DNA of 64,000 bases from Actinomortierella ambigua (lineage: Eukaryota; Mortierellomycota; Mortierellomycetes; Mortierellales; Mortierellaceae), in assembly GCA_016098155.1 (NCBI GenBank), contig JAAAJB010000029.1:50459-114458 (forward strand), read 5' to 3'. The notes beneath the pieces were generated by a model. It was not told the DNA's origin. It did not search any database and saw nothing but the letters and a program-made list of their open reading frames with translations. The position numbers and the translations under genes were made by a program. Shown piece after piece: positions 1-64,000 of the stretch. Position 1 is the stretch's first letter; each line of letters starts with the position of its first letter.

Positions 1-3000
1 ACGGCGACGACTCCTCTTTGGTTGTGCCAGTTGTGATTGATGTCATTGCTGTCGCCATAGTCATCAGGGAATCGGCTGTGGCCTCGGATATCTGAGTCGC
101 CAACACTTGCGACTCTATCGAGCTGGTAGCCCCGACACTTGTCAGCGACAGAGGCTCGTGCTTCGACGAGTCAATGACAGGGGCAGCTCCTGCTTCACCG
201 TCTTCAACAGCCAAAACTGCATCTCCAATGAGTGGCGTCTTTCGAGTTGGCGAAATTGGTGTTGGTGCCACGACCGGCGGGGAAGAGTGAATTGCTGGAC
301 TCTGAGGAAACTGGATTTGTGGAGATGGAGTATTAATGTTCACCGTGCCTTCCTGAACCAGAGTACCATCTTCCGTCGTGAACTTGGTGTCGGTCACCTT
401 CGTCTTCTTGCCCATCTCCGGCCTTTCATCTAGCATAGCTACTGCGGACATCGTAACTTCTTGTGTTGATGCCTGAGAGCGATGATCGATCACCGGCAAC
501 ACAGCTGCCGGATCCTTGTTCGAAATTGGTGTCGTAGCCCTTTCCTCTGCCCCAGTCTTTTCCAGCAACCCGTCAACACCCCTCCCCTTCTTGTCATCAG
601 TGGGTACTCTCACAATCGAGTCTGGGCTTGACTTGCGGGTAGATGGAGACTCTGGCTCCAGCTCGTTTAGATGCAGTGGTGTCGGTTCGGCCTGAACATA
701 CCGTGATCCTCCAACGACAGCAGAAGCGGCAGCGGCAGCTGAGGCTGGAGTTGCAGCCATGGTGAGTGGCGATGAAGGTGTGGTAGCCGGCGAATCTCTA
801 GCCGATCGAGTGGTGGTGTGACTACCGCCACCTTTGAAGAAATCAGGGGTGGCGGAACGGATGCTGCAAGCTGCTGAGTTTGGGAAGGAGTCGGCTCGCC
901 GCCGTGGTCCATCTAACACAGATTCACAATCATCCCCTGCGTAGTTTTCGAGCACCTCGTTCTTGTGCTGGTGCAAGAGATGGTAAAAGAGCTTCTCCAT
1001 GTTCTCCTCATTGTTGGTCATCTTCTCTTGAATTTCCTGCAGTAATGCCTCCTCATCGTAGGTCGCCTTCGAGTCTGGGTCTGAGTGCGATGGGCCTGGT
1101 GCGAACAGCCAACGCATGTGCCGAAGGATTTCTGCGTCCAGTTCCTCCACTTGCATAGGGCGCCAGCTGTCCGGGTCCTGGGCTGGTTCGCCCAGTGTGT
1201 TGCGCTCCGGGTTGACCATCCTGAACCATGGATGCATCATGACGCCTTGCATCTATGTGTAATTCCAACAGTCCAAAAAAAGTCAGCGTGTAATCCAAAA
1301 GAAACGCATTGTCAGACCGCGAACATTTAGAAGAGAAAACATCAAAGGTATGTCGACCTACGGTGATGCGACGTTTAGGGTTGACAGTGAGCATGCGACT
1401 AATAAGATCCCGAGCACCTGCCGAGATGTCGGTAGGCATGTAAAACTTTCCAGCTTTGACTTTACTGAGCAGTTGTCGGATATTTTCGTCGTCGAAAGGC
1501 AAATGTCCCGTCAACAGTGCGTACAAGATGATGCCGCACGACCAAATATCCGAAGAAGAGCCGTCGTACTTCATCCCTGTGACCACTTCTGGAGATGCAT
1601 AATGTGGCGACCCACAACTAGTCTCAAGTAGTCGACCAGTCTTTTGCAACGAGGCCATACCAAAATCAGCAATCTTGACGTTCATCCTGTCGTCGAGCAA
1701 CAGATTCTCGGGCTTGAGATCGCGATGGCTATTAATCATGCGATTCCTGCATCAGTTGAGTGCAACATGGAAAGGACAATCACTTTGCTTTTGCTTTTGC
1801 TTTTGCTTTTTTTTTTTTTTTTTTTTTTCGTCTTACCAAATTTTGCGTTTGTGGCAGAAGGCAAGGCCAACAATAATCTGCTGAAAAAATCGGAGAGCCT
1901 CTGCTTCCTCAAGACGGCCTTTGTTGACCAAATACTCAAACAATTCACCGCCGGATACGTACTCCATGACTAGAAACCTGTGACGATTGGGCAGTATGAA
2001 GGTCAGGAACCAGCACTCGGCATCGCTACCATGTGAATCGTTGCTTCATGTATGAAAAAAAAAACTGGCCACTTACAGCTCCTTTTCCGTTTCATAAACG
2101 TCGTACAATCGAATGACATGTGGGTGATTGATCAACTTCATGATGGCAATCTCGCGCTCGATACCACGATGTACGGCAGCGCGGTTGACAAGTGATGCTT
2201 TAGAGATTATCTTGATGGCCACCTGTTCATTCGACTTGCGATGGCGTGCAAGCTTGACGCACCCTATCAAATAGGTTCAACAAATGGACGGCGTTACAAC
2301 AAACGATTGTTAGACATATGCAAGTACGATATGTGAGAGTGAAAGTGCGAAGAAGGACAGCTTCATGCATTAGTGCATTAAACCTGCTGTCATGCGTCAT
2401 GTTTGTTGTACGCCCCCTCGTCCCCGCCAAAAAAAAGCCCGAAGAGAGTCATTTGGCATCAAGCAGAATCGTTGTGGGTGTGATGATTTGCCACGAGGTA
2501 TCCGTCCCTCGTCCCTCTCTTTCTCCCTCTCTCTCCCCTTCTCTCATGCTACTAAACTACACTACGTCAAAAAGCGTCGTCTGCGAAGAGGCACAAAACT
2601 CTGTTCTTTGATAGGCACAGCAAGGGGGGGGGGGAGAGAAGACTGAAAACCAAAAAGATCGTAGGAGAAACAGAGGAGAGGGTAGGAAGGATGCGAGATG
2701 AGGTTGTGTGCATGATGAGGGACGATACACCATAGGGGCAAACTTAGGTAGGAGGACATAAAATTACTCTATGAACGAGAAGAAGGTTGAATAGATGGCA
2801 TGCAAAGGGGGGTGGGGTGGTGGGAGAGTGCAGTGGGAAGGAGATGTGGGATGAAAGTAGTAACACGAGTGCCATGAATACAGGTGGTCTTGCATTCAAG
2901 GATTGACGTCGTGAGAGTGTCGTTGTGCTGTTGATTAAACGTGCAAGAAGGGTTCGCCGTGCTGCTTGTACGTCTTTTCTTCTGAAGCGCACGCTAAACT

Positions 3001-4123
3001 GTGTGGTGTTTGTCTGTTGTGTTTTCCTTTGGTCGACTGAGAACCACATCGCTTACGTTCATTACTTTGTGTGTTGTCCCTTGTCTTCGATGCCCTCCTT
3101 CTTTGTCGTCTCTCTTCCCCCCTTCTCCTCACTCCTCACTCCCTCACTCTGCATGCTTCACGAATGCAAATGCCCACTCTCGATAACATTCCCGAACCAG
3201 CTGTAGACAACAAAGGTGCATTCCGATGGCCTAATGCATCTCTCTTGCACGCAACTGCCGAAATGGAGTGTTCTCCTCGGCCATGCGACGCCAGTGCCCA
3301 TACCAGTTGCAGCCGAACATGATAAAGGTTGTGTCCAGGATGTGGCAAGGTGGTTTTTTTTTTTTTTTTTTTTTTTTTGGGATGAGCACCCTTCACATAA
3401 TACCGATTGGAAAGGGGGAGAGAGAGAGAGAGAAAAGAGGGAGGAGACCAGGGGGTAGGTGATTTAGGAAAGCTAATCGCTGTTCTCCACTGTTGTATTG
3501 TCCCTTTGCTCGAGTAACCAAGGTTGTTCATGCCACCGCTCGCCTCTGCACCTCTCAATAGGGAACGGGAAGGTGTATGGAAAGGGGGAGGGGAATGAAA
3601 AGGGAGCAGGGATTACGAGCCACTCTATTGTTTTCTTACCTGATGATCCTTTGCCAAGGGTCTTTCCAAGCAGGTAGGGGCCAACATGATCATGCGACGG
3701 CTTGGGTGTCGATGTCGTTTTGAGCCTGACTGACGGTTCTTTGCTGCTTCCTCGGTCAACTGAGCTTCTCCGAGAACTCTGGTTTGCTGTAGGTGCTGCT
3801 GTCCGTGAGTGCTGTTGTGTGTGGTGCTGTGGTTGCAGTTGTTGTTGATGTTGGTAAGGGTGGGCCTGAGCTGTGGGGTTATGTTGTGGTTGGTAATGGT
3901 GATGGTGATGTCGGTGGTGATGCGTTGGAGTGTTCTGATGAGAATGATGGGCTACTGGCATTTGCGGTTGTTGCGTGTGATATGGAGGTACAGCGGTTGG
4001 TGAATACTGCTTTTGATGATACGGGTGTGCAGTAGCATCTCGGCTCGGTGGAGCCTTGCCAGGCGAGTGAGGTGGCAGCACCATATCCAAAGGTTGTGGT
4101 CGGTATTTTTTCTCTGCAAGCAT
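1..4123 (-). CDS. Nim1/Gin4/BRSK-like serine/threonine kinase, 3' end outside the window
   Basis: Protein kinase of the fungal Gin4/Hsl1/Kcc4 (Nim1, AMPK-related) group, which acts at septins and the bud neck or septum to control morphogenesis and mitotic entry. Proposed exons (minus): 4123-3640, 2263-2077, 1977-1837, 1728-1362, 1252 to the left edge; about 810 codons are visible. A disordered His/Gln/Pro/Ser-rich N-terminus of about 150 residues precedes the kinase domain. The glycine loop [10 protein letters not shown] is split by intron 1. Then come [14 protein letters not shown] (rebuilt across intron 3), the DFG motif and an activation loop reading [13 protein letters not shown], typical of this group. 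After the domain comes a segment with [16 protein letters not shown], like the conserved post-kinase segment of fungal Gin4 proteins. A long Ser/Thr/Pro-rich tail is still open at position 1. The first in-frame ATG is at 4123; an extra upstream exon cannot be excluded. Intron 1 is 1,376 nt, unusually long. Family call strong; exact orthologue not settled. Confidence 0.85.
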
Positions 4124-5385
4124 GGATGAAACTGAGCGGAACGTCCCTGACTTGTGGGGTAACGAAGAAACCAAAAAAAGAGAGGGGGAGGGAGAGTTTG
4201 TGAGTTTATGTGTGGATGCGAGAATATGAAAATGGCGATGGTCAGTTTCTTTCGAGTTGTCCGGATGGCGATGAGAATAATGGGTAAGGGCGAATGAGGC
4301 AGTGGATGGTTTCTTAAAAGGGATATGATGGTTGGTGGGCGAGGAAAAGTTGGAATTGTAGACGGGAGAGGGAGAAAGAGAACAAAGAGAGCAAAGACAG
4401 TGTGAAGAAAAAAAAAGGCAGGATAAATGTTGGTCGACTCTGGTGTCGAAGCAAAGGAAGAGAGGAGAAAAGGAAAAGAAAGTAAAGAGAAGATAGCAAC
4501 GGGAAATGGGAGGGGGTCAACAAGAGTAGTAAAGTGATGTAAATGGAGTTGCCATAGAAGCACTGAGAGAGTATTGATGGGGCGCAATGCAAAGAGCTAA
4601 GGAAGCTCAAGGGATTTGGGTAACCCGTTGCAATGAAGCACCTACGTGATGTGATGATGTTCTGGTTTGGTCTTGAGTTGAGCGAGCCCTTTGCTGCTAT
4701 TTGAGGCTGTGGCTATGAACGAGGCCGTAGAGGAGAGTGACAAGTGTCGCGGAGGCGGCGCGTAAAAATAGGGCGAGGGATTAAGTTGAAGAAGTGGGGT
4801 AAGTGAACCTGAGTCTGTGCGCCGGAAAAAGAGAGCGAGAGGAGGTGGAGGGCGAATCAAAAGGATGACGAAACGAGCTGCGGTGGCCAAGTGAGTGATG
4901 CGTTTGGATGGATAGCAATCAACCACACGGGGATGAGGGGAGAGAGAAGGGTAACCAAAGAAGATGGGGCGATGACAGACAGCCACGACGAGAAGTTAAA
5001 CTCGACAAAAAAAGAGATCAGTAGGCTTTAAACGACATGTAGCACTAAAGAGGCGATAACGTCGGTCTATCGGGTGAGAAAGAAAGAAAAGAAAGAAAGA
5101 AGGAAAGGAAGGAGGAGAGTCGAAACCAACCCAAGGTGGTGGGATTGCCAGGATTATATAGAAAGTGACAAGGTGACGGGGATAGGACAAGGAGGGGGGA
5201 AGGAAGAGGAACGGAAGGTGAGGGGGTAAGGCAATAAGGAGGTTGATCAAGGGCCAAGGAGACAGAAAGTACGCCCGCTCCTCCTGCAGTGGAAAGATGA
5301 ACAAGAGGGGACAGACAGGGAACGAGACGAGGGGAAGAAGAGGAGGAGGAGGAGTAAGAAGAGGGAGACAGACAGAAGACTGACT

Positions 5386-5423
<38 letters not shown>

Positions 5424-8400
5424 GCGACAACAAGGGCGATGATGAAAACAGAGAGGAAAGGAGGGAAGATGGGGGGGGGGAGAGGAGGGTTGTGAGGGCT
5501 GAAGCGGAAGGCGAAGAACAGAGCAAAGGTGGATTGAAGAGAATGAATAACGATGTGGATATCGGGACAGTTGTTCGATGTGTATAGTGATGGATAGGAT
5601 ATTGTATTGTATTGTTTTTTTTGTGATGTTGTTGGTGACAAGTCGGATTTGAATGGGTGACTGAATGAACGATATGTGATTTAGGTGATGATCACCAGGG
5701 TATAGATACACAGACAAAAAGGGAATTATTATGATCAACCCGAATTGAACCTCACTTTGGCATGGTACAGACAGGGACCAGCGCGCTAGAAAAGGAAAGA
5801 AAGCAAGGTGCACGCCTATGACTATCTGACTGGCTCAGGGTCGTTTACTTCCACTACACGTAGTGTGGGCGTACATGGAGCAGAGCTTGAGACAAAAACA
5901 TCAACATCTGATGCCTCACCACATTGTGTACCAGCAACAAAACATGCGAGGTGACAGGGCGCAAGAATAGACAGAGGGGTGGCTTTCATGAACGACGATT
6001 GACGAATAAGTGGGAGAAGCTGAATGGTGATGACAGAGACAAGAGTGCGTGTGAACAACGAAGAGTACGAGGAGAAGAAAGGAGGAGGAGAGAGAGGGAG
6101 ATGAAAAAGACGCACTAGGTGGAAAGAACGCGCCCCAAAATAGATCGACAGGCAAAAGAGAGCCAAACAACGTTGCAAGTTGAAGTTGGAATGGATGGAA
6201 TGCTATGGGCCAAATTGCCCAGGTAGTAGCATCAGGCGAGAGTGCAGTACAACACACAAACAAAAGAGGTTCACGTATCATGGACGCGAACGAAGAAGTA
6301 AAGAAGAAAAGAGAAGAAGAGAAAGACGAGCCAGTGTCGCTCGAGACTCGACGAGCCAATCAATGTCATGCTTCTGAGGAACACCTGCAAGGAAGCACTT
6401 GCGAATGATGTTGATGATGATGTTTTTTTTTCTTTTTTTTTTCTTTCGAGCTGCACGGCTACCTGCCCTACACCACTTTGTTTGCTGAAGTACAGTCAGA
6501 TGAGTCGATAATTTGTCTCACGATTGGGAGTACAAGGGCATTATTGTTGGCAGGAATCAACTACCTCTTATGTAGTGTAATCTATCAAAAGAGAGTAAGG
6601 GGAAGGGCCGTATGCGATGTGCATGCATAGGATATGAACACAGGAATTGTGGTCTGACGTACAGCCCGGGAGGGAGGAGTGATCTTGCCACATTGTCATG
6701 CTAATTGAAGATTCAGAGAAACGCAACGACGCACAGGGTTTCCAAAAACAACAAGATGCTATAACACACAGGTCGAGGCTTGGCTACAGGTCGAGGCCAA
6801 TAGCAGGGACTGGGAAGAAGTGCGGTGTGATGAAAGATGTGCATAGACACACCTTTACACGGCTGTTCATGCACATACAATCAGCCAAGAACGGGAGCGG
6901 GCCAAACCAATGTCATAGCCACTCGACCCGACATGGATCATGTGTGTGCATGTGCAAGAAGGATAAAAAAAAACAAACGAGCCTCGTGGGAGGAAAGGAA
7001 ACAAAAGAGTGCGACAGCGATCCAGGTTTTGGAGCTGGTGAACAGCCAAAGAAGTCAGGGGAGAAGAGAAGGCGAGGAGAATGGCTTCAGTGCCACACAT
7101 GCATCCAACGCGCAGAGGAAAAAAAAGGGGGTGGGGGAAAGCTACTGATTCTTCAAGCACTGAAGCTCACCCCGGATCCCACACACCGAGTGGGTTCCCA
7201 ACCAACCAACCAACCAACCAACCAGCCATTCATGCGCCATCCATTCAAAACAGTATCCCAGACTAAAGAAAAAAAAAGGGAGAGGAAAAGCGCAGAGGCT
7301 AAAGTACGATATCTTTCATCAGGCTTCTCGGCCAGTGTGGTGGGGAGAGGGCAAAGTGGGTTCTTTTGTTTGGTGCGACTCCAATGGAATTGTGAACGAA
7401 TACTCGAACACAAGGAGCTGACAGAAGACAGCAGAGGGAGAGAGAGAAAAAGAGGGAGGGGTGGAAGCAGGAGAGGAGGCAGAAGTACGGATGAGAATAT
7501 GCGTCCTGTCTGTGTGCTTAGTGGTTCGCGGGTATGGCAGGGGATGGTGATGGCTGAATGGCAGGTGATGGTAGTGGATAATGTATGAAGACCAATGTTG
7601 ATTCGTTTGCTCTACATTATCGTTTAATGGCAACCCCAAACGAAGAAAGAACCTGTTACCTTCGGGATATTTGCCCAAAGTTCAAGGAATGCCTGAAGAA
7701 GGTGGCAAACCCCTTGCTGAAGGGAACTGCAGCACCAGTGTTGAGTGATGAGGAATGAGAAGGAGCAAGGAAGGATGTGGTAGAGAAAGCTAAGGAAGGG
7801 TAATGAAGCGGATTAGCGCAATGACATTTGAAGCACCGGGCGACAGCGTTCTTTTATCATGTTTCTTAGGGTTCAAAAATCTCTGGTTCTTGTGTGTATT
7901 GTTGACAAGTGTGCACCTTCCTTTTGGTGTGGAATGTCAACGACCCGTTTGTATTTTCTTGTACTATTCGACAGGGTAGCGCCTGTGTATTATGACAAGA
8001 CGATACGCCTAGAGTACAAACCACACAGACACAAGGAAGCACATGCACACGTAAAACTCACTACGCGTTGGGGTTCTCGTCGGAGTCGTAGAGATGAAGA
8101 TTACATGGCTATACTATATTAATCCAAATTCCAATCGACGTTCTCCAGCTCATCTCATTGAGCTCTGGAATTTTCTCCTCCACTGTGAGGAGAATAGCTA
8201 ATGAGCATCGCCACAAGGGCATCATGGTCCGATTTAGGGCCAAGTTCCCAACGCACGAGCAGTTTGGAGCCCACCCCAAGCCTATAAAGTCTCAGGAGGA
8301 GGGTGGTCGCTCTAAAGTTTGATGTTGGCTCGAAGAAGGCTTGGATGGATGGGCGTATGGGGCCCCGACCAGCATGGAGGAGACTAGGGTTTGCAAACGT

Positions 8401-9177
8401 GCCACACTCCACTGGAAGTGTGGGCTCATGAGCAGAGTTGTTCTACGGCGCCGTGGCATTGTGCGGACATGCTGAGAACAAACAGTACTGACACAAGTAA
8501 AGTGGATACTGCTCCTTTGGTCACTCCCCTCCCCCCCTTTGCCATCATTGCCACGGTAGGCTCCCTCGGTGGTAACCATGCATAGTACCGAAGAGATACT
8601 CTCAACGATGTATGTAGCCTATGGGCCTACACAGATGCTCATTCTATCTCTTCCTGTTCTTACTCGTCTCCGTTCAATGGCGAAGATAGGGAGAGGAGGT
8701 GATTGTTGATCCCCCGCGACAAGACCTTCCAGGCAAGCCTGAGGGCGCGCACGGACTGGGACCATGAGCATGCTGAATGCATGAAGAAGGCGGGACTGAC
8801 ATGGGTCAGACTCGATTGAATGTCGGGACAGAAACATGAGTTTTCTTTCTCTGTCAAGCAAGTTGGTCGGGTATTTGTATGCAGTTGAGCACCGTGCTCC
8901 GGCGAATGACACGTACACGTCAATTGATATGGCTGCAAATGCGCGGTTTCCTCCGATTTTTTTTTGGCGGGGCGGAGTGAAAAAAAAAAAATACTGCTAC
9001 TGGTGGTGAGAGGTGTGTGAGAGCACACACACCCACGATTGTTTCCTGCTGGTCTGCCCCGACTCACTTGGGGTTCGACTCTTCTCTCAGTTTGAACCTT
9101 CCCTCTCTTTCTCTCTCAACTCTCTCCGCCCAAAAGCCATAGTGATTTTCAGAACTCCCTTTTCCCCCTCCTCTCAT
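4124..9177. other. 5-kb stretch without a convincing gene
   Basis: Between the kinase start and the HMG-box gene I find no reading frame with codon bias, domain or splice pattern that I trust. The sequence is strongly strand-asymmetric: much of 4200-6120 is purine-rich on the plus strand, so pyrimidine-rich when read in the kinase's direction, as in fungal 5' leaders. It also holds homopolymers and an AG tract. The longest frame (6698-7588, plus) is basic low-complexity translation without family features. The part nearest 4124 is probably leader and promoter of the kinase; the last few hundred bases before 9178 carry CT-rich promoter-like sequence of the HMG gene. Confidence 0.5.
5389..5421. 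repeat. (AG)n microsatellite
   Basis: An uninterrupted AG dinucleotide tract of about 16 units, inside the purine-rich region upstream of the kinase gene. Confidence 0.95.
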
Positions 9178-10712
9178 ATGTTCAGACTGTCCTCCCACCT
9201 TTCCCAGCAAGTTCGCGCCATGTCCTCCAAACGTGCTGCTCCCGCCGCTGCCGCTGCCGACGCTCCTGCCAAGAAGCGCTCTACCAAGATCAACGTAGAC
9301 AACCTCCCCCATGCCGCCCGCCAGGCCCACAAGGCCAAGAGCAGTAAGTCGCACGCTTCTCCTCTCGCCTTCTTCACCCGCTCCTCTTCCCTACCCTCTA
9401 CTTCACCTTCCCTCTTCGCTCCTCACCCTTGCTCGCCCGTTCCATCCTCTCTCTCTCTTGCTGTCGCCTCGTTACTCTCATCGACGCGCACGGCTGAGGG
9501 TGACATGAATCCTCGCGTGTTGTTGCTCTTATTTCTCGTGATGCTCTCCATGGACATCACGCTTTATCAGTCATTTAGAGTCTTGCACAAGGGCAGGACA
9601 TGCCCACATTCTTGCATTTTGCACAAACGGACGCGGGCAAGCAGGCTGGATCGAAAAAAGAAAACACAATCAAAAGGGGGCTTGGAGTGAATGAAAGCGC
9701 GTTCATGACTTTAATCAATGGTGTCATTGGTCACACAGAGATTGGACCTGTGCTGAATGTTGATGACATCAAGACCCGGATCCAGTCGCAGTTTGGTCAT
9801 CGTCATCGCGTGTTTTCAATTTGTTGGCCACTTGTCCCTTCCCCCGAAAAGACTGATAGTCGGAGGAAAGGGGGGGGGGAGGGCCAGAGCGGGTCCACAA
9901 GTTTGATATATCATATTTACACATCTCCACCCCAATCTACAAAGTGGCAAAAGGCTGCCAGGGTAGACACCCTTGACTTTGTGGTTGAGAGTCTGCTCAC
10001 TGGAGGAAGCTCATTTCGGGCTTCCGCTGCTTCCCCCCCCCCCGCCCCTTTCTGCAAATACATGACAATAAGGAAGGCGTACCATCGCCAAGACTAACAA
10101 TTAAACATCGACTAATGAACGCGTGATTTTTTATTGTTTTTTTTTGACACTTTTCTAGTCGAGAAGATCGAGATGCCCAAGCGCCCCAAGACTGCCTGGA
10201 GCATCTTCTTCATGGAGTACCTGGACAAGCAGCGTGCTGCCGGCAAGAACGTCGCTCCTACCGCCGAGGGCGCCAACGCCGCCAAGGTTTGGAAGGAGAT
10301 GACAGATGCGCAAAAGGCACCCTACAGCGAGCAGTATCAGCGTGAGCTCGCCTCTTACAAGGAGCGGACAGAAGAGAAGCTGCAGGCGATGTCCCCGGCC
10401 GAGTTCCGACAGGAGAACATGCGTCGTCAGGCTTTGAAGAAGGCCGGCAAGAAGACCCTGCCCCCGCTCAAGGACCCCAACGCCCCCAAGCGACCCCTCG
10501 GTGCCTACTTCCGTTTCGCCCACGATCAGCGCGCGACCGGCAAGTATGAGCACCTCGGCGTCAAGGAGCAGGCCAAGGCCCTCGGCGAGGCTTGGTCCGC
10601 CTTGCCCGATAGCGTCAAGCTGCCTTACCAGGAGGCCTTCAAGAAGGAGTCCGAGTCCTACAAGGTCCTCAAGGCCGCGTACGATGAGAAGGCCAAGGAG
10701 TTCCAACCATAA
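9178..10712 (+). CDS. Two-HMG-box DNA-binding protein, probably mitochondrial (Abf2/TFAM-like)
   Basis: Two exons, 9178-9343 and 10159-10712, give 239 residues. The 815-nt intron has donor GTAAGT and acceptor TTTTCTAG. The N-terminus starts MFRLSSHLSQQVRAM, lacks acidic residues and has spaced arginines, as in a mitochondrial presequence. An Ala/Lys-rich linker follows. HMG box 1 begins near residue 61 (PKRPKTAWSIFFMEY); box 2 begins near residue 158 (DPNAPKRPLGAYFRF). Two boxes, short length and a likely presequence match Abf2/TFAM proteins, which package and help transcribe mitochondrial DNA. The second ATG (MSSKRA) lies 14 codons downstream, so a nuclear form from internal initiation is possible. 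The alternative is a nuclear NHP6/HMGB-like protein; the box order and presequence make that less likely. The gene ends 249 bp from the convergent SOG2 gene. Confidence 0.85.
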
Positions 10713-10910
10713 GAAGCATATGGCCTTTCAGCCCTTTTTTTTCGTTGTGTTTGTTTCATATCTTTCTTTTTTTCCTTTCCCCCTTCCCTGACACTACCAC
10801 AAGTATGGTACCAAGCATCCCTGATCTTATTTTTCTACCTTGTATTATGCCACAACTCTGTCACCGACCATCATGAGCTATGCTGTTTTCCACTCCCACT
10901 CTTTTTGTGC

Positions 10911-10916
10911 AATAAA
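10911..10916 (+). terminator. AATAAA polyadenylation signal of the HMG-box gene
   Basis: A consensus AATAAA lies about 200 nt past the HMG gene's TAA and just before the convergent end of SOG2. Confidence 0.5.
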
Positions 10917-10961
10917 ACACACAAAAAACAACAACCAGAACGCCAAAGTTATTTATTTTAC

Positions 10962-13900
10962 TCATACCAAACTAGCCTTGCGTCCAGTCAGGTATGAAGG
11001 TCCCATCGGCAAAAGTGGGTGACGATAAGGCATCGAGGCTGACAATGGCGTTGTAAAGCCAGATCCCGGTAGCGAGGACGATCCGCCGCCGCTGCCCGAG
11101 GATGGATGGTGAGCCTGTCCTCCTGCTCCTGGCACTCCCCCTCCTGCTGCTGCTCCTCCTCCTCCTCCAAGCGCGTGGCCTAACAACGACATGCCGCCTG
11201 CTCCACCTCCGCTGTTACCACCTCCAACTCCACCACTGGCACCGCCTCCTTGCGACATCATCATATCTCGGAACGATGACTTTGGCAGCCGCAGTGTCAG
11301 CTCCTTGGTGATCTTAGTCAAGCTGGACACGCTCGTCAGCACCAGCCTTGAAAAGACTTCTGGTTGTTGTTGCGGTTGCTGTGGCTGCTGCTGTTGTTGT
11401 TGCGGTTGCGGCTGTTGCGGCTGTTGCGGCTGCGACTGAGACAGAGACTCGGCTCCGGTAGATCTGGTGCCTGCCGCCTTTTCCGCAATCGTCGACATGC
11501 TCACCGACCGCGAGGTCATCCTCGGTGTCAACACTGGCGACGCCGTCGTCGCGAGATGATGATGCTGCTGATGCTGATGATGATGATGATGATGGTTATG
11601 TCGAATATCACCTCCAGCAGACGTGCTTGAGCTTCGACCTGCCTTCACCCGAGTTGCTATCGTCGCAGTAGAAGTGGTAGCAGCAGCGGCGGCAGCCGCC
11701 GCCGCCGTGGCAACAGCAGAAGCAGCAGCAGCGGATCCTGGTCCTGTCACCGCCACCACCATCGATCGTCCTACGGCATCCCCTTCCACCGCTGTTGTTC
11801 CTGTTTCATGGTCACCACCACTAGCACTGTCGCCCGTTGTCGCCTCCAAGTTCATATTTGCCACACTGCTAGCAAATGAACGATTGGCGGAAGCGCCTGC
11901 ACCACCGCCCGTAGCAGCAGTACTACCACCGCCACCACCACCACTACCAACACCCATAATGTCGGCCGTCGAGCTATCGGACTTTGATCGCCGCTGACTG
12001 GGCGATGACACCGTTCGGCTGCTCGAGGTGGTGCCCGTCGACTTTAGCATCGGCGACGTCGGTGGGCTCTGATTCCGCTGCAGGTGAGCTAGTGCCATCG
12101 CCGCGGTCGTACCTGATGTTGATGTGGCTGTTGCTCCTGCTGTTGCTGCTGATGACGACGTGGTCATGGTGGTCATGGCCGTCATTGTCGTAGTTGTCAT
12201 TGTCGTCGTGGTCGTGGTCGTGGTCGTAGTGGTCAAGGTATTATTCCCTGTCGCGCCAGTGGTGGTGGTGCTGTTCAAGCTCGATGTTGTCGACAGCGTT
12301 GACGACAATTGCTTCACCAGGGTTGAGATCACAATCACCGACTTTACAAAATCATTCAGGCCTGCCACGAAGCGCCGGCGGAGGGCGTTTCCTTCATCCG
12401 TTCCACTGAAACTACCATTGATGCCGGGCGTCGAAGGGTAATGTGGATGGTTGGGATGCATCATGACTGAGCCACTGTTGCCACCGCCTCCACTCGATGA
12501 CACGTGATGTGGGTGATACGGGAGGAATCCATGTCCATGTGCATGCATACCACCACCACCACCACCATGCACATATGCGACACCACCGCCACCACCACCA
12601 CCACCTTGATATTCGTCCACGCGAAGCATCGATAGATCCAAATCTAGCCGCTTCACGATCTCCGTCATCTGGTTCAGTGAATCGCGCATGTCACGCCACA
12701 GTTGTGTCGGCGTCGCGCCAGAACCAATGTTTTGCAACGTCGCCGCCGTCGAGAGAGCTGGCAGTGGTGTGACGAGCTGGGTATTTGTGTTGTTGCTGTG
12801 GCTGTAAAAATGGTTGTTGCTGTTGCCACTGTTGTTGTTGTTGCTACTGCTGCTGCTACCGTTGCTGTGGTTGGTATTGAAAGGATGGTGGTGGTAGTGA
12901 TGGTGGTGAGGGTGGTGAGGATGATGTGGGTGCACTGGCCCTGTACTAGAGCCGATCGCCATGAATCCGCCATTCGTCAAAAATCCCCCTGAAGGAAGCG
13001 AGGACGATATGGATCCTGAAATACCGCCAGTCATCAACATGCCTTGATGAGGGATGCCGGTAGCGCGTGAGGCCATTGACCCGCTCCCGATAATACCTGC
13101 GTTTGAGAAAGACCTTGGTCCAAGTGGCATCGACTGAAAAGTGGTTGTCGTTGGTTGTGCCCCTCCTGATCCATTGATGTCATCGGCCCGTGGTGTGGAA
13201 GCTCGGGTACCGAGACCTCCTGCTGTTGTCTGTGCTGCAGCATTGTTCGCTAAGGGCGCCTGCACCCCTTGCTGCAATCCTGATGATACAGACTCGCTCG
13301 TGGCAGCACTTGTTGCTGTAGATGAGAATGCCGTCTTTGTCGACACTGGAGATGAAGGAATACCTGGCGCTTGTCTGTTGCCGGAAATGGCACGTTGATT
13401 CCAAATGGACATCTTGCGGCCATCGCCTCGAGGGGCTGAAGAAACAGGCAACGAAGGTAGCGTGTCCGACATCAAGGCCGCATCCTGAGGCGTGCTGTTG
13501 TTGCTGGGACTTGAAGACAGTGTCGCACCAGCCTTTGTGTTCGGTTGCGCCGGGATGCCAATCGGAAGGGAAACACACATGCCGTTGGAGTATGGGATGT
13601 TGTCAGAGACTGGGGAGAAGAGAGGTGAACGGATCAAGTAATCTGTGGTGTTACTGTTGGTTCCATTGGAGGCTTTGGTGTCAACAGCCAGCTGCACTGG
13701 ACTCATGGCGAGTGACGACCCTGTATCGGGGCCATTGTCAGACTTGTCCCCTCCAGCTGCGCTATTCACAGAGCCGCTGACTCCTGGTCCTGTCAGTCGC
13801 CCTCCTGAGCTGTGGACACTCTTGCCACTTGTGCTACTTCCACTGCTGCGCACAGGTGATGTTGTGACTGATCGATTCCATGTGCTTGGTCCTGGTCTTG

Positions 13901-16900
13901 GCGCACCAGGTGAAGCAGAAGGTGGACTTGGAGCGAGACCTTCCGATCGAGTGATACATGTCTCTGTTAGGCATTGGATCAGGCGCCGTGCAGCTTCGAT
14001 AGCAGATTCAACTGTCGACAGGAACTGGATATCCTCCTCGTCGTCCTGGTATCCATGTCCGAAACTAGCTGCGCTGTGGTTGCTAGCACGAGATAGGTTC
14101 TGGCTCCTTTGTGGAACGTATGATGGGCCAAACGAAGGCGTAGCCTGTAGCGTGGGTGAAAGTTGTAGTGGATGTTGATGATGCCCAAGAGCGAGATGCG
14201 TGGCGCTATTGCTGTGATTTGGATGCTGGTAAGGAATCTGACTGACGTGATGACCTTCGGCCATAGCCTTAGCCTCCAAGGCTCCTGGGATCAACGCCAA
14301 CAATGAATCCCATGCGACACGGATTTCAGATATGGCACCATGCAGTAAGAGCAACAGGTTCCGAACGAGTCGACCATCCACTGAAAGACATATGGGCTTC
14401 AGCTGTGCCTGGACTGCCTTGACCAGCCGTTTGAAAGCACCCACATTGAGCTCGCAGCACCGCAGGACCTCGCTACACATCTTTTGGTCTGGAACTTGCA
14501 CCTGAGCGGCGTGATCGAATCGATCCAGCGACTGGATCAGCTGCGTCAGCGCACTATTGGCACTTAGCAGTAACCGGCTCACAAGCTGACTCAATTTCTC
14601 GTCTGTCGAACATCCAATACACTGCTTGACTGCCCGATAGATTTGAGAAAAGGAGAAGAGGATGCCACGAGCGGCATCTATCATGCGTAATTTGTCGTTC
14701 GAAAGTGGTGTGGGAGGCGAGGGGAGTGCGGCCAGCCGCTGAAAGTAAATCTCGCCAAACTTTTCACAGTCGTTGGATGAGGATGTACTGCCGAACGAAC
14801 TCGTCGAGTCGCCAGAGATGCCGCGGTTGTGACTAATGAATCGATAGTGATCCTCGCCATTGCTGCCTGCGTGCATGTTAGCGACGTTGTTGCTACTTGT
14901 CCGACCAAGTTTGTGCATTAATGGCTCTGGCGAGAGGGACGAAGAGAGACCAGCTGATCTGAGTCCCGCATGTCCGTCCGGCATTGGAGGAATCGAGAGG
15001 CGGAGGCCAGAGTCGCTCCTGCTCTGTCTGTGCGAGGACGGCCCTGGGGGAAGAAGACTCTCGTTTGAAGCTGCGCGTGCTGCTCGACGCGAGATTTCCC
15101 GATGCATTGGAGGTAGCTCTATTTTGTCGCTCAAATGAGTGGTTGGACCTTGTACTGCTGGATTCGATCCTACCCACCACCAGAGAAATCGTCACCACAT
15201 TAGTTTTTATGGCCCTTTTCTTAGACACTGATTCGTTTTTCTGGTATGCACTTGAAAACAGTATGAAAAAATGATAGCAGGGCCATACCTTCGTGTTCAA
15301 GTAAGAACTCTTTCAGTCGATTTAACCAAGCCTCCATCTCCTGCCCTTGGATATCTGTAATTTCCTGTGGCGGGAAGGTAATGTGGTTTTGCTCAATCTT
15401 GAGGAACTGTAGTTGGGTCATGTGGCCTATGTAGGAAGGTAGGGTCTCGAGGCGATTCCTAGAGATGCTCAACACCTTTTCATGGTGCAGTACATGGGCA
15501 AGGGTCAGTTTATCATTCGTGATATAGTTCATATGATCATGGACATCAAATCGATATTGGACCACAGAGGATACTTACGCGAAGACTCATTAGATTCCCA
15601 AACGAGTCTGGGAGCCGTGATATCTTGTTTCGGCTCATGTCCAGTATTTCGAGGGTGCAAATTTGGCAGAGCTGTTGGGAGACATGGAAGTTAGAGCGAT
15701 TTTGCGCTTGGATCCCAACTTATTTACCTTCAAACCCCACAAGCTAGGAAAGTGAGAGTATCGACCGGAGTACCTTATGTTTGGTACAGGGTCGGGTACA
15801 CCATGTCCTACTCCTTCGTCTGTACTCTTAATCGTCTCTCTCTCTCTTTCTCTCTCTCTCTCCGCCCCTGGCCAAGTCCCCTGTCCCCTTGCCCCTCCTG
15901 GGTCCTTCCTCTTATCACGGGGGCGCGAGATAGACAAGAATGGTAAAACGGTTTCCACCTACCACGGCAGGAAATATACGGATGGAGTTGGCTCGGATGT
16001 TGAGATACCGTAAGCATGTAAAGGTGTTGAGCATGAGCGGTATAGTCCGGATCGAGTTATGACTAATGGTCAGCCTGTTGTGCCATATCGTGGCGAGTGA
16101 GTAGAATATGATGAGGGTAGCAAATGATGGTGAGCATCAGGTACCACTTGCAATCGGTGAGCCACGAGGCAGGGGAGGAACAGGGTGTGTGTGTGGAGAG
16201 AGGAGGCGAGGGTAGGTAAGCAGGCAGAAGGTCAATGATGAGCAGCTCGTCATCTATCTTGCGCGAGTGTATTCACCCCGAGGAGCATAGAGGAGGAAGG
16301 GTAAGAACAGAGGAGAAGGGGGAGGGGGAAGGCCAGCACATGCCAGCCAGCCCTTTTTTTTTGTCGATGCTAGAAGAGAGTCGGGACTGTACTGGTGCTC
16401 CAGTCGTTGTTTAGCTGCTGTTGCTGCTGTGTGTGCTGAAAGTCTGCCTGTTTGTCGTCGTCTGCTCCTTGAATTCAACGCTCTCGACCCGCTTGTCTGA
16501 GGAAGGCGACTACTATCATTGAAACTGTAATAAAGCTCCCACTTCGTGTTGCTCGTTCTTCCCCCTGTCTCCATAAACTCTCTGTCGTTTCCCGCTCATT
16601 TTCTATACATTATAGTCCATGTCGAATGACACACTAAAATAGCGACAGTGGCGCTTCATGGGAAGAGAGAGGGGAGAGAGAGAGCGCGCGAGAGAGAAAG
16701 AGAGGTGGGCGAGAGGGTACACATGTGGTGCGTATGCATGCATGAGATTGACCATGGCTATTAATGGCTGGAGAGGAGGGATGCAACAGGCCGTACTTCT
16801 CAAGGACATCGCGCAGAAACTCGATTTCGGTTGGGAAGGCGGTGAGGCTGGCATTGGACAAGTCGAGCACCTGGGCACTGCCCGCAGTGGCCTGGCGTTG

Positions 16901-16966
16901 CCGTATCAGCCCACGGATGTCCTCTGTGCCCTGCTGCTGCTGTTGCTGCTGCTGCTGCTGGGACAT
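10962..16966 (-). CDS. SOG2: SOG2-like leucine-rich-repeat protein of the RAM/MOR kinase network
   Basis: Five exons (minus): 16966-16797, 16074-15963, 15671-15579, 15475-15289, 15169-10962; 1,589 residues, frame kept at each junction. After an N-terminal poly-Gln stretch, exons 1-4 encode leucine-rich repeats (for example LTISHNSIRTIP, LRYLNIRANSIRIFP, LEILDMSRNKISRLPDSFGN, LSISRNRLETLPSYIGHMTQ). Exon 5 carries the Sog2/RAM domain from about residue 315 (EKFGEIYFQRLAAL through VSRLLLSANSALTQLIQSLDRF and VRNLLLLLHGAISEIRVAWDS), then distant helical blocks (NDFVKSVIVISTLVKQLSS and SSLTKITKELTLRLP). Long Ser, Thr, Gly, His, Asn and Gln runs separate them. In yeast SOG2 binds Kic1 and supports Cbk1 activation, controlling polarity and cell separation. 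The low-complexity linkers are much expanded compared with yeast. Start chosen as the first ATG before the poly-Gln run. Convergent with the HMG gene. Confidence 0.9.
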
Positions 16967-18083
16967 GGTTGAGGAGGGGCAACTGGCAAAGGTAACAGGA
17001 GTGTCACCGCTTCAATGCTCGACGTCGTCGTATGCAGCGCTGTTGGTATCTTTGTCGGTGAAAAAGGTGGTGGAGGAGGAGGCAGTGGTGGGGGCAGCAG
17101 CAGGAAAGGAGATAAGCAGTGCTTCTCCAGGATGGTCAGGATAGGTGGTGGACGGTGAGTGTCTATGCGTCTATGTCTAAAGCGTATGAATGGAGAGACA
17201 GGCGGAAAGGAATGAGAGAATGGAGGATGAGAGGATGAGAGGACAAGAGGATCGAAATGAAATGAAATTGCCTTTGCAAGGCTGCAAGGCAAGATGGCAA
17301 GAATAATGACAGTGTGCGACAAGTCCTCTCTAGATGATCTGTCTCTTCCAGACAGACACTGTTGCACATAAAAAAAAACGAGAGTCCAAACCCTCTCCAC
17401 AGGGCAATCCCAAATTTGGTGCCTTGTTCACTGAACATCCTCTGGGCGAGACATTAGACATTGCGCTCATTCATTCTTCTTTAAGGCTCTCCTGTATGTC
17501 CTCCTCACTTCTCTTACCCATTTTACTCCTCGCGCAGCGTAAATAGCAGACTAGCACACATCGTTGAGGCTCCTTGTAATACCGCAGATCACTGTATCGC
17601 GCCAACATATTTTGCTTCTCTCGAGGCACCCTTTTTTACTTCGATACTCAGAATCTGAGTATACAGCGTTGCTTTTGTTGTCAGTTTCACTTGTTCCCGA
17701 GGCTAAAGGGGCAGCATGTCAGACCTCTTTGGATGGTATCCATCAATGCTGCTTTCAGAGCAGGTGTCTTTGCAAAGAGCGGATGTGGTACAACCTCTTC
17801 AGTGCCTTAAAGTTAAACGTACCTGGTGAATGCAGCTCGATCACAGCACCTTGGTCAGGAATGATGCGGGAACCACCCGTCGTCCTCACTCCTGCAGACC
17901 AACATGCCAAGCAACATGGTCTCATTCAAGACACATACAAAATAACAGGAGAGTATAGTTGAGCACTTCACTTGTTCTAGATCGTGTATGTATCTGTATC
18001 TACATTATTACTGTGAATGGAATGGACAACTGAGGCGGAGGAGGAGGAGGAGGAGGAGGATGTTTTTTTGCCTCATGTCTCCC
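16967..18083. other. Intergenic: SOG2 leader and 3' flank of phosphoglycerate mutase
   Basis: No reading frame with protein character. 17000-17400 is pyrimidine-rich on the minus strand, consistent with the SOG2 promoter and leader. 17500-18083 holds the 3' flank of the phosphoglycerate mutase gene, including a GGA-repeat tract near 18031-18060. Confidence 0.5.
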
Positions 18084-20181
18084 CTAATCCTTCAACAAGC
18101 TCTGGCCAGTCATCTCGGCAGGGATATCGAGACCCATAACGCGAAGCATAGTGGGGGCAACATCACAGAGCGCACCGCGGGCCTCCGGCTTGAACTTGTG
18201 CTCGGTGCTGGTCATCACAAATGGAACACGAGCGCAAGTGTGGGCAGTGTGAGGGCTCTTGAAATCGTCTGACAACATCTTCTCGGCATTACCGTGGTCC
18301 GCAGTGATAAAGAGAATGTAGTTGTGCTTCTTGCAGGCCTCGTAGATCGTACCAATGGCCGCGTCCGTAGCCTCCACGCCCTTAACAGCGGCATCGTACA
18401 CACCAGTATGGCCAACCATGTCAGGGGGCGCAAAGTTGCACATCACAAACGGATACTGGCCAGTGCCAATCTCCTCTGCAACCTTCTCGCCGACAGCAGC
18501 AGCAGACATCTCGGGCTTGAGGTCGTAGGTGGCCACCTTGGGCGAGGGAATCAAATCGCGGTGCTCGCCAGAAAATTGAGCCTCGGAGCCTCCGTTGAAG
18601 AAGAAGGTGACATGGGCATACTTCTCAGTCTCGGCAACGTGGCACTGGGGCACCTCCTTCTTGGCCAGCCACTCAGCCAGGACATTGGTCATGCTCTGGG
18701 CGGGGAATGCAACAGGGAAGGGGAAGTCGCCCTTGTACTGCGTCATAGTCGTGATGTTCAGGTTCTTGGGGAGCTTAACCTCCATGGGCGGGGGGGAAAT
18801 GCCCAACACGGACGAGATCTCGCGCATGCGGTCCGAGCGGTAGTTGAAGCAGAAGACAGTATCGTTGTCACCAATCAGACCCTTCTTGTTAATAATGATG
18901 GGCTTCAAAAACTCGTCCGTGACGTCGTTCTTGTAGTTCTCCTCAATGGCCTAAGTATACGGTGGTAGGAAGGACCCGAGAGATTAATGTGACGTGTTCA
19001 CAACACCATCGTTGTTATCGCAGCTCGTCAAAGACAGGTGCACTTACAGCAACAGGGTCCTCGGCCAACTGGCCCTCACCACTGACAAGACCGTCGACGG
19101 CGATCTTGATACGCTCCCAGCGCTTGTCGCGGTCCATGGCGTAGTAGCGACCAGTGATGGTGGCCACCTTACCATAGTTGATCTCGGCGAGCTTCTCGAG
19201 CAGCTGCTTCATGTAGCCCGCAGCGGAGCGAGGAGACGTGTCGCGACCATCGCCGAAGAAATGGATAAAAACCTCGGGTACCTGGGCCTCCTTGGCGGCG
19301 TCAAGCAGGGAAAACAGGTGGTTCATATGGGAGTGAACGCCACCATCGGAGATCTAGAGATATGTCGGCGGGAAATGAGAGACAAAGACATTCAAGATCC
19401 AGATCCAAATAAGATCAGTGAGTGATGACGGTTTTTTTGATTGTGTATCAACTCTCTTTTCTTCCTTCCCGAAAGAGGAAACCAGGACAAGATGTCTCGT
19501 TGATACCGAGGATAGCAAAAACGTTGAGAGGGCAAAGGGGAGGTCGCAAGGGGAGATTGATGCAGCGACAGACAGGAAGAGAGAGAGAGGGAGAGAGGGA
19601 GGGAGAAAAGATCCCTCATTTTGCTCCCACGCCTTCTCACCGTGCAATCATAATTGAGCGGATAGACGTAGTACTTACAAGGCCCATAAAGTGCAAACGA
19701 CCATTGCCAGCCTTGGCATGATCAAAAGAGGCCTTGACGTTCTCCAGTTGGCCGAGCTGCTTCTTGCTGACAGCAAGATCGATACGGACAATGTCCTATT
19801 TGTTTGTGTACGATGGGAGCAGTTCGCGAAAAGGGGAGGGGTGAGTGTTTTTCGACCGTTTGGACAGAGAATGTAGCGCAACTGGATAACTGGATAACTG
19901 GATCAAGGTAGCACTCAGTGGTAACAATGATATACCTGGTAAACGATACGACCGGCACCGATGTTCAAGTGGCCGACCTCCGAGTTGCCCATGAGGCCGT
20001 CAGGCAGACCAACGTCGAGGCCGTGGGCACCAAGGGTGGTGAAGGGGTATTCCTTCTCCAACTTGTCCATGTAGGGGGTCTTGGCGTTACGGATGGCATC
20101 GCCACGCGAGTCCTCTTCGGGCGAGATACCCCAGCCGTCGATGCAGATAAGGCAGACGTTGTGCTTGACTTGAACGGTCAT
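18084..20181 (-). CDS. 2,3-bisphosphoglycerate-independent phosphoglycerate mutase (iPGM)
   Basis: Glycolytic and gluconeogenic enzyme that interconverts 3- and 2-phosphoglycerate in the cytosol, using two metal ions and a phosphoserine intermediate. Four exons (minus): 20181-19936, 19795-19679, 19353-19048, 18950-18084, giving 511 residues, the usual iPGM length. Visible landmarks: the metal site CIDGWG near residue 13; the catalytic serine in [15 protein letters not shown] (Ser67); the substrate-binding segments [17 protein letters not shown] and NYRSDR; and the C-terminal metal site ITADHGNAE. Introns use GTATAT or GTAAGT donors and conventional acceptors. Baker's yeast uses the unrelated cofactor-dependent enzyme, so an iPGM fits a filamentous or early-diverging fungus. 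The gene is divergent from HRD3 across 218 bp. Confidence 0.96.
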
Positions 20182-20399
20182 TGTGTGAAATGGAAGTGTG
20201 CGATGAGGAACAAAAAGGTCGGGAAGGAGATCGCTTAAAAGTGAGCTGCCCTGTCATGAGCAGTCACTACTCCTCTCGATCCATGAAAGTGCCACGCAGC
20301 AACTTGTGATAAGGTACAACAGGATAACTCTCATCTCATCAACATACATCCAGAAAGGAAGAAAACATCCACACTGTCACCTATTCTAGTCCCACCTCA
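20182..20399. promoter_or_regulatory. Divergent promoter region between iPGM and HRD3
   Basis: Only 218 bp separate the two start codons, so both core promoters and leaders must lie here unless transcripts overlap. I see no clear TATA box. CT-rich segments lie before the HRD3 start. Confidence 0.55.
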
Positions 20400-23300
20400 A
20401 TGGCACGGAAACGCAAGGCCATCCTTTATTGCTCAGGTGCATTGACGACCCAACATGCAAACATAGATGCTCCTTCATACTGGACCCTGCAGTAACTTAC
20501 ACTTTCCCTGAACGCTGTTCATTCCAAGTAGGCATCCTGGGCCTGGCTCTTGTCGCCAATTGCAACCTGAACATTGAGCATGACCCTCGCGAACCCAACA
20601 GACAGCAGCAACCTCTTTATGGTACTGTTGACCAGGTTGCTTTTACCCCCAGCGTTTCGCCAGCGAATGACTACGTCGACCATGGTACGTTAGTGACCCC
20701 CATGAACCACCTCTGCATCTTGAAGCACCGAACAGGATAGAATATTGGACTGAATGGCGTGATTCGTACTCTTTCTCTGGGACATTGTAGGCGCACAAAT
20801 ATATAGCGAAGCCACGCGTATTCTTGCCCTAGCACCATTCAAACGCGATCAGCGCAAGTTTGAAAAGGCGCGTGACTCACCGCTCTCCATTTTGTCGAGT
20901 GAGCTGTTCCGCCACAGGGGCATTATACCCACCACTATCCGCCATGTCACGCAGAGCTTCGCTAGCGCTTTTTCGTCCTCTTCGACTAAAGATAAGTCGT
21001 CTTCGTCTTCATCCACCTCGGCCGAAGACAAAGCTTCTTCGGACTCCGCCAAGGACGAGAAGCCCAAAGAGGCGGTGCCTCGGCATGACAACCCGAAAAT
21101 CGCCAATGCACTCGACATGCTGCACGAAGCTGCTATGGAATACAATAACGATGATGCCCTTTTGACCTTGGCCAATATCTACTTTGTACGGTAACATCTG
21201 AGGGAGTTGTGACATGCCTATTTGGAACGAACTTTGAAAAAGTATTCTTCATGTGTGTTCTCAATGTTTCTTCTTTCACGTTTCGTTTTTGCATACAATT
21301 TAACAGAACGGCCAGTATAAGACACAGCGGGATCTGACGCGTGCATTTGACTACTATGCAGCACTTGCAGACCGGTCGGGAAATGCAACCGCCCAGCAGA
21401 TGGTGGGTTTTATGTATTCGACGGGTATCGGCGGGGCCGTGGAGCGCAGCGAGCAGCGCGCATTACTCTATACCTGGTTTGCAGCCTCGGCGAATGACAC
21501 CGCAGCGCAGATGACTTTGGGCTACAAGCATTTGCTTGGCATTGGCACTACCAAGAGCTGTGAGCGAGCAATTCATTACTATCGTCAAACCGCCGATAGA
21601 GGTAAGTCAGCCTTATGCAAATATATGGATTTTTGAAGCAATAAAGGTTTTCAAGGTCTTTCTGACGCATAACTTGTATTTTGTATGCTTTTCTCTTATT
21701 CGTAGCGTTCCGCAAGTTCAAGAATGGGCCTCCTGGTGGACGTACCCTGCCGCCACCCAAGACTCGCCTGACAGACAGAGAAGGAGGAACTTATGGACCT
21801 GGCGCGAGCCATCATGGACCCTCAACGTCTCAAAAGGATATCCAGGAGTTTCTTGAGTTTAATGAAAAGTTTACAGCCGATGGCGATAGCGCGCAGGCTC
21901 GACAAAGACAGTATGAGCTGGGGGTCCTGTACTACACAGGCATTGCTGGCAGTATCTCGATTGATCGCGACTATCGCAAGGCGGGCGACAATCTCCACAA
22001 ATTTGCAGACAGCTTCTTTCACGGCAGGTGGAGAGAAAAGCTTACACAAACGAAGGAGCAGCGTCGCACAGAGGTCCAGGATGTAGGTATTGCCGCAGCT
22101 CTACTTGGCAAGATGTATTGGCGAGGCGAAGGATTCGAGGTGGACGAGAAGAAGGCTCGAGAATGGTTTGAGCGTGGTGTGGCCCTGGTAAGTGGATGCA
22201 TGAGGCTAGTCTACCCCCCCCCCTTTTTTTTGCACATGACTATCTCCATGTTGTATTTCGTATATGGGGCGTGTTCTTACAATTTTGCACTTTTGCACTC
22301 ACAATACAGGACAACCCCATTGCCATGAATGGACTTGGCTGCATGTACCGGGATGGCGTGGCAGGTCTCACGAGAGATCTCAACGAGGCTAAACAGTGGT
22401 TCTACAAAGCGGCCAACAAGGCCAGCGCAGAGGCCCAGGTCAACTACGGCCACTTGCTTCTTGCAGGTATCCCTTTCTATATATATCTTCATCGCCTTCT
22501 TGCCTGATGTCAAGAGGTATTCTGGAAAACTTGCAGCATACTGACATTGATACTATTAAATGGTCGTTCATACTTGAATTTCAATAGCGGGCCAAGCTTA
22601 CCACCCTCAAGCACGTCAAGCGTTTGAACAGGCTGCGACTGCATACAACTTTGAGGCGTATTACTATCTCGGCGACATGTACCAGCACGGCATCGGCGGT
22701 CACGCCGACTGCGAGCTTGCGACCAAATACTTCAAGTTTGTGACAGAGCGGGGCGACTGGGATGATGAGCTTCTCCCTGGTGCGTTCGAAGACTATCAGA
22801 ATGGCGACATTGAATCGGCCGCCATTGGATACCTCCTGGCGGCTGAGCGCGGTATCGAGGTTGGACAATCCAATTTTGCATGGATCATCGATCGGGAACT
22901 CCCAACTTCGTACTATTTGAGCCTCCTGGCGTCGCAGTCGGCATCGCAGACAGCGGCCAAACTTGCTCTGGCCGAGTCTTCTCTCGCTCGACTCGGGTCG
23001 CCTGCGCGGCTCCTCGAGATGGCACTTGTGTTCTGGGCACGTTCTGCCAACCAGGGCGATGTCGATGCTCGGATTAAGATGGGCGACTACTACTTTGTTG
23101 GCATTGGTACCGAGGCTGACCCTGTCAAGGCGCGAATGTGTTACCAGGATGCGGTACAGGACAACTCTGCGCAAGCTCTCTGGAATCTAGGCTGGATGTA
23201 CGAGAACGGCGTCGGCGTTGTGAAGGTAAGGTGTTTTTTTTGTAACCTTTCTAATTTAATACGTCGATGGGAAAGAGCCGACTACTATCACAACGTACTA

Positions 23301-23948
23301 ACGATGGCCGAAATCTTTTTTTTTTATTTTATTTCTAAACAGGACTTTTTCATGGCTAAAAAATACTATGATTTAGCATTGTCGACGTCGGCCGGCCAGG
23401 CGTATCTACCAGTGACCCTGTCCTTGCTCAAGTTGAACGTGCGATACATGTGGAACTACATGACAGGAGGCGATGTTGGTGGCGCCGAGGGAGGACTTTG
23501 GTCGATTAGCGGTACCAGCGGCCAAGAGGCCGCGGATGACGACACGGGGGCAGGTGCGGACAAGAAGGGTGGTGCTGCAGGCGGCACGCAGGATATGGGG
23601 TCGGACGTGGATTCGATGGGCGAGAAGTTGGTGAATGCTCGGAAAAAGGCAGGCGTCAACGTTGATGACGAAGGGAACGACCTCTATGGCACGGATGGCC
23701 ATGATTTTGACGAGGAGGAGGACCTGCTTGACCTTGTGGTGATCGTCGGCCTCTTTGGCGTGGTCGCGTACTTGATGTACGTGCGCCAGTTCCGATTTGG
23801 CGGTAATCAGCAACAGCAGCAACAGCAGCAGCAGCAACAACAACAGGAGCAACAGGCAGCATTAGGGGCCAACGGCCAGCCTATAGCAGGGTTGCCTGGC
23901 GACCCTCACAACCCTGGACGCTATGCCTATGCAGCAGCTGGTGGATGA
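20400..23948 (+). CDS. HRD3: HRD3/SEL1L-like Sel1-repeat membrane protein of ER-associated degradation
   Basis: Eight exons: 20400-20436, 20529-20684, 20791-21185, 21307-21601, 21706-22187, 22310-22466, 22588-23225, 23343-23948; 921 residues, frame kept throughout. The signal peptide (MARKRKAIL then a hydrophobic run to about residue 24) is split by intron 1, which is why its first exon is only 37 nt. The luminal part holds many Sel1/TPR-like repeats, for example GNATAQQMVGFMYSTGIGG and NPIAMNGLGCMYRDGV. A Ser/Lys/Asp-rich insert lies near residues 115-145. One transmembrane helix (LLDLVVIVGLFGVVAYLMYV, about residue 850) is followed by a short tail with a poly-Gln run. HRD3/SEL1L presents misfolded glycoproteins to the HRD1 ubiquitin ligase in the ER membrane. 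Topology and length fit that family. Confidence 0.9.
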
Positions 23949-24984
23949 AGTGTGGAGAGAAGAGTGCAGTGTAAAAAATGATTGCAATATAAAGTTGATT
24001 TGTGCAGCCCAAAAAAGTGACGGCTCTTTCTATCGAGTATGAAGAGGGGGAGGGAGTGAAAATAATAGCGGGGTTCCTTTTTGTGCAGTCTCTTCTCTTT
24101 CTGCACACTCACTCACACTCGCTACCACTTTTTCTTCTTCCTTCGGGGGACGAAGGGGGAAAGAGAGAGAAGATAGAGGGAAACAGGAAAAAGAGCCAGC
24201 CAGCCAGCCAGCCAGCCAACAGCCTCCTTCCCTTTTTCTTTTCTTCCTTTGTCTCCCGCTCCCCCCCCCTCCTCCTCCTCTTCCACGTCTCTCTCCCCCC
24301 CTCCGTCTCTCTTTGTCTTTCTTTCTTTTTCTCTCTCTCTTTCTCTTTCTTTCTCTCTTTCTCCCCCATTCTTTCTCACTCTCTCTCATTCTCTCATTCT
24401 CTCCCGAGACGAAACACACACACTCTCTCTCTCTGAACATCATCCATGAAGGTAAACAATCGCCCATGAACCACTGGTCCATGTCTCTTCCTTGTGTTTT
24501 ACGTAGTCGGCTCTCTCTCTCTCTTTTTCTTTCTCTCTCTCTTTCTCTCTCTTTCTTTCTCTCTCTTGCGACATAACCTATCTCACATCATACACCGCCC
24601 TTTCCTCGTCATCCTCTTTGCAGCCCCAACATCATATCCCCCCCTCCCCTACCCTTTGTTCATTCATTCTTCCCACTTCCTTCTCCCCCCCTCCCCTCCC
24701 CACTCCCATTCCCCCTCTCTCGTTGAGCCTGATCCTTACTTACCTCTTCACCCCCTAACACACCCCCACCACCATTGCATCCCGTAAGAACACCTTCTCT
24801 ACGCCTACAACATACTGCCTCAACCTCTTCCCTCTTCAAGCCCCATCTGCTTACCTCTTCTCCCTCTCCCTCCCGTCCCTTCTAACCGCCACTACCACCT
24901 CGACCACGTTAACGTGCAACCTTCCGAGGAACATCACAATCTTACCTCTATTTCCTCTCTCTCTTCTGCTTGGCAATCATAGTA
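23949..24984. other. Intergenic: pyrimidine-rich leader of the FYR-domain gene
   Basis: No coding signal. From about 24200 the plus strand is almost pure pyrimidine (CT, CTTT and TCTC microsatellites), as in the leader or promoter of the downstream gene. A short (AGCC)n array sits near 24195-24220. The reading frames on both strands here are low-complexity translation. Confidence 0.6.
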
Positions 24985-27900
24985 ATGGTCCCCTCTGACA
25001 TGGATCCTCAGCTGTCCGCAAAAGTCGAAGAGACTCCATCTGCATCAGGAGCACCCTCAGGAGCACCCGCTGCCCAGAGCACCACCTTTGCACAAAAGGA
25101 CCTCGCTACTGCCACGTTCGCCACCTCCACCCCGACCGCTGCCACTTCACATCCTCCTCGACCCTCACAACCACTCGCTACTCGGCAGGAGCCGCAAAGC
25201 AAGGATCTCACCACTACAACTACTGCGCGCGATTCGACCACCGTGCCAAAGGGTCAAGAGCACCTCAACAAGGTGGTCGATGTGACGACAAATCTTCCAG
25301 CCATGTCCAATAGTGGCATCTCAACCACTTCCACCACACATACCACTTCCTCAACATCAGCTTCAGCCTCCATGCCAAACTCTAGCCAGTTCAATCCGAC
25401 TGTACATCGTCCGTCGCTTGCCTCGGAGGCTGCCTTGGCTGCAGTCAAGGCCGTTCGGGAAAACCCTTCAAAGGTACTGTCGAACGGAGGTGACAGCCAT
25501 CCTAGCAAGGACAAGGACGTCGAGATGGACGTGGAGGGAGATGAAACGGAAGATGAGATTCAAACCACTCGGCGCCAGAGCGTCAATGGACATCGCCACG
25601 ATGAAGATGCTGACGGCGAAGCAGAAGGTGACGAAGAAGACGGCTATGAAGCAAACCCAACAACGTCAGGCAACAGTGGCGTAGTAGGTAGTGCCGGGCA
25701 GGCACCAACGCGTTCCCAGCCACCATCTCAGCACGCCAAGAGGAAACAGGGTCGACAACGCAAGAATACCTCGGCCTTGCCATCGTCTTCACAACATGCA
25801 TCTTCATCCTCCCGCCAGCAGACAACACCTCCACCCTCGGTGTCATCGCCGCCACTAGCCAAGGATGATTCTCCTTTAGATGGTCAGAGTGTGACAGAGG
25901 AAAAGTATCGACGGCTGAAGCGAAAGCTCAAGGAGGTCCTGCAGGTACATATATGAACCATTTTTTTTTTGGCAGCGACGATGTAGTTGCAAAATTACTC
26001 TACTCAGGGGGTCCAGTTGTAACGTACTAGTCGGGCGTTTCGATACTAACATTGTTTTATTTGGCTCCTTGCATGCAATAGGAAAACGAGAGGATGGCAA
26101 CAGAGCTGGAATTATCTCATCGACGCGTTCGTAACCTTCGGAAAGAGAAAAAGTAAGAATGACGTCCAAAACCTTGATCAGAAGTTTTGATAGAAACCCT
26201 GGTCACCGTGTTTTTGCTAACACTCACCTATTTTCTCTGTCTCTTTTTTTTTCGTAGCCTTTTGCTGGACAAAATCATTCAATACGAACGTGGACACGAA
26301 TCCGATTCGGTATCAGAATTGTCCACATCATTAAGCAGTGATAGTGAGAGCTCGGACGCGTCATTGTACTCTCGCAGGTCAGAGCGGCCTTGGTCCCGCC
26401 ATGCCAACGGTGGCCGCCGAGACGGCTCATCGACATCTTCTGCTCGTCACCTGGCGGTGGCTACCGGTTCAGCAGGCTCTGGACCCCACCATCCTCGTAA
26501 AACGTACAAGACATCTCGACGTCGATCCCCTTCGGCGAGTGGCAATATCCCTTCCGCTGGATCTAGCTCTGCAGCAGCGGGAGCAGGAGCATCAGCAGCA
26601 ACGGCAACAAATGAGGGCGATGGCATGGATGGACATCGTCACCTGTCGCCATCTGCATCCAGAGGTGGATCATCATCGCAGTCGGCTTTGAGAGGCAAAG
26701 ATCATAAACCTACACCGGTTCCTTCTTTGATCACCAACGTCGGCTCGGCCTTCCAGAAACCGAAGCGGATCCACACCTCGGCCAAGCAACGGGCGACGAA
26801 CATGATGAGGGTCAAGAAGGTGCTGCCGTTGGCGCGGGACGAGAACGGCAATGTGAAGCTGCCGTGTACCATTGGCATTTTAACGGTCATGAGTCTTGGA
26901 AAGGTCATCTGGGATCGCGAGGCTTTCCACAATGAGCGATACATCTGGCCAGTAGGCTATAAGATGTCTCGTCTCTATAACAGCATGATCGACAAAACCT
27001 CGTTGACAACGTACACATGTAGTGTCATTGACGATGGCGATGCTCCCAAGGTATCTTTTTTGCACGTGGTTTACCTTAATTTTGAAATGTCTGCAGCATG
27101 AATTGGATGACTGATCACCTTCTCCTCTCCTCTCTCTCTCTCATTGTTTCTTGTCTATATTACAGTTTATGATCGAGGTGGGTGACCAACCAGGAAAACC
27201 AATCATTGCAGGAACAGCCACGGGCGCATGGACGCACGTGGTAAAGGCAGCCAACGAGATTCGGAAACGAGACCACTCCAACTCTGCGTCGGGGCCGGAT
27301 TATTTCGGCTTCTCCAACCCCACCATTGCCAAGCTGATCCAGGAGCTGGCCGATGCGGACAAGTGTGAGCACTATATCATGCAACGGTTCGAGGAAGGCA
27401 CAGGGCGCTCGGGCTCTGCAGCGCAGGCTGCTGCAGGCGAGAAGCGTCGTCTGGGCCGAGGCTCGGCTAGCGGATCGTCCGCCACAGGTGGTGGTGGTGG
27501 CGGCGGTGGAGGCGGAGGTGATGACAAGGAAGGCAAGGACGGCACCGATGGCGGTGGCGGAGGTGGAGGAAGCAAGAATGGCGACCACGAGTCGTATAAG
27601 GACGACATGCTGGATGAGGAGGATGATTCCGACTATGTTTCGCTGGGTACAGCTGGTATCAAGCCTCCTCCGGCGAAGAAGCTCAAAGTCAGTGGAGCCA
27701 CCTCGGATCACGAAGACGACGACGCATCAATGGTGATTGATTCTGGTGACGGATCAGGCATGAATAAGCGTCACCACCACCATTCATCTTTGGGCGCAAC
27801 CACAATGGAGGAGGATATTGACATTGAAGCCAATGATGAGGAAGAGGAGGATCACGACGACGAACACGAGGAGGAGGAGATTGACGAGTTGGACGATGAT

Positions 27901-28293
27901 GATGCAGATGATGACGAGGACGAGGACGATGTCATGGCACCCGCGCCTCCTTCTGCCTCGTCCTCTGGTCCAGCTGCCCCATCGTCCTCCACCTACACCT
28001 CGTCTTCACATTCGCCCTCGTCGTCCGATGTCAAACAAGGACCTCCGGAACCGAGTAGTCATCAGCACCACCATCAGGCTGCACCGTCTGAAGGATCGAC
28101 TTTGGCCTCCTCCGACAAGATCAGTGTACATCCTGGCAAGGCTATTTCTGTTTTGCATCAAGAAACTATCCCTGCCACCATGACCAACATTGCCAATACC
28201 ACCCTAACTCAAGAACCCATCCATTCCATTGCAACTTCAACGAGTTCTGCAGCCGATAGTAATAGTCCAGCTGTCGTTGTTGCTAGTGAGTAA
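24985..28293 (+). CDS. FYRN/FYRC-domain nuclear protein (TBRG1-like)
   Basis: Four exons, 24985-25944, 26082-26152, 26258-27050, 27166-28293, give 983 residues. The first 300 residues are Ser/Thr/Pro-rich and disordered, with an acidic patch and a basic stretch (KRKQGRQRKN). A short coiled coil follows (EKYRRLKRKLKEVLQENERMATELELSHRRVRNLRKEK, split by introns). The FYRN/FYRC module spans about residues 540-690 and crosses intron 3: LPCTIGILTVMSLGKVIW, YIWPVGYKMSRLYNSM, then FMIEVGDQPGKPI, TGAWTHVVKAANE and YFGFSNPTIAKLIQEL. The C-terminus is Gly-, Asp/Glu- and Ser-rich. FYR domains occur in chromatin proteins such as MLL methyltransferases and TBRG1; with no other domain, this most resembles TBRG1-like proteins. 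A chromatin or transcription role is inferred from the family. The first in-frame ATG after an upstream TTG-only stretch was taken as start. Confidence 0.85.
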
Positions 28294-28642
28294 AAAAGAA
28301 CCCCCAACCCCCCCCTCCTAAAAAATGCATTTTTTTTCAGCCAATGTTGTTACGATGGTGAAATTGAATGTAATTATTGTGTTTGGAGCCCTCCTGTACA
28401 GCAACAAGAAAACAAGAAGGAAATTTCTGTGGCTTTATCATTCAAAGGAGTAACTACATTTATTTCCGCAAAGGCAAGGGTAAAAAAACAAGGACTGAAA
28501 TGATGGCGATCATATATTAAGGTCTCTTTCTGAGACGGAGGGGCTATAGCACGAGACTTGGATGCAAGTATAGAAACAACTGGGGCTCTGATCGGTGCAT
28601 TGTCATTGCGTTGCCCGTCCACGGCCCCATCGCTCAGGTGGA
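28294..28642. other. Intergenic: 3' flank of the FYR-domain gene
   Basis: A C-run follows the stop codon, then AT-richer sequence. No coding signal was seen before the pseudogene fragment begins. Confidence 0.5.
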
Positions 28643-28871
28643 TCATATGATGGTGGCGGTGGCGCTACAATAGGCCCTCGAGGCTAGAATTGACGCCTCG
28701 AAATCGCTCTCATACTTTTGGCGGCTCCGCTTCGCGCCCCGCAGCGGGCCGTCGTCGCTGCCATCATCTCGAGAGTGCTTGCCAACTCTTGGGATGAAAC
28801 AATGGTAGTGATAGTGGTGGCGGAGGGGCCAGGACGAGAGGCTTCGAGGCCAGTATTGTGGCCCCGACATC
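28643..28871 (-). pseudogene. Broken partial copy of the repeat-bearing orphan gene at 31.0-33.0 kb
   Basis: The minus strand encodes DVGATILASKPLVLAPPPP in one frame, then KHSRDDGSDDGPLRGAKRSR and YESDFEASILASR in another. Both match successive parts of the orphan protein's last exon (DFGASILAARPLVLAPPPP, KHSQEDGDDEEPLRDAKRSR, YESDFGATILASR). A frameshift lies between the two parts, an in-frame TGA lies upstream of the first, and the frame stops soon after the second. The similarity is also clear at DNA level. This is a decayed duplicate of the last exon, in the same orientation as its source 2.4 kb away. Confidence 0.8.
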
Positions 28872-29974
28872 ATACTGGTTTCAGCCCCACCTTCGTCTTT
28901 TCCGCTATCCTAAGAGTGCCTGCCTACGTCGAGTGCATAGCTTCCTGTGTTTTGTGGCAGTGTTAGCAACAGGGGTAGTGAATGCTCTGCCCCAAAGGTC
29001 TGTATTGCATGCTCTACTCAAGTGGGTCTGCAAAAGGGGAGGTGAATAATGTTCTGCAGAATTCCATCCCGCCCGCAGTCCCCTTTTATACGCTGAAAGC
29101 GATTCATTCATCAAGCTCCGGATCAGTCTCCTGCTTCTCTCTCTCTCTCCTGTCCTCTTCACACAAAAGGCTCGTGTGAATGCAGTGTTTGCTGGTCATC
29201 GTTACAAACCTTCGTATGATTACTCATTTCTTTCCCCATATCTTCTCGACTTTCCTTTGGGTAAAAGCAAGGGTTTTACTCTTCGCGCAGCATGCGCTTC
29301 CAAAGTCGGCAAGGGCTTTGACGGCCATGGCCATGTCCACTGGAACACTATCTCACTATGGTCTTCTTGAGCAGATAGAGACCAGCAAATCCCTGCTTCT
29401 CTCCAGCGTCTACTGCTCTCTTGTCGCTGCGCCAGGTAGTGCCGTACCATGCATCCATCTCCACGATCGACGGCGCCACCGTCTACGCCGTAGAACCATT
29501 CCTCTCAAATGCCTGGTCGAGGAACCAAGATGCGAGGAAGCATGGTACTCGGCATCATACATCGATCGGACTCACCTCTTGCCCTCCTATCGTCGGCAAT
29601 TGCTCTAGCGACTGCGTGCATCTAGACGCGAGACATAGCGCTAGTAACTGCCTCCATCGTCGATGGTGCACCCAAAAGGAGAGTGCGAACTCTAACCCCG
29701 TGCTCGCTGGAGGTCGTGCACCGCGTGTGGCTGCTGGAGCCCAGCTAAAACCGTCGATATAGCAACACTGCTCGCGGCTCCGTCGACAATTGGACTTGAG
29801 GACTCGATCTGGCCCTGAGTCAGACTGGTCAGACGGCTGGCGAGGTCGGATAGACAACACGACAAAGAGGTTGTTAGACCAGCCAATGTGGCTTGGACAT
29901 GCTGGCCACTGGATTGAGTGTACTGAACGAGTCGGTCTACATTGCTGGCCCACCTCCGCGAACCAGACCTCCTC
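28872..29974. other. Gene-poor stretch with fragmentary protein-like frames
   Basis: Short frames on both strands look partly protein-like: a plus frame near 29420-29760 and a minus frame 30081-29692 with heptad-like leucine and valine spacing. None has a start, domain or splice pattern I can defend. Given the adjacent pseudogene pieces I read it as a decayed insertion or duplication zone. Confidence 0.35.
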
Positions 29975-30079
29975 TCGTACACCCAACTCATTGCCTGTGG
30001 TATTTTGGGAGTGAAGATGTACCGATACGCGGTGTATCGGAACAAACTCTTCGGACCCATGGATCTTCTCAAATATATC
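29975..30079 (+). pseudogene. 35-codon conserved protein module, copy A
   Basis: This plus-strand frame encodes a module containing IACGI, GVKMYRYA and FGPMDL. A second copy lies on the minus strand at 53588-53693. The two share 25 of 35 residues, and 12 of those 25 identical residues use different synonymous codons, so this frame was under protein-level selection. The frame upstream meets a stop about 20 codons earlier, and no gene model joins to it. The family is unknown to me; it is probably the C-terminal part of a decayed gene. Confidence 0.5.
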
Positions 30080-30189
30080 ACTTGTCAAATATGTAGAAAA
30101 ACAAATTTCCCCTCACTATCGCCCACAATATATTAGTGGAAAAAAAACATTGCTGGCTTGAAACTGGCCCTGCCTTGCTATCTGATTCG

Positions 30190-30836
30190 CCTGCGCATCA
30201 TAGCTGGTTGTTGAGCGGTTTGCTGTGATAGTTGAGCAGCTTGCTGAGACAGCTGTGTGCTGACAGCTGTCAACCGCCGCTGCTGGATTGCGGGAGTGAC
30301 TGTGGCCAGGCTGTCGGCACCGATCGAAGCGTTGGTCAACGCCTCTCCTCATCATCTGCTGGAATGCTTGAAACTCGGGTGAGTGGAACACTCCTCGCCA
30401 AAGGATGGGATGCCTGGCTGCATTTTTATGGAGTAACAAAAATGCATCTTCACTGAATCCAGTGGATCCTCCTCCACAAACTCTACCGCGTCTTGATAAG
30501 CAGTCGCTCTTTTGATTCTCGCCAACGTCCTCTCATAGCTTGAAAAGCAGATCCTTCAAGTACTCGTGTGGCCCTCTTCTAGCTGAATTGACCATCGCTT
30601 TGTTTTTCCGGATCGGCGCGTTGCTGACGGTAAAGCTCGCCGATGGCCGACGTACACATCTCCATTGATGCCAATGATGAGGCTTTGGAGGCTGATGATA
30701 AGTTACCTCCATCCTCATTTACGCCATCTTCGTCAACGTCGCGATTGTCGCCACTATCGCTATCGTCGCCAATACTGTCGTTACTGCCACTGCTTCCGTC
30801 TTCCTTGCCTTTCTTGCCTTTCCTCCCTTTCCCCAC
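30190..30836 (-). pseudogene. Decayed reading frame of unknown family
   Basis: Protein-like blocks follow one another on the minus strand but in different frames: an acidic, Ser/Asp/Gly-rich N-terminal block after a Lys/Gly-rich start (MGKGRKGKKGKE) at 30836-30582; a block with YERTLARIKRATAYQDAVEF; a block with HPILWRGVFHSPEFQAFQQMM; and a Gln/Ala-rich block ending at a TAG near 30190. Going from block to block needs at least two frame changes without obvious splice sites. I do not recognise the family; a transposon-derived or lineage-specific gene is equally possible. Confidence 0.4.
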
Positions 30837-31040
30837 TCTCTTCTAGGGAACACTGCCATATTGGGTTGCGTGGGGAGGTGGAGGGGTCAAAGTAAAGGCG
30901 TTGTCAAAACGTGTTACTTGAAGGACACGGAGAGTAGAGGACATGGTTGGGGAGGGTAGGAAAGCGGAAGGTGTGAGTGAGGGAGAAGGGGACATAGGGG
31001 GGAGGGTGGTCAATGACCATGTTGACGCCTGTCGGATCGT

Positions 31041-33006
31041 TTAGGAGGGGCCAAGACGTGAGGCAGAGGGGCCGGGACGAGAGGCGCAGGGGCGAGGAGG
31101 AGGGGCCATGACGAGAGGTCTCGAGGCCAGAATGGACGCCCCAAAGTCCATTACAAGGTTCTCCGGAGGCGGAGGGGCCATGACGAGCGGCCTCGAGGCC
31201 AGAATGGACGCCCCAAAGTCCATAACAAGGTTCTCCGGAGGCGGAGGGGCCAGGATGAGAGGTGGAGGGGGCAGGACGAGCGGCCTCGAGGCCAGAATCG
31301 TGGCCCCAAAATCACTTTCATACTCATGGCGGCTGCGCTTGGCGTCCCGCAGCGGCTCTTCATCATCGCCGTCCTCCTGAGAGTGCTTGCACAAAGATGC
31401 ACGTAGAAATGGAGGAGGCGGAGGCGGCGCCAAGACTAGCGGTCTCGCTGCCAAGATCGAAGCACCAAAGTCTAACTCAGGTTCTGGCGACGACCTCTTC
31501 CACATTGGATCCTGTGTAAGGTCTTCCCAGTCTTCCTCGTCCTCGTCCTCATTATTGCTGGGGGTCTATTGGGGGGGGGGTAAAAGCAAAGACCGCGGCC
31601 TGTAAGTATATAATCAAACACGAGAAACGCCGATTACGTATAGACATTAAAAGTGTGGCAGAATCAGAAAGCTATCCACGCATACCTTCTCCAAGAATGA
31701 CCGATCGACACTTGACCGGCGGAAAGTAGGTGATGGAAGATGGCTGTTGGCTCTATCGTCCCTGACTGGGATCTGGGCCCTAAATTCGTTGTGATAATGT
31801 AAAGGTGCAAAATAAAAATTAGAAAGAGAATGGCATAATGCATGACTGAGAGAAGAGTAGGCAGGGAGAATATCGCCATTAACTTACGGGTCGCAGACAC
31901 GGCGGCAGCTTGTCTCCGTAAAGTCACTCTGAACATCCTCCGTGGCGCTTGGTGTTGGTCGGAAGGGGTTTGATGGGTCTTCGCCCAAGCGACAGGACTG
32001 CGTACCCCGATGAAACAGAGAACCCTGGTGACGGGCAAACAGCGTCGTGTCAGACATTGGACGACGCAGACTACGATAAACTTTGTCCTGGTGGCCAGCA
32101 CCATCACTATCGTCGTTGCTGTTGTCGTCGCCATCGTCGATCACGAAGAGCACAGCGGGTGAAAAGCGTCCTGATTTGCTGTGCGCGTTAGGCCCGGTTG
32201 ACGGCAAATCAGGGCAGCTGATTGGTAGGGGAGCGTTGTAAGGTGATGCAGACCGCTGGGGCTCCTCCCCAGGCGAAGGTCGATAGACCACCACTGATGA
32301 CTCGGCAGTATATCCACGGTTGATCTCTGGCGGCCCCTTGCTCCGTTTGGGCGTTCGCCGTTGAGGTGTTGCGGTTCCACTCCGGTGGAGGTCTTCGTCG
32401 TCAGCAGAATATCCAAGGTCGAGCGCAGAGTCCTCTGGTGCTGTCTTACATAGCAAAGCCTCGCCACGGGCCTCCACAGCCTCCTCCTGGAAGAAGTCCT
32501 CAATATATACCACGTCCGATGATTTTTGCTGTCGCGGCTTGCGCTCCATGTGGGATAGAACAGGTCGCGGCGCCAGCTGCGCGGCACGCACCCGCTGCTC
32601 AATATCCTCGCGAATCTGCTCGAGCGTCATAGGGTTGTATTCTTCGTCATCCTCGTAGTCTTCCAGTGTCTCGAATGATCTGCCGTCGCCGCGGTCTGGC
32701 CACAAAAGTCGTCGAGATGCAGACAAATCCTCTTCGTCGCTATTGTCAGGCACAAAGGAATGTGTTAGTGTATACAAACATTGCAATCAACAAGCTCGTT
32801 CCCAACAGCCATGCACCGAAAAAGCGTTTACCTGTCATATTGACGGACGCTCTCGATAAGCTGTCCACGCCTATGCGTCGAAAATGAAGAGGTGTTGCGA
32901 GGTTAGAAATATGGATGTTGGACAAGGTAGCTGGCACATGCACATTCAATTTGCATGTCAGATGCGATGAAAGAGCCACTTACTGCACACACAGAATGCT
33001 GTACAT
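31041..33006 (-). CDS. Orphan protein with C-terminal 24-residue repeats
   Basis: Five exons (minus): 33006-32984, 32870-32832, 32739-31888, 31779-31686, 31565-31041; 510 residues, frame kept, all GT-AG. The first exon is only 23 nt. No known domain. Residues 20-300 are acidic and polar (SDEEDLSASRR, DYEDDEEYNPMTLEQIREDIEQRVR, Ser/Pro-rich stretches). The last exon holds five copies of a peptide related to DFGASILASRPLV, each followed by a proline run; the last two sit in a near-perfect 72-bp tandem repeat. Between them lies a conserved acidic/basic block (KHSQEDGDDEEPLRDAKRSR). A broken copy of this exon lies at 28643-28871, showing that the locus has duplicated. Function unknown. The repeated hydrophobic peptide followed by prolines suggests a multivalent interaction tail, but that is speculation. 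Confidence 0.65.
31101..31254 (-). repeat. 72-bp in-frame tandem repeat
   Basis: Two consecutive 72-bp units start at 31101 and 31173 and differ at only a few positions; a third, partial unit starts at 31245. The period is 24 codons, so the array extends the protein tail without changing frame. Confidence 0.9.
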
Positions 33007-33020
33007 GTTGTGGTGGGTTA

Positions 33021-33144
33021 TGTAAGAAGGATGCGATTGTCGTTAAGATTCATGTGAACGCGCTTGAAAGAGCGCGGTGTGTGTGTAATGTAAGAGGAGT
33101 GCGATTGTCGTCGAGATTCGTGTATGAGCGCGCTTGAAGTAGCG
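33021..33144. repeat. Imperfect tandem repeat of about 55 bp, period 68 bp
   Basis: Two similar units, 33021-33074 and 33089-33144, share TGCGATTGTCGT and GCGCTTGAA cores. They lie just upstream of the orphan gene's start codon, so probably in its leader or promoter. Confidence 0.8.
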
Positions 33145-34102
33145 TGACACAGCCGAAGGGTGGGCGACCAAGAGGCAGTAATACAAGTGAGAGAGAGAAA
33201 CAGTGGACGAACAATCGCACGAGTGAAGGGGGGGGGAGCGTGGATAGGTGGGCTGAATGGAATGGAGGAAAGCAGGGAGGGGGGAGAAAGAGCAAGGACC
33301 ATGCAATGGCAAAATGAAAACGCGCGACGAAATAAAAATACAAGACGTCATTATGGCGTGACTTGCGACGCTATCTATCACGCCCTCAAGCCTCCCTCCA
33401 AGCGAACATACGATGTGCATGGAGGTAGCTGCGTTGGCACCCTGACACTCTGTCAGCTCCGCAATTTGGCCCTGCCAACGGAATCCTCGCCCACGAATAC
33501 GTGAGGAGAGGCAAAAGTCAATGCGGGCGTTCCAATATGTGACATATGTGACAACCACCCGCGACAACCTAGTCGCCCAGCTATGTCTATATGAGGCAAG
33601 GGAGGATCTCGACCGAGGTCCAGCCTTGGCATTCTATAGCTTTGGCTGTCAGTGTGACCCACCACATTGTTATTGGTAGTACAAACTACAAAGGGCCTGC
33701 TAGGGCTCACCACAATATTGCTTTTGTTGGTGTTGTTGAGGAACAGCCGAGCTACAAGGGTGTACGCCACCAACACTCAGGATGTGTTAGACACACCACC
33801 CCTTTCTCCTTTCCTACCAAGACGACAAAAGAAAAGGTACTGACCATTGGTTTACTGACCATTGGTTTTTAGGAGACCTGTGATATTTTTCCCCTGCGTA
33901 TGTAGCCTCTCCTAGGCATTGAACACCACTCGAACGACACAGGTGCTGCATTCTTGATCATTCTCTCCTCGCACTGCCTTAACTGCTGTTCAGAGCTTGC
34001 CGTGTGGCCTGTTAGTCTCATATAAACAGAGGAGACCTTTCTTTGTCTCTCTCATTCTTTCCTTCCGCCTTCGCACACACACACACACACAACACACACA
34101 AG
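33145..34102. other. Intergenic between the orphan gene and the ICMT-like gene
   Basis: No coding signal on either strand. The last 60 bases before the ICMT-like start are pyrimidine- and CA-rich, with a (CA)n tract at about 34074-34100, as in a fungal leader. Confidence 0.5.
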
Positions 34103-34895
34103 ATGTTGGCCAAGACCATTTGTATGATGATATCTGGTATCACGTACTACCGCATGAATTTGCCTCCAAAAGCTGGCATGGATGTCTCCAAGACAGAGGA
34201 CAAGTTTGGCAGAGATGGCAACTACCGGGTCTTCTACCTTATTTTTGCTACTCAGTTTGCCCCCGTGGAAGCCATCCTCTTCCCAGTCGCCTATGTTTAT
34301 TTGATGGCTCGGGGCGCACTATCACCCGATCTCGAGCCATGGATGGCCATTGCGGTGGTTCTCCAGTGGATGGGCTATGCACTACGACTGCGAGCGTATA
34401 CAGAGTTGGATCGATACTTTACTGTGAGTCGTGAACTTGAGAACACCAGTCTGGCACCAGCAGAATAATGAAAAAAAAAGAACAAAGGACAAAAGAAGTA
34501 CAAAGAGTGGCCGAGGCTAACAATTCTACGCTTGTACTCCTCTCTCTCTCTCTCTCTCTCTCCAGTATGCGATCACCATTCGCCGCGACCATCAACTGGT
34601 GGTGACGGGACCTTACAAATACCTCCGCCACCCGTCCTACACCGGGTTCATGGTGGCCGGCATCTTGTTCCACATGATAACGGTCTATGGCGGACTCTGG
34701 GAAGCGGTGATCTACCCTATGGTAGGAATGCATCTTCCAGGGTATGTAGCACTGAGTGTCTTTACCATCTTCTATGGCATGTTTGTCTTTCCTCGCATCC
34801 ATTATGAGGAAGCCATGCTTTCAGAGCATTTTGGAGAGAAGGCATGGGGCAAATATGCGAGCCAGCGCTATCGCTTATTCCCCTTTGTGTATTGA
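34103..34895 (+). CDS. Isoprenylcysteine carboxyl methyltransferase-family membrane protein
   Basis: Two exons, 34103-34423 and 34566-34895, give 216 residues. The hydrophobic profile shows about four to five membrane segments. The C-terminal half has the ICMT-fold signature: HQLVVTGPYKYLRHPSYTGF, then RIHYEEAMLSEHFGEKAWGKYASQ before a final FPFVY. These residues form the S-adenosylmethionine and substrate site in ICMT and related phospholipid methyltransferases. Ste14 itself methylates C-terminal prenylcysteine of Ras and a-factor type proteins at the ER. This protein is a little shorter and lacks the longer Ste14 N-terminus, so the substrate is uncertain. The intron (142 nt) has donor GTGAGT and a TC-repeat polypyrimidine tract at its acceptor. 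A second ATG lies at codon 8. Confidence 0.85.
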
Positions 34896-34900
34896 GAATC

Positions 34901-34906
34901 AATAAA
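34901..34906 (+). terminator. AATAAA polyadenylation signal of the ICMT-like gene
   Basis: A consensus AATAAA starts six bases after the TGA stop codon, close enough to be doubtful as the only signal. Confidence 0.4.
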
Positions 34907-37433
34907 CTGGCCTGCCTTTCTCTCATCCTCCTTTTTTCGTCTGTTTGCATGAAAGCATCTCAGGGCAGGGTAGTTGCCTACAAGGAGGGTAAGGAGATCA
35001 CAAAAGCCCAGAGCCCTCTTTGACCAAAGGGTGATTGGTGACCTTGTTTTAGCGACAACTTCTTGCGGATTACATTGGGGATTGCGCTGCATGCCCATAT
35101 CGAGTGTCGCCACTCTTGCCTCCCCCCTTCACCTCACCTCTCTTTTAAGAAAAGCATATCTCAGTAGACAGCCGGAAGAACCACATTTGGTCGCTGCGCT
35201 CTTCCTCGTTCGTCATCCCCTTGCTCCTTCTTAGAGGTCAATAGAATGATCCGTCACCTTTTTTTTTGTATGAGTTATGGACGTGTGGACATGTGATGTG
35301 ATCATGGACCTATCATAATCCTTGTGGATACCAACATCCATTGTTGGTCATTCACTCACATATGTCACCTCCCAAAACGAAGAAAAGGGATGGGAGAAAA
35401 CAAGTACGTGCTTGTAGATCCGTACCTTACAGTGGCTCTGTGTCTACATATCTTTGATTGCTATCCATTCTCCCACTCAAAAACTCGCAACCTGACCGCA
35501 CAATACCTTCGTAAGGAATAACCGTACTGCACGCATTAGCGTAATCTAGGTTGTAGACAAACGTCTACAAGTCGACCACATCAAGCCAGTTCTCTGGTGC
35601 TGGTTGTTGATAGAACTTCCAATCACGCACTCTGTCAACCTCAGCGACAGGTGACTGAATACTACAGTGGCGTCACAGACAAGTACACTAACCTGACCCA
35701 AATCGTTCGTCTTCGCCGGGCACTGAGCGGATATGTCCTATCAAGCCTTTCACCCGGGTCACCTTTATGGTCGCTATTTGGACGACTCTAAGGTAACCCA
35801 GGATATATGCCCTACAACAAAAGGGACATCACGAGTTTACTTGCAGCCAGGCGCCAAGCCTTAGCTGTGCAAATTATACAATGGAGACCTTGCTACATGG
35901 TTTTTTCCTTGGGCCTACGTGCTGTTTTCGTGCACAAATGTGAGTGTCGTCCGAACCTCATTGAGAAAGCACCCCTCACGTGTTGTGTTTGCGGCGTGCT
36001 GCATGTATTATGTGTATACTCGTTCAACAACAGCCACAAAAAAAGCTTTACTATCTTTAGCTCTCCTTCGTTCATCCCGAATCTCCATTCAAGGTTGTGA
36101 AGGAGGTTTTGTCACAAGACTATTATTTTCCAAAGAAAAAAGAAGCCTGAAATCAAGTACTACTGCAATGATGGAGATCTAATATTAGAGGGTTGTCAAA
36201 TACTAGGTTGCCGGAGACGAGGCTTTGCACATTTGTGTACGGTGTTTACCATTGAAGATTGAACAGGCCGCTCCATCGATTCGCGCAGAACAACGGAAGG
36301 GAAGGCCTACTCACCACCTTGCACCTTAAAGCAGCACATATAAATCCAGTCATTACCCAAATCATCATCATCCTCCTCCACTCGCCCAAACCACCACCAA
36401 CAAACACAACAGTATACACTCACCATGCCAGAGAGAGCCAATCCAATGGAGGTGCTAGTCTACGTAGCTCCATAAATTCCATTTGTCTCTTCCGTCCTTC
36501 TCACCGCCACCCCAATTTCAAACCATCACAGCCTACTACATTCACTGCTGGTTGCCTACTGCTCGGCCCAATTGGCGTCTGATGAGCGAAAGCTCGGAGC
36601 TCGCTCGTGCTCCTACAGGCAAATATATTGTGATCTCAACGACTTCTGGTTTTTTTTGGCGGCTTGCAGGATAGATCCTCTATGTTCATATCAGGTCGAG
36701 ATATGAGTGGCGACGTAGGAAAAGAGAGCCCCCTGAAATACCTACTGTTTGCACTAGCCATCAACAGTTGGGTAGATTCCAAAACACACATCAAGAGCAT
36801 GCCTCTGGACGCTGGCTCTTGCTATTTTGCCCCCCCCCCCCCATTTGAGACCGTAATGGTGGTCTGACCGTGGTGCGAGCGGACGGGGGAAGGGGCGCAA
36901 AAGAAACTCGGGCTCGGCCAGCAGGTTGGTTTTGCCAGATTATTATCGGATTGGTCACCGGTGTTAGGCGGGAAGGGGTCAACAAAAAGTTTCCGTCTGG
37001 ATTCATTGGTCCTGCGCTGTTATCTGGTATACAAGTATTGTGCTTATGCTGGATTAGGTTCTTTGACTTCATCTGCTGCTGCTGCAGGATGCTGTTCTGA
37101 ATTGGTGGGACACGTAGCATCGGAGCTTTCCTGAGATTCCAGCGAAGCCATGCAGTGCTCTCTGTTTGTGTGAGAGCACATACAAAGGGTCGATAGGTCC
37201 TTTCTTATTCTGCATCCCTCGCAAAATACTTTTGTTCCTTTTTCTTCGCCTTCTCCGACTGCCCGACTTCCTTCATCTCTTTTTTTCTTGTCACAACAGC
37301 ACCAAAGAAAATCAATCCCCCACACACACCACGCATACCACACCACACCACACCACCACACGCCACCACAAACTACCACGTACATACGCACACACACCAA
37401 TACATATACATACACATATATCGTTATCATACC
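34907..37433. other. 2.5-kb intergenic stretch
   Basis: No family, splice pattern or codon bias that I trust on either strand. There is an 11-base C-run near 36831-36841. CA- and CACCA-rich microsatellite sequence at about 37318-37420 lies directly before the next gene and is probably its leader. Confidence 0.45.
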
Positions 37434-38342
37434 ATGTCCATAGCAATCAGGACTGTAACATGCTTGACGGTGACCATCCTTCTCGTAAACGTGATATGGA
37501 GCGGGATGGGCATCAATTCGGATCCCGACAACCGCATTGTTGACGACGACTCCTTCCACACAAGTCGCTTCTACTTTATGGATGTCACTACCACTGTTCT
37601 CTGGAGCTGGATCTTGGTCGCGCTTCCCATTACCCGCATTGTTCTTGTTAAAGGCCGGTCCATAGACGGCAGAGGCGGCCTCGGCAACCCTCCACCACAA
37701 ACTAATCCTGACAACGATCCTTCCTCACGAGACCCTCGCCGGCGGTTCCATGCACTCTCTTCACCGTCCGAGACCAGTCTCCACCAAGAGCACACAAGAA
37801 AGTCCTCCACCAGGAATAGTAACGGACAGTCAAGTCAAAACTTGGTTTGCGGTCCGTACGCCAACTCATCCTCTCCCTTTTATCATGCCTCTTCATCATC
37901 ATCATCATCACCTACAAGCGGCCTCTCTCTCTTTTGGACACTGGCTGGACATTCGCTGCTTATCCTCGTGCCAGCGCTGGGCATCGCAGGCTTGTACACA
38001 TGGTGGTTAGTCGAATTCCTCACCGGTCACCTGAGTGAACACCAGCTGGATTCACATCTGACAAAGTCCCCTCATCAACCAGGCCATGAGTGCGAGCATC
38101 TCAACGGCACGACCTATTACGATGTTTGCCGCGCAGAGATCGGCATGGCCTTCTTTGCCCTCGCCTCCGTCGCCTGGGTCATTTTGGACGTGATCATCCT
38201 GTGTTCGAGAGAATGGAGGGTTCGAGTAAAACTCGCAAGGCAACAGCGACTTCACTACCTGCAGGGTGGTGCCAGTGGCGCCGCTGAGGCTTTTGAGTTG
38301 TCTCGCGTCCGGTCCGTAGAACCCCAGCACCACCAACCGTGA
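37434..38342 (+). CDS. Uncharacterised four-helix membrane protein
   Basis: A single exon of 302 residues. Hydrophobic segments lie near residues 6-24 (VTCLTVTILLVNVIW), 52-70 (TTVLWSWILVALPITRIVLV), 170-195 (LFWTLAGHSLLILVPALGIAGLYTWWLV) and 233-255 (AEIGMAFFALASVAWVILDVIIL). A polar Ser/Pro-rich loop of about 95 residues separates helices 2 and 3. Between helices 3 and 4 a short segment contains HECEHLNGTTYYDVCRAE, with two cysteines and an N-glycosylation sequon, so this side may face the lumen or cell exterior. The C-terminal tail is basic. I do not recognise the family. The ATG follows a CA-rich leader and is the first in frame. Not in an operon; the flanks are long. Confidence 0.75.
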   Translation: MSIAIRTVTCLTVTILLVNVIWSGMGINSDPDNRIVDDDSFHTSRFYFMDVTTTVLWSWILVALPITRIVLVKGRSIDGRGGLGNPPPQTNPDNDPSSRDPRRRFHALSSPSETSLHQEHTRKSSTRNSNGQSSQNLVCGPYANSSSPFYHASSSSSSSPTSGLSLFWTLAGHSLLILVPALGIAGLYTWWLVEFLTGHLSEHQLDSHLTKSPHQPGHECEHLNGTTYYDVCRAEIGMAFFALASVAWVILDVIILCSREWRVRVKLARQQRLHYLQGGASGAAEAFELSRVRSVEPQHHQP

Positions 38343-38368
38343 TGACCGACGATAAAGAGAGAGGCAGC

Positions 38369-38413
<45 letters not shown>

Positions 38414-39179
38414 CAGAGGGGGATAGCCCCGAAACAATTGGCACTCACTCCCCCGCTTCTCGGGTTTTTGGACACAAAGTTCACAACAAACAAACCTACT
38501 TGTACACCAAATACACATCCCACATCCCACTATCCATACATACCATCCAGACCATCGTCCATCATATCCCTCTCTCTCATCTTACCCCTCTCATTCAGCC
38601 TATTTCCGAGCAAGCAGCATCGACAAAAAAATAGTAATATAATAATAATTGCAACTCACAATCCTCTCAAAGAAGTATTCAAAAGAGTTGGGGGTAAGTC
38701 TATCGGAAGAAGGGCGAGCCCCAAAGGACTCAAACGGATGAGAACGGGGGGTGGGAACCAAAAAGAAATCGCAATCAGGCTCCGCTTCAACGTTCCGCGG
38801 TATCACAAACCACCGATTGCTCCTGTACATGGACAGTGCTATCAAATAAATCTTCCATCGAACACTTGTTTGTATCCGATCGTCGCCTGACAAGGGTCTT
38901 CAAAAATGCATGAGCCAATAAAGGAAAAAAAAAGATATATTTACAATGGTATTTGGTTGTATCGTGAAAAGGGAGTGTCGTGTCATGTCATGTCGTTCGC
39001 TATTCCATTCTTCTCATTCATACAAGAAGCAAAGTAGCAGGTGGTGGGGGAAAAAAAGAAATCAGAACGTTGGTTTTCCTAGTCGTGGCGGCGTCGGCGG
39101 CGGTAGTAGTGTGGGGGGGGGGGTCCACAAACAAAGAAGCAAACAAAACAAACAAAACAAATGGATGGAGGGGGTCACT
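38343..39179. other. Convergent intergenic region with an (AG)n tract
   Basis: 3' flanks of the membrane-protein gene and of the convergent disordered-protein gene. An (AG)n microsatellite occupies 38372-38406. A nine- to ten-base G-run lies near 39113-39122. No coding signal. Confidence 0.55.
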
Positions 39180-41312
39180 CTAGAACGGCTTTACACTGCT
39201 CCACCAGCTCTTGAGCATCGACAACAATCCGCCAACGTCATCACCATGACCATCTTCGCGTCCTACAGGCACCTTGCTACCCGGTGCCTTGGACAGGATC
39301 GACGATGGCGGCTCCGGTGGCGTTCCCTTTGGACTTGCCGCATTCCCTTGTTGTCTTTGTGTCTCCCGCAGCTCTAGCTCAGGCTTATCGCCCTTTTCTG
39401 CCTCCTTGGTGCGCTGATCCTCCTCGCCGACTTGCTTATCCTCGCCCTCGCCATTCGTCCGCATGCCCATCGGCTTTGTGTGCAGTCCTATCCGCTGCGG
39501 CCGCTTTGACAGTGATGTAATAAGACCGTTTGGTTGAGAATGGAAAGATCCCAACGATCCTGACATTGGAATCACACCCCGATGGCCAGACGGAGATCCT
39601 CCAGGTAGACTCGACATAGGGAAGTGTCCATTGCTGCCAGAAACACCCGCAGCGGCAGCAAACGGATCCTCTCCTTGTGATTGTTGTTGTTGTTGCTGTC
39701 TCTGCTGTTGATCGGTTGAGGTGGTCGAGTTTGTGCCCTTAAGTGCATCACTAGCCCGGGTCCAAAGTGACCGTGATCCAGCACGGGCATCTTGTGGCTG
39801 CTGCTGGGACGAAAAAGTCGGCGAACCCGCAGGCGATACCTCCGTGTCGCTCAGCAACGCCGCTAGGTCAGCCTCCGAAAGCGAAGCCTCGTCTAAAAAG
39901 TTGAGCCAGTCGGGGTCAATCCCACTCTCGGGCGACTGGCCATTAGTGCTGGTGTTGCTGGCGCCAAACGAGAATGTGGGAGAATGCGGTGACAGGTATG
40001 GGGAGGATGTCTGGGTCGAAATCTCACTCCGACCAGGGATGGTCGACGGCTGCTTGACGACCTCTTGGACCATAGAAGGCGAGCTAGAATCGGCTCCTGG
40101 GAAGAGTGATGGCCATGCAGCACTAGCGGTGGTGGTAGAAGCCAGCAAGCCATTGCCAACCTTGGAGGTGTCGAGTGTAGGGGCTGCAAAGGGTGATGCC
40201 AAATGGAGAATGAGATCGTTGTACGAGTCTTGGCTAGAAGGGGGCGTGATGGAGGCGGAGTTGATAGATGTTGATGGTGCCAAGGCTTTAGAGTCCAAGA
40301 GTGCCTCAAACGTAAGTCCATCAGCACCGAGAGGCGCAAATGATGGTAAGGGCGAGGTTCCCTGCGATCCTGCAAAATCAATCACGTCGCTCATGGGCGA
40401 CGTAGCCAGCGACTGGTCAGACATATCGGGCGATGCCAGGTAACCACTCAAAAAACCAGGGCTAGAAGCAGACTTGGTGGAAGACTGTGCCGACATAGTC
40501 GCTTGATCCAGGAATCCACAAGAGGCGAGCAGCTCGTCAACGTCCGTAATGTCCATCATATTGGCATTGGACAGTTTCCGTGGAGGCTCGGACAACATGG
40601 GGTTGGACAAAGACGGCATGTCGAGGCCAAATAAAGAGGCGGAGAGGATGGGTGGTGGTTGTTGGAAGGGTGGGAGTGCCTTAGTGGTGTTTGCTGCCGC
40701 TTCCATTGTATTGTTTGAAGGCTGAAGGAGTGCCGTGTTGGCATTCTGTTGGCGGTGGTTCTGTAACAACAACTCAAGGGCCACCTGGTACGCTGTGCTG
40801 TTGGACAGTTGTGCCGTGGCGAGCACTTGCTGGGGGTCGGATCCCGAAAAGACGGGAAGCGAAGCCCTGAGCTGAGCAAGCGCAGGCGCGCCATCGACGA
40901 CAAAGTCCAGCTTAGTCGAAGTGGGCGAGGGCGAACTACTGGGGCTACTGAAGCTTCCTGCACGGCTGCTCGCAGCTGGGCTAGTGTGTCTAGAGCTGTT
41001 GCTATCAGCGCTAGCGCCGCCGTGAGGATGATTGATGGGAAGTCCCCCATGGCTCATCGTCTCGAGGGTCTCTGCCTCCTCCCACTGTATGTTGAGCTCG
41101 ACGGGCGAATGTTGTTTGTTGGCGTAATACTGCTGGCTCCTGACCTTGCTGGCCAGATTCTTTGCAGCCCGAGCAGCCTCCTCCTGCTCGATACGTGCAC
41201 TCTTGGACTTTACAGACGTGCCATTCTTATAGGGTCGCCAGCGGAGCTTGGCAGGCAGAGGTGGAGGAGTGGTCGGCGACGATGAAGAGGTTGAGGCAGC
41301 CGAGGCACCCAT
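39180..41312 (-). CDS. Large disordered protein of unknown function
   Basis: A single uninterrupted frame of 710 residues with an ATG at 41312. Ser, Pro, Gln, Thr and Ala dominate. The N-terminal 75 residues look the most conserved in character: KLRWRPYKNGTSV, a charged helix (ARIEQEEAARAAKNLASKVRSQQYY) and SPVELNIQWEEAETLE. Short acidic-hydrophobic motifs such as MMDITDVDELLASCGFLDQ and DPDWLNFLDEASLSEADLAALLSD resemble transactivation segments. The extreme C-terminus (GGLLSMLKSWWSSVKPF) could form an amphipathic helix. No DNA-binding or catalytic domain was seen, so a regulator or scaffold is only a suggestion. The unbroken length, strand-specific codon quality and an ATG in good position support a real gene; several antisense frames here are its shadows. 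Confidence 0.75.
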   Translation of the reverse strand: MGASAASTSSSSPTTPPPLPAKLRWRPYKNGTSVKSKSARIEQEEAARAAKNLASKVRSQQYYANKQHSPVELNIQWEEAETLETMSHGGLPINHPHGGASADSNSSRHTSPAASSRAGSFSSPSSSPSPTSTKLDFVVDGAPALAQLRASLPVFSGSDPQQVLATAQLSNSTAYQVALELLLQNHRQQNANTALLQPSNNTMEAAANTTKALPPFQQPPPILSASLFGLDMPSLSNPMLSEPPRKLSNANMMDITDVDELLASCGFLDQATMSAQSSTKSASSPGFLSGYLASPDMSDQSLATSPMSDVIDFAGSQGTSPLPSFAPLGADGLTFEALLDSKALAPSTSINSASITPPSSQDSYNDLILHLASPFAAPTLDTSKVGNGLLASTTTASAAWPSLFPGADSSSPSMVQEVVKQPSTIPGRSEISTQTSSPYLSPHSPTFSFGASNTSTNGQSPESGIDPDWLNFLDEASLSEADLAALLSDTEVSPAGSPTFSSQQQPQDARAGSRSLWTRASDALKGTNSTTSTDQQQRQQQQQQSQGEDPFAAAAGVSGSNGHFPMSSLPGGSPSGHRGVIPMSGSLGSFHSQPNGLITSLSKRPQRIGLHTKPMGMRTNGEGEDKQVGEEDQRTKEAEKGDKPELELRETQRQQGNAASPKGTPPEPPSSILSKAPGSKVPVGREDGHGDDVGGLLSMLKSWWSSVKPF

Positions 41313-43635
41313 GGTGTAAAAGGAGTAGCAGAGAAATGAATTTAAGGAGGGGAGGGTGCAATGAAAGAAGGAGGTTAGGGGGGAGTAGCAATGATTGGAT
41401 GAATGAAAGTGTCCTTCAGTAGGGGAGGGACAATCGATTTTGCAAGTGGAATGAAAGAAGCGTGCGGGTGCAAGAGTGAAAAAAAGAGAGAGAGGTACAA
41501 ACAGGTGTGTGTGGGAGTGAGAGAGAGAGAGAGAGGCGAGGGGACACAGATAAGATATTTGCGAGGCGGAGAAAGAGAGTGGCCATGGGCCGATGCTCTT
41601 CCTGTCAGAGTGGAGCAGATTTGCTTCCTTCCCCCGCTTGGGGCAGAGTCGTCACTGGTCACGAAAAAGGAAATTTTGGTCGACAACAATACAAAAATAC
41701 AGAGTTCAGTTGCCTGCTTCATTATTATTGTTGGCCCTTTTGTGTCGTCGCTGCTCTACTCTGCTGCTCTTTGCAATTGCACACACTCTTCCTCCACACA
41801 TCCCCGGCCAGGTTGACTTTTTAAAGGAATCCCGCCGACTGTGGCTATCCTCGGCCTCCTCCGCCACCGGGTTGACGCGGGTAACCCCGCCACTGCTGCG
41901 CTCCTCTTCTTCACTTCTCCCCCCTTTCTTTTTTCGGGGTCATCATGACAGCCACGTTCAATGGCCGTAGCGATTTCAGCCTCTTCGGACTTCCCGTGAC
42001 CCACACACAGCCTTGCCGACCACACGCACAAGCACACTGGCACAAAAACATACGTACTCGCACACACAAACCCTCTTATCGTCCTTTCCTTCTCCTTTCC
42101 TCTTGATCCTCTCTTCCCCGCATCCACTCGCACATGTCCACTATTTCTTTCCTACACAAAAGGACCAAGGAAAGAAACTTGCTCATGATCAACACCCCCC
42201 AATGTCGAGTGCGGGATCCGCCTATTGCCAAACTTGCAGCTTTTCTAGGGACGATCAGGCAACCATGTTCCAGCCATATTAGTGATTAGAAGCGATCTAT
42301 ATCCTCCCCTTTTTCGGACCCTTGACGATCCAAAGGTGACCAGTTGTCTCCAGTGTAACTCGTGTTTACATACACATTGGGTAATATCACAGCATTCCCC
42401 CCCCTCTCCCTTTCAGTACCTCCTTGTGTGAGGAGGTTTTGCCATCTCCTCTTGGTGTCCCCTCGTGCTATCCTGTTCAGCGCAACACAAGCCGACGACA
42501 TGTGCACATTTGAGTGGACACGGAGGCGAGCACTCCATTTGACGCCGATCTCTATCTTGAATTTACGAGATAAAGAGCACGTCTTTCTCTTTCGCGCCGA
42601 ATTTCAATGGCCATGTGGTTACCATTTTGACATCGATTATGCTTAGATTCGTCCAAGGTGTTAGAGCTGGGGCAAATATGCAGACGGCAGTGGAAATGCA
42701 AGCGCCAAATTGTATGAAATTGTAGCTGAAGCAAGCCAACATGATTTGAGTCTAGTAGAGGGAGAATGCCAAGAGAACTATTGGGTTCAAGGAGAAGGGT
42801 GTAGGAGTATCGGAGGACAGTGACGATGAACTAAGAGGTGGCGACTTGTCCAAAAATGGACGCTCAGGACACCTCCGTTCGCCTAACTTTGTTTTGGACT
42901 TTGTCCCCTTCACCTGGCCTGAGACCTCATGTTAGAAGGGTGGAATCGGGGGTCGGGTCAGCACAGCTGAGGGATGGATAGGTGGATGGATGGGATTTGA
43001 TCATAGTCTCCAGGAGATGAATCATAGTGGATGGTGGAGAATGCAAGGACGATAGCCAAACAAAGCCGACGAGCTGCCAGAGGCATCCATGGCGCTCTAC
43101 AGTACATCCAGGAGAGAGAGGAGAGAGAGATAGAGAGGAGAAGAGAAGAGGAGTGCATGGGAAATGAGATAGGATGACGATGGTCGACAGAGCTTGAAGG
43201 AGTAGCCCTGCTGAGGAGAAACAGAGAAACAATAAAACAGGCGGGTCAGTGGCGTCCACACGGCACAAATGATATCCAAAATGACAATAGGGGTGCAGTT
43301 GCGACATGTCGAATCACGATGTTTGAAAAGGTAAACTTTTTTCTCATTTCGTTATATGTCCACGGGCCAGCCCAGCCATTTCTCTTCTTCTTTCTCTTCT
43401 TCTTTCTCTTCTTCTTTGCATCCTCTTTCTTTTCTTTCCACTCAACACCCCACCTTACCCCCATCCAACCACCAGCTGTCTCTTATTCTCTCTCATCGGT
43501 AACCCTCCAATCTTTCACAAAGTAATTTCAGAGACACATCCCTTGCGTTGTGACTCTGCCCTTCCCTTCCCTGACAACTCTTCTCATCCACAACTCCTTC
43601 CACCCCCCCCCTCCTCCTCCTTCCTCCCATCAATC
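41313..43635. other. 2.3-kb divergent intergenic region upstream of eEF3
   Basis: Lies between two divergent genes. 43360-43635 is CT-rich and directly precedes the eEF3 start; 41350-41600 is GA-rich, the mirror image expected for the leader of the minus-strand gene. I see no convincing exon between, and no tRNA-like structure. Confidence 0.5.
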
Positions 43636-46600
43636 ATGTCGTCCTTGAGTGAGCTCATCAAGGCCACTGCTGCCAAGACCACTTCCGCTGATCAGCAAGC
43701 GCAAGCCGCCAAGGTTGCCGAGCATGTCAAGTCGGCCGGGATCGTCAAGGCCTTTGGCGAGGGAGACTTTGTCAAGCAGATCACCACTTTGCTCGAGAGC
43801 AAGAAGATCGCCCACCACCGTGAAGCCGCCCTCTGGATCACTGCGGCTGTCTGCAAAGCTGTTGGCCAAGCGGGAGAGCCATACTTGATCCCTCTCGTCC
43901 CCAAGGTCCTCGATGGCTATGCCGACAAGGTGGCTTCAGTCCGGACAGCTGCCGCCGAAGCCTCCAAGGCACTCATGGCATTGCCCTCGCGGTACGCGGT
44001 CAAGTCGCTGCTTCCCGTGCTCTTTCAGACGATCAAGAATGGACGATGGCAATCGCAGGTCGGTGCACTCCAGTTGCTGGCGGGCCTGTGCAAGACGTCG
44101 CCTAAGCAAGTCTCGCAGTGCCTGGTCGAGATTGTCCCCGTTGTGTCTGAGGCTATGTGGGAGACCAAGACGGAGGTAAGAATAGCATGCATGTGTGTGC
44201 ACCACACAGACACAACAATGATGTATGGCGGGGGTGGTGGGTCCATTGGAGCAATTGGGGGGGGGACAACAGGGGAAGGGGAAAGAGAAGAGAGGGAAAT
44301 TGATCTGCGCAACAACAACCAGAAACCAGCCCAACACAATGAACGAACTACATTGACTTCAACTGGTCCAAACAGTAGAGGGTGCTCCTGTGCTGTTCAA
44401 AGGTCCAAATGCAAAAGGAGAATGGACAAACACACACACACACACACGCAACACAAACATTCATACACACAGACAGACCCGCTTATCTTTCTCCCTCTCG
44501 AATGGTGCTATTTCGCCCCTTGTTTTGCCAGGGCAGGGGGGCAAAGGGGGAGGGGGGATCACCTGTGTTCGTCACAAAAAAAGGAAGGGACGGTCTCTCT
44601 CTTGTTCCTAGAACCAAACAGTCATCCGTTGTATATTGTTTCGTCCCACATCCTCCTATCTCTCTCTCTCTCTATTCTATACGCCTTCCCTCCCGCATGG
44701 TACCACCATCGTAACCACAAGAGAAGGTTGCTGGTGGTTTTTGTGTTGGCATGCTTTGGTGACGCGAGCATGGGATGACGCGTTGTGTCTCGGGTACGGT
44801 CTTGATTACCCATGAATTTAGCCCAAATAGTTAAAATGGAGAGACATTTTCCTGCACCACTCACACCTGACATGATTGCGGATGTGCGACCAACCATGTC
44901 CTGCACTTCCCTGTTCGGGTACATCCCACGGATACACAAAATGTCTCGATCTGACACCCCTTTCGATTTGACACCTTTTCCCATCCACACAGGTTCGTGA
45001 TGAGGCCACCAAGACCACGACAGCTTGTTTTGACGTGGTCGGCAACCCCGATTTAACAAAGTCGATCCCGTTCTTGGTGGGATGCATCAACCGTCCCGAG
45101 GAGGCTCCCGACTGCATCCATCAGCTGGCCGGTACCACCTTCGTCACGACTGTCGAGGCCCCCACGCTCGCCATCATGACACCCCTACTGAGCCGTGGTC
45201 TGGCCGAACGGTCTCCAGCTATCCAGCGCCAGACGGCTGTCGTCATTGACAACATGTGCAAGCTGGTCGAGAACCCGGCGCACGCTCAACAATTTTTGCC
45301 CAAGCTGCTCCCTGGTCTGGACCGCATCATCGAGATTGGAGCTTCGCCCGAGCTGCGTGGAGTGGCCGAGCGGGCACGCGCGACTCTGATCCGTGTCGGC
45401 GGCGGCGAAAAGGCGGCGGCCGACAGTCAGCTCAACATTGCGTACGAGGTCAAGCCTGAGGAGGTGCTTGCAACACTCAAGTCCAAACTCGGCAAGGACA
45501 TTCAGTCCAACGATGCCTTTGCCCTCATCTCGCTCAAGTACTCGGCAGCGCTGTGCTCTGCTTTGATCACAGCCCGTGACTTTGAGGCAGATGCCTGGGA
45601 TGCCTCCATCACCCCGTACCTCAGCACATTCACCTCTGCCGACGTGGCCAAGCGCGTGTCCAGCGAAGTCCACAAGTTCTATGTCGACTATGACAAGAAG
45701 AATACGAATCTGGCTTCGGCAAAGGAAGACGTCGAGGAGGGCGAGCTGCTTTGCGACTGTGAGTTCTCCCTGGCGTATGGTGGCATGATTCTGCTCAACA
45801 AGACGCGTCTCAACCTTCGCCGTGGCCAGCGTTACGGTCTCTGTGGTCCCAACGGTGTCGGCAAGTCGACGCTGATGCGCGCCATCGCCGATGGGCAGCT
45901 GGAAGGGTTCCCACCAGCAGACGAGCTGCGAACAGTCTTTGTCGAGCACAACCTGCAAGCGGAGGAGGCCGACCTACCGGTGATTGAGTTTATGTTTAAC
46001 GATCCCAATATCAAGAATGTGCCGCACGAGGAAGTGGTGACCATGCTGTCGAGTGTCGGATTTACCGATGCGATGCAGCGACAAGCTGTCGGTTCGCTGT
46101 CTGGCGGTTGGAAGATGAAGCTCGAACTCGCTCGCGCCATGCTGATGCACGCTGATATCCTGCTCCTGGACGAGCCGACAAACCACTTGGATGTCGGCAA
46201 CGTCGCCTGGCTGGAGAACTACCTGACGAGCCTGCCCAACGTGACATCGATGATTGTCTCGCACGACTCTAGTTTCCTCGACAACGTCTGCACAGGTATC
46301 ATCCACTACGAGAGCCGCAAGCTGAAGAAATATCTCGGCAACCTGTCCAAGTTTGTCGAGAAGTACCCCGACGCTAAATCCTACTACGAGCTCAAGTCCT
46401 CCTTGGTCACCTGGCGCCTGCCGGAGCCTGGCTTCTTGGACGGTGTCAAGTCCAAGGACAAGGCCCTGCTCAAGTTTAAGGATATCTCCTTTGCCTACCC
46501 CGGCAACACCGTTCCGACCATCAAGCATATGAGTGCTCAGGTCTCCCTCAACTCCCGTGTCGCTGTCATTGGCCCCAACGGCGCCGGCAAGTCGACTCTC

Positions 46601-47677
46601 ATCAAGGTCGTCACGGGCGAGGTTGTCCCACAGCTAGGCGAGGTGACCAAGCACCCCAACCTGCGGGTCGCCTACGTGGCCCAGCACGCGTTCCATCACG
46701 TCGAGCAACACCTCACCAAGACCCCGAACGAGTACATCCGCTGGCGATACCAGTACGGTGACGACAAAGAGCTGGCCGCGAAGGTGACCCGCCAGTTGAC
46801 GCCCGAGGAAGAGGAGCAGATGAAGAAGGTCGTTCACTGGGAGCTCAACGGCAAGCAGGAGAAGCTGCAGGTCGACGATATTTATGGCCGCCGCAAGGCC
46901 AAGCGATCCTTTGAGTACGAGATCCAGTGGGTGGGTCGCACCTTTGAGGACAATTCCTGGATTCCACGTGAGAAGCTCGAGGAATGGGGCTTTGAAAAGA
47001 TGCTCCAGGCGTTTGATGACAAGGAGGCAGCTCGTGCCGGCGCCTGGACCCGTTCATTGACGTCGGTTGAGGTCGAGAAACATTTGGCCGATGTCGGTCT
47101 TCCCGCAGAGTTTGCTACGCACTCTCATATCAAGGGCCTCTCTGGTGGCCAAAAGGTCAAGGTCGTCCTTGGCGCTGCCATGTGGCTCAACCCTCACGGT
47201 AAATACTCTTCAGAATAATGTCCGCATGGAGTATTCAATGTGCCTTTTATTTTTTTTTCATCCTAACCAATTTGCATTACTTGTACCACCTCCCTCCAAA
47301 AAATAGTGATTATCCTGGACGAGCCGACCAACTATCTGGATCGCGACTCGCTTGGCGCCATGACGGAGGCTCTGCGGGAGTTTGGCGGCGGTGTGGTGAT
47401 CATTTCTCACCACCGCGACTTCACTGAGGCCATCTGTACTGAGACATGGAGCGTCAACAATGGCGAGCTCACCGTGACGGGCAACAACTACACACAGCGA
47501 CCTTCGGAGAAGATTTTGCTCAAGGAAGCAGAGACGCGAGTGGATGCTTTTGGCAATGTGGAAAAGGTCAAGTCCACCCGCAAGCTCACCCGAAAGGAGC
47601 TTAAAGACAAGCAGAAGCGCAGAGCTGCTGCCAAGAAGCGTGGCGAGGAAGTGTCTGAATCGGAAGACGAACTTTAA
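43636..47677 (+). CDS. TEF3: Translation elongation factor 3 (eEF3), ABC-F ATPase
   Basis: Three exons, 43636-44175, 44993-47198, 47307-47677, give 1,038 residues, close to the usual 1,044. eEF3 is the third elongation factor of fungi: it hydrolyses ATP on the ribosome to promote E-site tRNA release and late translocation. Order of parts: N-terminal HEAT repeats (about 1-310); a helical segment; ABC1 with Walker A GPNGVGKST (about 464), signature LSGGW and Walker B LLLDEPTNHLD; ABC2 with Walker A GPNGAGKST (about 706), a chromodomain-like insert near 816 (FEYEIQWVGRTFEDNSWIPREKL), signature LSGGQ (about 896) and Walker B IILDEPTNYLD (completed across intron 2). A Lys-rich tail (RKELKDKQKRRAAAKKRGEE) follows, known in this family to bind ribosomes. 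Intron 1 is 817 nt, long for this window, in a gene expected to be highly expressed. Confidence 0.98.
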
Positions 47678-48103
47678 AAAAATCTTAAAGGCGCAAGAAA
47701 CAGGCGGATCCCTTCCTTCAAAAAAAATCATGTCCATTTTCATTCCCTTTTCGCGCTTTTGTTCACATAGAATTTGCTTTTGCATTTTACCTTCATGATC
47801 ATGTCATAAGCCATAGAGTTGCTTATCGTAGAATCGTTCGTTGTTTTCTTTCCTCTTCCCTTGTATTCATCACCATGTTCATTATGCCTCCCCACTTTTT
47901 TTTCAATCCCAAAAAATGACAACTTCTGTAACATGCTCAATCCCATTGTATTTTTTTTGACTGCCATACTTTGTGTAGTGTGGGGATAGGGGGAAGGGGG
48001 AAAGCAAATCGGGAAGGCAATGAATGCTATGATACGAACTACCTGGGGGAATAGGAGTGGGGAGGGAGCATAGGGTCACTGAAGCCAAGCGAGCGTTGTT
48101 CTT
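47678..48103. other. Convergent 3' flanks of eEF3 and the Gly/Trp-rich protein gene
   Basis: AT-rich with short A- and T-runs. No coding signal. Confidence 0.6.
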
Positions 48104-48736
48104 TCACCAACGGCGGCCCCATCCACCACGACCCCAGCGACCCCAGCGACCCCATCCACCACGGCCCCATCCACCTCGACCCCAACCGCCCCATCCACCC
48201 CATCCACCACGGCCCCAACCACCACGGCCCCAACCGCCACCCCACCAGAGGCTGTGTTCGTCATCGTCGGTCACAGGGTAGCTGTCGTAGGCATCAAAGT
48301 CGACCTTCGCCTTGGAGTATTCCTCCATCAACTTCATATGTTCGATCTGGGCCAACTCCTCCTCCTTCTTCTTCTTATGCTCCTCCCTCTTCTGATGCTC
48401 CTTCTGCTTCTCCTTCTCCTTCTTCGCCTTTTCTTTTTCTTCCTCCTCGACCGAGTGACGGCGATGGCCCTTGGGCTTCTTGACCTTGTGGTGCTTTGGC
48501 TTCTCGACCATGTGAGGCTTATCGGCTCGGGCCTGGATGGGGGTCGCGACGGTCTTGGCGTTGTCGCTGCCGATAATGAGAACGGTGTTCATGTCAACGT
48601 CCTGGAGACCATGTCGGGGCTTGCCATAGACCACGGGCGCCGTGTACAGCGGCCGAACGGGTGTGATGTCGATCGCGGCCAGCGTCGTCGTCACCATCGC
48701 CGTCGCGACGAGTGTAAGAGAGATGAGGGGCTTCAT
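48104..48736 (-). CDS. Small secreted protein with Lys/Glu-rich middle and Gly/Trp/Arg-repeat tail
   Basis: A single exon of 210 residues from the ATG at 48736, chosen because it starts a clear signal peptide (MKPLISLTLVATAMVTTTLA, likely cut before AID). The same frame is open upstream, but starting there would bury the signal. Mature protein: a short hydrophobic/proline segment (PVRPLYTAPVVYGKPRHG); a basic stretch rich in His and Lys; a helical block of about 60 residues made mostly of Glu and Lys (EEEEKEKAKKEKEK and on); an acidic linker (DFDAYDSYPVTDDDEH); and a tail of about 45 residues built from GGWGRGGWG-type repeats. No family is recognised. Glycine/tryptophan-rich tails occur in some invertebrate antimicrobial peptides and in structural wall proteins; both roles are guesses. 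No cysteines were seen in the mature part. Confidence 0.8.
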   Translation of the reverse strand: MKPLISLTLVATAMVTTTLAAIDITPVRPLYTAPVVYGKPRHGLQDVDMNTVLIIGSDNAKTVATPIQARADKPHMVEKPKHHKVKKPKGHRRHSVEEEEKEKAKKEKEKQKEHQKREEHKKKKEEELAQIEHMKLMEEYSKAKVDFDAYDSYPVTDDDEHSLWWGGGWGRGGWGRGGWGGWGGWGRGGWGRGGWGRWGRWGRGGWGRRW

Positions 48737-48983
48737 GATAAAGGATTGAGGATTGGGAGGATGGGTAAGGTTGTTTTGTAAAAGGTATCGATCAGAGGGA
48801 GTGAGGGTGCGGATAGTCCAAACCATAGTCACCAATGCCGACATTTTATAGAATCGAAAGAATTTTATTAGCCTTCTGCATGGAGGTTGATAAAGATTCG
48901 GGAGATTTTTTTTTATTGATGGTGGATGGTCTACAAGCCTAGGACAAGCAAAAGTATGATATATTCCGTTTCATTTCCCGACT

Positions 48984-51900
48984 CTACGCGCTGATGCCCA
49001 AGGCGTTCATGATGGCATCCAGCTTCTGATCCAGCATATCCATTCGCTCGCGCATCTCGTCAAATCGAGAATCCACCATACGCCCAAGCCAATCTTCCAT
49101 GTCGCCTCCATAACCGTCCATGTCGCCATCGTCCGCAAATCCGTCACGGAACGACATTTGATCGAACGCTGGTGCTTGGTACTGTCCACCCGTCGACACT
49201 CCTCCTGGGCCTTGGTACTGTTGATGGCTTGGCCTGCGTGACAATATTCCGCTCTGGAACGTGCTCGCCAACGTCGCCTCCGTCCCTTGTCTACGTCGTA
49301 TCGTTCCAAACTGAGAGTGACCATAACCCGATAGGCTCTGCTGTCGAACTGGGTGATTAGGCCCTCGAAGTGGGTGTTGCGCATCAAACATGGGATAGTA
49401 AGAGTATGGGCCTTGTTGGTTGCTAGGTTCAGTCGAGGTTGCCGAGGATGCGTGCAGTGGTGGTTGTGTACTGACTGCCGCGGGTAATCTTTGTGAATCG
49501 TTCTGCCCTGAGGTATTCCCTACAGCTCTACTGGCGCCACCATTGGCGGTCAAGTTGTTCGCCCGTTGAAGACCACTGCTTAACAGTGAACTTGAGGAGG
49601 ACGTCGTCGACCGCTGTGGAGAGCTGGCGCCGCGAAGTCTTTGAATGCTCTCAATCGAAGGCGACATCACCGCATTGCGAGTTGTGCTATCATCCCCTTT
49701 AGGATGGTGCTGCAAGCTTTCGTCAGCTTGCCTGAGGCCAACACTTGACGACACCGCCGCGCTGCTGTCCGCACCCAGGGATCTTGATACAGAATGCTGA
49801 GGCACACGCGATTCTGACTGTAGTGGATATGAATGCTGCTGAAGGGGCTGTGGCGCATGCGGCTGTTGCTGGGTTGGAATCTCGGTGCGCTGAAGAGTCG
49901 AGCCGCCACTGTTGGATTCAACACCTGTATAAAAGGCGCACGGAAAAGAATTTCCGTGACGAGCACTTGGTCGTGTGGGCAGATACTGAGGCTGCTTGCG
50001 GAGGATCACCATCTCATAGACCCAGATAAAAACGAGCTCTGGGAAGTAAAAGAACCGCAACAAGGCCCTATTGATCCTTCCGACAGTGTACTGGCCAAAG
50101 ATCCACTGCGATGGCCATATAATGATCCCGGCCATGATATTGAACGGCGGTTGAAACTCGTAAATTTCGTCCGACTTGACCTCCTCCATGACTTTGAGCG
50201 AAAAGAGGAACATGAATTCCTCTTTGGCGTTAGCGCTCACCTCCGAAAACGTCTGTGAAAAGATGGAGATCAGCAAGGTATACAGGAATACCGCGGAGAC
50301 GGCCACAAAGAACACCATTAATGGTCGCCCAAAGGTGCCCAGGTCGTCCGCTTCCTCGAATCCTTCGAATGCCGACCCGAGAAAGACCTGAAGTAAAAGC
50401 CAGGCAATCTCACCGTATGATTGAGTGTTGTCGTGTAAAGCCTGTTGGGCATAGATATGGAAAGCAGTGTGAGAAAATAGACGTTGAGTTCTTTTTCACA
50501 GCAGGATTGTCGATCAGCTCCTCTCGTGGAGAACATACGTAAAAGGCTTGAAGAAATCCGACGTAGAAGATGAGAGAAAGGGCGATCCAGAGAGCACAGT
50601 CGATCAACATTTGGCGGAGCACCACCATCATCGTACCGAAGAAACGATAGTGATCTAAAAAAAAAAAATGCGATCATGGCAAAACTATGAGACGACTGAA
50701 ACTGACGACAAAATTTGAACCAAGTGCGCCCTTTCACTGTCTTACCGAGCGCGGCAAAAAGTCGTGGCCAAAGCAGTGTTGAGTTGCACGCCAGCAAATC
50801 AAAGGCAAAGTTCTCAAGATCCTCAGATTTGTTATATGCTGCAACGATACGCAGGATGAGGACAATCACAAAGTTGCAATAGAGTGGAAGGTCGAGGAAA
50901 TTCCACACACTGACAAAATAGAATCCTGCCCCTGTGTCCAACAACTGAGTGAGCTCATCCAAACCGTACGATACAGCAAACACATTCATGATCTATATCA
51001 GGGCAAAGATGTTAGGCAAGTGCTTTTGTATATCACCGTGGTAGAGAAGGAGTCCAAAAATTGTGACTTGACATACCACTTCCATGGCGTTTAGTTCTGT
51101 GACTTTTGCGACCATGACATAGGTGTAGACTGCAACAAACGTGGCAAGCGACACAAACTGAAAGGTGGTCTTGTAACGGGGGACACGAAGCCGCGACAGT
51201 CTGCAGAAACGAATGTCCGAGTTGTCGTAAAGTGTAACAGCGCGCAACTCATGCTGAGTGGCGTTAATGCATGACTCCGGTTCGTCAATGGCCTGTGCAA
51301 AGTAGACAATGTTGCCTAACCAGAGTTGATCTATTGTACACAAAGGGGAATGTGAGAATGCTCCTCGAGTGAAAGGCTAATGGGTTGCCACATGCTCGAA
51401 AGTTTAATAGCCCAAGAACGTACTCACAACTTCTTGAACGAGCTGATTACCTAAGAATGTGATAAAAATATTAGTATTATACAAGTAGTCAGACATCTCA
51501 CAAGCGAGCATCCTTCTTGCCCAATTTCGTACTTAGAAAATGCTTCGCTTTTCCTTCGATGGCAACTTCCAAAGCTGACATCGGTTCTGTTGAAGCGTCG
51601 CCTTCCATGCGGGGAATCAGCAGTCGATGTCGTGTGTCCTTTTTTCGTATCGGCGCAAGGTCGCAGGTTAGCGCCTCGATCAGCTGTCGCATAGAGAATG
51701 CCTTCAGGAGCCTAAAGAAGAAAAAAAAAAGAGTTAAACATTCGATGCACGTCGATGATATATGATATCATAATGTGTCAAGGAGCCCAAAAGGAAACAC
51801 TTACTTGGTGGCAACAATCTCGCATGCATCAGCCCTGCAGGGTTTAACAGTGAAGCATGAGGTCAATACGGTGCGCCCTCTTATGCCATTGCCATTGCCA

Positions 51901-52476
51901 TTTCATGCTTTTATCGCGTGTTGTTCTCCTTACCTAGTCTCGTTCAATCGAGCATTGGCAAGGTCCTGTTCAGCCTCCTTGAGAAACTGCCAGCGATTGA
52001 GTAGGAAGCAATACACGGCTGCAGATTCATGTCGCTCCTCACGGTAAGTCCTCACGATAGGCAACAGCAAAGCCAGGTAAATCTCCAGAGAGCCTAGTTC
52101 ATCCTTGGTAAGCGAGGTGTCCAGTGCGTTGATAATGCCTAAAAAAAATGAGGGGACGATTCAGGGTGAGCGCAAAATTGAAAAAACACTTTCAGCCACG
52201 ACAACCCCCTTCATCCACATGTTGAGGCTGTCTTCAAGGTGAGAGGAGAAAGTACGGGATGGTGGAAGGAAAGCGATCATTATTTCAACAGCACATACAG
52301 AAGCGGGTTTCCTTGATGAGCGTTGTGACAGTAGGGGCGTTTTGGAATGGCCTTGTTGTCCCGTAATCACGGTGAGGAAGACTTGCCGCGGCTTCTAGCA
52401 GGGCTTCGTCCTCACGGTCACCTGCCTGGTCACTCAGGGGAAACGCCACTGGTGACCGTGAGAGAGTGGCGCCCAT
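48984..52476 (-). CDS. YVC1: TRPY/Yvc1-like calcium-permeable cation channel
   Basis: Nine exons (minus): 52476-52299, 52138-51934, 51834-51805, 51711-51533, 51450-51424, 51330-51077, 50992-50746, 50654-50539, 50441-48984; 897 residues, frame kept. The cytosolic N-terminal part is helical (KDELGSLEIYLALLLPIVRTYREERHESAAVYCFL; AIEGKAKHFLS joined to NQLVQEVVNQLWLGNIVYF across a 27-nt exon). Transmembrane segments follow from about residue 245 (FVSLATFVAVYTYVMVAKV, FYFVSVWNFLDLPLYCNFVIVLILRIV, VLRQMLIDCALWIALSLIFYVGFLQAF). The pore region contains AWLLLQVFLGSAFEGF, then the last helix VFFVAVSAVFLYTLLISIFS. A long Ser/Gln-rich tail ends in an acidic helix (DWLGRMVDSRFDEMRERMDMLDQKLDAIMNAL). Yvc1 releases Ca2+ from the vacuole under hyperosmotic shock; the location here is inferred from family. 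Exon 4, 5 and 6 borders rest on conserved sequence and should be confirmed. Confidence 0.85.
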
Positions 52477-53587
52477 TCAAGTGAGTCGAATCCAGCTTGC
52501 AAGTCTCCGAGTGCAGGATAGTGGTAAGTGCGAGGATTAAAAAGCGAGTGTTTGATATGACGGAGTGGAGACGAGGAGAGAAAGAGAGAAAGAGAGGAAA
52601 ACAAAAATTGAAGCGACGCACACAAAACGACAAACTCACGTGAATGTTGTTGTCGGGATTCTCCCATGCATTGATTCTCATCACCACCCATTCACTGCAA
52701 CACCCATTCACTTTTCCCCGACTTGCTTTTTTATTTGATGTAGGTCTCACAATCTATCGTAGACTCCTGTGGAGATGGAACAGTAGAAGGGGAAATGGAA
52801 GAGCAACGTAGGAAAGGCGCTTAGTATACTACATGTAGTCTGTGCAGAACACACGCTTGGGGAGGTGAGAGGGGCTAGCAGACATTCGTTCGTTTTTTGG
52901 ACAAAACTTCTGTCGTCCCTCCCTTAAAAAACGGCTCAGGCTTCAAAGGGCCCTTGCTGTGTTAGGGCTTTGGAGGACTGATGTGTTCCCACCCTTCATA
53001 TGGGAGGTCAGCAAACTGTTGATCACTCTCCCAGCCTCGGACCCTGCGCCACGGTCCGAGTTTCGTATATTAGGGTCGCCTTTGAAATTAGTCTCGCGGA
53101 TGAGCTCAGGAAGCGTCTAGAGAGCTGAATGAATATATCTTTGTGGTAAGGCAGTTTTGTGGCCACCAAGACGGCTACTAGGACGAATGTGCCCAAAAGC
53201 ATTCGTCTCGAATGAATAAATGAAACTCAAAATGTGTTACCTGATGCCCTGGCAGGTCTGTGTCTTTGAGGACATCTGGGATCCGGATGATGTCTGAGGC
53301 GCTCAAATCGGTGGTGTACCTTCGTAGATTTCCACATCCCTCGTCAGCACTACCACCATTGGTAAAAGAGTCTACCTCGACCAGTAGACAATGGTAGAGA
53401 AGCGACCTGTGCACATCGGCCTAGCTATTCCTCTCAACACCTCAATATCAAATTGTCCATTGCGCCAACACCTTAGTAGTGGCGATATACCTTTTTTTAT
53501 ATTTTTTTACTACATAAAGTGTAAAGATTGCTTAGACGGTAAGAGGAAGCTTCAAGTTCTTCAGGCTTCAGTACGTCCAACGCGCTT
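52477..53587. other. Intergenic upstream of the TRPY gene
   Basis: The first 300 bases are the likely leader and promoter of the channel gene. A minus frame of 78 codons (53414-53178) looks somewhat protein-like but has no recognisable family and lies beside the module at 53588-53693, so it may be part of the same decayed gene. Confidence 0.4.
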
Positions 53588-53693
53588 TTCTATGTAGCGG
53601 AAGAGGTCCATAGGTCCGAAGACCTGGTCCTTGTATATGGCATATCGGTACATCTTCACTCCATGGATACCACACGCAATGTTCTGTGAGTAA
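53588..53693 (-). pseudogene. 35-codon conserved protein module, copy B
   Basis: Minus-strand counterpart of the module at 29975-30079, with IACGI, GVKMYRYA and FGPMDL, followed by RYIEKRVGRTEA and a TGA. Here too the module is the C-terminal end of a frame. Upstream the frame is interrupted, and protein-like sequence continues in another frame (a block with EMYTLISFDHPE). Not joined to the Hsp70-like gene by any splice site I can see, though that gene ends only about 100 bases upstream in the same orientation. Confidence 0.5.
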
Positions 53694-53793
53694 GAGCGCC
53701 TCGGTTGCTCTTGGGGGTCGCTTCCGGGTGGTCAAAAGAGATGAGTGTATACATCTCGGCATCCGACAAGCTCGCCTTCAAAGGTGTGATCCT

Positions 53794-55638
53794 TCAGATG
53801 TGTTGCCACGCAAAGCGCAGATCAGTGCATGGAAAGACGTAGCGCATCCTGTCTTTGAAGGACCCGTGGCTGTGTCCTAGCTGCAAGATGGGCGCATAAA
53901 GAGCCATAGGGAAGTTGATCCTGCTTGAAACGCCACCAAAGCGTGCGAGTTTGGTGAAGGATGGGGTCGCACCAGAATCTAGTCCAAGCCGCTTGGGATC
54001 CTGATTCGGGGGTTGTGGTGTTGAAGGTAGGGGTTGTCGCATGGTCTTGAGTGCAGAGGCATCGCAAGTCTTGGGCAGTACTTTTGGCCAACGGGTTGTT
54101 CTTGTTATGACGCACCCTGACAGAACTCTTATTAGGGCCGAACTCGTCTAATCCAGTACAGAGGTGAAAGAGAAAAGTAGGGGGGGAGCGGATAATGCGG
54201 TGCCACCTGGCCATAAGTGGCACCCGCATACACTGCCCCAAGCACGACCGCTACCTCGGGTCTGTGAGGTTTGGAAATTATCTTGACCTTGGTGCCAAAC
54301 TCCTTCATGACACGATGCAACAGGTATGTCGACGATCCAAATCCACCAACCAGGAATATGGCCGAGCACTTTGTGGCCTTGTCCAGCTGGTCTCGAATCA
54401 GCGCCAGCACTCTTTCCACGACTGGGTCAAAAACCTTTTCCTTCAACTCCGTAGCCGCAAAGCACATGACGCCTTCATCGATACCGATCTCGTCCGGATC
54501 TTTGAGGCTGTTGAAGAAAGAGGCCCACGGAAGCTCGACATAGATATCATCGACGCCGTTGAAATGAGGTTTGTGTGCATAGGCAAACTTCTCGACCAGT
54601 TTTGGGATGATGTCGTCGGGAATCTTGGTGGATTGACCTGCAAACTTCTCGATTAAGAGATTGCCAAAGTTGAGATCGATGAGCATCGAGCCACAGCTGG
54701 CACGGTGACCTTTGGTGACCTCGGCCAGAGATCGGCCTGTAGCCCATTCGATTATGTCGTAGACGACCAGATCAACATTGCGAATGCCTGCATCGCAAAT
54801 CAAGAATCTATCGCCGTGCTTGAAACTGTACTTGCATTTGCGCGCGCAGTACAAGGCTGCTGCCTCAGGCTCTGTCACCAACATCAGGCGGTCAGGATGG
54901 TCGTCATCTTTGATGATACCAGCTCGGACAGCTGCCTTCCTCATGGTGTCCTTAGCCCTGTCCGACCACATAGCTGGGACAGTCAGGCAATACCGAAAGT
55001 CCTTGCGAGTGAAGCGCCTTCCAAGCTCTTGCTCAATCTTATCGGCGGCGTAGTCGTGGAGAGCCTTGAGATAGTCAGAGATCGCATTGGGGACAGAGAC
55101 AGGGTGTGTCCAGGCTGGCAGATCGACACTCTCGTCCAAGTGAATCATAAATTTGTTGAGCAGCAAGCTCTCATATCCTGGTGAACCCCTCTGCACTCTC
55201 GAGTTACAGGCCTTCCAGCCCCAAGCCTCCATCTCGTATCCACCATTGGTTTGCTTGTAAAGACTCACGGTAGGTGTCTTTGCATAATGCATGTTTCGGC
55301 TAGGCCTATACGTGATGTGTTGAGAAAAGATATGAAGTTTGAATGGGCAGGTGGTGGTAAGAAGATCTCATCTGGGCATTCGTACTCGCAATGTGCAATC
55401 TCAATGCTTACCAATCTGTGATCAACTTCGGCTCCCTGCAGTCTGGGGAGTAGGCGTAGGCACATCCTCTACGATGAAATCGGCCAGAAAACGAGCCCCA
55501 ATAGGTAAGGCACGAAGCAATGAAGAAGAACACCTAGGAATCTTTCGCTCAGTATATCCAGCATGCTTACGAGAAGGTAGTCCCAAAGTCAATGGCAACG
55601 AAGACTGGAAAGTCTTTGTTAAGGGTGCTATTGGACAT
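53794..55638 (-). CDS. HSPA12-like Hsp70-family protein with altered ATP-site motif
   Basis: Exons (minus): 55638-55571, 55468-55412, 55305-54207, and a less certain last exon 54147-53794; 525 residues. The N-terminus has the Hsp70 phosphate-1 motif (VAIDFGTTFSG, split by intron 1), then CAYAYS, as in HSPA12-type proteins common in fungi. Further blocks: RYCLTVPAMWSDRAKDTMRKAA, LMLVTEPEAAALYCARK, KCSAIFLVGGFGSSTYL and RPEVAVVLGAVYAGATYG (adenosine site). The phosphate-2 motif, normally DxGGGT, reads DAGIRN (about 213-218), so glycines that hold ATP phosphates are missing. The proposed last exon does not resemble the beta-sandwich end of other HSPA12-like proteins. The gene may encode a pseudo-ATPase or be starting to decay; the nucleotide-binding part is otherwise unbroken over 1.1 kb. 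Substrate and location unknown. Confidence 0.7.
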
Positions 55639-56591
55639 GGTGTTGGTAAAGAATTGTGTCAAGAGATGTTGACGAGAGAAGAGGGATGAATTCTGTCCTT
55701 TGAACGCCCCTGCAAAATAGGGGATTTGTGCATGGAAGAGAGAACGGGAAAGTGACTCTTTCTTCCGCATGCATTGATACAATGCCGAATGTTTTGTTGG
55801 CAGATCAAGAGGCTTGTGCAACATTATTGTCGACTTTTGAGGAAGAGATGTTCTTCTTCTTTTCGTGCACAGCTCTTTGGTTTCTCGAGTCCAAGGGATC
55901 TTCCAATCCCCAAGATTGCAAAGAGAGTATTTTCTGGCCATTCTCTTGTGCGTGATATTCTGCTTTTGTCAACTTGCATTCTCACGCTCCATATGTCTCC
56001 ATGTCAACTTTGCGCCATGAGAATTGTATGAGATACTCCTGCCCCGCCCATCCTTTTGGGATCAGGCTCCCGATGATTTTTTATTTTTTTTATTGTTCTT
56101 CTGACAATGCGCCATTCATTAGGCAACGGGCAGATAACAAAAAAAAATTGCGACTATAATATCATAACAAAAATCCTTCATCGCATGCAAGTCCCGAAGA
56201 GACTCGATTTTTTTGTTTGCCAGCAGATCTCATTCTTTTTCGTGCGACAGGTGTACGTGGCTCTCTCCAGGCTCAAAGAATACATAGATTGCCACGTAGT
56301 ACTCGTCCAGGCTCTTTTAAGAAAGAAAGATAGCTTCAACAGCACCAGAAACACACAAACACACAAAGAAATCAGGGAAGGGCATAGAAAAAAAAAGGTC
56401 TTCATGACTGCTACTTTTTGCTGCGAAGACAGGTCTATCTTGTAGGCTTCACGCCGTCATCGTCGAACTGAAGTCTTGTTTGATGGGACCGGCCTAAAAC
56501 GATAGCCTCGACCCGGATTTCGCTCAATCCAAAATAGAATTTCAACTCACAAGGAACCTGTCATTTCGAGAAGTGTTTAAGTTGTAAGAAT
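55639..56591. other. Intergenic upstream of the Hsp70-like gene
   Basis: AT- and T-run-rich sequence without coding signal; probable promoter and leader near 55640-55950. It ends exactly where the DIRS element starts. Confidence 0.5.
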
Positions 56592-56640
56592 ATGGTTAGC
56601 CTTGCCGAGCGCAGCGAGGCTAATAGGCCCATTATACGAG

Positions 56641-56771
56641 TAGGCCACTCTCCTGTAGTGTGTATCTCTTTTCATTTATTGTCTGAAAATCCAAAGAAAG
56701 AAAAATAAATAAATGATAGTGGCTTGTGACTACGCTAAAGAGGGACACCCTCCGAAATGGAGGACCTCATC
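56641..56771. repeat. Left inverted terminal repeat of the DIRS element
   Basis: 131 bp that read as the reverse complement of 60660-60790. Includes an AT-rich tract and the start TAGGCCACTCTCCTGTAG. Confidence 0.92.
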
Positions 56772-56805
56772 GATCCCAAGAGAAGGGTGGCAGAGGGCGG
56801 GCTAA

Positions 56806-56896
56806 CAGGAGAGTGGCCTACTCGTATAATGGGCCTATTAGCCTCGCTGCGCTCGGCAAGGCTAACCATTATACTCTAGGCCACTCTCCTGTAGTG
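56806..56896. repeat. Internal complementary region (ICR) of the DIRS element
   Basis: 56806-56869 is the perfect 64-nt reverse complement of the left outer end 56592-56655. From 56866 to 56896 it is the perfect reverse complement of the right outer end (through 60801). The two parts overlap by CCAT, the shared terminal bases. The recombinase stop codon lies inside it. Confidence 0.95.
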
Positions 56897-57948
56897 ACTC
56901 CAGAGCTTGAGGCGCCGGCCGGGCGTAGCAGGATGGACGTAAGGTCGGCGTCGCTCGCCTGTCCAATACGGTAATGGTTGCAAAACGTCGACGCTGCCGA
57001 CCAGTTGCCGTGGTGGACAATGGAATCCAGAGACGCGCCTCGCCTAGCCGCCAGCGTGGAGGCCATAGCGCGCGTCTTCGGGACTGCTACGCCTCGCGGA
57101 AGGGCCATGCGCTGCGAGAGGCGTCGGATGCGGCCGGCGATAGTGTCCGATTTCACCGGTACATTCAGGTGGCTGCAACTGCGAATCAGGGGTAACAACA
57201 TGATCGAAGCGTCGTTGGTGTGACCGCGGTCAGCGACCGAGACGTTGTCATCGGCTGGCCCGGTGCGCTCCCTGTAGGCCCTGTAGGCTTGAACAGGGCA
57301 GAGGAGTTCGTCCGAGAATGGGCGGATCTCGACTTGCTTGGTGATCCGCATACCGCCGCGCTTCTCCTTGGGGCCCACAATGAGGAGGCGCAACGAGCCC
57401 TGTACCATGGAGGAGCGTGCGACGTCGATATGCCTGATATCGCTAGGGCGCAGGAAGCCACAGATGGCTAAGAGCCAACAGGTCTTGTCCGTGAGATCGT
57501 CGAGCCTGAGGGTGTCGTTAGGCCCGAGATCCCTGATGTACTGGAACACGGGGGAAAGGTCAAAATCCGTCCAGGGTCTGTCCTGGAGCTGTCGAGTCTT
57601 CATGCGAGAGATGAAGGTGGCGAGATCCGGGTGGTCGCGAATCTCTGCGGCCTTGTCCGAGGGAAGGAGCTGAAGGATGAACGATCGGTGCTGGAGGACA
57701 GTGCTGACCTTCAGCTTTTCCTTCATGCGCAGGAACGAAAGATAGTTGATCACCGTGTTGAGGGTGATGTTGTCGATGTCGACATCGTCCCTGTCCTGAG
57801 CCCAACGCAAGAAACGTTGGGCGGAGTAGACCTTGCAGCGGTGAGTGGTGGGGTTGACAGTGGCTGGGTCCAGGATTGTCAACGCGTCCTCGTCGAGGCC
57901 TGTGGAGCGAGGCATGCCGAGTCGACGTGCCAGGCATATAGCGTCCAT
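56869..57948 (-). CDS. DIRS tyrosine recombinase (YR)
   Basis: About 359 residues from the ATG at 57948; the frame is open much further upstream, so the true start is uncertain. N-terminal SAM-like part: YSAQRFLRWAQDRDDVD and INYLSFLRMKEKLKVSTV. Catalytic part: first arginine in FLRPSDIRHID, a lysine-rich beta hairpin (GPKEKRGG), a second arginine in KTRAMASTLAARRG, and the final HHGNWSAASTFCNHY with the expected tyrosine nucleophile. The usual His of the HxxR box is replaced (the residue three before the arginine is Pro). The enzyme would recombine the circular DNA intermediate into the genome. The frame overlaps the end of the reverse transcriptase frame by 70 nt and stops with TAA inside the ICR. 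Confidence 0.88.
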   Translation of the reverse strand: MDAICLARRLGMPRSTGLDEDALTILDPATVNPTTHRCKVYSAQRFLRWAQDRDDVDIDNITLNTVINYLSFLRMKEKLKVSTVLQHRSFILQLLPSDKAAEIRDHPDLATFISRMKTRQLQDRPWTDFDLSPVFQYIRDLGPNDTLRLDDLTDKTCWLLAICGFLRPSDIRHIDVARSSMVQGSLRLLIVGPKEKRGGMRITKQVEIRPFSDELLCPVQAYRAYRERTGPADDNVSVADRGHTNDASIMLLPLIRSCSHLNVPVKSDTIAGRIRRLSQRMALPRGVAVPKTRAMASTLAARRGASLDSIVHHGNWSAASTFCNHYRIGQASDADLTSILLRPAGASSSGVTTGEWPRV

Positions 57949-59794
57949 AGAGGGTTGCCCGCGAGTGCGCTTGCGTCCGCTCCGGGGCCCGGGAGCACCT
58001 TGTCCTTCGGGAGGAGGACCTTGTCCACCGTCATCGCCTGAAGGTCCGGGTACCAGATCGCTGACGGCCAGAGGGGGGCTACCAGGGTTGCCCTCATAGG
58101 GTGCTGACGAAGTCTCTGAATCACCTGTGGGAGCAAGTTCCACGGTGGGCAGAGGTATGGGCGATCCAGAGTCGACCAGTCCAGTCGTAGCGCATCCATC
58201 GTGATCGCTTGGGGGTGAGGCTTCCATGATACGAACCTCGCTAACTTCGCGTTTTCTGGTGACGCGAAAAGGTCGGTGCAATGGGGACCCCACCGAACGT
58301 CGAGATCGTCGAAGGTGTCTTGCGCGATGGACCACTCCAGTTGCTGTTGCAGTCTGCGAGAGGGCGGATCGGCTGGGTTGAGAGCCGATGGAATGTATGT
58401 CATCCGGATCCGTGTGCCCGTCTGGAGGCAGTGGTGCCAGATCTTTCCCGCGAGCTCTCGGAGTGCGGGTGACTTTGTGCCGCCGAAGTTGGATACGTAA
58501 GCCAAGGTGACGGTGTTGTCGCACAAGAGGTGTATGACCCTGCCTTGGGTCTCCGGCTCCTGAAGGAAGTGCCAAACCGTGAGCAGTTCCTTGTGGTTGA
58601 TATGGAGCCCCTGTTCCTCCTGTGTCCAGAGTCGACTCTCCTGTGTCTCGCCCACGGACCACCCATAGCCTGTGTCGGAGGCGTCGACGAACGCCTCCAT
58701 GTCTGTGGGTTGGGGAACGAAGCCCTGTCCGTTCCACGACTGGAGGTGATCTACCCACCATTGGAGGTCCACGCTCGCCTCCTCCGTGATGGTAATCTGG
58801 TCTGTCCAGCTCGCGCCCGCGGCTAGACAATCGTTCTGTAGGCGAATCAGGCGTTGAAGCTGCAGCCTCGCAGGGAAAACTGCTACCGTAGTGGCCATCG
58901 CCTTGCCCACAAAGGCCGCAAGGTGTCGGAGCGTGCATGACGACTGGCGGAGAAGCTTGTGAGCGGTGCGACGAATCTCGCGCACTTTCTGGCCCGGAAC
59001 TGCAATGGTCATGTTGCGAGAGTCCAGGCGGAAGCCCAGATGTTCCAGAGACTGAGAGGGGGTCAATTGGGACTTCTCCTTGTTGACTAGAAAACCCAAC
59101 TTCTGGAGCTTTTGAACTACTGCCTGCGTGTGTCGTCTCGCACCCCTCTTGGTGGGGTGGCAAACCAGCCAGTCGTCCCCGTAGACCGTGAGGCGGATGC
59201 CTCGGCTCCTCGCCCACCGGAGGATGGGGCGATGTACCTTGGCATGGCACCACGGTGAAAGAGCCAGGCCGAAGACTAGAGCTTTGAAGCGATAGAGCTT
59301 GCCGCGCCATGAAAACTGTAGAAGATGGCGTGAACCCTCGTGAACCGGAACGTGGAAGAAAGCGTCTGACAAGTCGATGGACGTCATGAAGCAATTGGGT
59401 TGGAGCAGTGTGCATACCTGACGAATACCCTCCATCTTGAAGTGCTTCTTGGGGAGAAACCTGTTCAACGGGCGAAGGTTGAGGATGGGTCGTAGCCCGC
59501 CCTTGCGCTTGGGGATAGTGAATAGGCGGGAGCGAAAGCCAGGCCCTCGCGTCTCCTCTATTGCGTCTTTGGCCAGGAGAGTTTTGATTTCCTGGTCGAT
59601 TGCGGACACCTCCTCCGAAGAGAGCCGTGAGGGAGGAGGTGGTTTGTCGGTTAGAGGCGGGCGCCTCACCAAGGGGATTCGAAAGCCCCGAGATGTGACG
59701 GACCGGATCCATGGTGATGGACTTAGGCGGCGCCATTCGGTGGCGAAGTGGCGTAGACGTCCCCCGACTGGGATATCTACGCTCTGGCTTTTCC
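57879..59794 (-). CDS. DIRS reverse transcriptase-RNase H (pol)
   Basis: The frame opens at the end of gag and runs about 638 codons to 57879. The first part (GGRLRHFATEWRRLSPSPWI) is the conserved start of DIRS reverse transcriptases, yet the first in-frame ATG comes much later, after the fingers region has begun. This points to expression by ribosomal frameshifting from gag. Reverse transcriptase motifs: IPKRKGGLRPILNLRPLN, SIDLSDAFFHVPVHEG, and the catalytic YGDDW (59172-59183). RNase H: EAFVDASDTGYGWSVG, then HINHKELLTVWHFL and LLCDNTVTLAYVSNFGG. A DIRS-specific C-terminal extension follows (PPWNLLPQVIQRL and WPSAIWYPDL). It would copy the element's RNA into circular DNA. No stop or frameshift was seen within the frame. 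Confidence 0.92.
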
Positions 59795-60604
59795 CTTGGA
59801 CTTGCCGCTGTCCCGGTCCCGAGGAGTAGGGCGAGGGTAGCGCCCTTGGGGGGCCGGGGAAGACTGGCGGCGTGGCGGCGGAGTGCCAGTATCTGAAGAA
59901 GTTGGTTGAACTGCATCAGTCTCTCGTTTACCGCGAGAGAACTGGTACCGATGAGTCTTCTTCTTGGCGGGACTCTTGATGGCAGCCTTGGCAGCTGTCT
60001 GCTCCTTGCGAAGCCGTGCGAGGTCCTGAGTAGACACCAATGCTGGAGTGGTTGAGGGGTCGGGAGCGACCAAACCATGGGCCTCCACCACAGTGCGGGC
60101 ACGAAGCCGAGAGAGATCCGAAGAAGCCAATGAAAGGGAGTCGAGAACCAGATCGGTGAGACGTAAGGCTTGCTTCTGAAAGTCTTCTGGAGACTCGAAG
60201 GCCCCAGCGAGGATATCATGGGCGAAAAGAACGAGGGGCCTCGTGATGTCGGTGAGTAGACCTTGGACCTTGGCCACGTCTCGGTCAGTCTTGGAGCGAG
60301 CGGTGTCCAGCGGCACGCCTCTTTCGTGAGAATTGGGAGCTGAATACGGGAACCCGTCCAGTTTGACGACTTGGAGCTCCTCTCGGAGATCTCGGTCATC
60401 TTCACGCGTGTGGAAATGGCTCGGGTTGAGGTTGGGGAGAGCCGTTGCGAGCTGGGGGTAAAAGGCCAGTTCTGGGACCACGTTAGGGGCGCGGAGGGTC
60501 GGGATGGGAGCTTCCGGCTCGATGTCTGTGGAAGCGGTGCTGCTGGTAGTAGCCAAGCGCGCCAAGATCGACGCGAGTTCCGAAGAGAGATCTGCATGGG
60601 ACAT
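59777..60604 (-). CDS. DIRS gag-like protein
   Basis: 275 residues starting MSHADLSSELASILARLAT, from the first ATG inside the right terminal repeat. The middle is helical (TDRDVAKVQGLLTDITRPLVLFAHDIL, LRLTDLVLDSLSLASSDLSRLRARTVVEAHGL). The C-terminus is basic and rich in Pro, Arg and Ser, ending GKSKGKARA, a likely RNA-binding tail. No zinc knuckle was seen, which is normal for DIRS gag proteins. Identified by position and composition, not by sequence motif. The stop codon lies 10 bases past a slippery heptamer that leads into pol. Confidence 0.8.
   Translation of the reverse strand: MSHADLSSELASILARLATTSSTASTDIEPEAPIPTLRAPNVVPELAFYPQLATALPNLNPSHFHTREDDRDLREELQVVKLDGFPYSAPNSHERGVPLDTARSKTDRDVAKVQGLLTDITRPLVLFAHDILAGAFESPEDFQKQALRLTDLVLDSLSLASSDLSRLRARTVVEAHGLVAPDPSTTPALVSTQDLARLRKEQTAAKAAIKSPAKKKTHRYQFSRGKRETDAVQPTSSDTGTPPPRRQSSPAPQGRYPRPTPRDRDSGKSKGKARA
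59789..59795 (-). promoter_or_regulatory. Candidate -1 ribosomal frameshift site, GGGAAAA
   Basis: Read on the minus strand, the heptamer G-GGA-AAA is in the gag zero frame and fits the X-XXY-YYZ slippery pattern. Slipping back one base enters the pol frame directly (GGG AAA AGC CAG AGC GTA), and the gag TAG follows at 59779-59777. The pol frame has no early ATG, which supports the idea. A downstream pseudoknot was not analysed. Confidence 0.6.
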
Positions 60605-60659
60605 GTGATTGATCTGAAATTACACTCAGGGGTAATGTCCGGCAGTGAATGTGAAAAGA

Positions 60660-60790
60660 GATGAGGTCCTCCATTTCGGAGGGTGTCCCTCTTTAGCGTA
60701 GTCACAAGCCACTATCATTTATTTATTTTTCTTTCTTTGGATTTTCAGACAATAAATGAAAAGAGATACACACTACAGGAGAGTGGCCTA
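60660..60790. repeat. Right inverted terminal repeat of the DIRS element
   Basis: 131 bp, reverse complement of 56641-56771. It contains the gag leader; the gag start at 60604 lies just inside. Confidence 0.92.
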
Positions 60791-60801
60791 GAGTATAATG
60801 G

Positions 60802-62599
60802 ATGGAAACAAGGTCGATGAGTTCTTGGTCAGACCAGGTTGTCATCGTGGAGCGGTATTCCAGATACAGGACCAAGGCTTGTTTCTCAGGTGGGCAATGC
60901 GAGATTTAGTAGTTGCAGTCTTCTTCTCCTGCAGAAAAGCAAAGGGAGAGATTATACATGATGGTATGTCGAGGCAATTGTGTGAAGCAGAAAAAGGGGT
61001 GAGGGGGCTTTTATAGGAAGCGATACCAAAGTTTGCGGCCCTGTACATCAAAAACCACGAAGACTGCAAGTTTACTATGGAAATTGCAGTCTTCGTGATT
61101 CTTGATGTACCGGAAGGCGTTTGCCCTCCAGAATTCGATCCGTTGTGACCATCAGCCCGATCTTCGTGAAAAGTGAGCCGGGTAGATCTGCAGGAATTTT
61201 GGGTGGTAGTGTGGAAGAAGGGGATGGCGATAGAAGCCTTGGTGTGCAGATTGAGTCTTCAAGTGCCTAGAAGCAAGGAGGTGGTGCCTGTGACAGCAGC
61301 CAGGCCGCCGCAGAATACGACCGGCCCCTGCAGATTGATTTGGGACAAAGCAGTAGCCACTGCTCTCCGCGCCTGGCTTTCAGGACGATTCCAAAAGTTT
61401 CCGCAACCTGTACCCTGGCAACATATCAGCATGCCCGTCGCCTATCCTGAGAGACGTTCTTCCAGCATATCACTGGCCAAATCTCTCGAGATGCACAGCG
61501 GGCGTGCAGCACGTCGTATTGTGTGTTAGCGCCAGATCTTTCTTACTGAACAACGATGAACATGATACAGGCCATCCGAGGACATTTGCTAATGGTTTTG
61601 TTGCTGCCGATTGATGTGTGTCAACGTGACGCGCGAAAAAGAATCAAAGAAAAGCTGAAAAGGGAGAGGACTCTCTTCTTTTCACGCATTGGACAACCCC
61701 CCTCGGAATTCAATCGATCAATCTCATCCTTGAATGATGCAAATATTACTGCGCCATCTGCTGACACGGACCCTCGGGCCTCGTTGGGCTCATGCAGTGG
61801 CAAATCTAAGGAGCAACATGCCAGAATGGAGGAATAAGAAGCTCGAATGGGAGAGTGACAAGCCAGAATTCGTCAACTGAAGCCAGCCGAGATGGGAGAC
61901 AGTCAAGACAGGAAAAAAAAAGATAGCCTCAAGATCTAAAGCGAGCTTCTCGAGAAGCACCCGGCATTCGGCAAGACCCAACTTCTACAACGCCGAGCTA
62001 CCCAAGGACCACGACGTATTCGACTGGAATAACCTTCACTACACCCAAGACATGGAATAGAAGGGCCCGTCCCTCCTGTCTTAGGCCCCTCGGAATTTTC
62101 CCTCACAAGCCTTGTCAAGCAGCAGCATGGCCATGAAGACCTGGCAACAATTCAGGGATACCTGGCTCTATGACTCACTCGCACACACGAGCTTATCGAG
62201 TGTGGTGTCGCCGACCTCAACACCAGGGAATGTATTTTCGACTTCATAAACGTTGCGGGGGTCTCAGCCGTCAATGACACCTCCAGGATCCGTCAAATGC
62301 AGAGCGAGATCTACTGCAGCGGCTTGGGCATCAAGGTCAGCGCCAGTAAGGACAAGCCCACCCTTCTCCTGGAGGAGCTCGCCCCAAGAAGACAGTCGCG
62401 GAACTTCCTTGAAAAAAAAAAACGTACAAATAGCCAGAGCCTCCGAAAGGGTGGAAGAAGCGTTTCAAGACTCCCCAGTGGACGGACAATTTCAAGTCTG
62501 AGAGCTCCAGAGACAGGGCAGCATCAAACAGCAAAGACGACCAAACTATCGGATCACAAGTATGGCAACAAGTCTAGCAGTAAGTATCGGGGCAACTCT
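60802..62599. other. Right flank of the DIRS element, partly decayed transposon sequence
   Basis: No intact gene. A near-perfect hairpin sits at 61043-61110. From about 61550, Ser/Lys/Glu/Gln-rich frames interrupted by stops look like decayed gag sequence of the plus-strand DIRS-like copy that follows, but this rests on position and composition only. Confidence 0.4.
61043..61110. repeat. Long inverted repeat (hairpin), 27-bp arms
   Basis: 61043-61069 pairs with 61084-61110 at 25 of 27 positions across a 14-nt loop; the inner 14 pairs are perfect. Not part of the DIRS terminal repeats. Confidence 0.85.
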
Positions 62600-64000
62600 C
62601 GCAGCCCAGCAAACATCAGTCCTACACGGGAAACGACGGAGAGAAGTCGGATCAGTGAGCGGTCGACTTCTCCAGTTTCAAGAGGAATGGAGGAACAAGG
62701 CGGGCTCCGACTGGGTCAACGGCATTTTCAGTTCAAGGTACAGCATCATCTTCGACCACCCCTCTACGCCTACCTCCTCTGGCACCCCGTTCAATTAAGA
62801 GGGGAAACGCCTAGCGATCGACACCGAGGTCCGTTCGCTTTTACAGAAAAGGTTCGTCGAAGAATGCAGCGGCAAGGACTTCTACAGCTGCATTTTTACC
62901 ATTCCCATGACAACAGGGGACATGAGACGATGTCTGAGCCTCCGACCTCTCAACCAGTTCATCTCGGTCTCCTAAGTTCAACATGACGACACTCACCCAC
63001 ATCTGCAGGATGCTCAAGCCAGGCGACTGGATGACGAGTTTAGTCCTGAGCGACGCATTTTTGCACGTAAGAATTAACCCTCAGTCGCGCAAATACTTGC
63101 GCTTCGGATGGGGCGACAAATGCTACCAATTCAAGACCCTATCCTTCGGGTTGTCCCTGTCCCTCAAGTCTTCACAAAGATAACACGCCCAGTGCTCCCG
63201 TAGGTCTGGTAGCAGGGTATATGGATATCGGCATACTTAGACGACTTCATAATCGCCGCCAGCTTCAAAGTGGAAGCCAGAAAGTACACTCTATGAGTCA
63301 GAGAGCAGATGAAAAAAACTCGGCTTTTTGATCAAGGACGCCAAACCCACACTAGAACCGCCCAATGTATCGACCACTTGGGCCTCAGGATCATCACAAC
63401 CAACATGACGATATCAGTCCCAAAGACCAAGGTCTGAGAACTGAGGAGCGAAGAAGAGAAACTGCCCAAGGCGGGAACGACTCACCTCCTGCTACTTGCA
63501 GCGCCCATAGGAAAGGCAATTGCTATGATGGTAGCCGTTTTCCCGGCACGATTCAAGACAGGAGGTCTGATACAATTGCAGAGCATAGCATTGACACGGA
63601 AATGCAGCTGGACAGACCTGGTGATATTGACCACATCGGCGAGAGAGAGCCTCGAATGGTGGAAGTCGCACATGTTGGGATGGAACGGACAGGGACTCTT
63701 ACTTCAGGAGACAGGTGGATGTCTACACGGACGCTTCGAAGGACGCTTGTGGCATTGTGCTGGATGGTGAGGAGACAGTCCATGGAATGGATGCCATAGG
63801 AACAATCGCATCGTATCAACTAGAAGGAGCTGCGGGTCATCTGGCACCTGGTTCGCATGCCCTCCATGGTGATAAAGACAATTCATGTGATCTGAGGCAG
63901 CATGGCGACTAGTGATTCTAACTTGGTTGGGACCAGTTGGGACTGGTCGAAAGCCTCTCCCGGGACCCTTCCAACTTCCAACAAATCGGTTGGTTGGTCA
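62600..64000 (+). mobile_element. Decayed DIRS-like retrotransposon, reverse transcriptase-RNase H part, cut by the window edge
   Basis: In shifting plus-strand frames the DIRS reverse transcriptase order can be followed: GRLLQFQEEWRNKAGSDWV (start region), CIFTIPMTTGDMRRCLSLRPLNQF, SLVLSDAFLHVRINPQSRKYLRF, YLDDFIIAASF (63234 onward, catalytic YLDD), HLGLRIITTNMTISVPKTK, then IGKAIAMMVAVFPARFKT and SLEWWKSHMLGWNGQGL, and RNase H DVYTDASKDACGIVLDG (from 63718). Several frameshifts and stops separate these blocks, so it is a pseudogene. Residue differences from the complete element (YLDD against YGDD, different spacing) show a different DIRS lineage, in the opposite orientation. Recombinase and right end lie outside. 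Confidence 0.85.

Follow-up and report, generated by a model that had tools for sequence, protein, structure and literature searches.

The window analysed here, a 64,000-nucleotide stretch of the genome of the soil fungus Actinomortierella ambigua (Mortierellaceae), lies in contig C212 and ends at the contig end. Its positions 56592-60801 hold a 4210-bp element with inverted terminal repeats (ITRs), an internal complementary region (ICR) and frames for gag, pol and a tyrosine recombinase (YR) (Table 1). The coding strand is the minus strand, which places the element's 5' end at 60801 and its 3' end at 56592; an earlier sequence-only reading of the same DNA had given no coding strand. Elsewhere in the window, a 748-aa exon is 100% identical (99% covered) to an A. 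ambigua protein named EF-1 alpha, and several relatives in the same set of matches are named elongation factor 3.

Table 1. Features of the element, its flanks and its relics. Positions are those of the window unless another contig is named.
Feature	Position	Strand	Basis or remark
Complete DIRS1-like retrotransposon, 4210 bp	56592-60801	-	repeats, domains, boundaries
ITR at the coding 3' end, 131 bp	56641-56771		100% complementary to 60660-60790
ITR at the coding 5' end, 131 bp	60660-60790		repeat search
ICR, inverted copy of the joined ends (circle junction)	56806-56896	-	repeat search; fold z -8.5
Outer part of the coding-3' terminus, outside the 131-bp ITR, ICR-matched	56592-56640		65-nt match and comparison by eye
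Imperfect palindrome, 28 nt	56596-56623		22 of 28 positions self-complementary
gag ORF, 275 aa	59777-60604	-	ORF; no Pfam match at E <= 1
pol open frame (RT, RNase H, Dam-like methyltransferase), 678 codons	57879-59915	-	RVT_1, Dam, alignment
YR frame, 1242 codons	56869-60597	-	ORF; YR domain at its 3' end
TATA, proposed promoter motif	60794-60797	-	position only
AATAAA in the 3' ITR, proposed poly(A) signal	56675-56680	-	position only
TGG, left copy of the proposed 3-bp exchange core (ATGG with 56592)	56593-56595	+	relics C51 and C293
TGG, right copy of the proposed core; host-repeat homology starts here	60799-60801	+	host-repeat copies
CCA, proposed core within the ICR, complement of TGG	56866-56868	+	repeat search
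Right flank, part of a dispersed host repeat	60802-60865	+	uninterrupted copies in C26, C39 (two places) and C763
pol remnant	62622-63934		7 stops in the first 1092 bases
Relic C51	L022 4340-4423		84-bp mini-element
Relic C293			about 250 bp; includes 37 aa of the YR tail at 86%
Relic C57			degenerate terminus
Relic C783			about 70 bp of the ITR-to-ICR stretch
Relics C365 and C606			pol pieces

A repeat search reproduced all repeat coordinates and matches of the sequence-only reading. The left end and the ICR are identical over 65 nt (56592-56656 / 56805-56869; 100%), of which 64 nt fall inside the ICR as delimited in Table 1, and the right end matches it over 31 nt, likewise at 100% (56866-56896 / 60771-60801). 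Perfect matches of such lengths are not due to chance. The ICR strand alone folds with z = -8.5, and none of 200 shuffles was equally stable. Because the ICR is inverted relative to both ends, the interior has not been flipped by recombination between the ITRs; such an inversion since insertion was rejected, as it would make the ICR a direct copy of the ends.

About 36 nt of the outermost coding-3' segment have no counterpart at the opposite end when the two ends are compared by eye. The 28-nt palindrome in this region was equalled in self-complementarity by only 4 of 20,000 shuffles. It is letter-for-letter identical in the 3' terminus, the ICR and the relics C51 and C293, and the adjoining ITR differs; a search allowing up to 3 mismatches returned these four matches, every one with 0 mismatches. 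The degenerate C57 relic shows 4 differences from it, counted by eye. As a guess, the palindrome might be a recombinase-binding or structural site. Against this, the 69-nt 3' terminus alone is not unusually stable (z = -1.19; 23 of 200 shuffles as stable).

As had been claimed, gag, pol and YR frames are all open, and all three lie on the minus strand. The pol frame is at -1 relative to gag and has no early ATG. Of two candidate slippery motifs in the gag/pol overlap, GGGAAAA at 59795 stands in the correct frame for a -1 slip from gag to pol; CCCCCCA at 59853 was discarded, being out of frame for such a slip. The YR frame is free of stops from 60711 to 56871. In the pol overlap it contains 0 stops where synonymous shuffles predict 13.0 (0 of 5000 reach 0), and in the gag overlap 0 where 3.2 are predicted (42 of 5000 reach 0); 2000 shuffles gave a similar outcome.

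Host ORFs served as controls. At the pol/YR offset, stops seen and expected were 39/62.5 for SOG2 (0 of 5000), 24/34.7 for eEF3, 10/17.2 for iPGM, 18/23.5 for YVC1 and 21/22.9 for Sel1, a shortage in all five. At the gag offset the shortage was not consistent (eEF3 22/23.6, SOG2 57/54.6, iPGM 11/10.6, YVC1 9/13.3, Sel1 17/13.7). Since host ORFs too are stop-poor in the same offset, the pol/YR test overstates significance; scaled by the control ratios (0.58-0.92), about 7.5-12 stops are expected in the pol overlap, and 0 are seen. Stops in the YR, pol and third frames of the decayed pol relics number 4, 3 and 11 in C365, 1, 1 and 6 in C606, and 7, 7 and 19 in the window remnant. The few YR-frame stops in these three relics lend weak support to a kept YR frame. 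In PMC3266345, each of the five fungal elements is described as having a long overlap between YR and pol. The present analysis adds that the YR-frame overlap here spans gag as well, from a predicted start at an ATG 7 nt after the gag ATG.

With regard to protein domains, RVT_1 in pol (2.5e-24) was the sole Pfam match to reach its curated cut-off. Dam in pol (4.3e-5) scored 23.7 bits against a cut-off of 28.1, and in YR the SAM-like Phage_int_SAM_4 (3.3e-4) and Phage_integrase (0.02) both fell below theirs. None of the Pfam RNase H families reached its cut-off in pol, and RNase H was placed by an alignment with relatives (A3). When the best 7994 candidates were scored, at least 202 pol homologues were found at E <= 1e-3, of which 120 were listed. 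Among the matches listed, the closest are P0001-P0042, with 47-53% identity over 73-95% of pol; RVT_1 is present in 42 of the 42, and the Dam family PF05869 in 33. Also among the matches listed are proteins of Rhizopus delemar (46% identity, 52% of pol covered), Circinella minor (47%, 46% covered) and the sponge Sycon ciliatum (38%, 87% covered). A scan of viral contigs with pol gave no match.

For YR, four homologous proteins from Phycomyces and Smittium were recovered (best E 6e-56; length range searched about 683-2173 aa), among them P0123, annotated as Tyr recombinase domain-containing (E 1.1e-48). The HSTR (HxxR) motif is absent from YR, which has PKTR in its place; P0121-P0123 read PKAR, and P0124 is without that region. 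A decayed YR was rejected in view of PKAR in three relatives. According to passages of PMC3266345, only 13 of 28 published elements hold the HSTR motif, and it is thus not family-defining. The AlphaFold2 model of YR was unusable (mean pLDDT 45.7), and a PDB profile search with the YR alignment A1 returned 0 matches at E <= 1.

The boundaries at 56592 and 60801 held when copies reaching beyond either end were searched for. On the left, the terminal relics in C51, C293 and C57 stop short of extending past 56592: in C51 and C293 the similarity to the element starts at TGG and is absent outside it, and in C57 it starts at 56596. On the right, four host-repeat copies are homologous to the flank from about 60799 onward. 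A shared ATGG had been proposed to define the circle junction to the base. Both ends indeed have these 4 bp, and the right flank repeats ATGG once more (60798-60805), but C51 and C293 read TTGG at the left end where the full copy reads ATGG. The first letter can therefore be host-derived, and comparison with these relics suggests that the exchanged core is probably the 3-bp TGG. The right end of C293 is TATAACG, so it yields no core. Passages of PMC3266345 give a 3-bp junction for DIRS elements, with NTT in 23 of 28; TGG fits this length and not the usual letters.

The four host-repeat copies (C26, C39 twice, C763) run unbroken through the junction, reading RCTTTGSATSG. At four other places the similarity is limited to the initial 43-50 bases of the repeat query and in no case extends to the junction. 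When the left flank was compared with the four uninterrupted copies, the left half of the interrupted repeat was not found left of 56592. Hence, the search for an empty site did yield copies that cross the junction, but the left flank is unlike them and no empty site is demonstrable. By eye, the element ends share no direct repeat beyond ATGG. Any one of a deletion, an earlier truncation, a recombination event between copies or a misjoin would account for the missing left half. Upstream of TGG, C51 and C293 have TT (TTTGG), compared with GAATATGG in the left flank of the full copy. A TTTGG target rule fits both relics, but of the four host-repeat copies two have TTTGG and two TTTGC, and the rule is not claimed.

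These flanks raise the alternative of a real element in a composite assembled locus, whose flanks would not stem from one simple insertion and would instead reflect the collapse of several copies into one, a misjoin close to where C212 ends, recombination involving two copies or a loss of sequence on the left side. The absence of a left half for a repeat that is uninterrupted in four copies speaks for it, as do the TTTGG left ends of C51 and C293 against GAATATGG here and the coincidence of the window end with the contig end. However, the contig crosses the 4.2 kb unbroken, and the copy searches found nothing near-identical to the element at another place or contig end; the match nearest to a contig end, at 222 bases from that of C606, is a pol relic with 41% identity. 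The same picture would also result if the host repeat had been truncated already when the element inserted. We regard a composite locus as rather unlikely, though an assembly artefact may be involved.

Copies were searched for with four queries, namely the 309-bp terminal segment, pol, YR and the right terminus; the counts are lower bounds. No further full copy was found in the 33.8-Mb assembly: the search returned one full copy and, for the rest, relics. As only one full copy was found, there is no direct sign of transposition; the copy may be mobile, as the sequence-only reading proposed. The sequence-only reading had called the copy recent on the strength of its mismatch-free repeats. The zero differences stand, but they support an upper bound only, namely a divergence of <= 1.3% (227 pairs from partly overlapping sets) or <= 2.3% (131 pairs) at 95%; "recent" also refers to a single copy, because the other matches are relics. 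An old copy, in which gene conversion or hairpin repair kept the ITRs and ICR identical so that their identity says little on age, has in its favor that the repeats can pair with each other and that the ICR strand folds strongly. We consider it improbable, since the three reading frames, one of them 3.7 kb long, are also intact, whereas the pol relics of the same genome have broken frames, and since the ICR matches each of two unlike ends separately.

The traits of DIRS1-like elements, as defined in passages of PMC3266345 and PMC3783388, were compared with the element. Its terminal repeats are inverted (131 nt, 100%), and its ICR, whose two parts overlap at the circle junction (56866-56869), is complementary to both ends (65 and 31 nt, 100%). 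RT is followed by RNase H, the latter recognized from the alignment with relatives only, and then by a Dam-like methyltransferase whose score is below the curated cut-off. A tyrosine recombinase, identified by sub-cut-off Pfam matches and the homologue P0123, takes the place of a DDE integrase. The two direct repeat families in the element are a 71% chance-like pair and a 20-nt pair that follows from the ICR; the repeat search of the element found no PAT-like split direct repeats, and repeat and Pfam searches did not find the Ngaro-type A-pol-B-A-B arrangement without methyltransferase. A PAT-like or Ngaro-like element would likewise contain RT and YR, but true inverted terminal repeats with an ICR, no split direct repeats and, for Ngaro, a Dam-like domain that this group does not have in the same two sources leave that assignment with next to no chance. 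Thus, in line with the original call of a complete DIRS element, which the repeats, domains and pol and YR homologues bear out, we read positions 56592-60801 as a complete DIRS1-like retrotransposon of the tyrosine-recombinase type that inserted recently in the genome of this Mortierellaceae fungus, with a probability of about 0.9.

The element adds one Mortierellaceae species to a known class; YR elements are already reported from Mortierella verticillata in passages of PMC3783388. It is mostly ordinary, with an unusual junction sequence. According to passages of PMC3266345, MciDIRS1, PblDIRS1 and RoDIRS1 of Mucoromycotina are 4274-4402 bp long, compared with 4210 bp here, and are alike in their gag / RT-RH-MT / YR order, ITRs, two-part ICR and long YR-pol overlap. 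As described there, their ends are ATT and their junction AAT, whereas the junction here is TGG. They have left extensions of 28-38 and right extensions of 9-11, while the sole clear extension here is the segment of about 36 nt at the coding 3' end. The YR proteins of Phycomyces blakesleeanus (P0121, P0122) and Smittium culicis (P0123, P0124) show 31-36% identity in alignment A1. Judged by eye, these annotated proteins start with a gag-like part fused to YR, whereas gag is a separate frame here. DIRS-1 of Dictyostelium discoideum, as described in passages of PMC3266345, is similar in having a right (3') extension only, an ICR and YR, and differs in its TAA junction. Passages of PMC5633606 name DIRS-1 as the commonest retrotransposon of that species, in contrast to the one full copy found here.

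A circle model in which the ICR serves to restore the ends and YR integrates the product is published for the class (passages of PMC3266345); for DIRS-1, passages of PMC5633606 report verified circles, and promoter activity of both ITRs is reported in PMC4482531. Applied to the present element, RNA would start inside the 5' ITR downstream of TATA, which lies 23-26 nt outward from the inner limit of the 31-nt end matched by the ICR, and would end in the 3' ITR past an AATAAA that sits about 20 nt inward from the limit of the 65-nt end matched by the ICR. Such a transcript would miss the outermost ~31 nt and ~65 nt, and the two halves of the ICR coincide with these stretches. After reverse transcription the ICR, as the inverse complement of the missing stretches joined together, may act as template and splint, restoring both ends and closing a putative circle. 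YR would then recombine the circle junction with a TGG in the host DNA, so that a single TGG borders the insert on either side and no target duplication longer than this arises. YR itself may be translated from the frame open through gag and pol, possibly by leaky scanning, and pol would be made via a -1 shift from gag; the copy may be active. Against this overall explanation stand the finding of only one full copy, the missing left half of the host repeat, the non-NTT TGG junction, the sub-cut-off Dam, SAM-like and Phage_integrase scores, and extra motif sites: TATA occurs at 4 other places in the element, and two overlapping AATAAA lie in the 5' ITR (60727-60718), downstream of the proposed start. 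With its exact ends, an ICR covering what a TATA-to-AATAAA transcript would miss and its non-NTT junction, the element offers a compact test case for DIRS end rebuilding and target choice.

Two fold-back relics resemble DIRS ends reduced to hairpins. C51, which lies between TTGG and ATGG, forms two hairpins on folding (z = -9.9; none of 200 shuffles was equally stable), one from the 28-nt palindrome and the other from a perfect ITR stem of 20 bp closed by a 7-nt loop. In C293, arms of 79 nt form an inverted duplication (85%) around a 44-nt spacer. We tentatively suggest, with low confidence, that the DIRS family here gave rise to hairpin-only mini-elements by RT snap-back within the ITR/ICR, followed by in-trans YR insertion at host TGG. 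This confidence was lowered slightly because the host repeat undercuts the TTTGG rule. C293 is flanked on both sides by an imperfect 12-nt direct repeat, with CGTATTTT in common, which argues against its simple insertion by YR, and with two examples one can hardly speak of a class. The titles and abstract openings of the literature searched describe no DIRS forms that are non-autonomous, miniature or hairpin-shaped, which is not proof of their absence. If the suggestion were true, the minimal substrate of the DIRS recombinase would be the 28-nt palindrome plus the ITR tip, and the hairpin relics suggest a route to the smallest DNA that this recombinase accepts. C51 and C293 both belong to a sister subfamily, reading TAGGCAACT where the full copy has TAGGCCACT.

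The pol open frame of the element (57879-59915), a DIRS1-like retrotransposon, was aligned with seven relatives. As the alignment revealed, the active-site box of its reverse transcriptase reads YGDD, whereas the same box is YLDD in six of these relatives and SLDD in the remaining one. According to PMC3266345, 25 of 28 published elements carry YL/IDD. The window also holds a second, decayed pol, which contains 7 stops in the pol frame as counted across 62622-63713.

Features at the element and elsewhere in the genome
Feature	Location	Strand	Remarks
Dispersed host repeat	window 60799-61043; also excerpts L029, L030, L033, L034		contigs C26, C39 (twice), C763
Inverted repeat	window 61053-61100		20 nt, 90%, 8-nt loop; a short way right of element
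DIRS-type pol remnant, decayed	window 62622-63934	+	31-34% identity to element's pol
C51 mini-element	L022 4340-4423 = C51:18340-18423		84 bp; DIRS ends only
C293 fold-back relic	L024 4086-4357		carries tyrosine recombinase tail

The host repeat on the right flank is interrupted by the element, and its left half is absent at the window locus. No long open frame was common to the host-repeat copies in the window, C26, C39 (both copies) and C763.

The C51 mini-element is bordered by TTGG and ATGG, and folding gave a strong double hairpin. The C293 relic is flanked on both sides by an imperfect 12-nt direct repeat (92%; common part CGTATTTT).

Among the host genes in window 10965-50495, Pfam assignments were obtained for five of the seven open reading frames tested (SOG2-type, iPGM, Sel1, FYRN and YVC1-type), and an elongation factor 3 exon was found as well.
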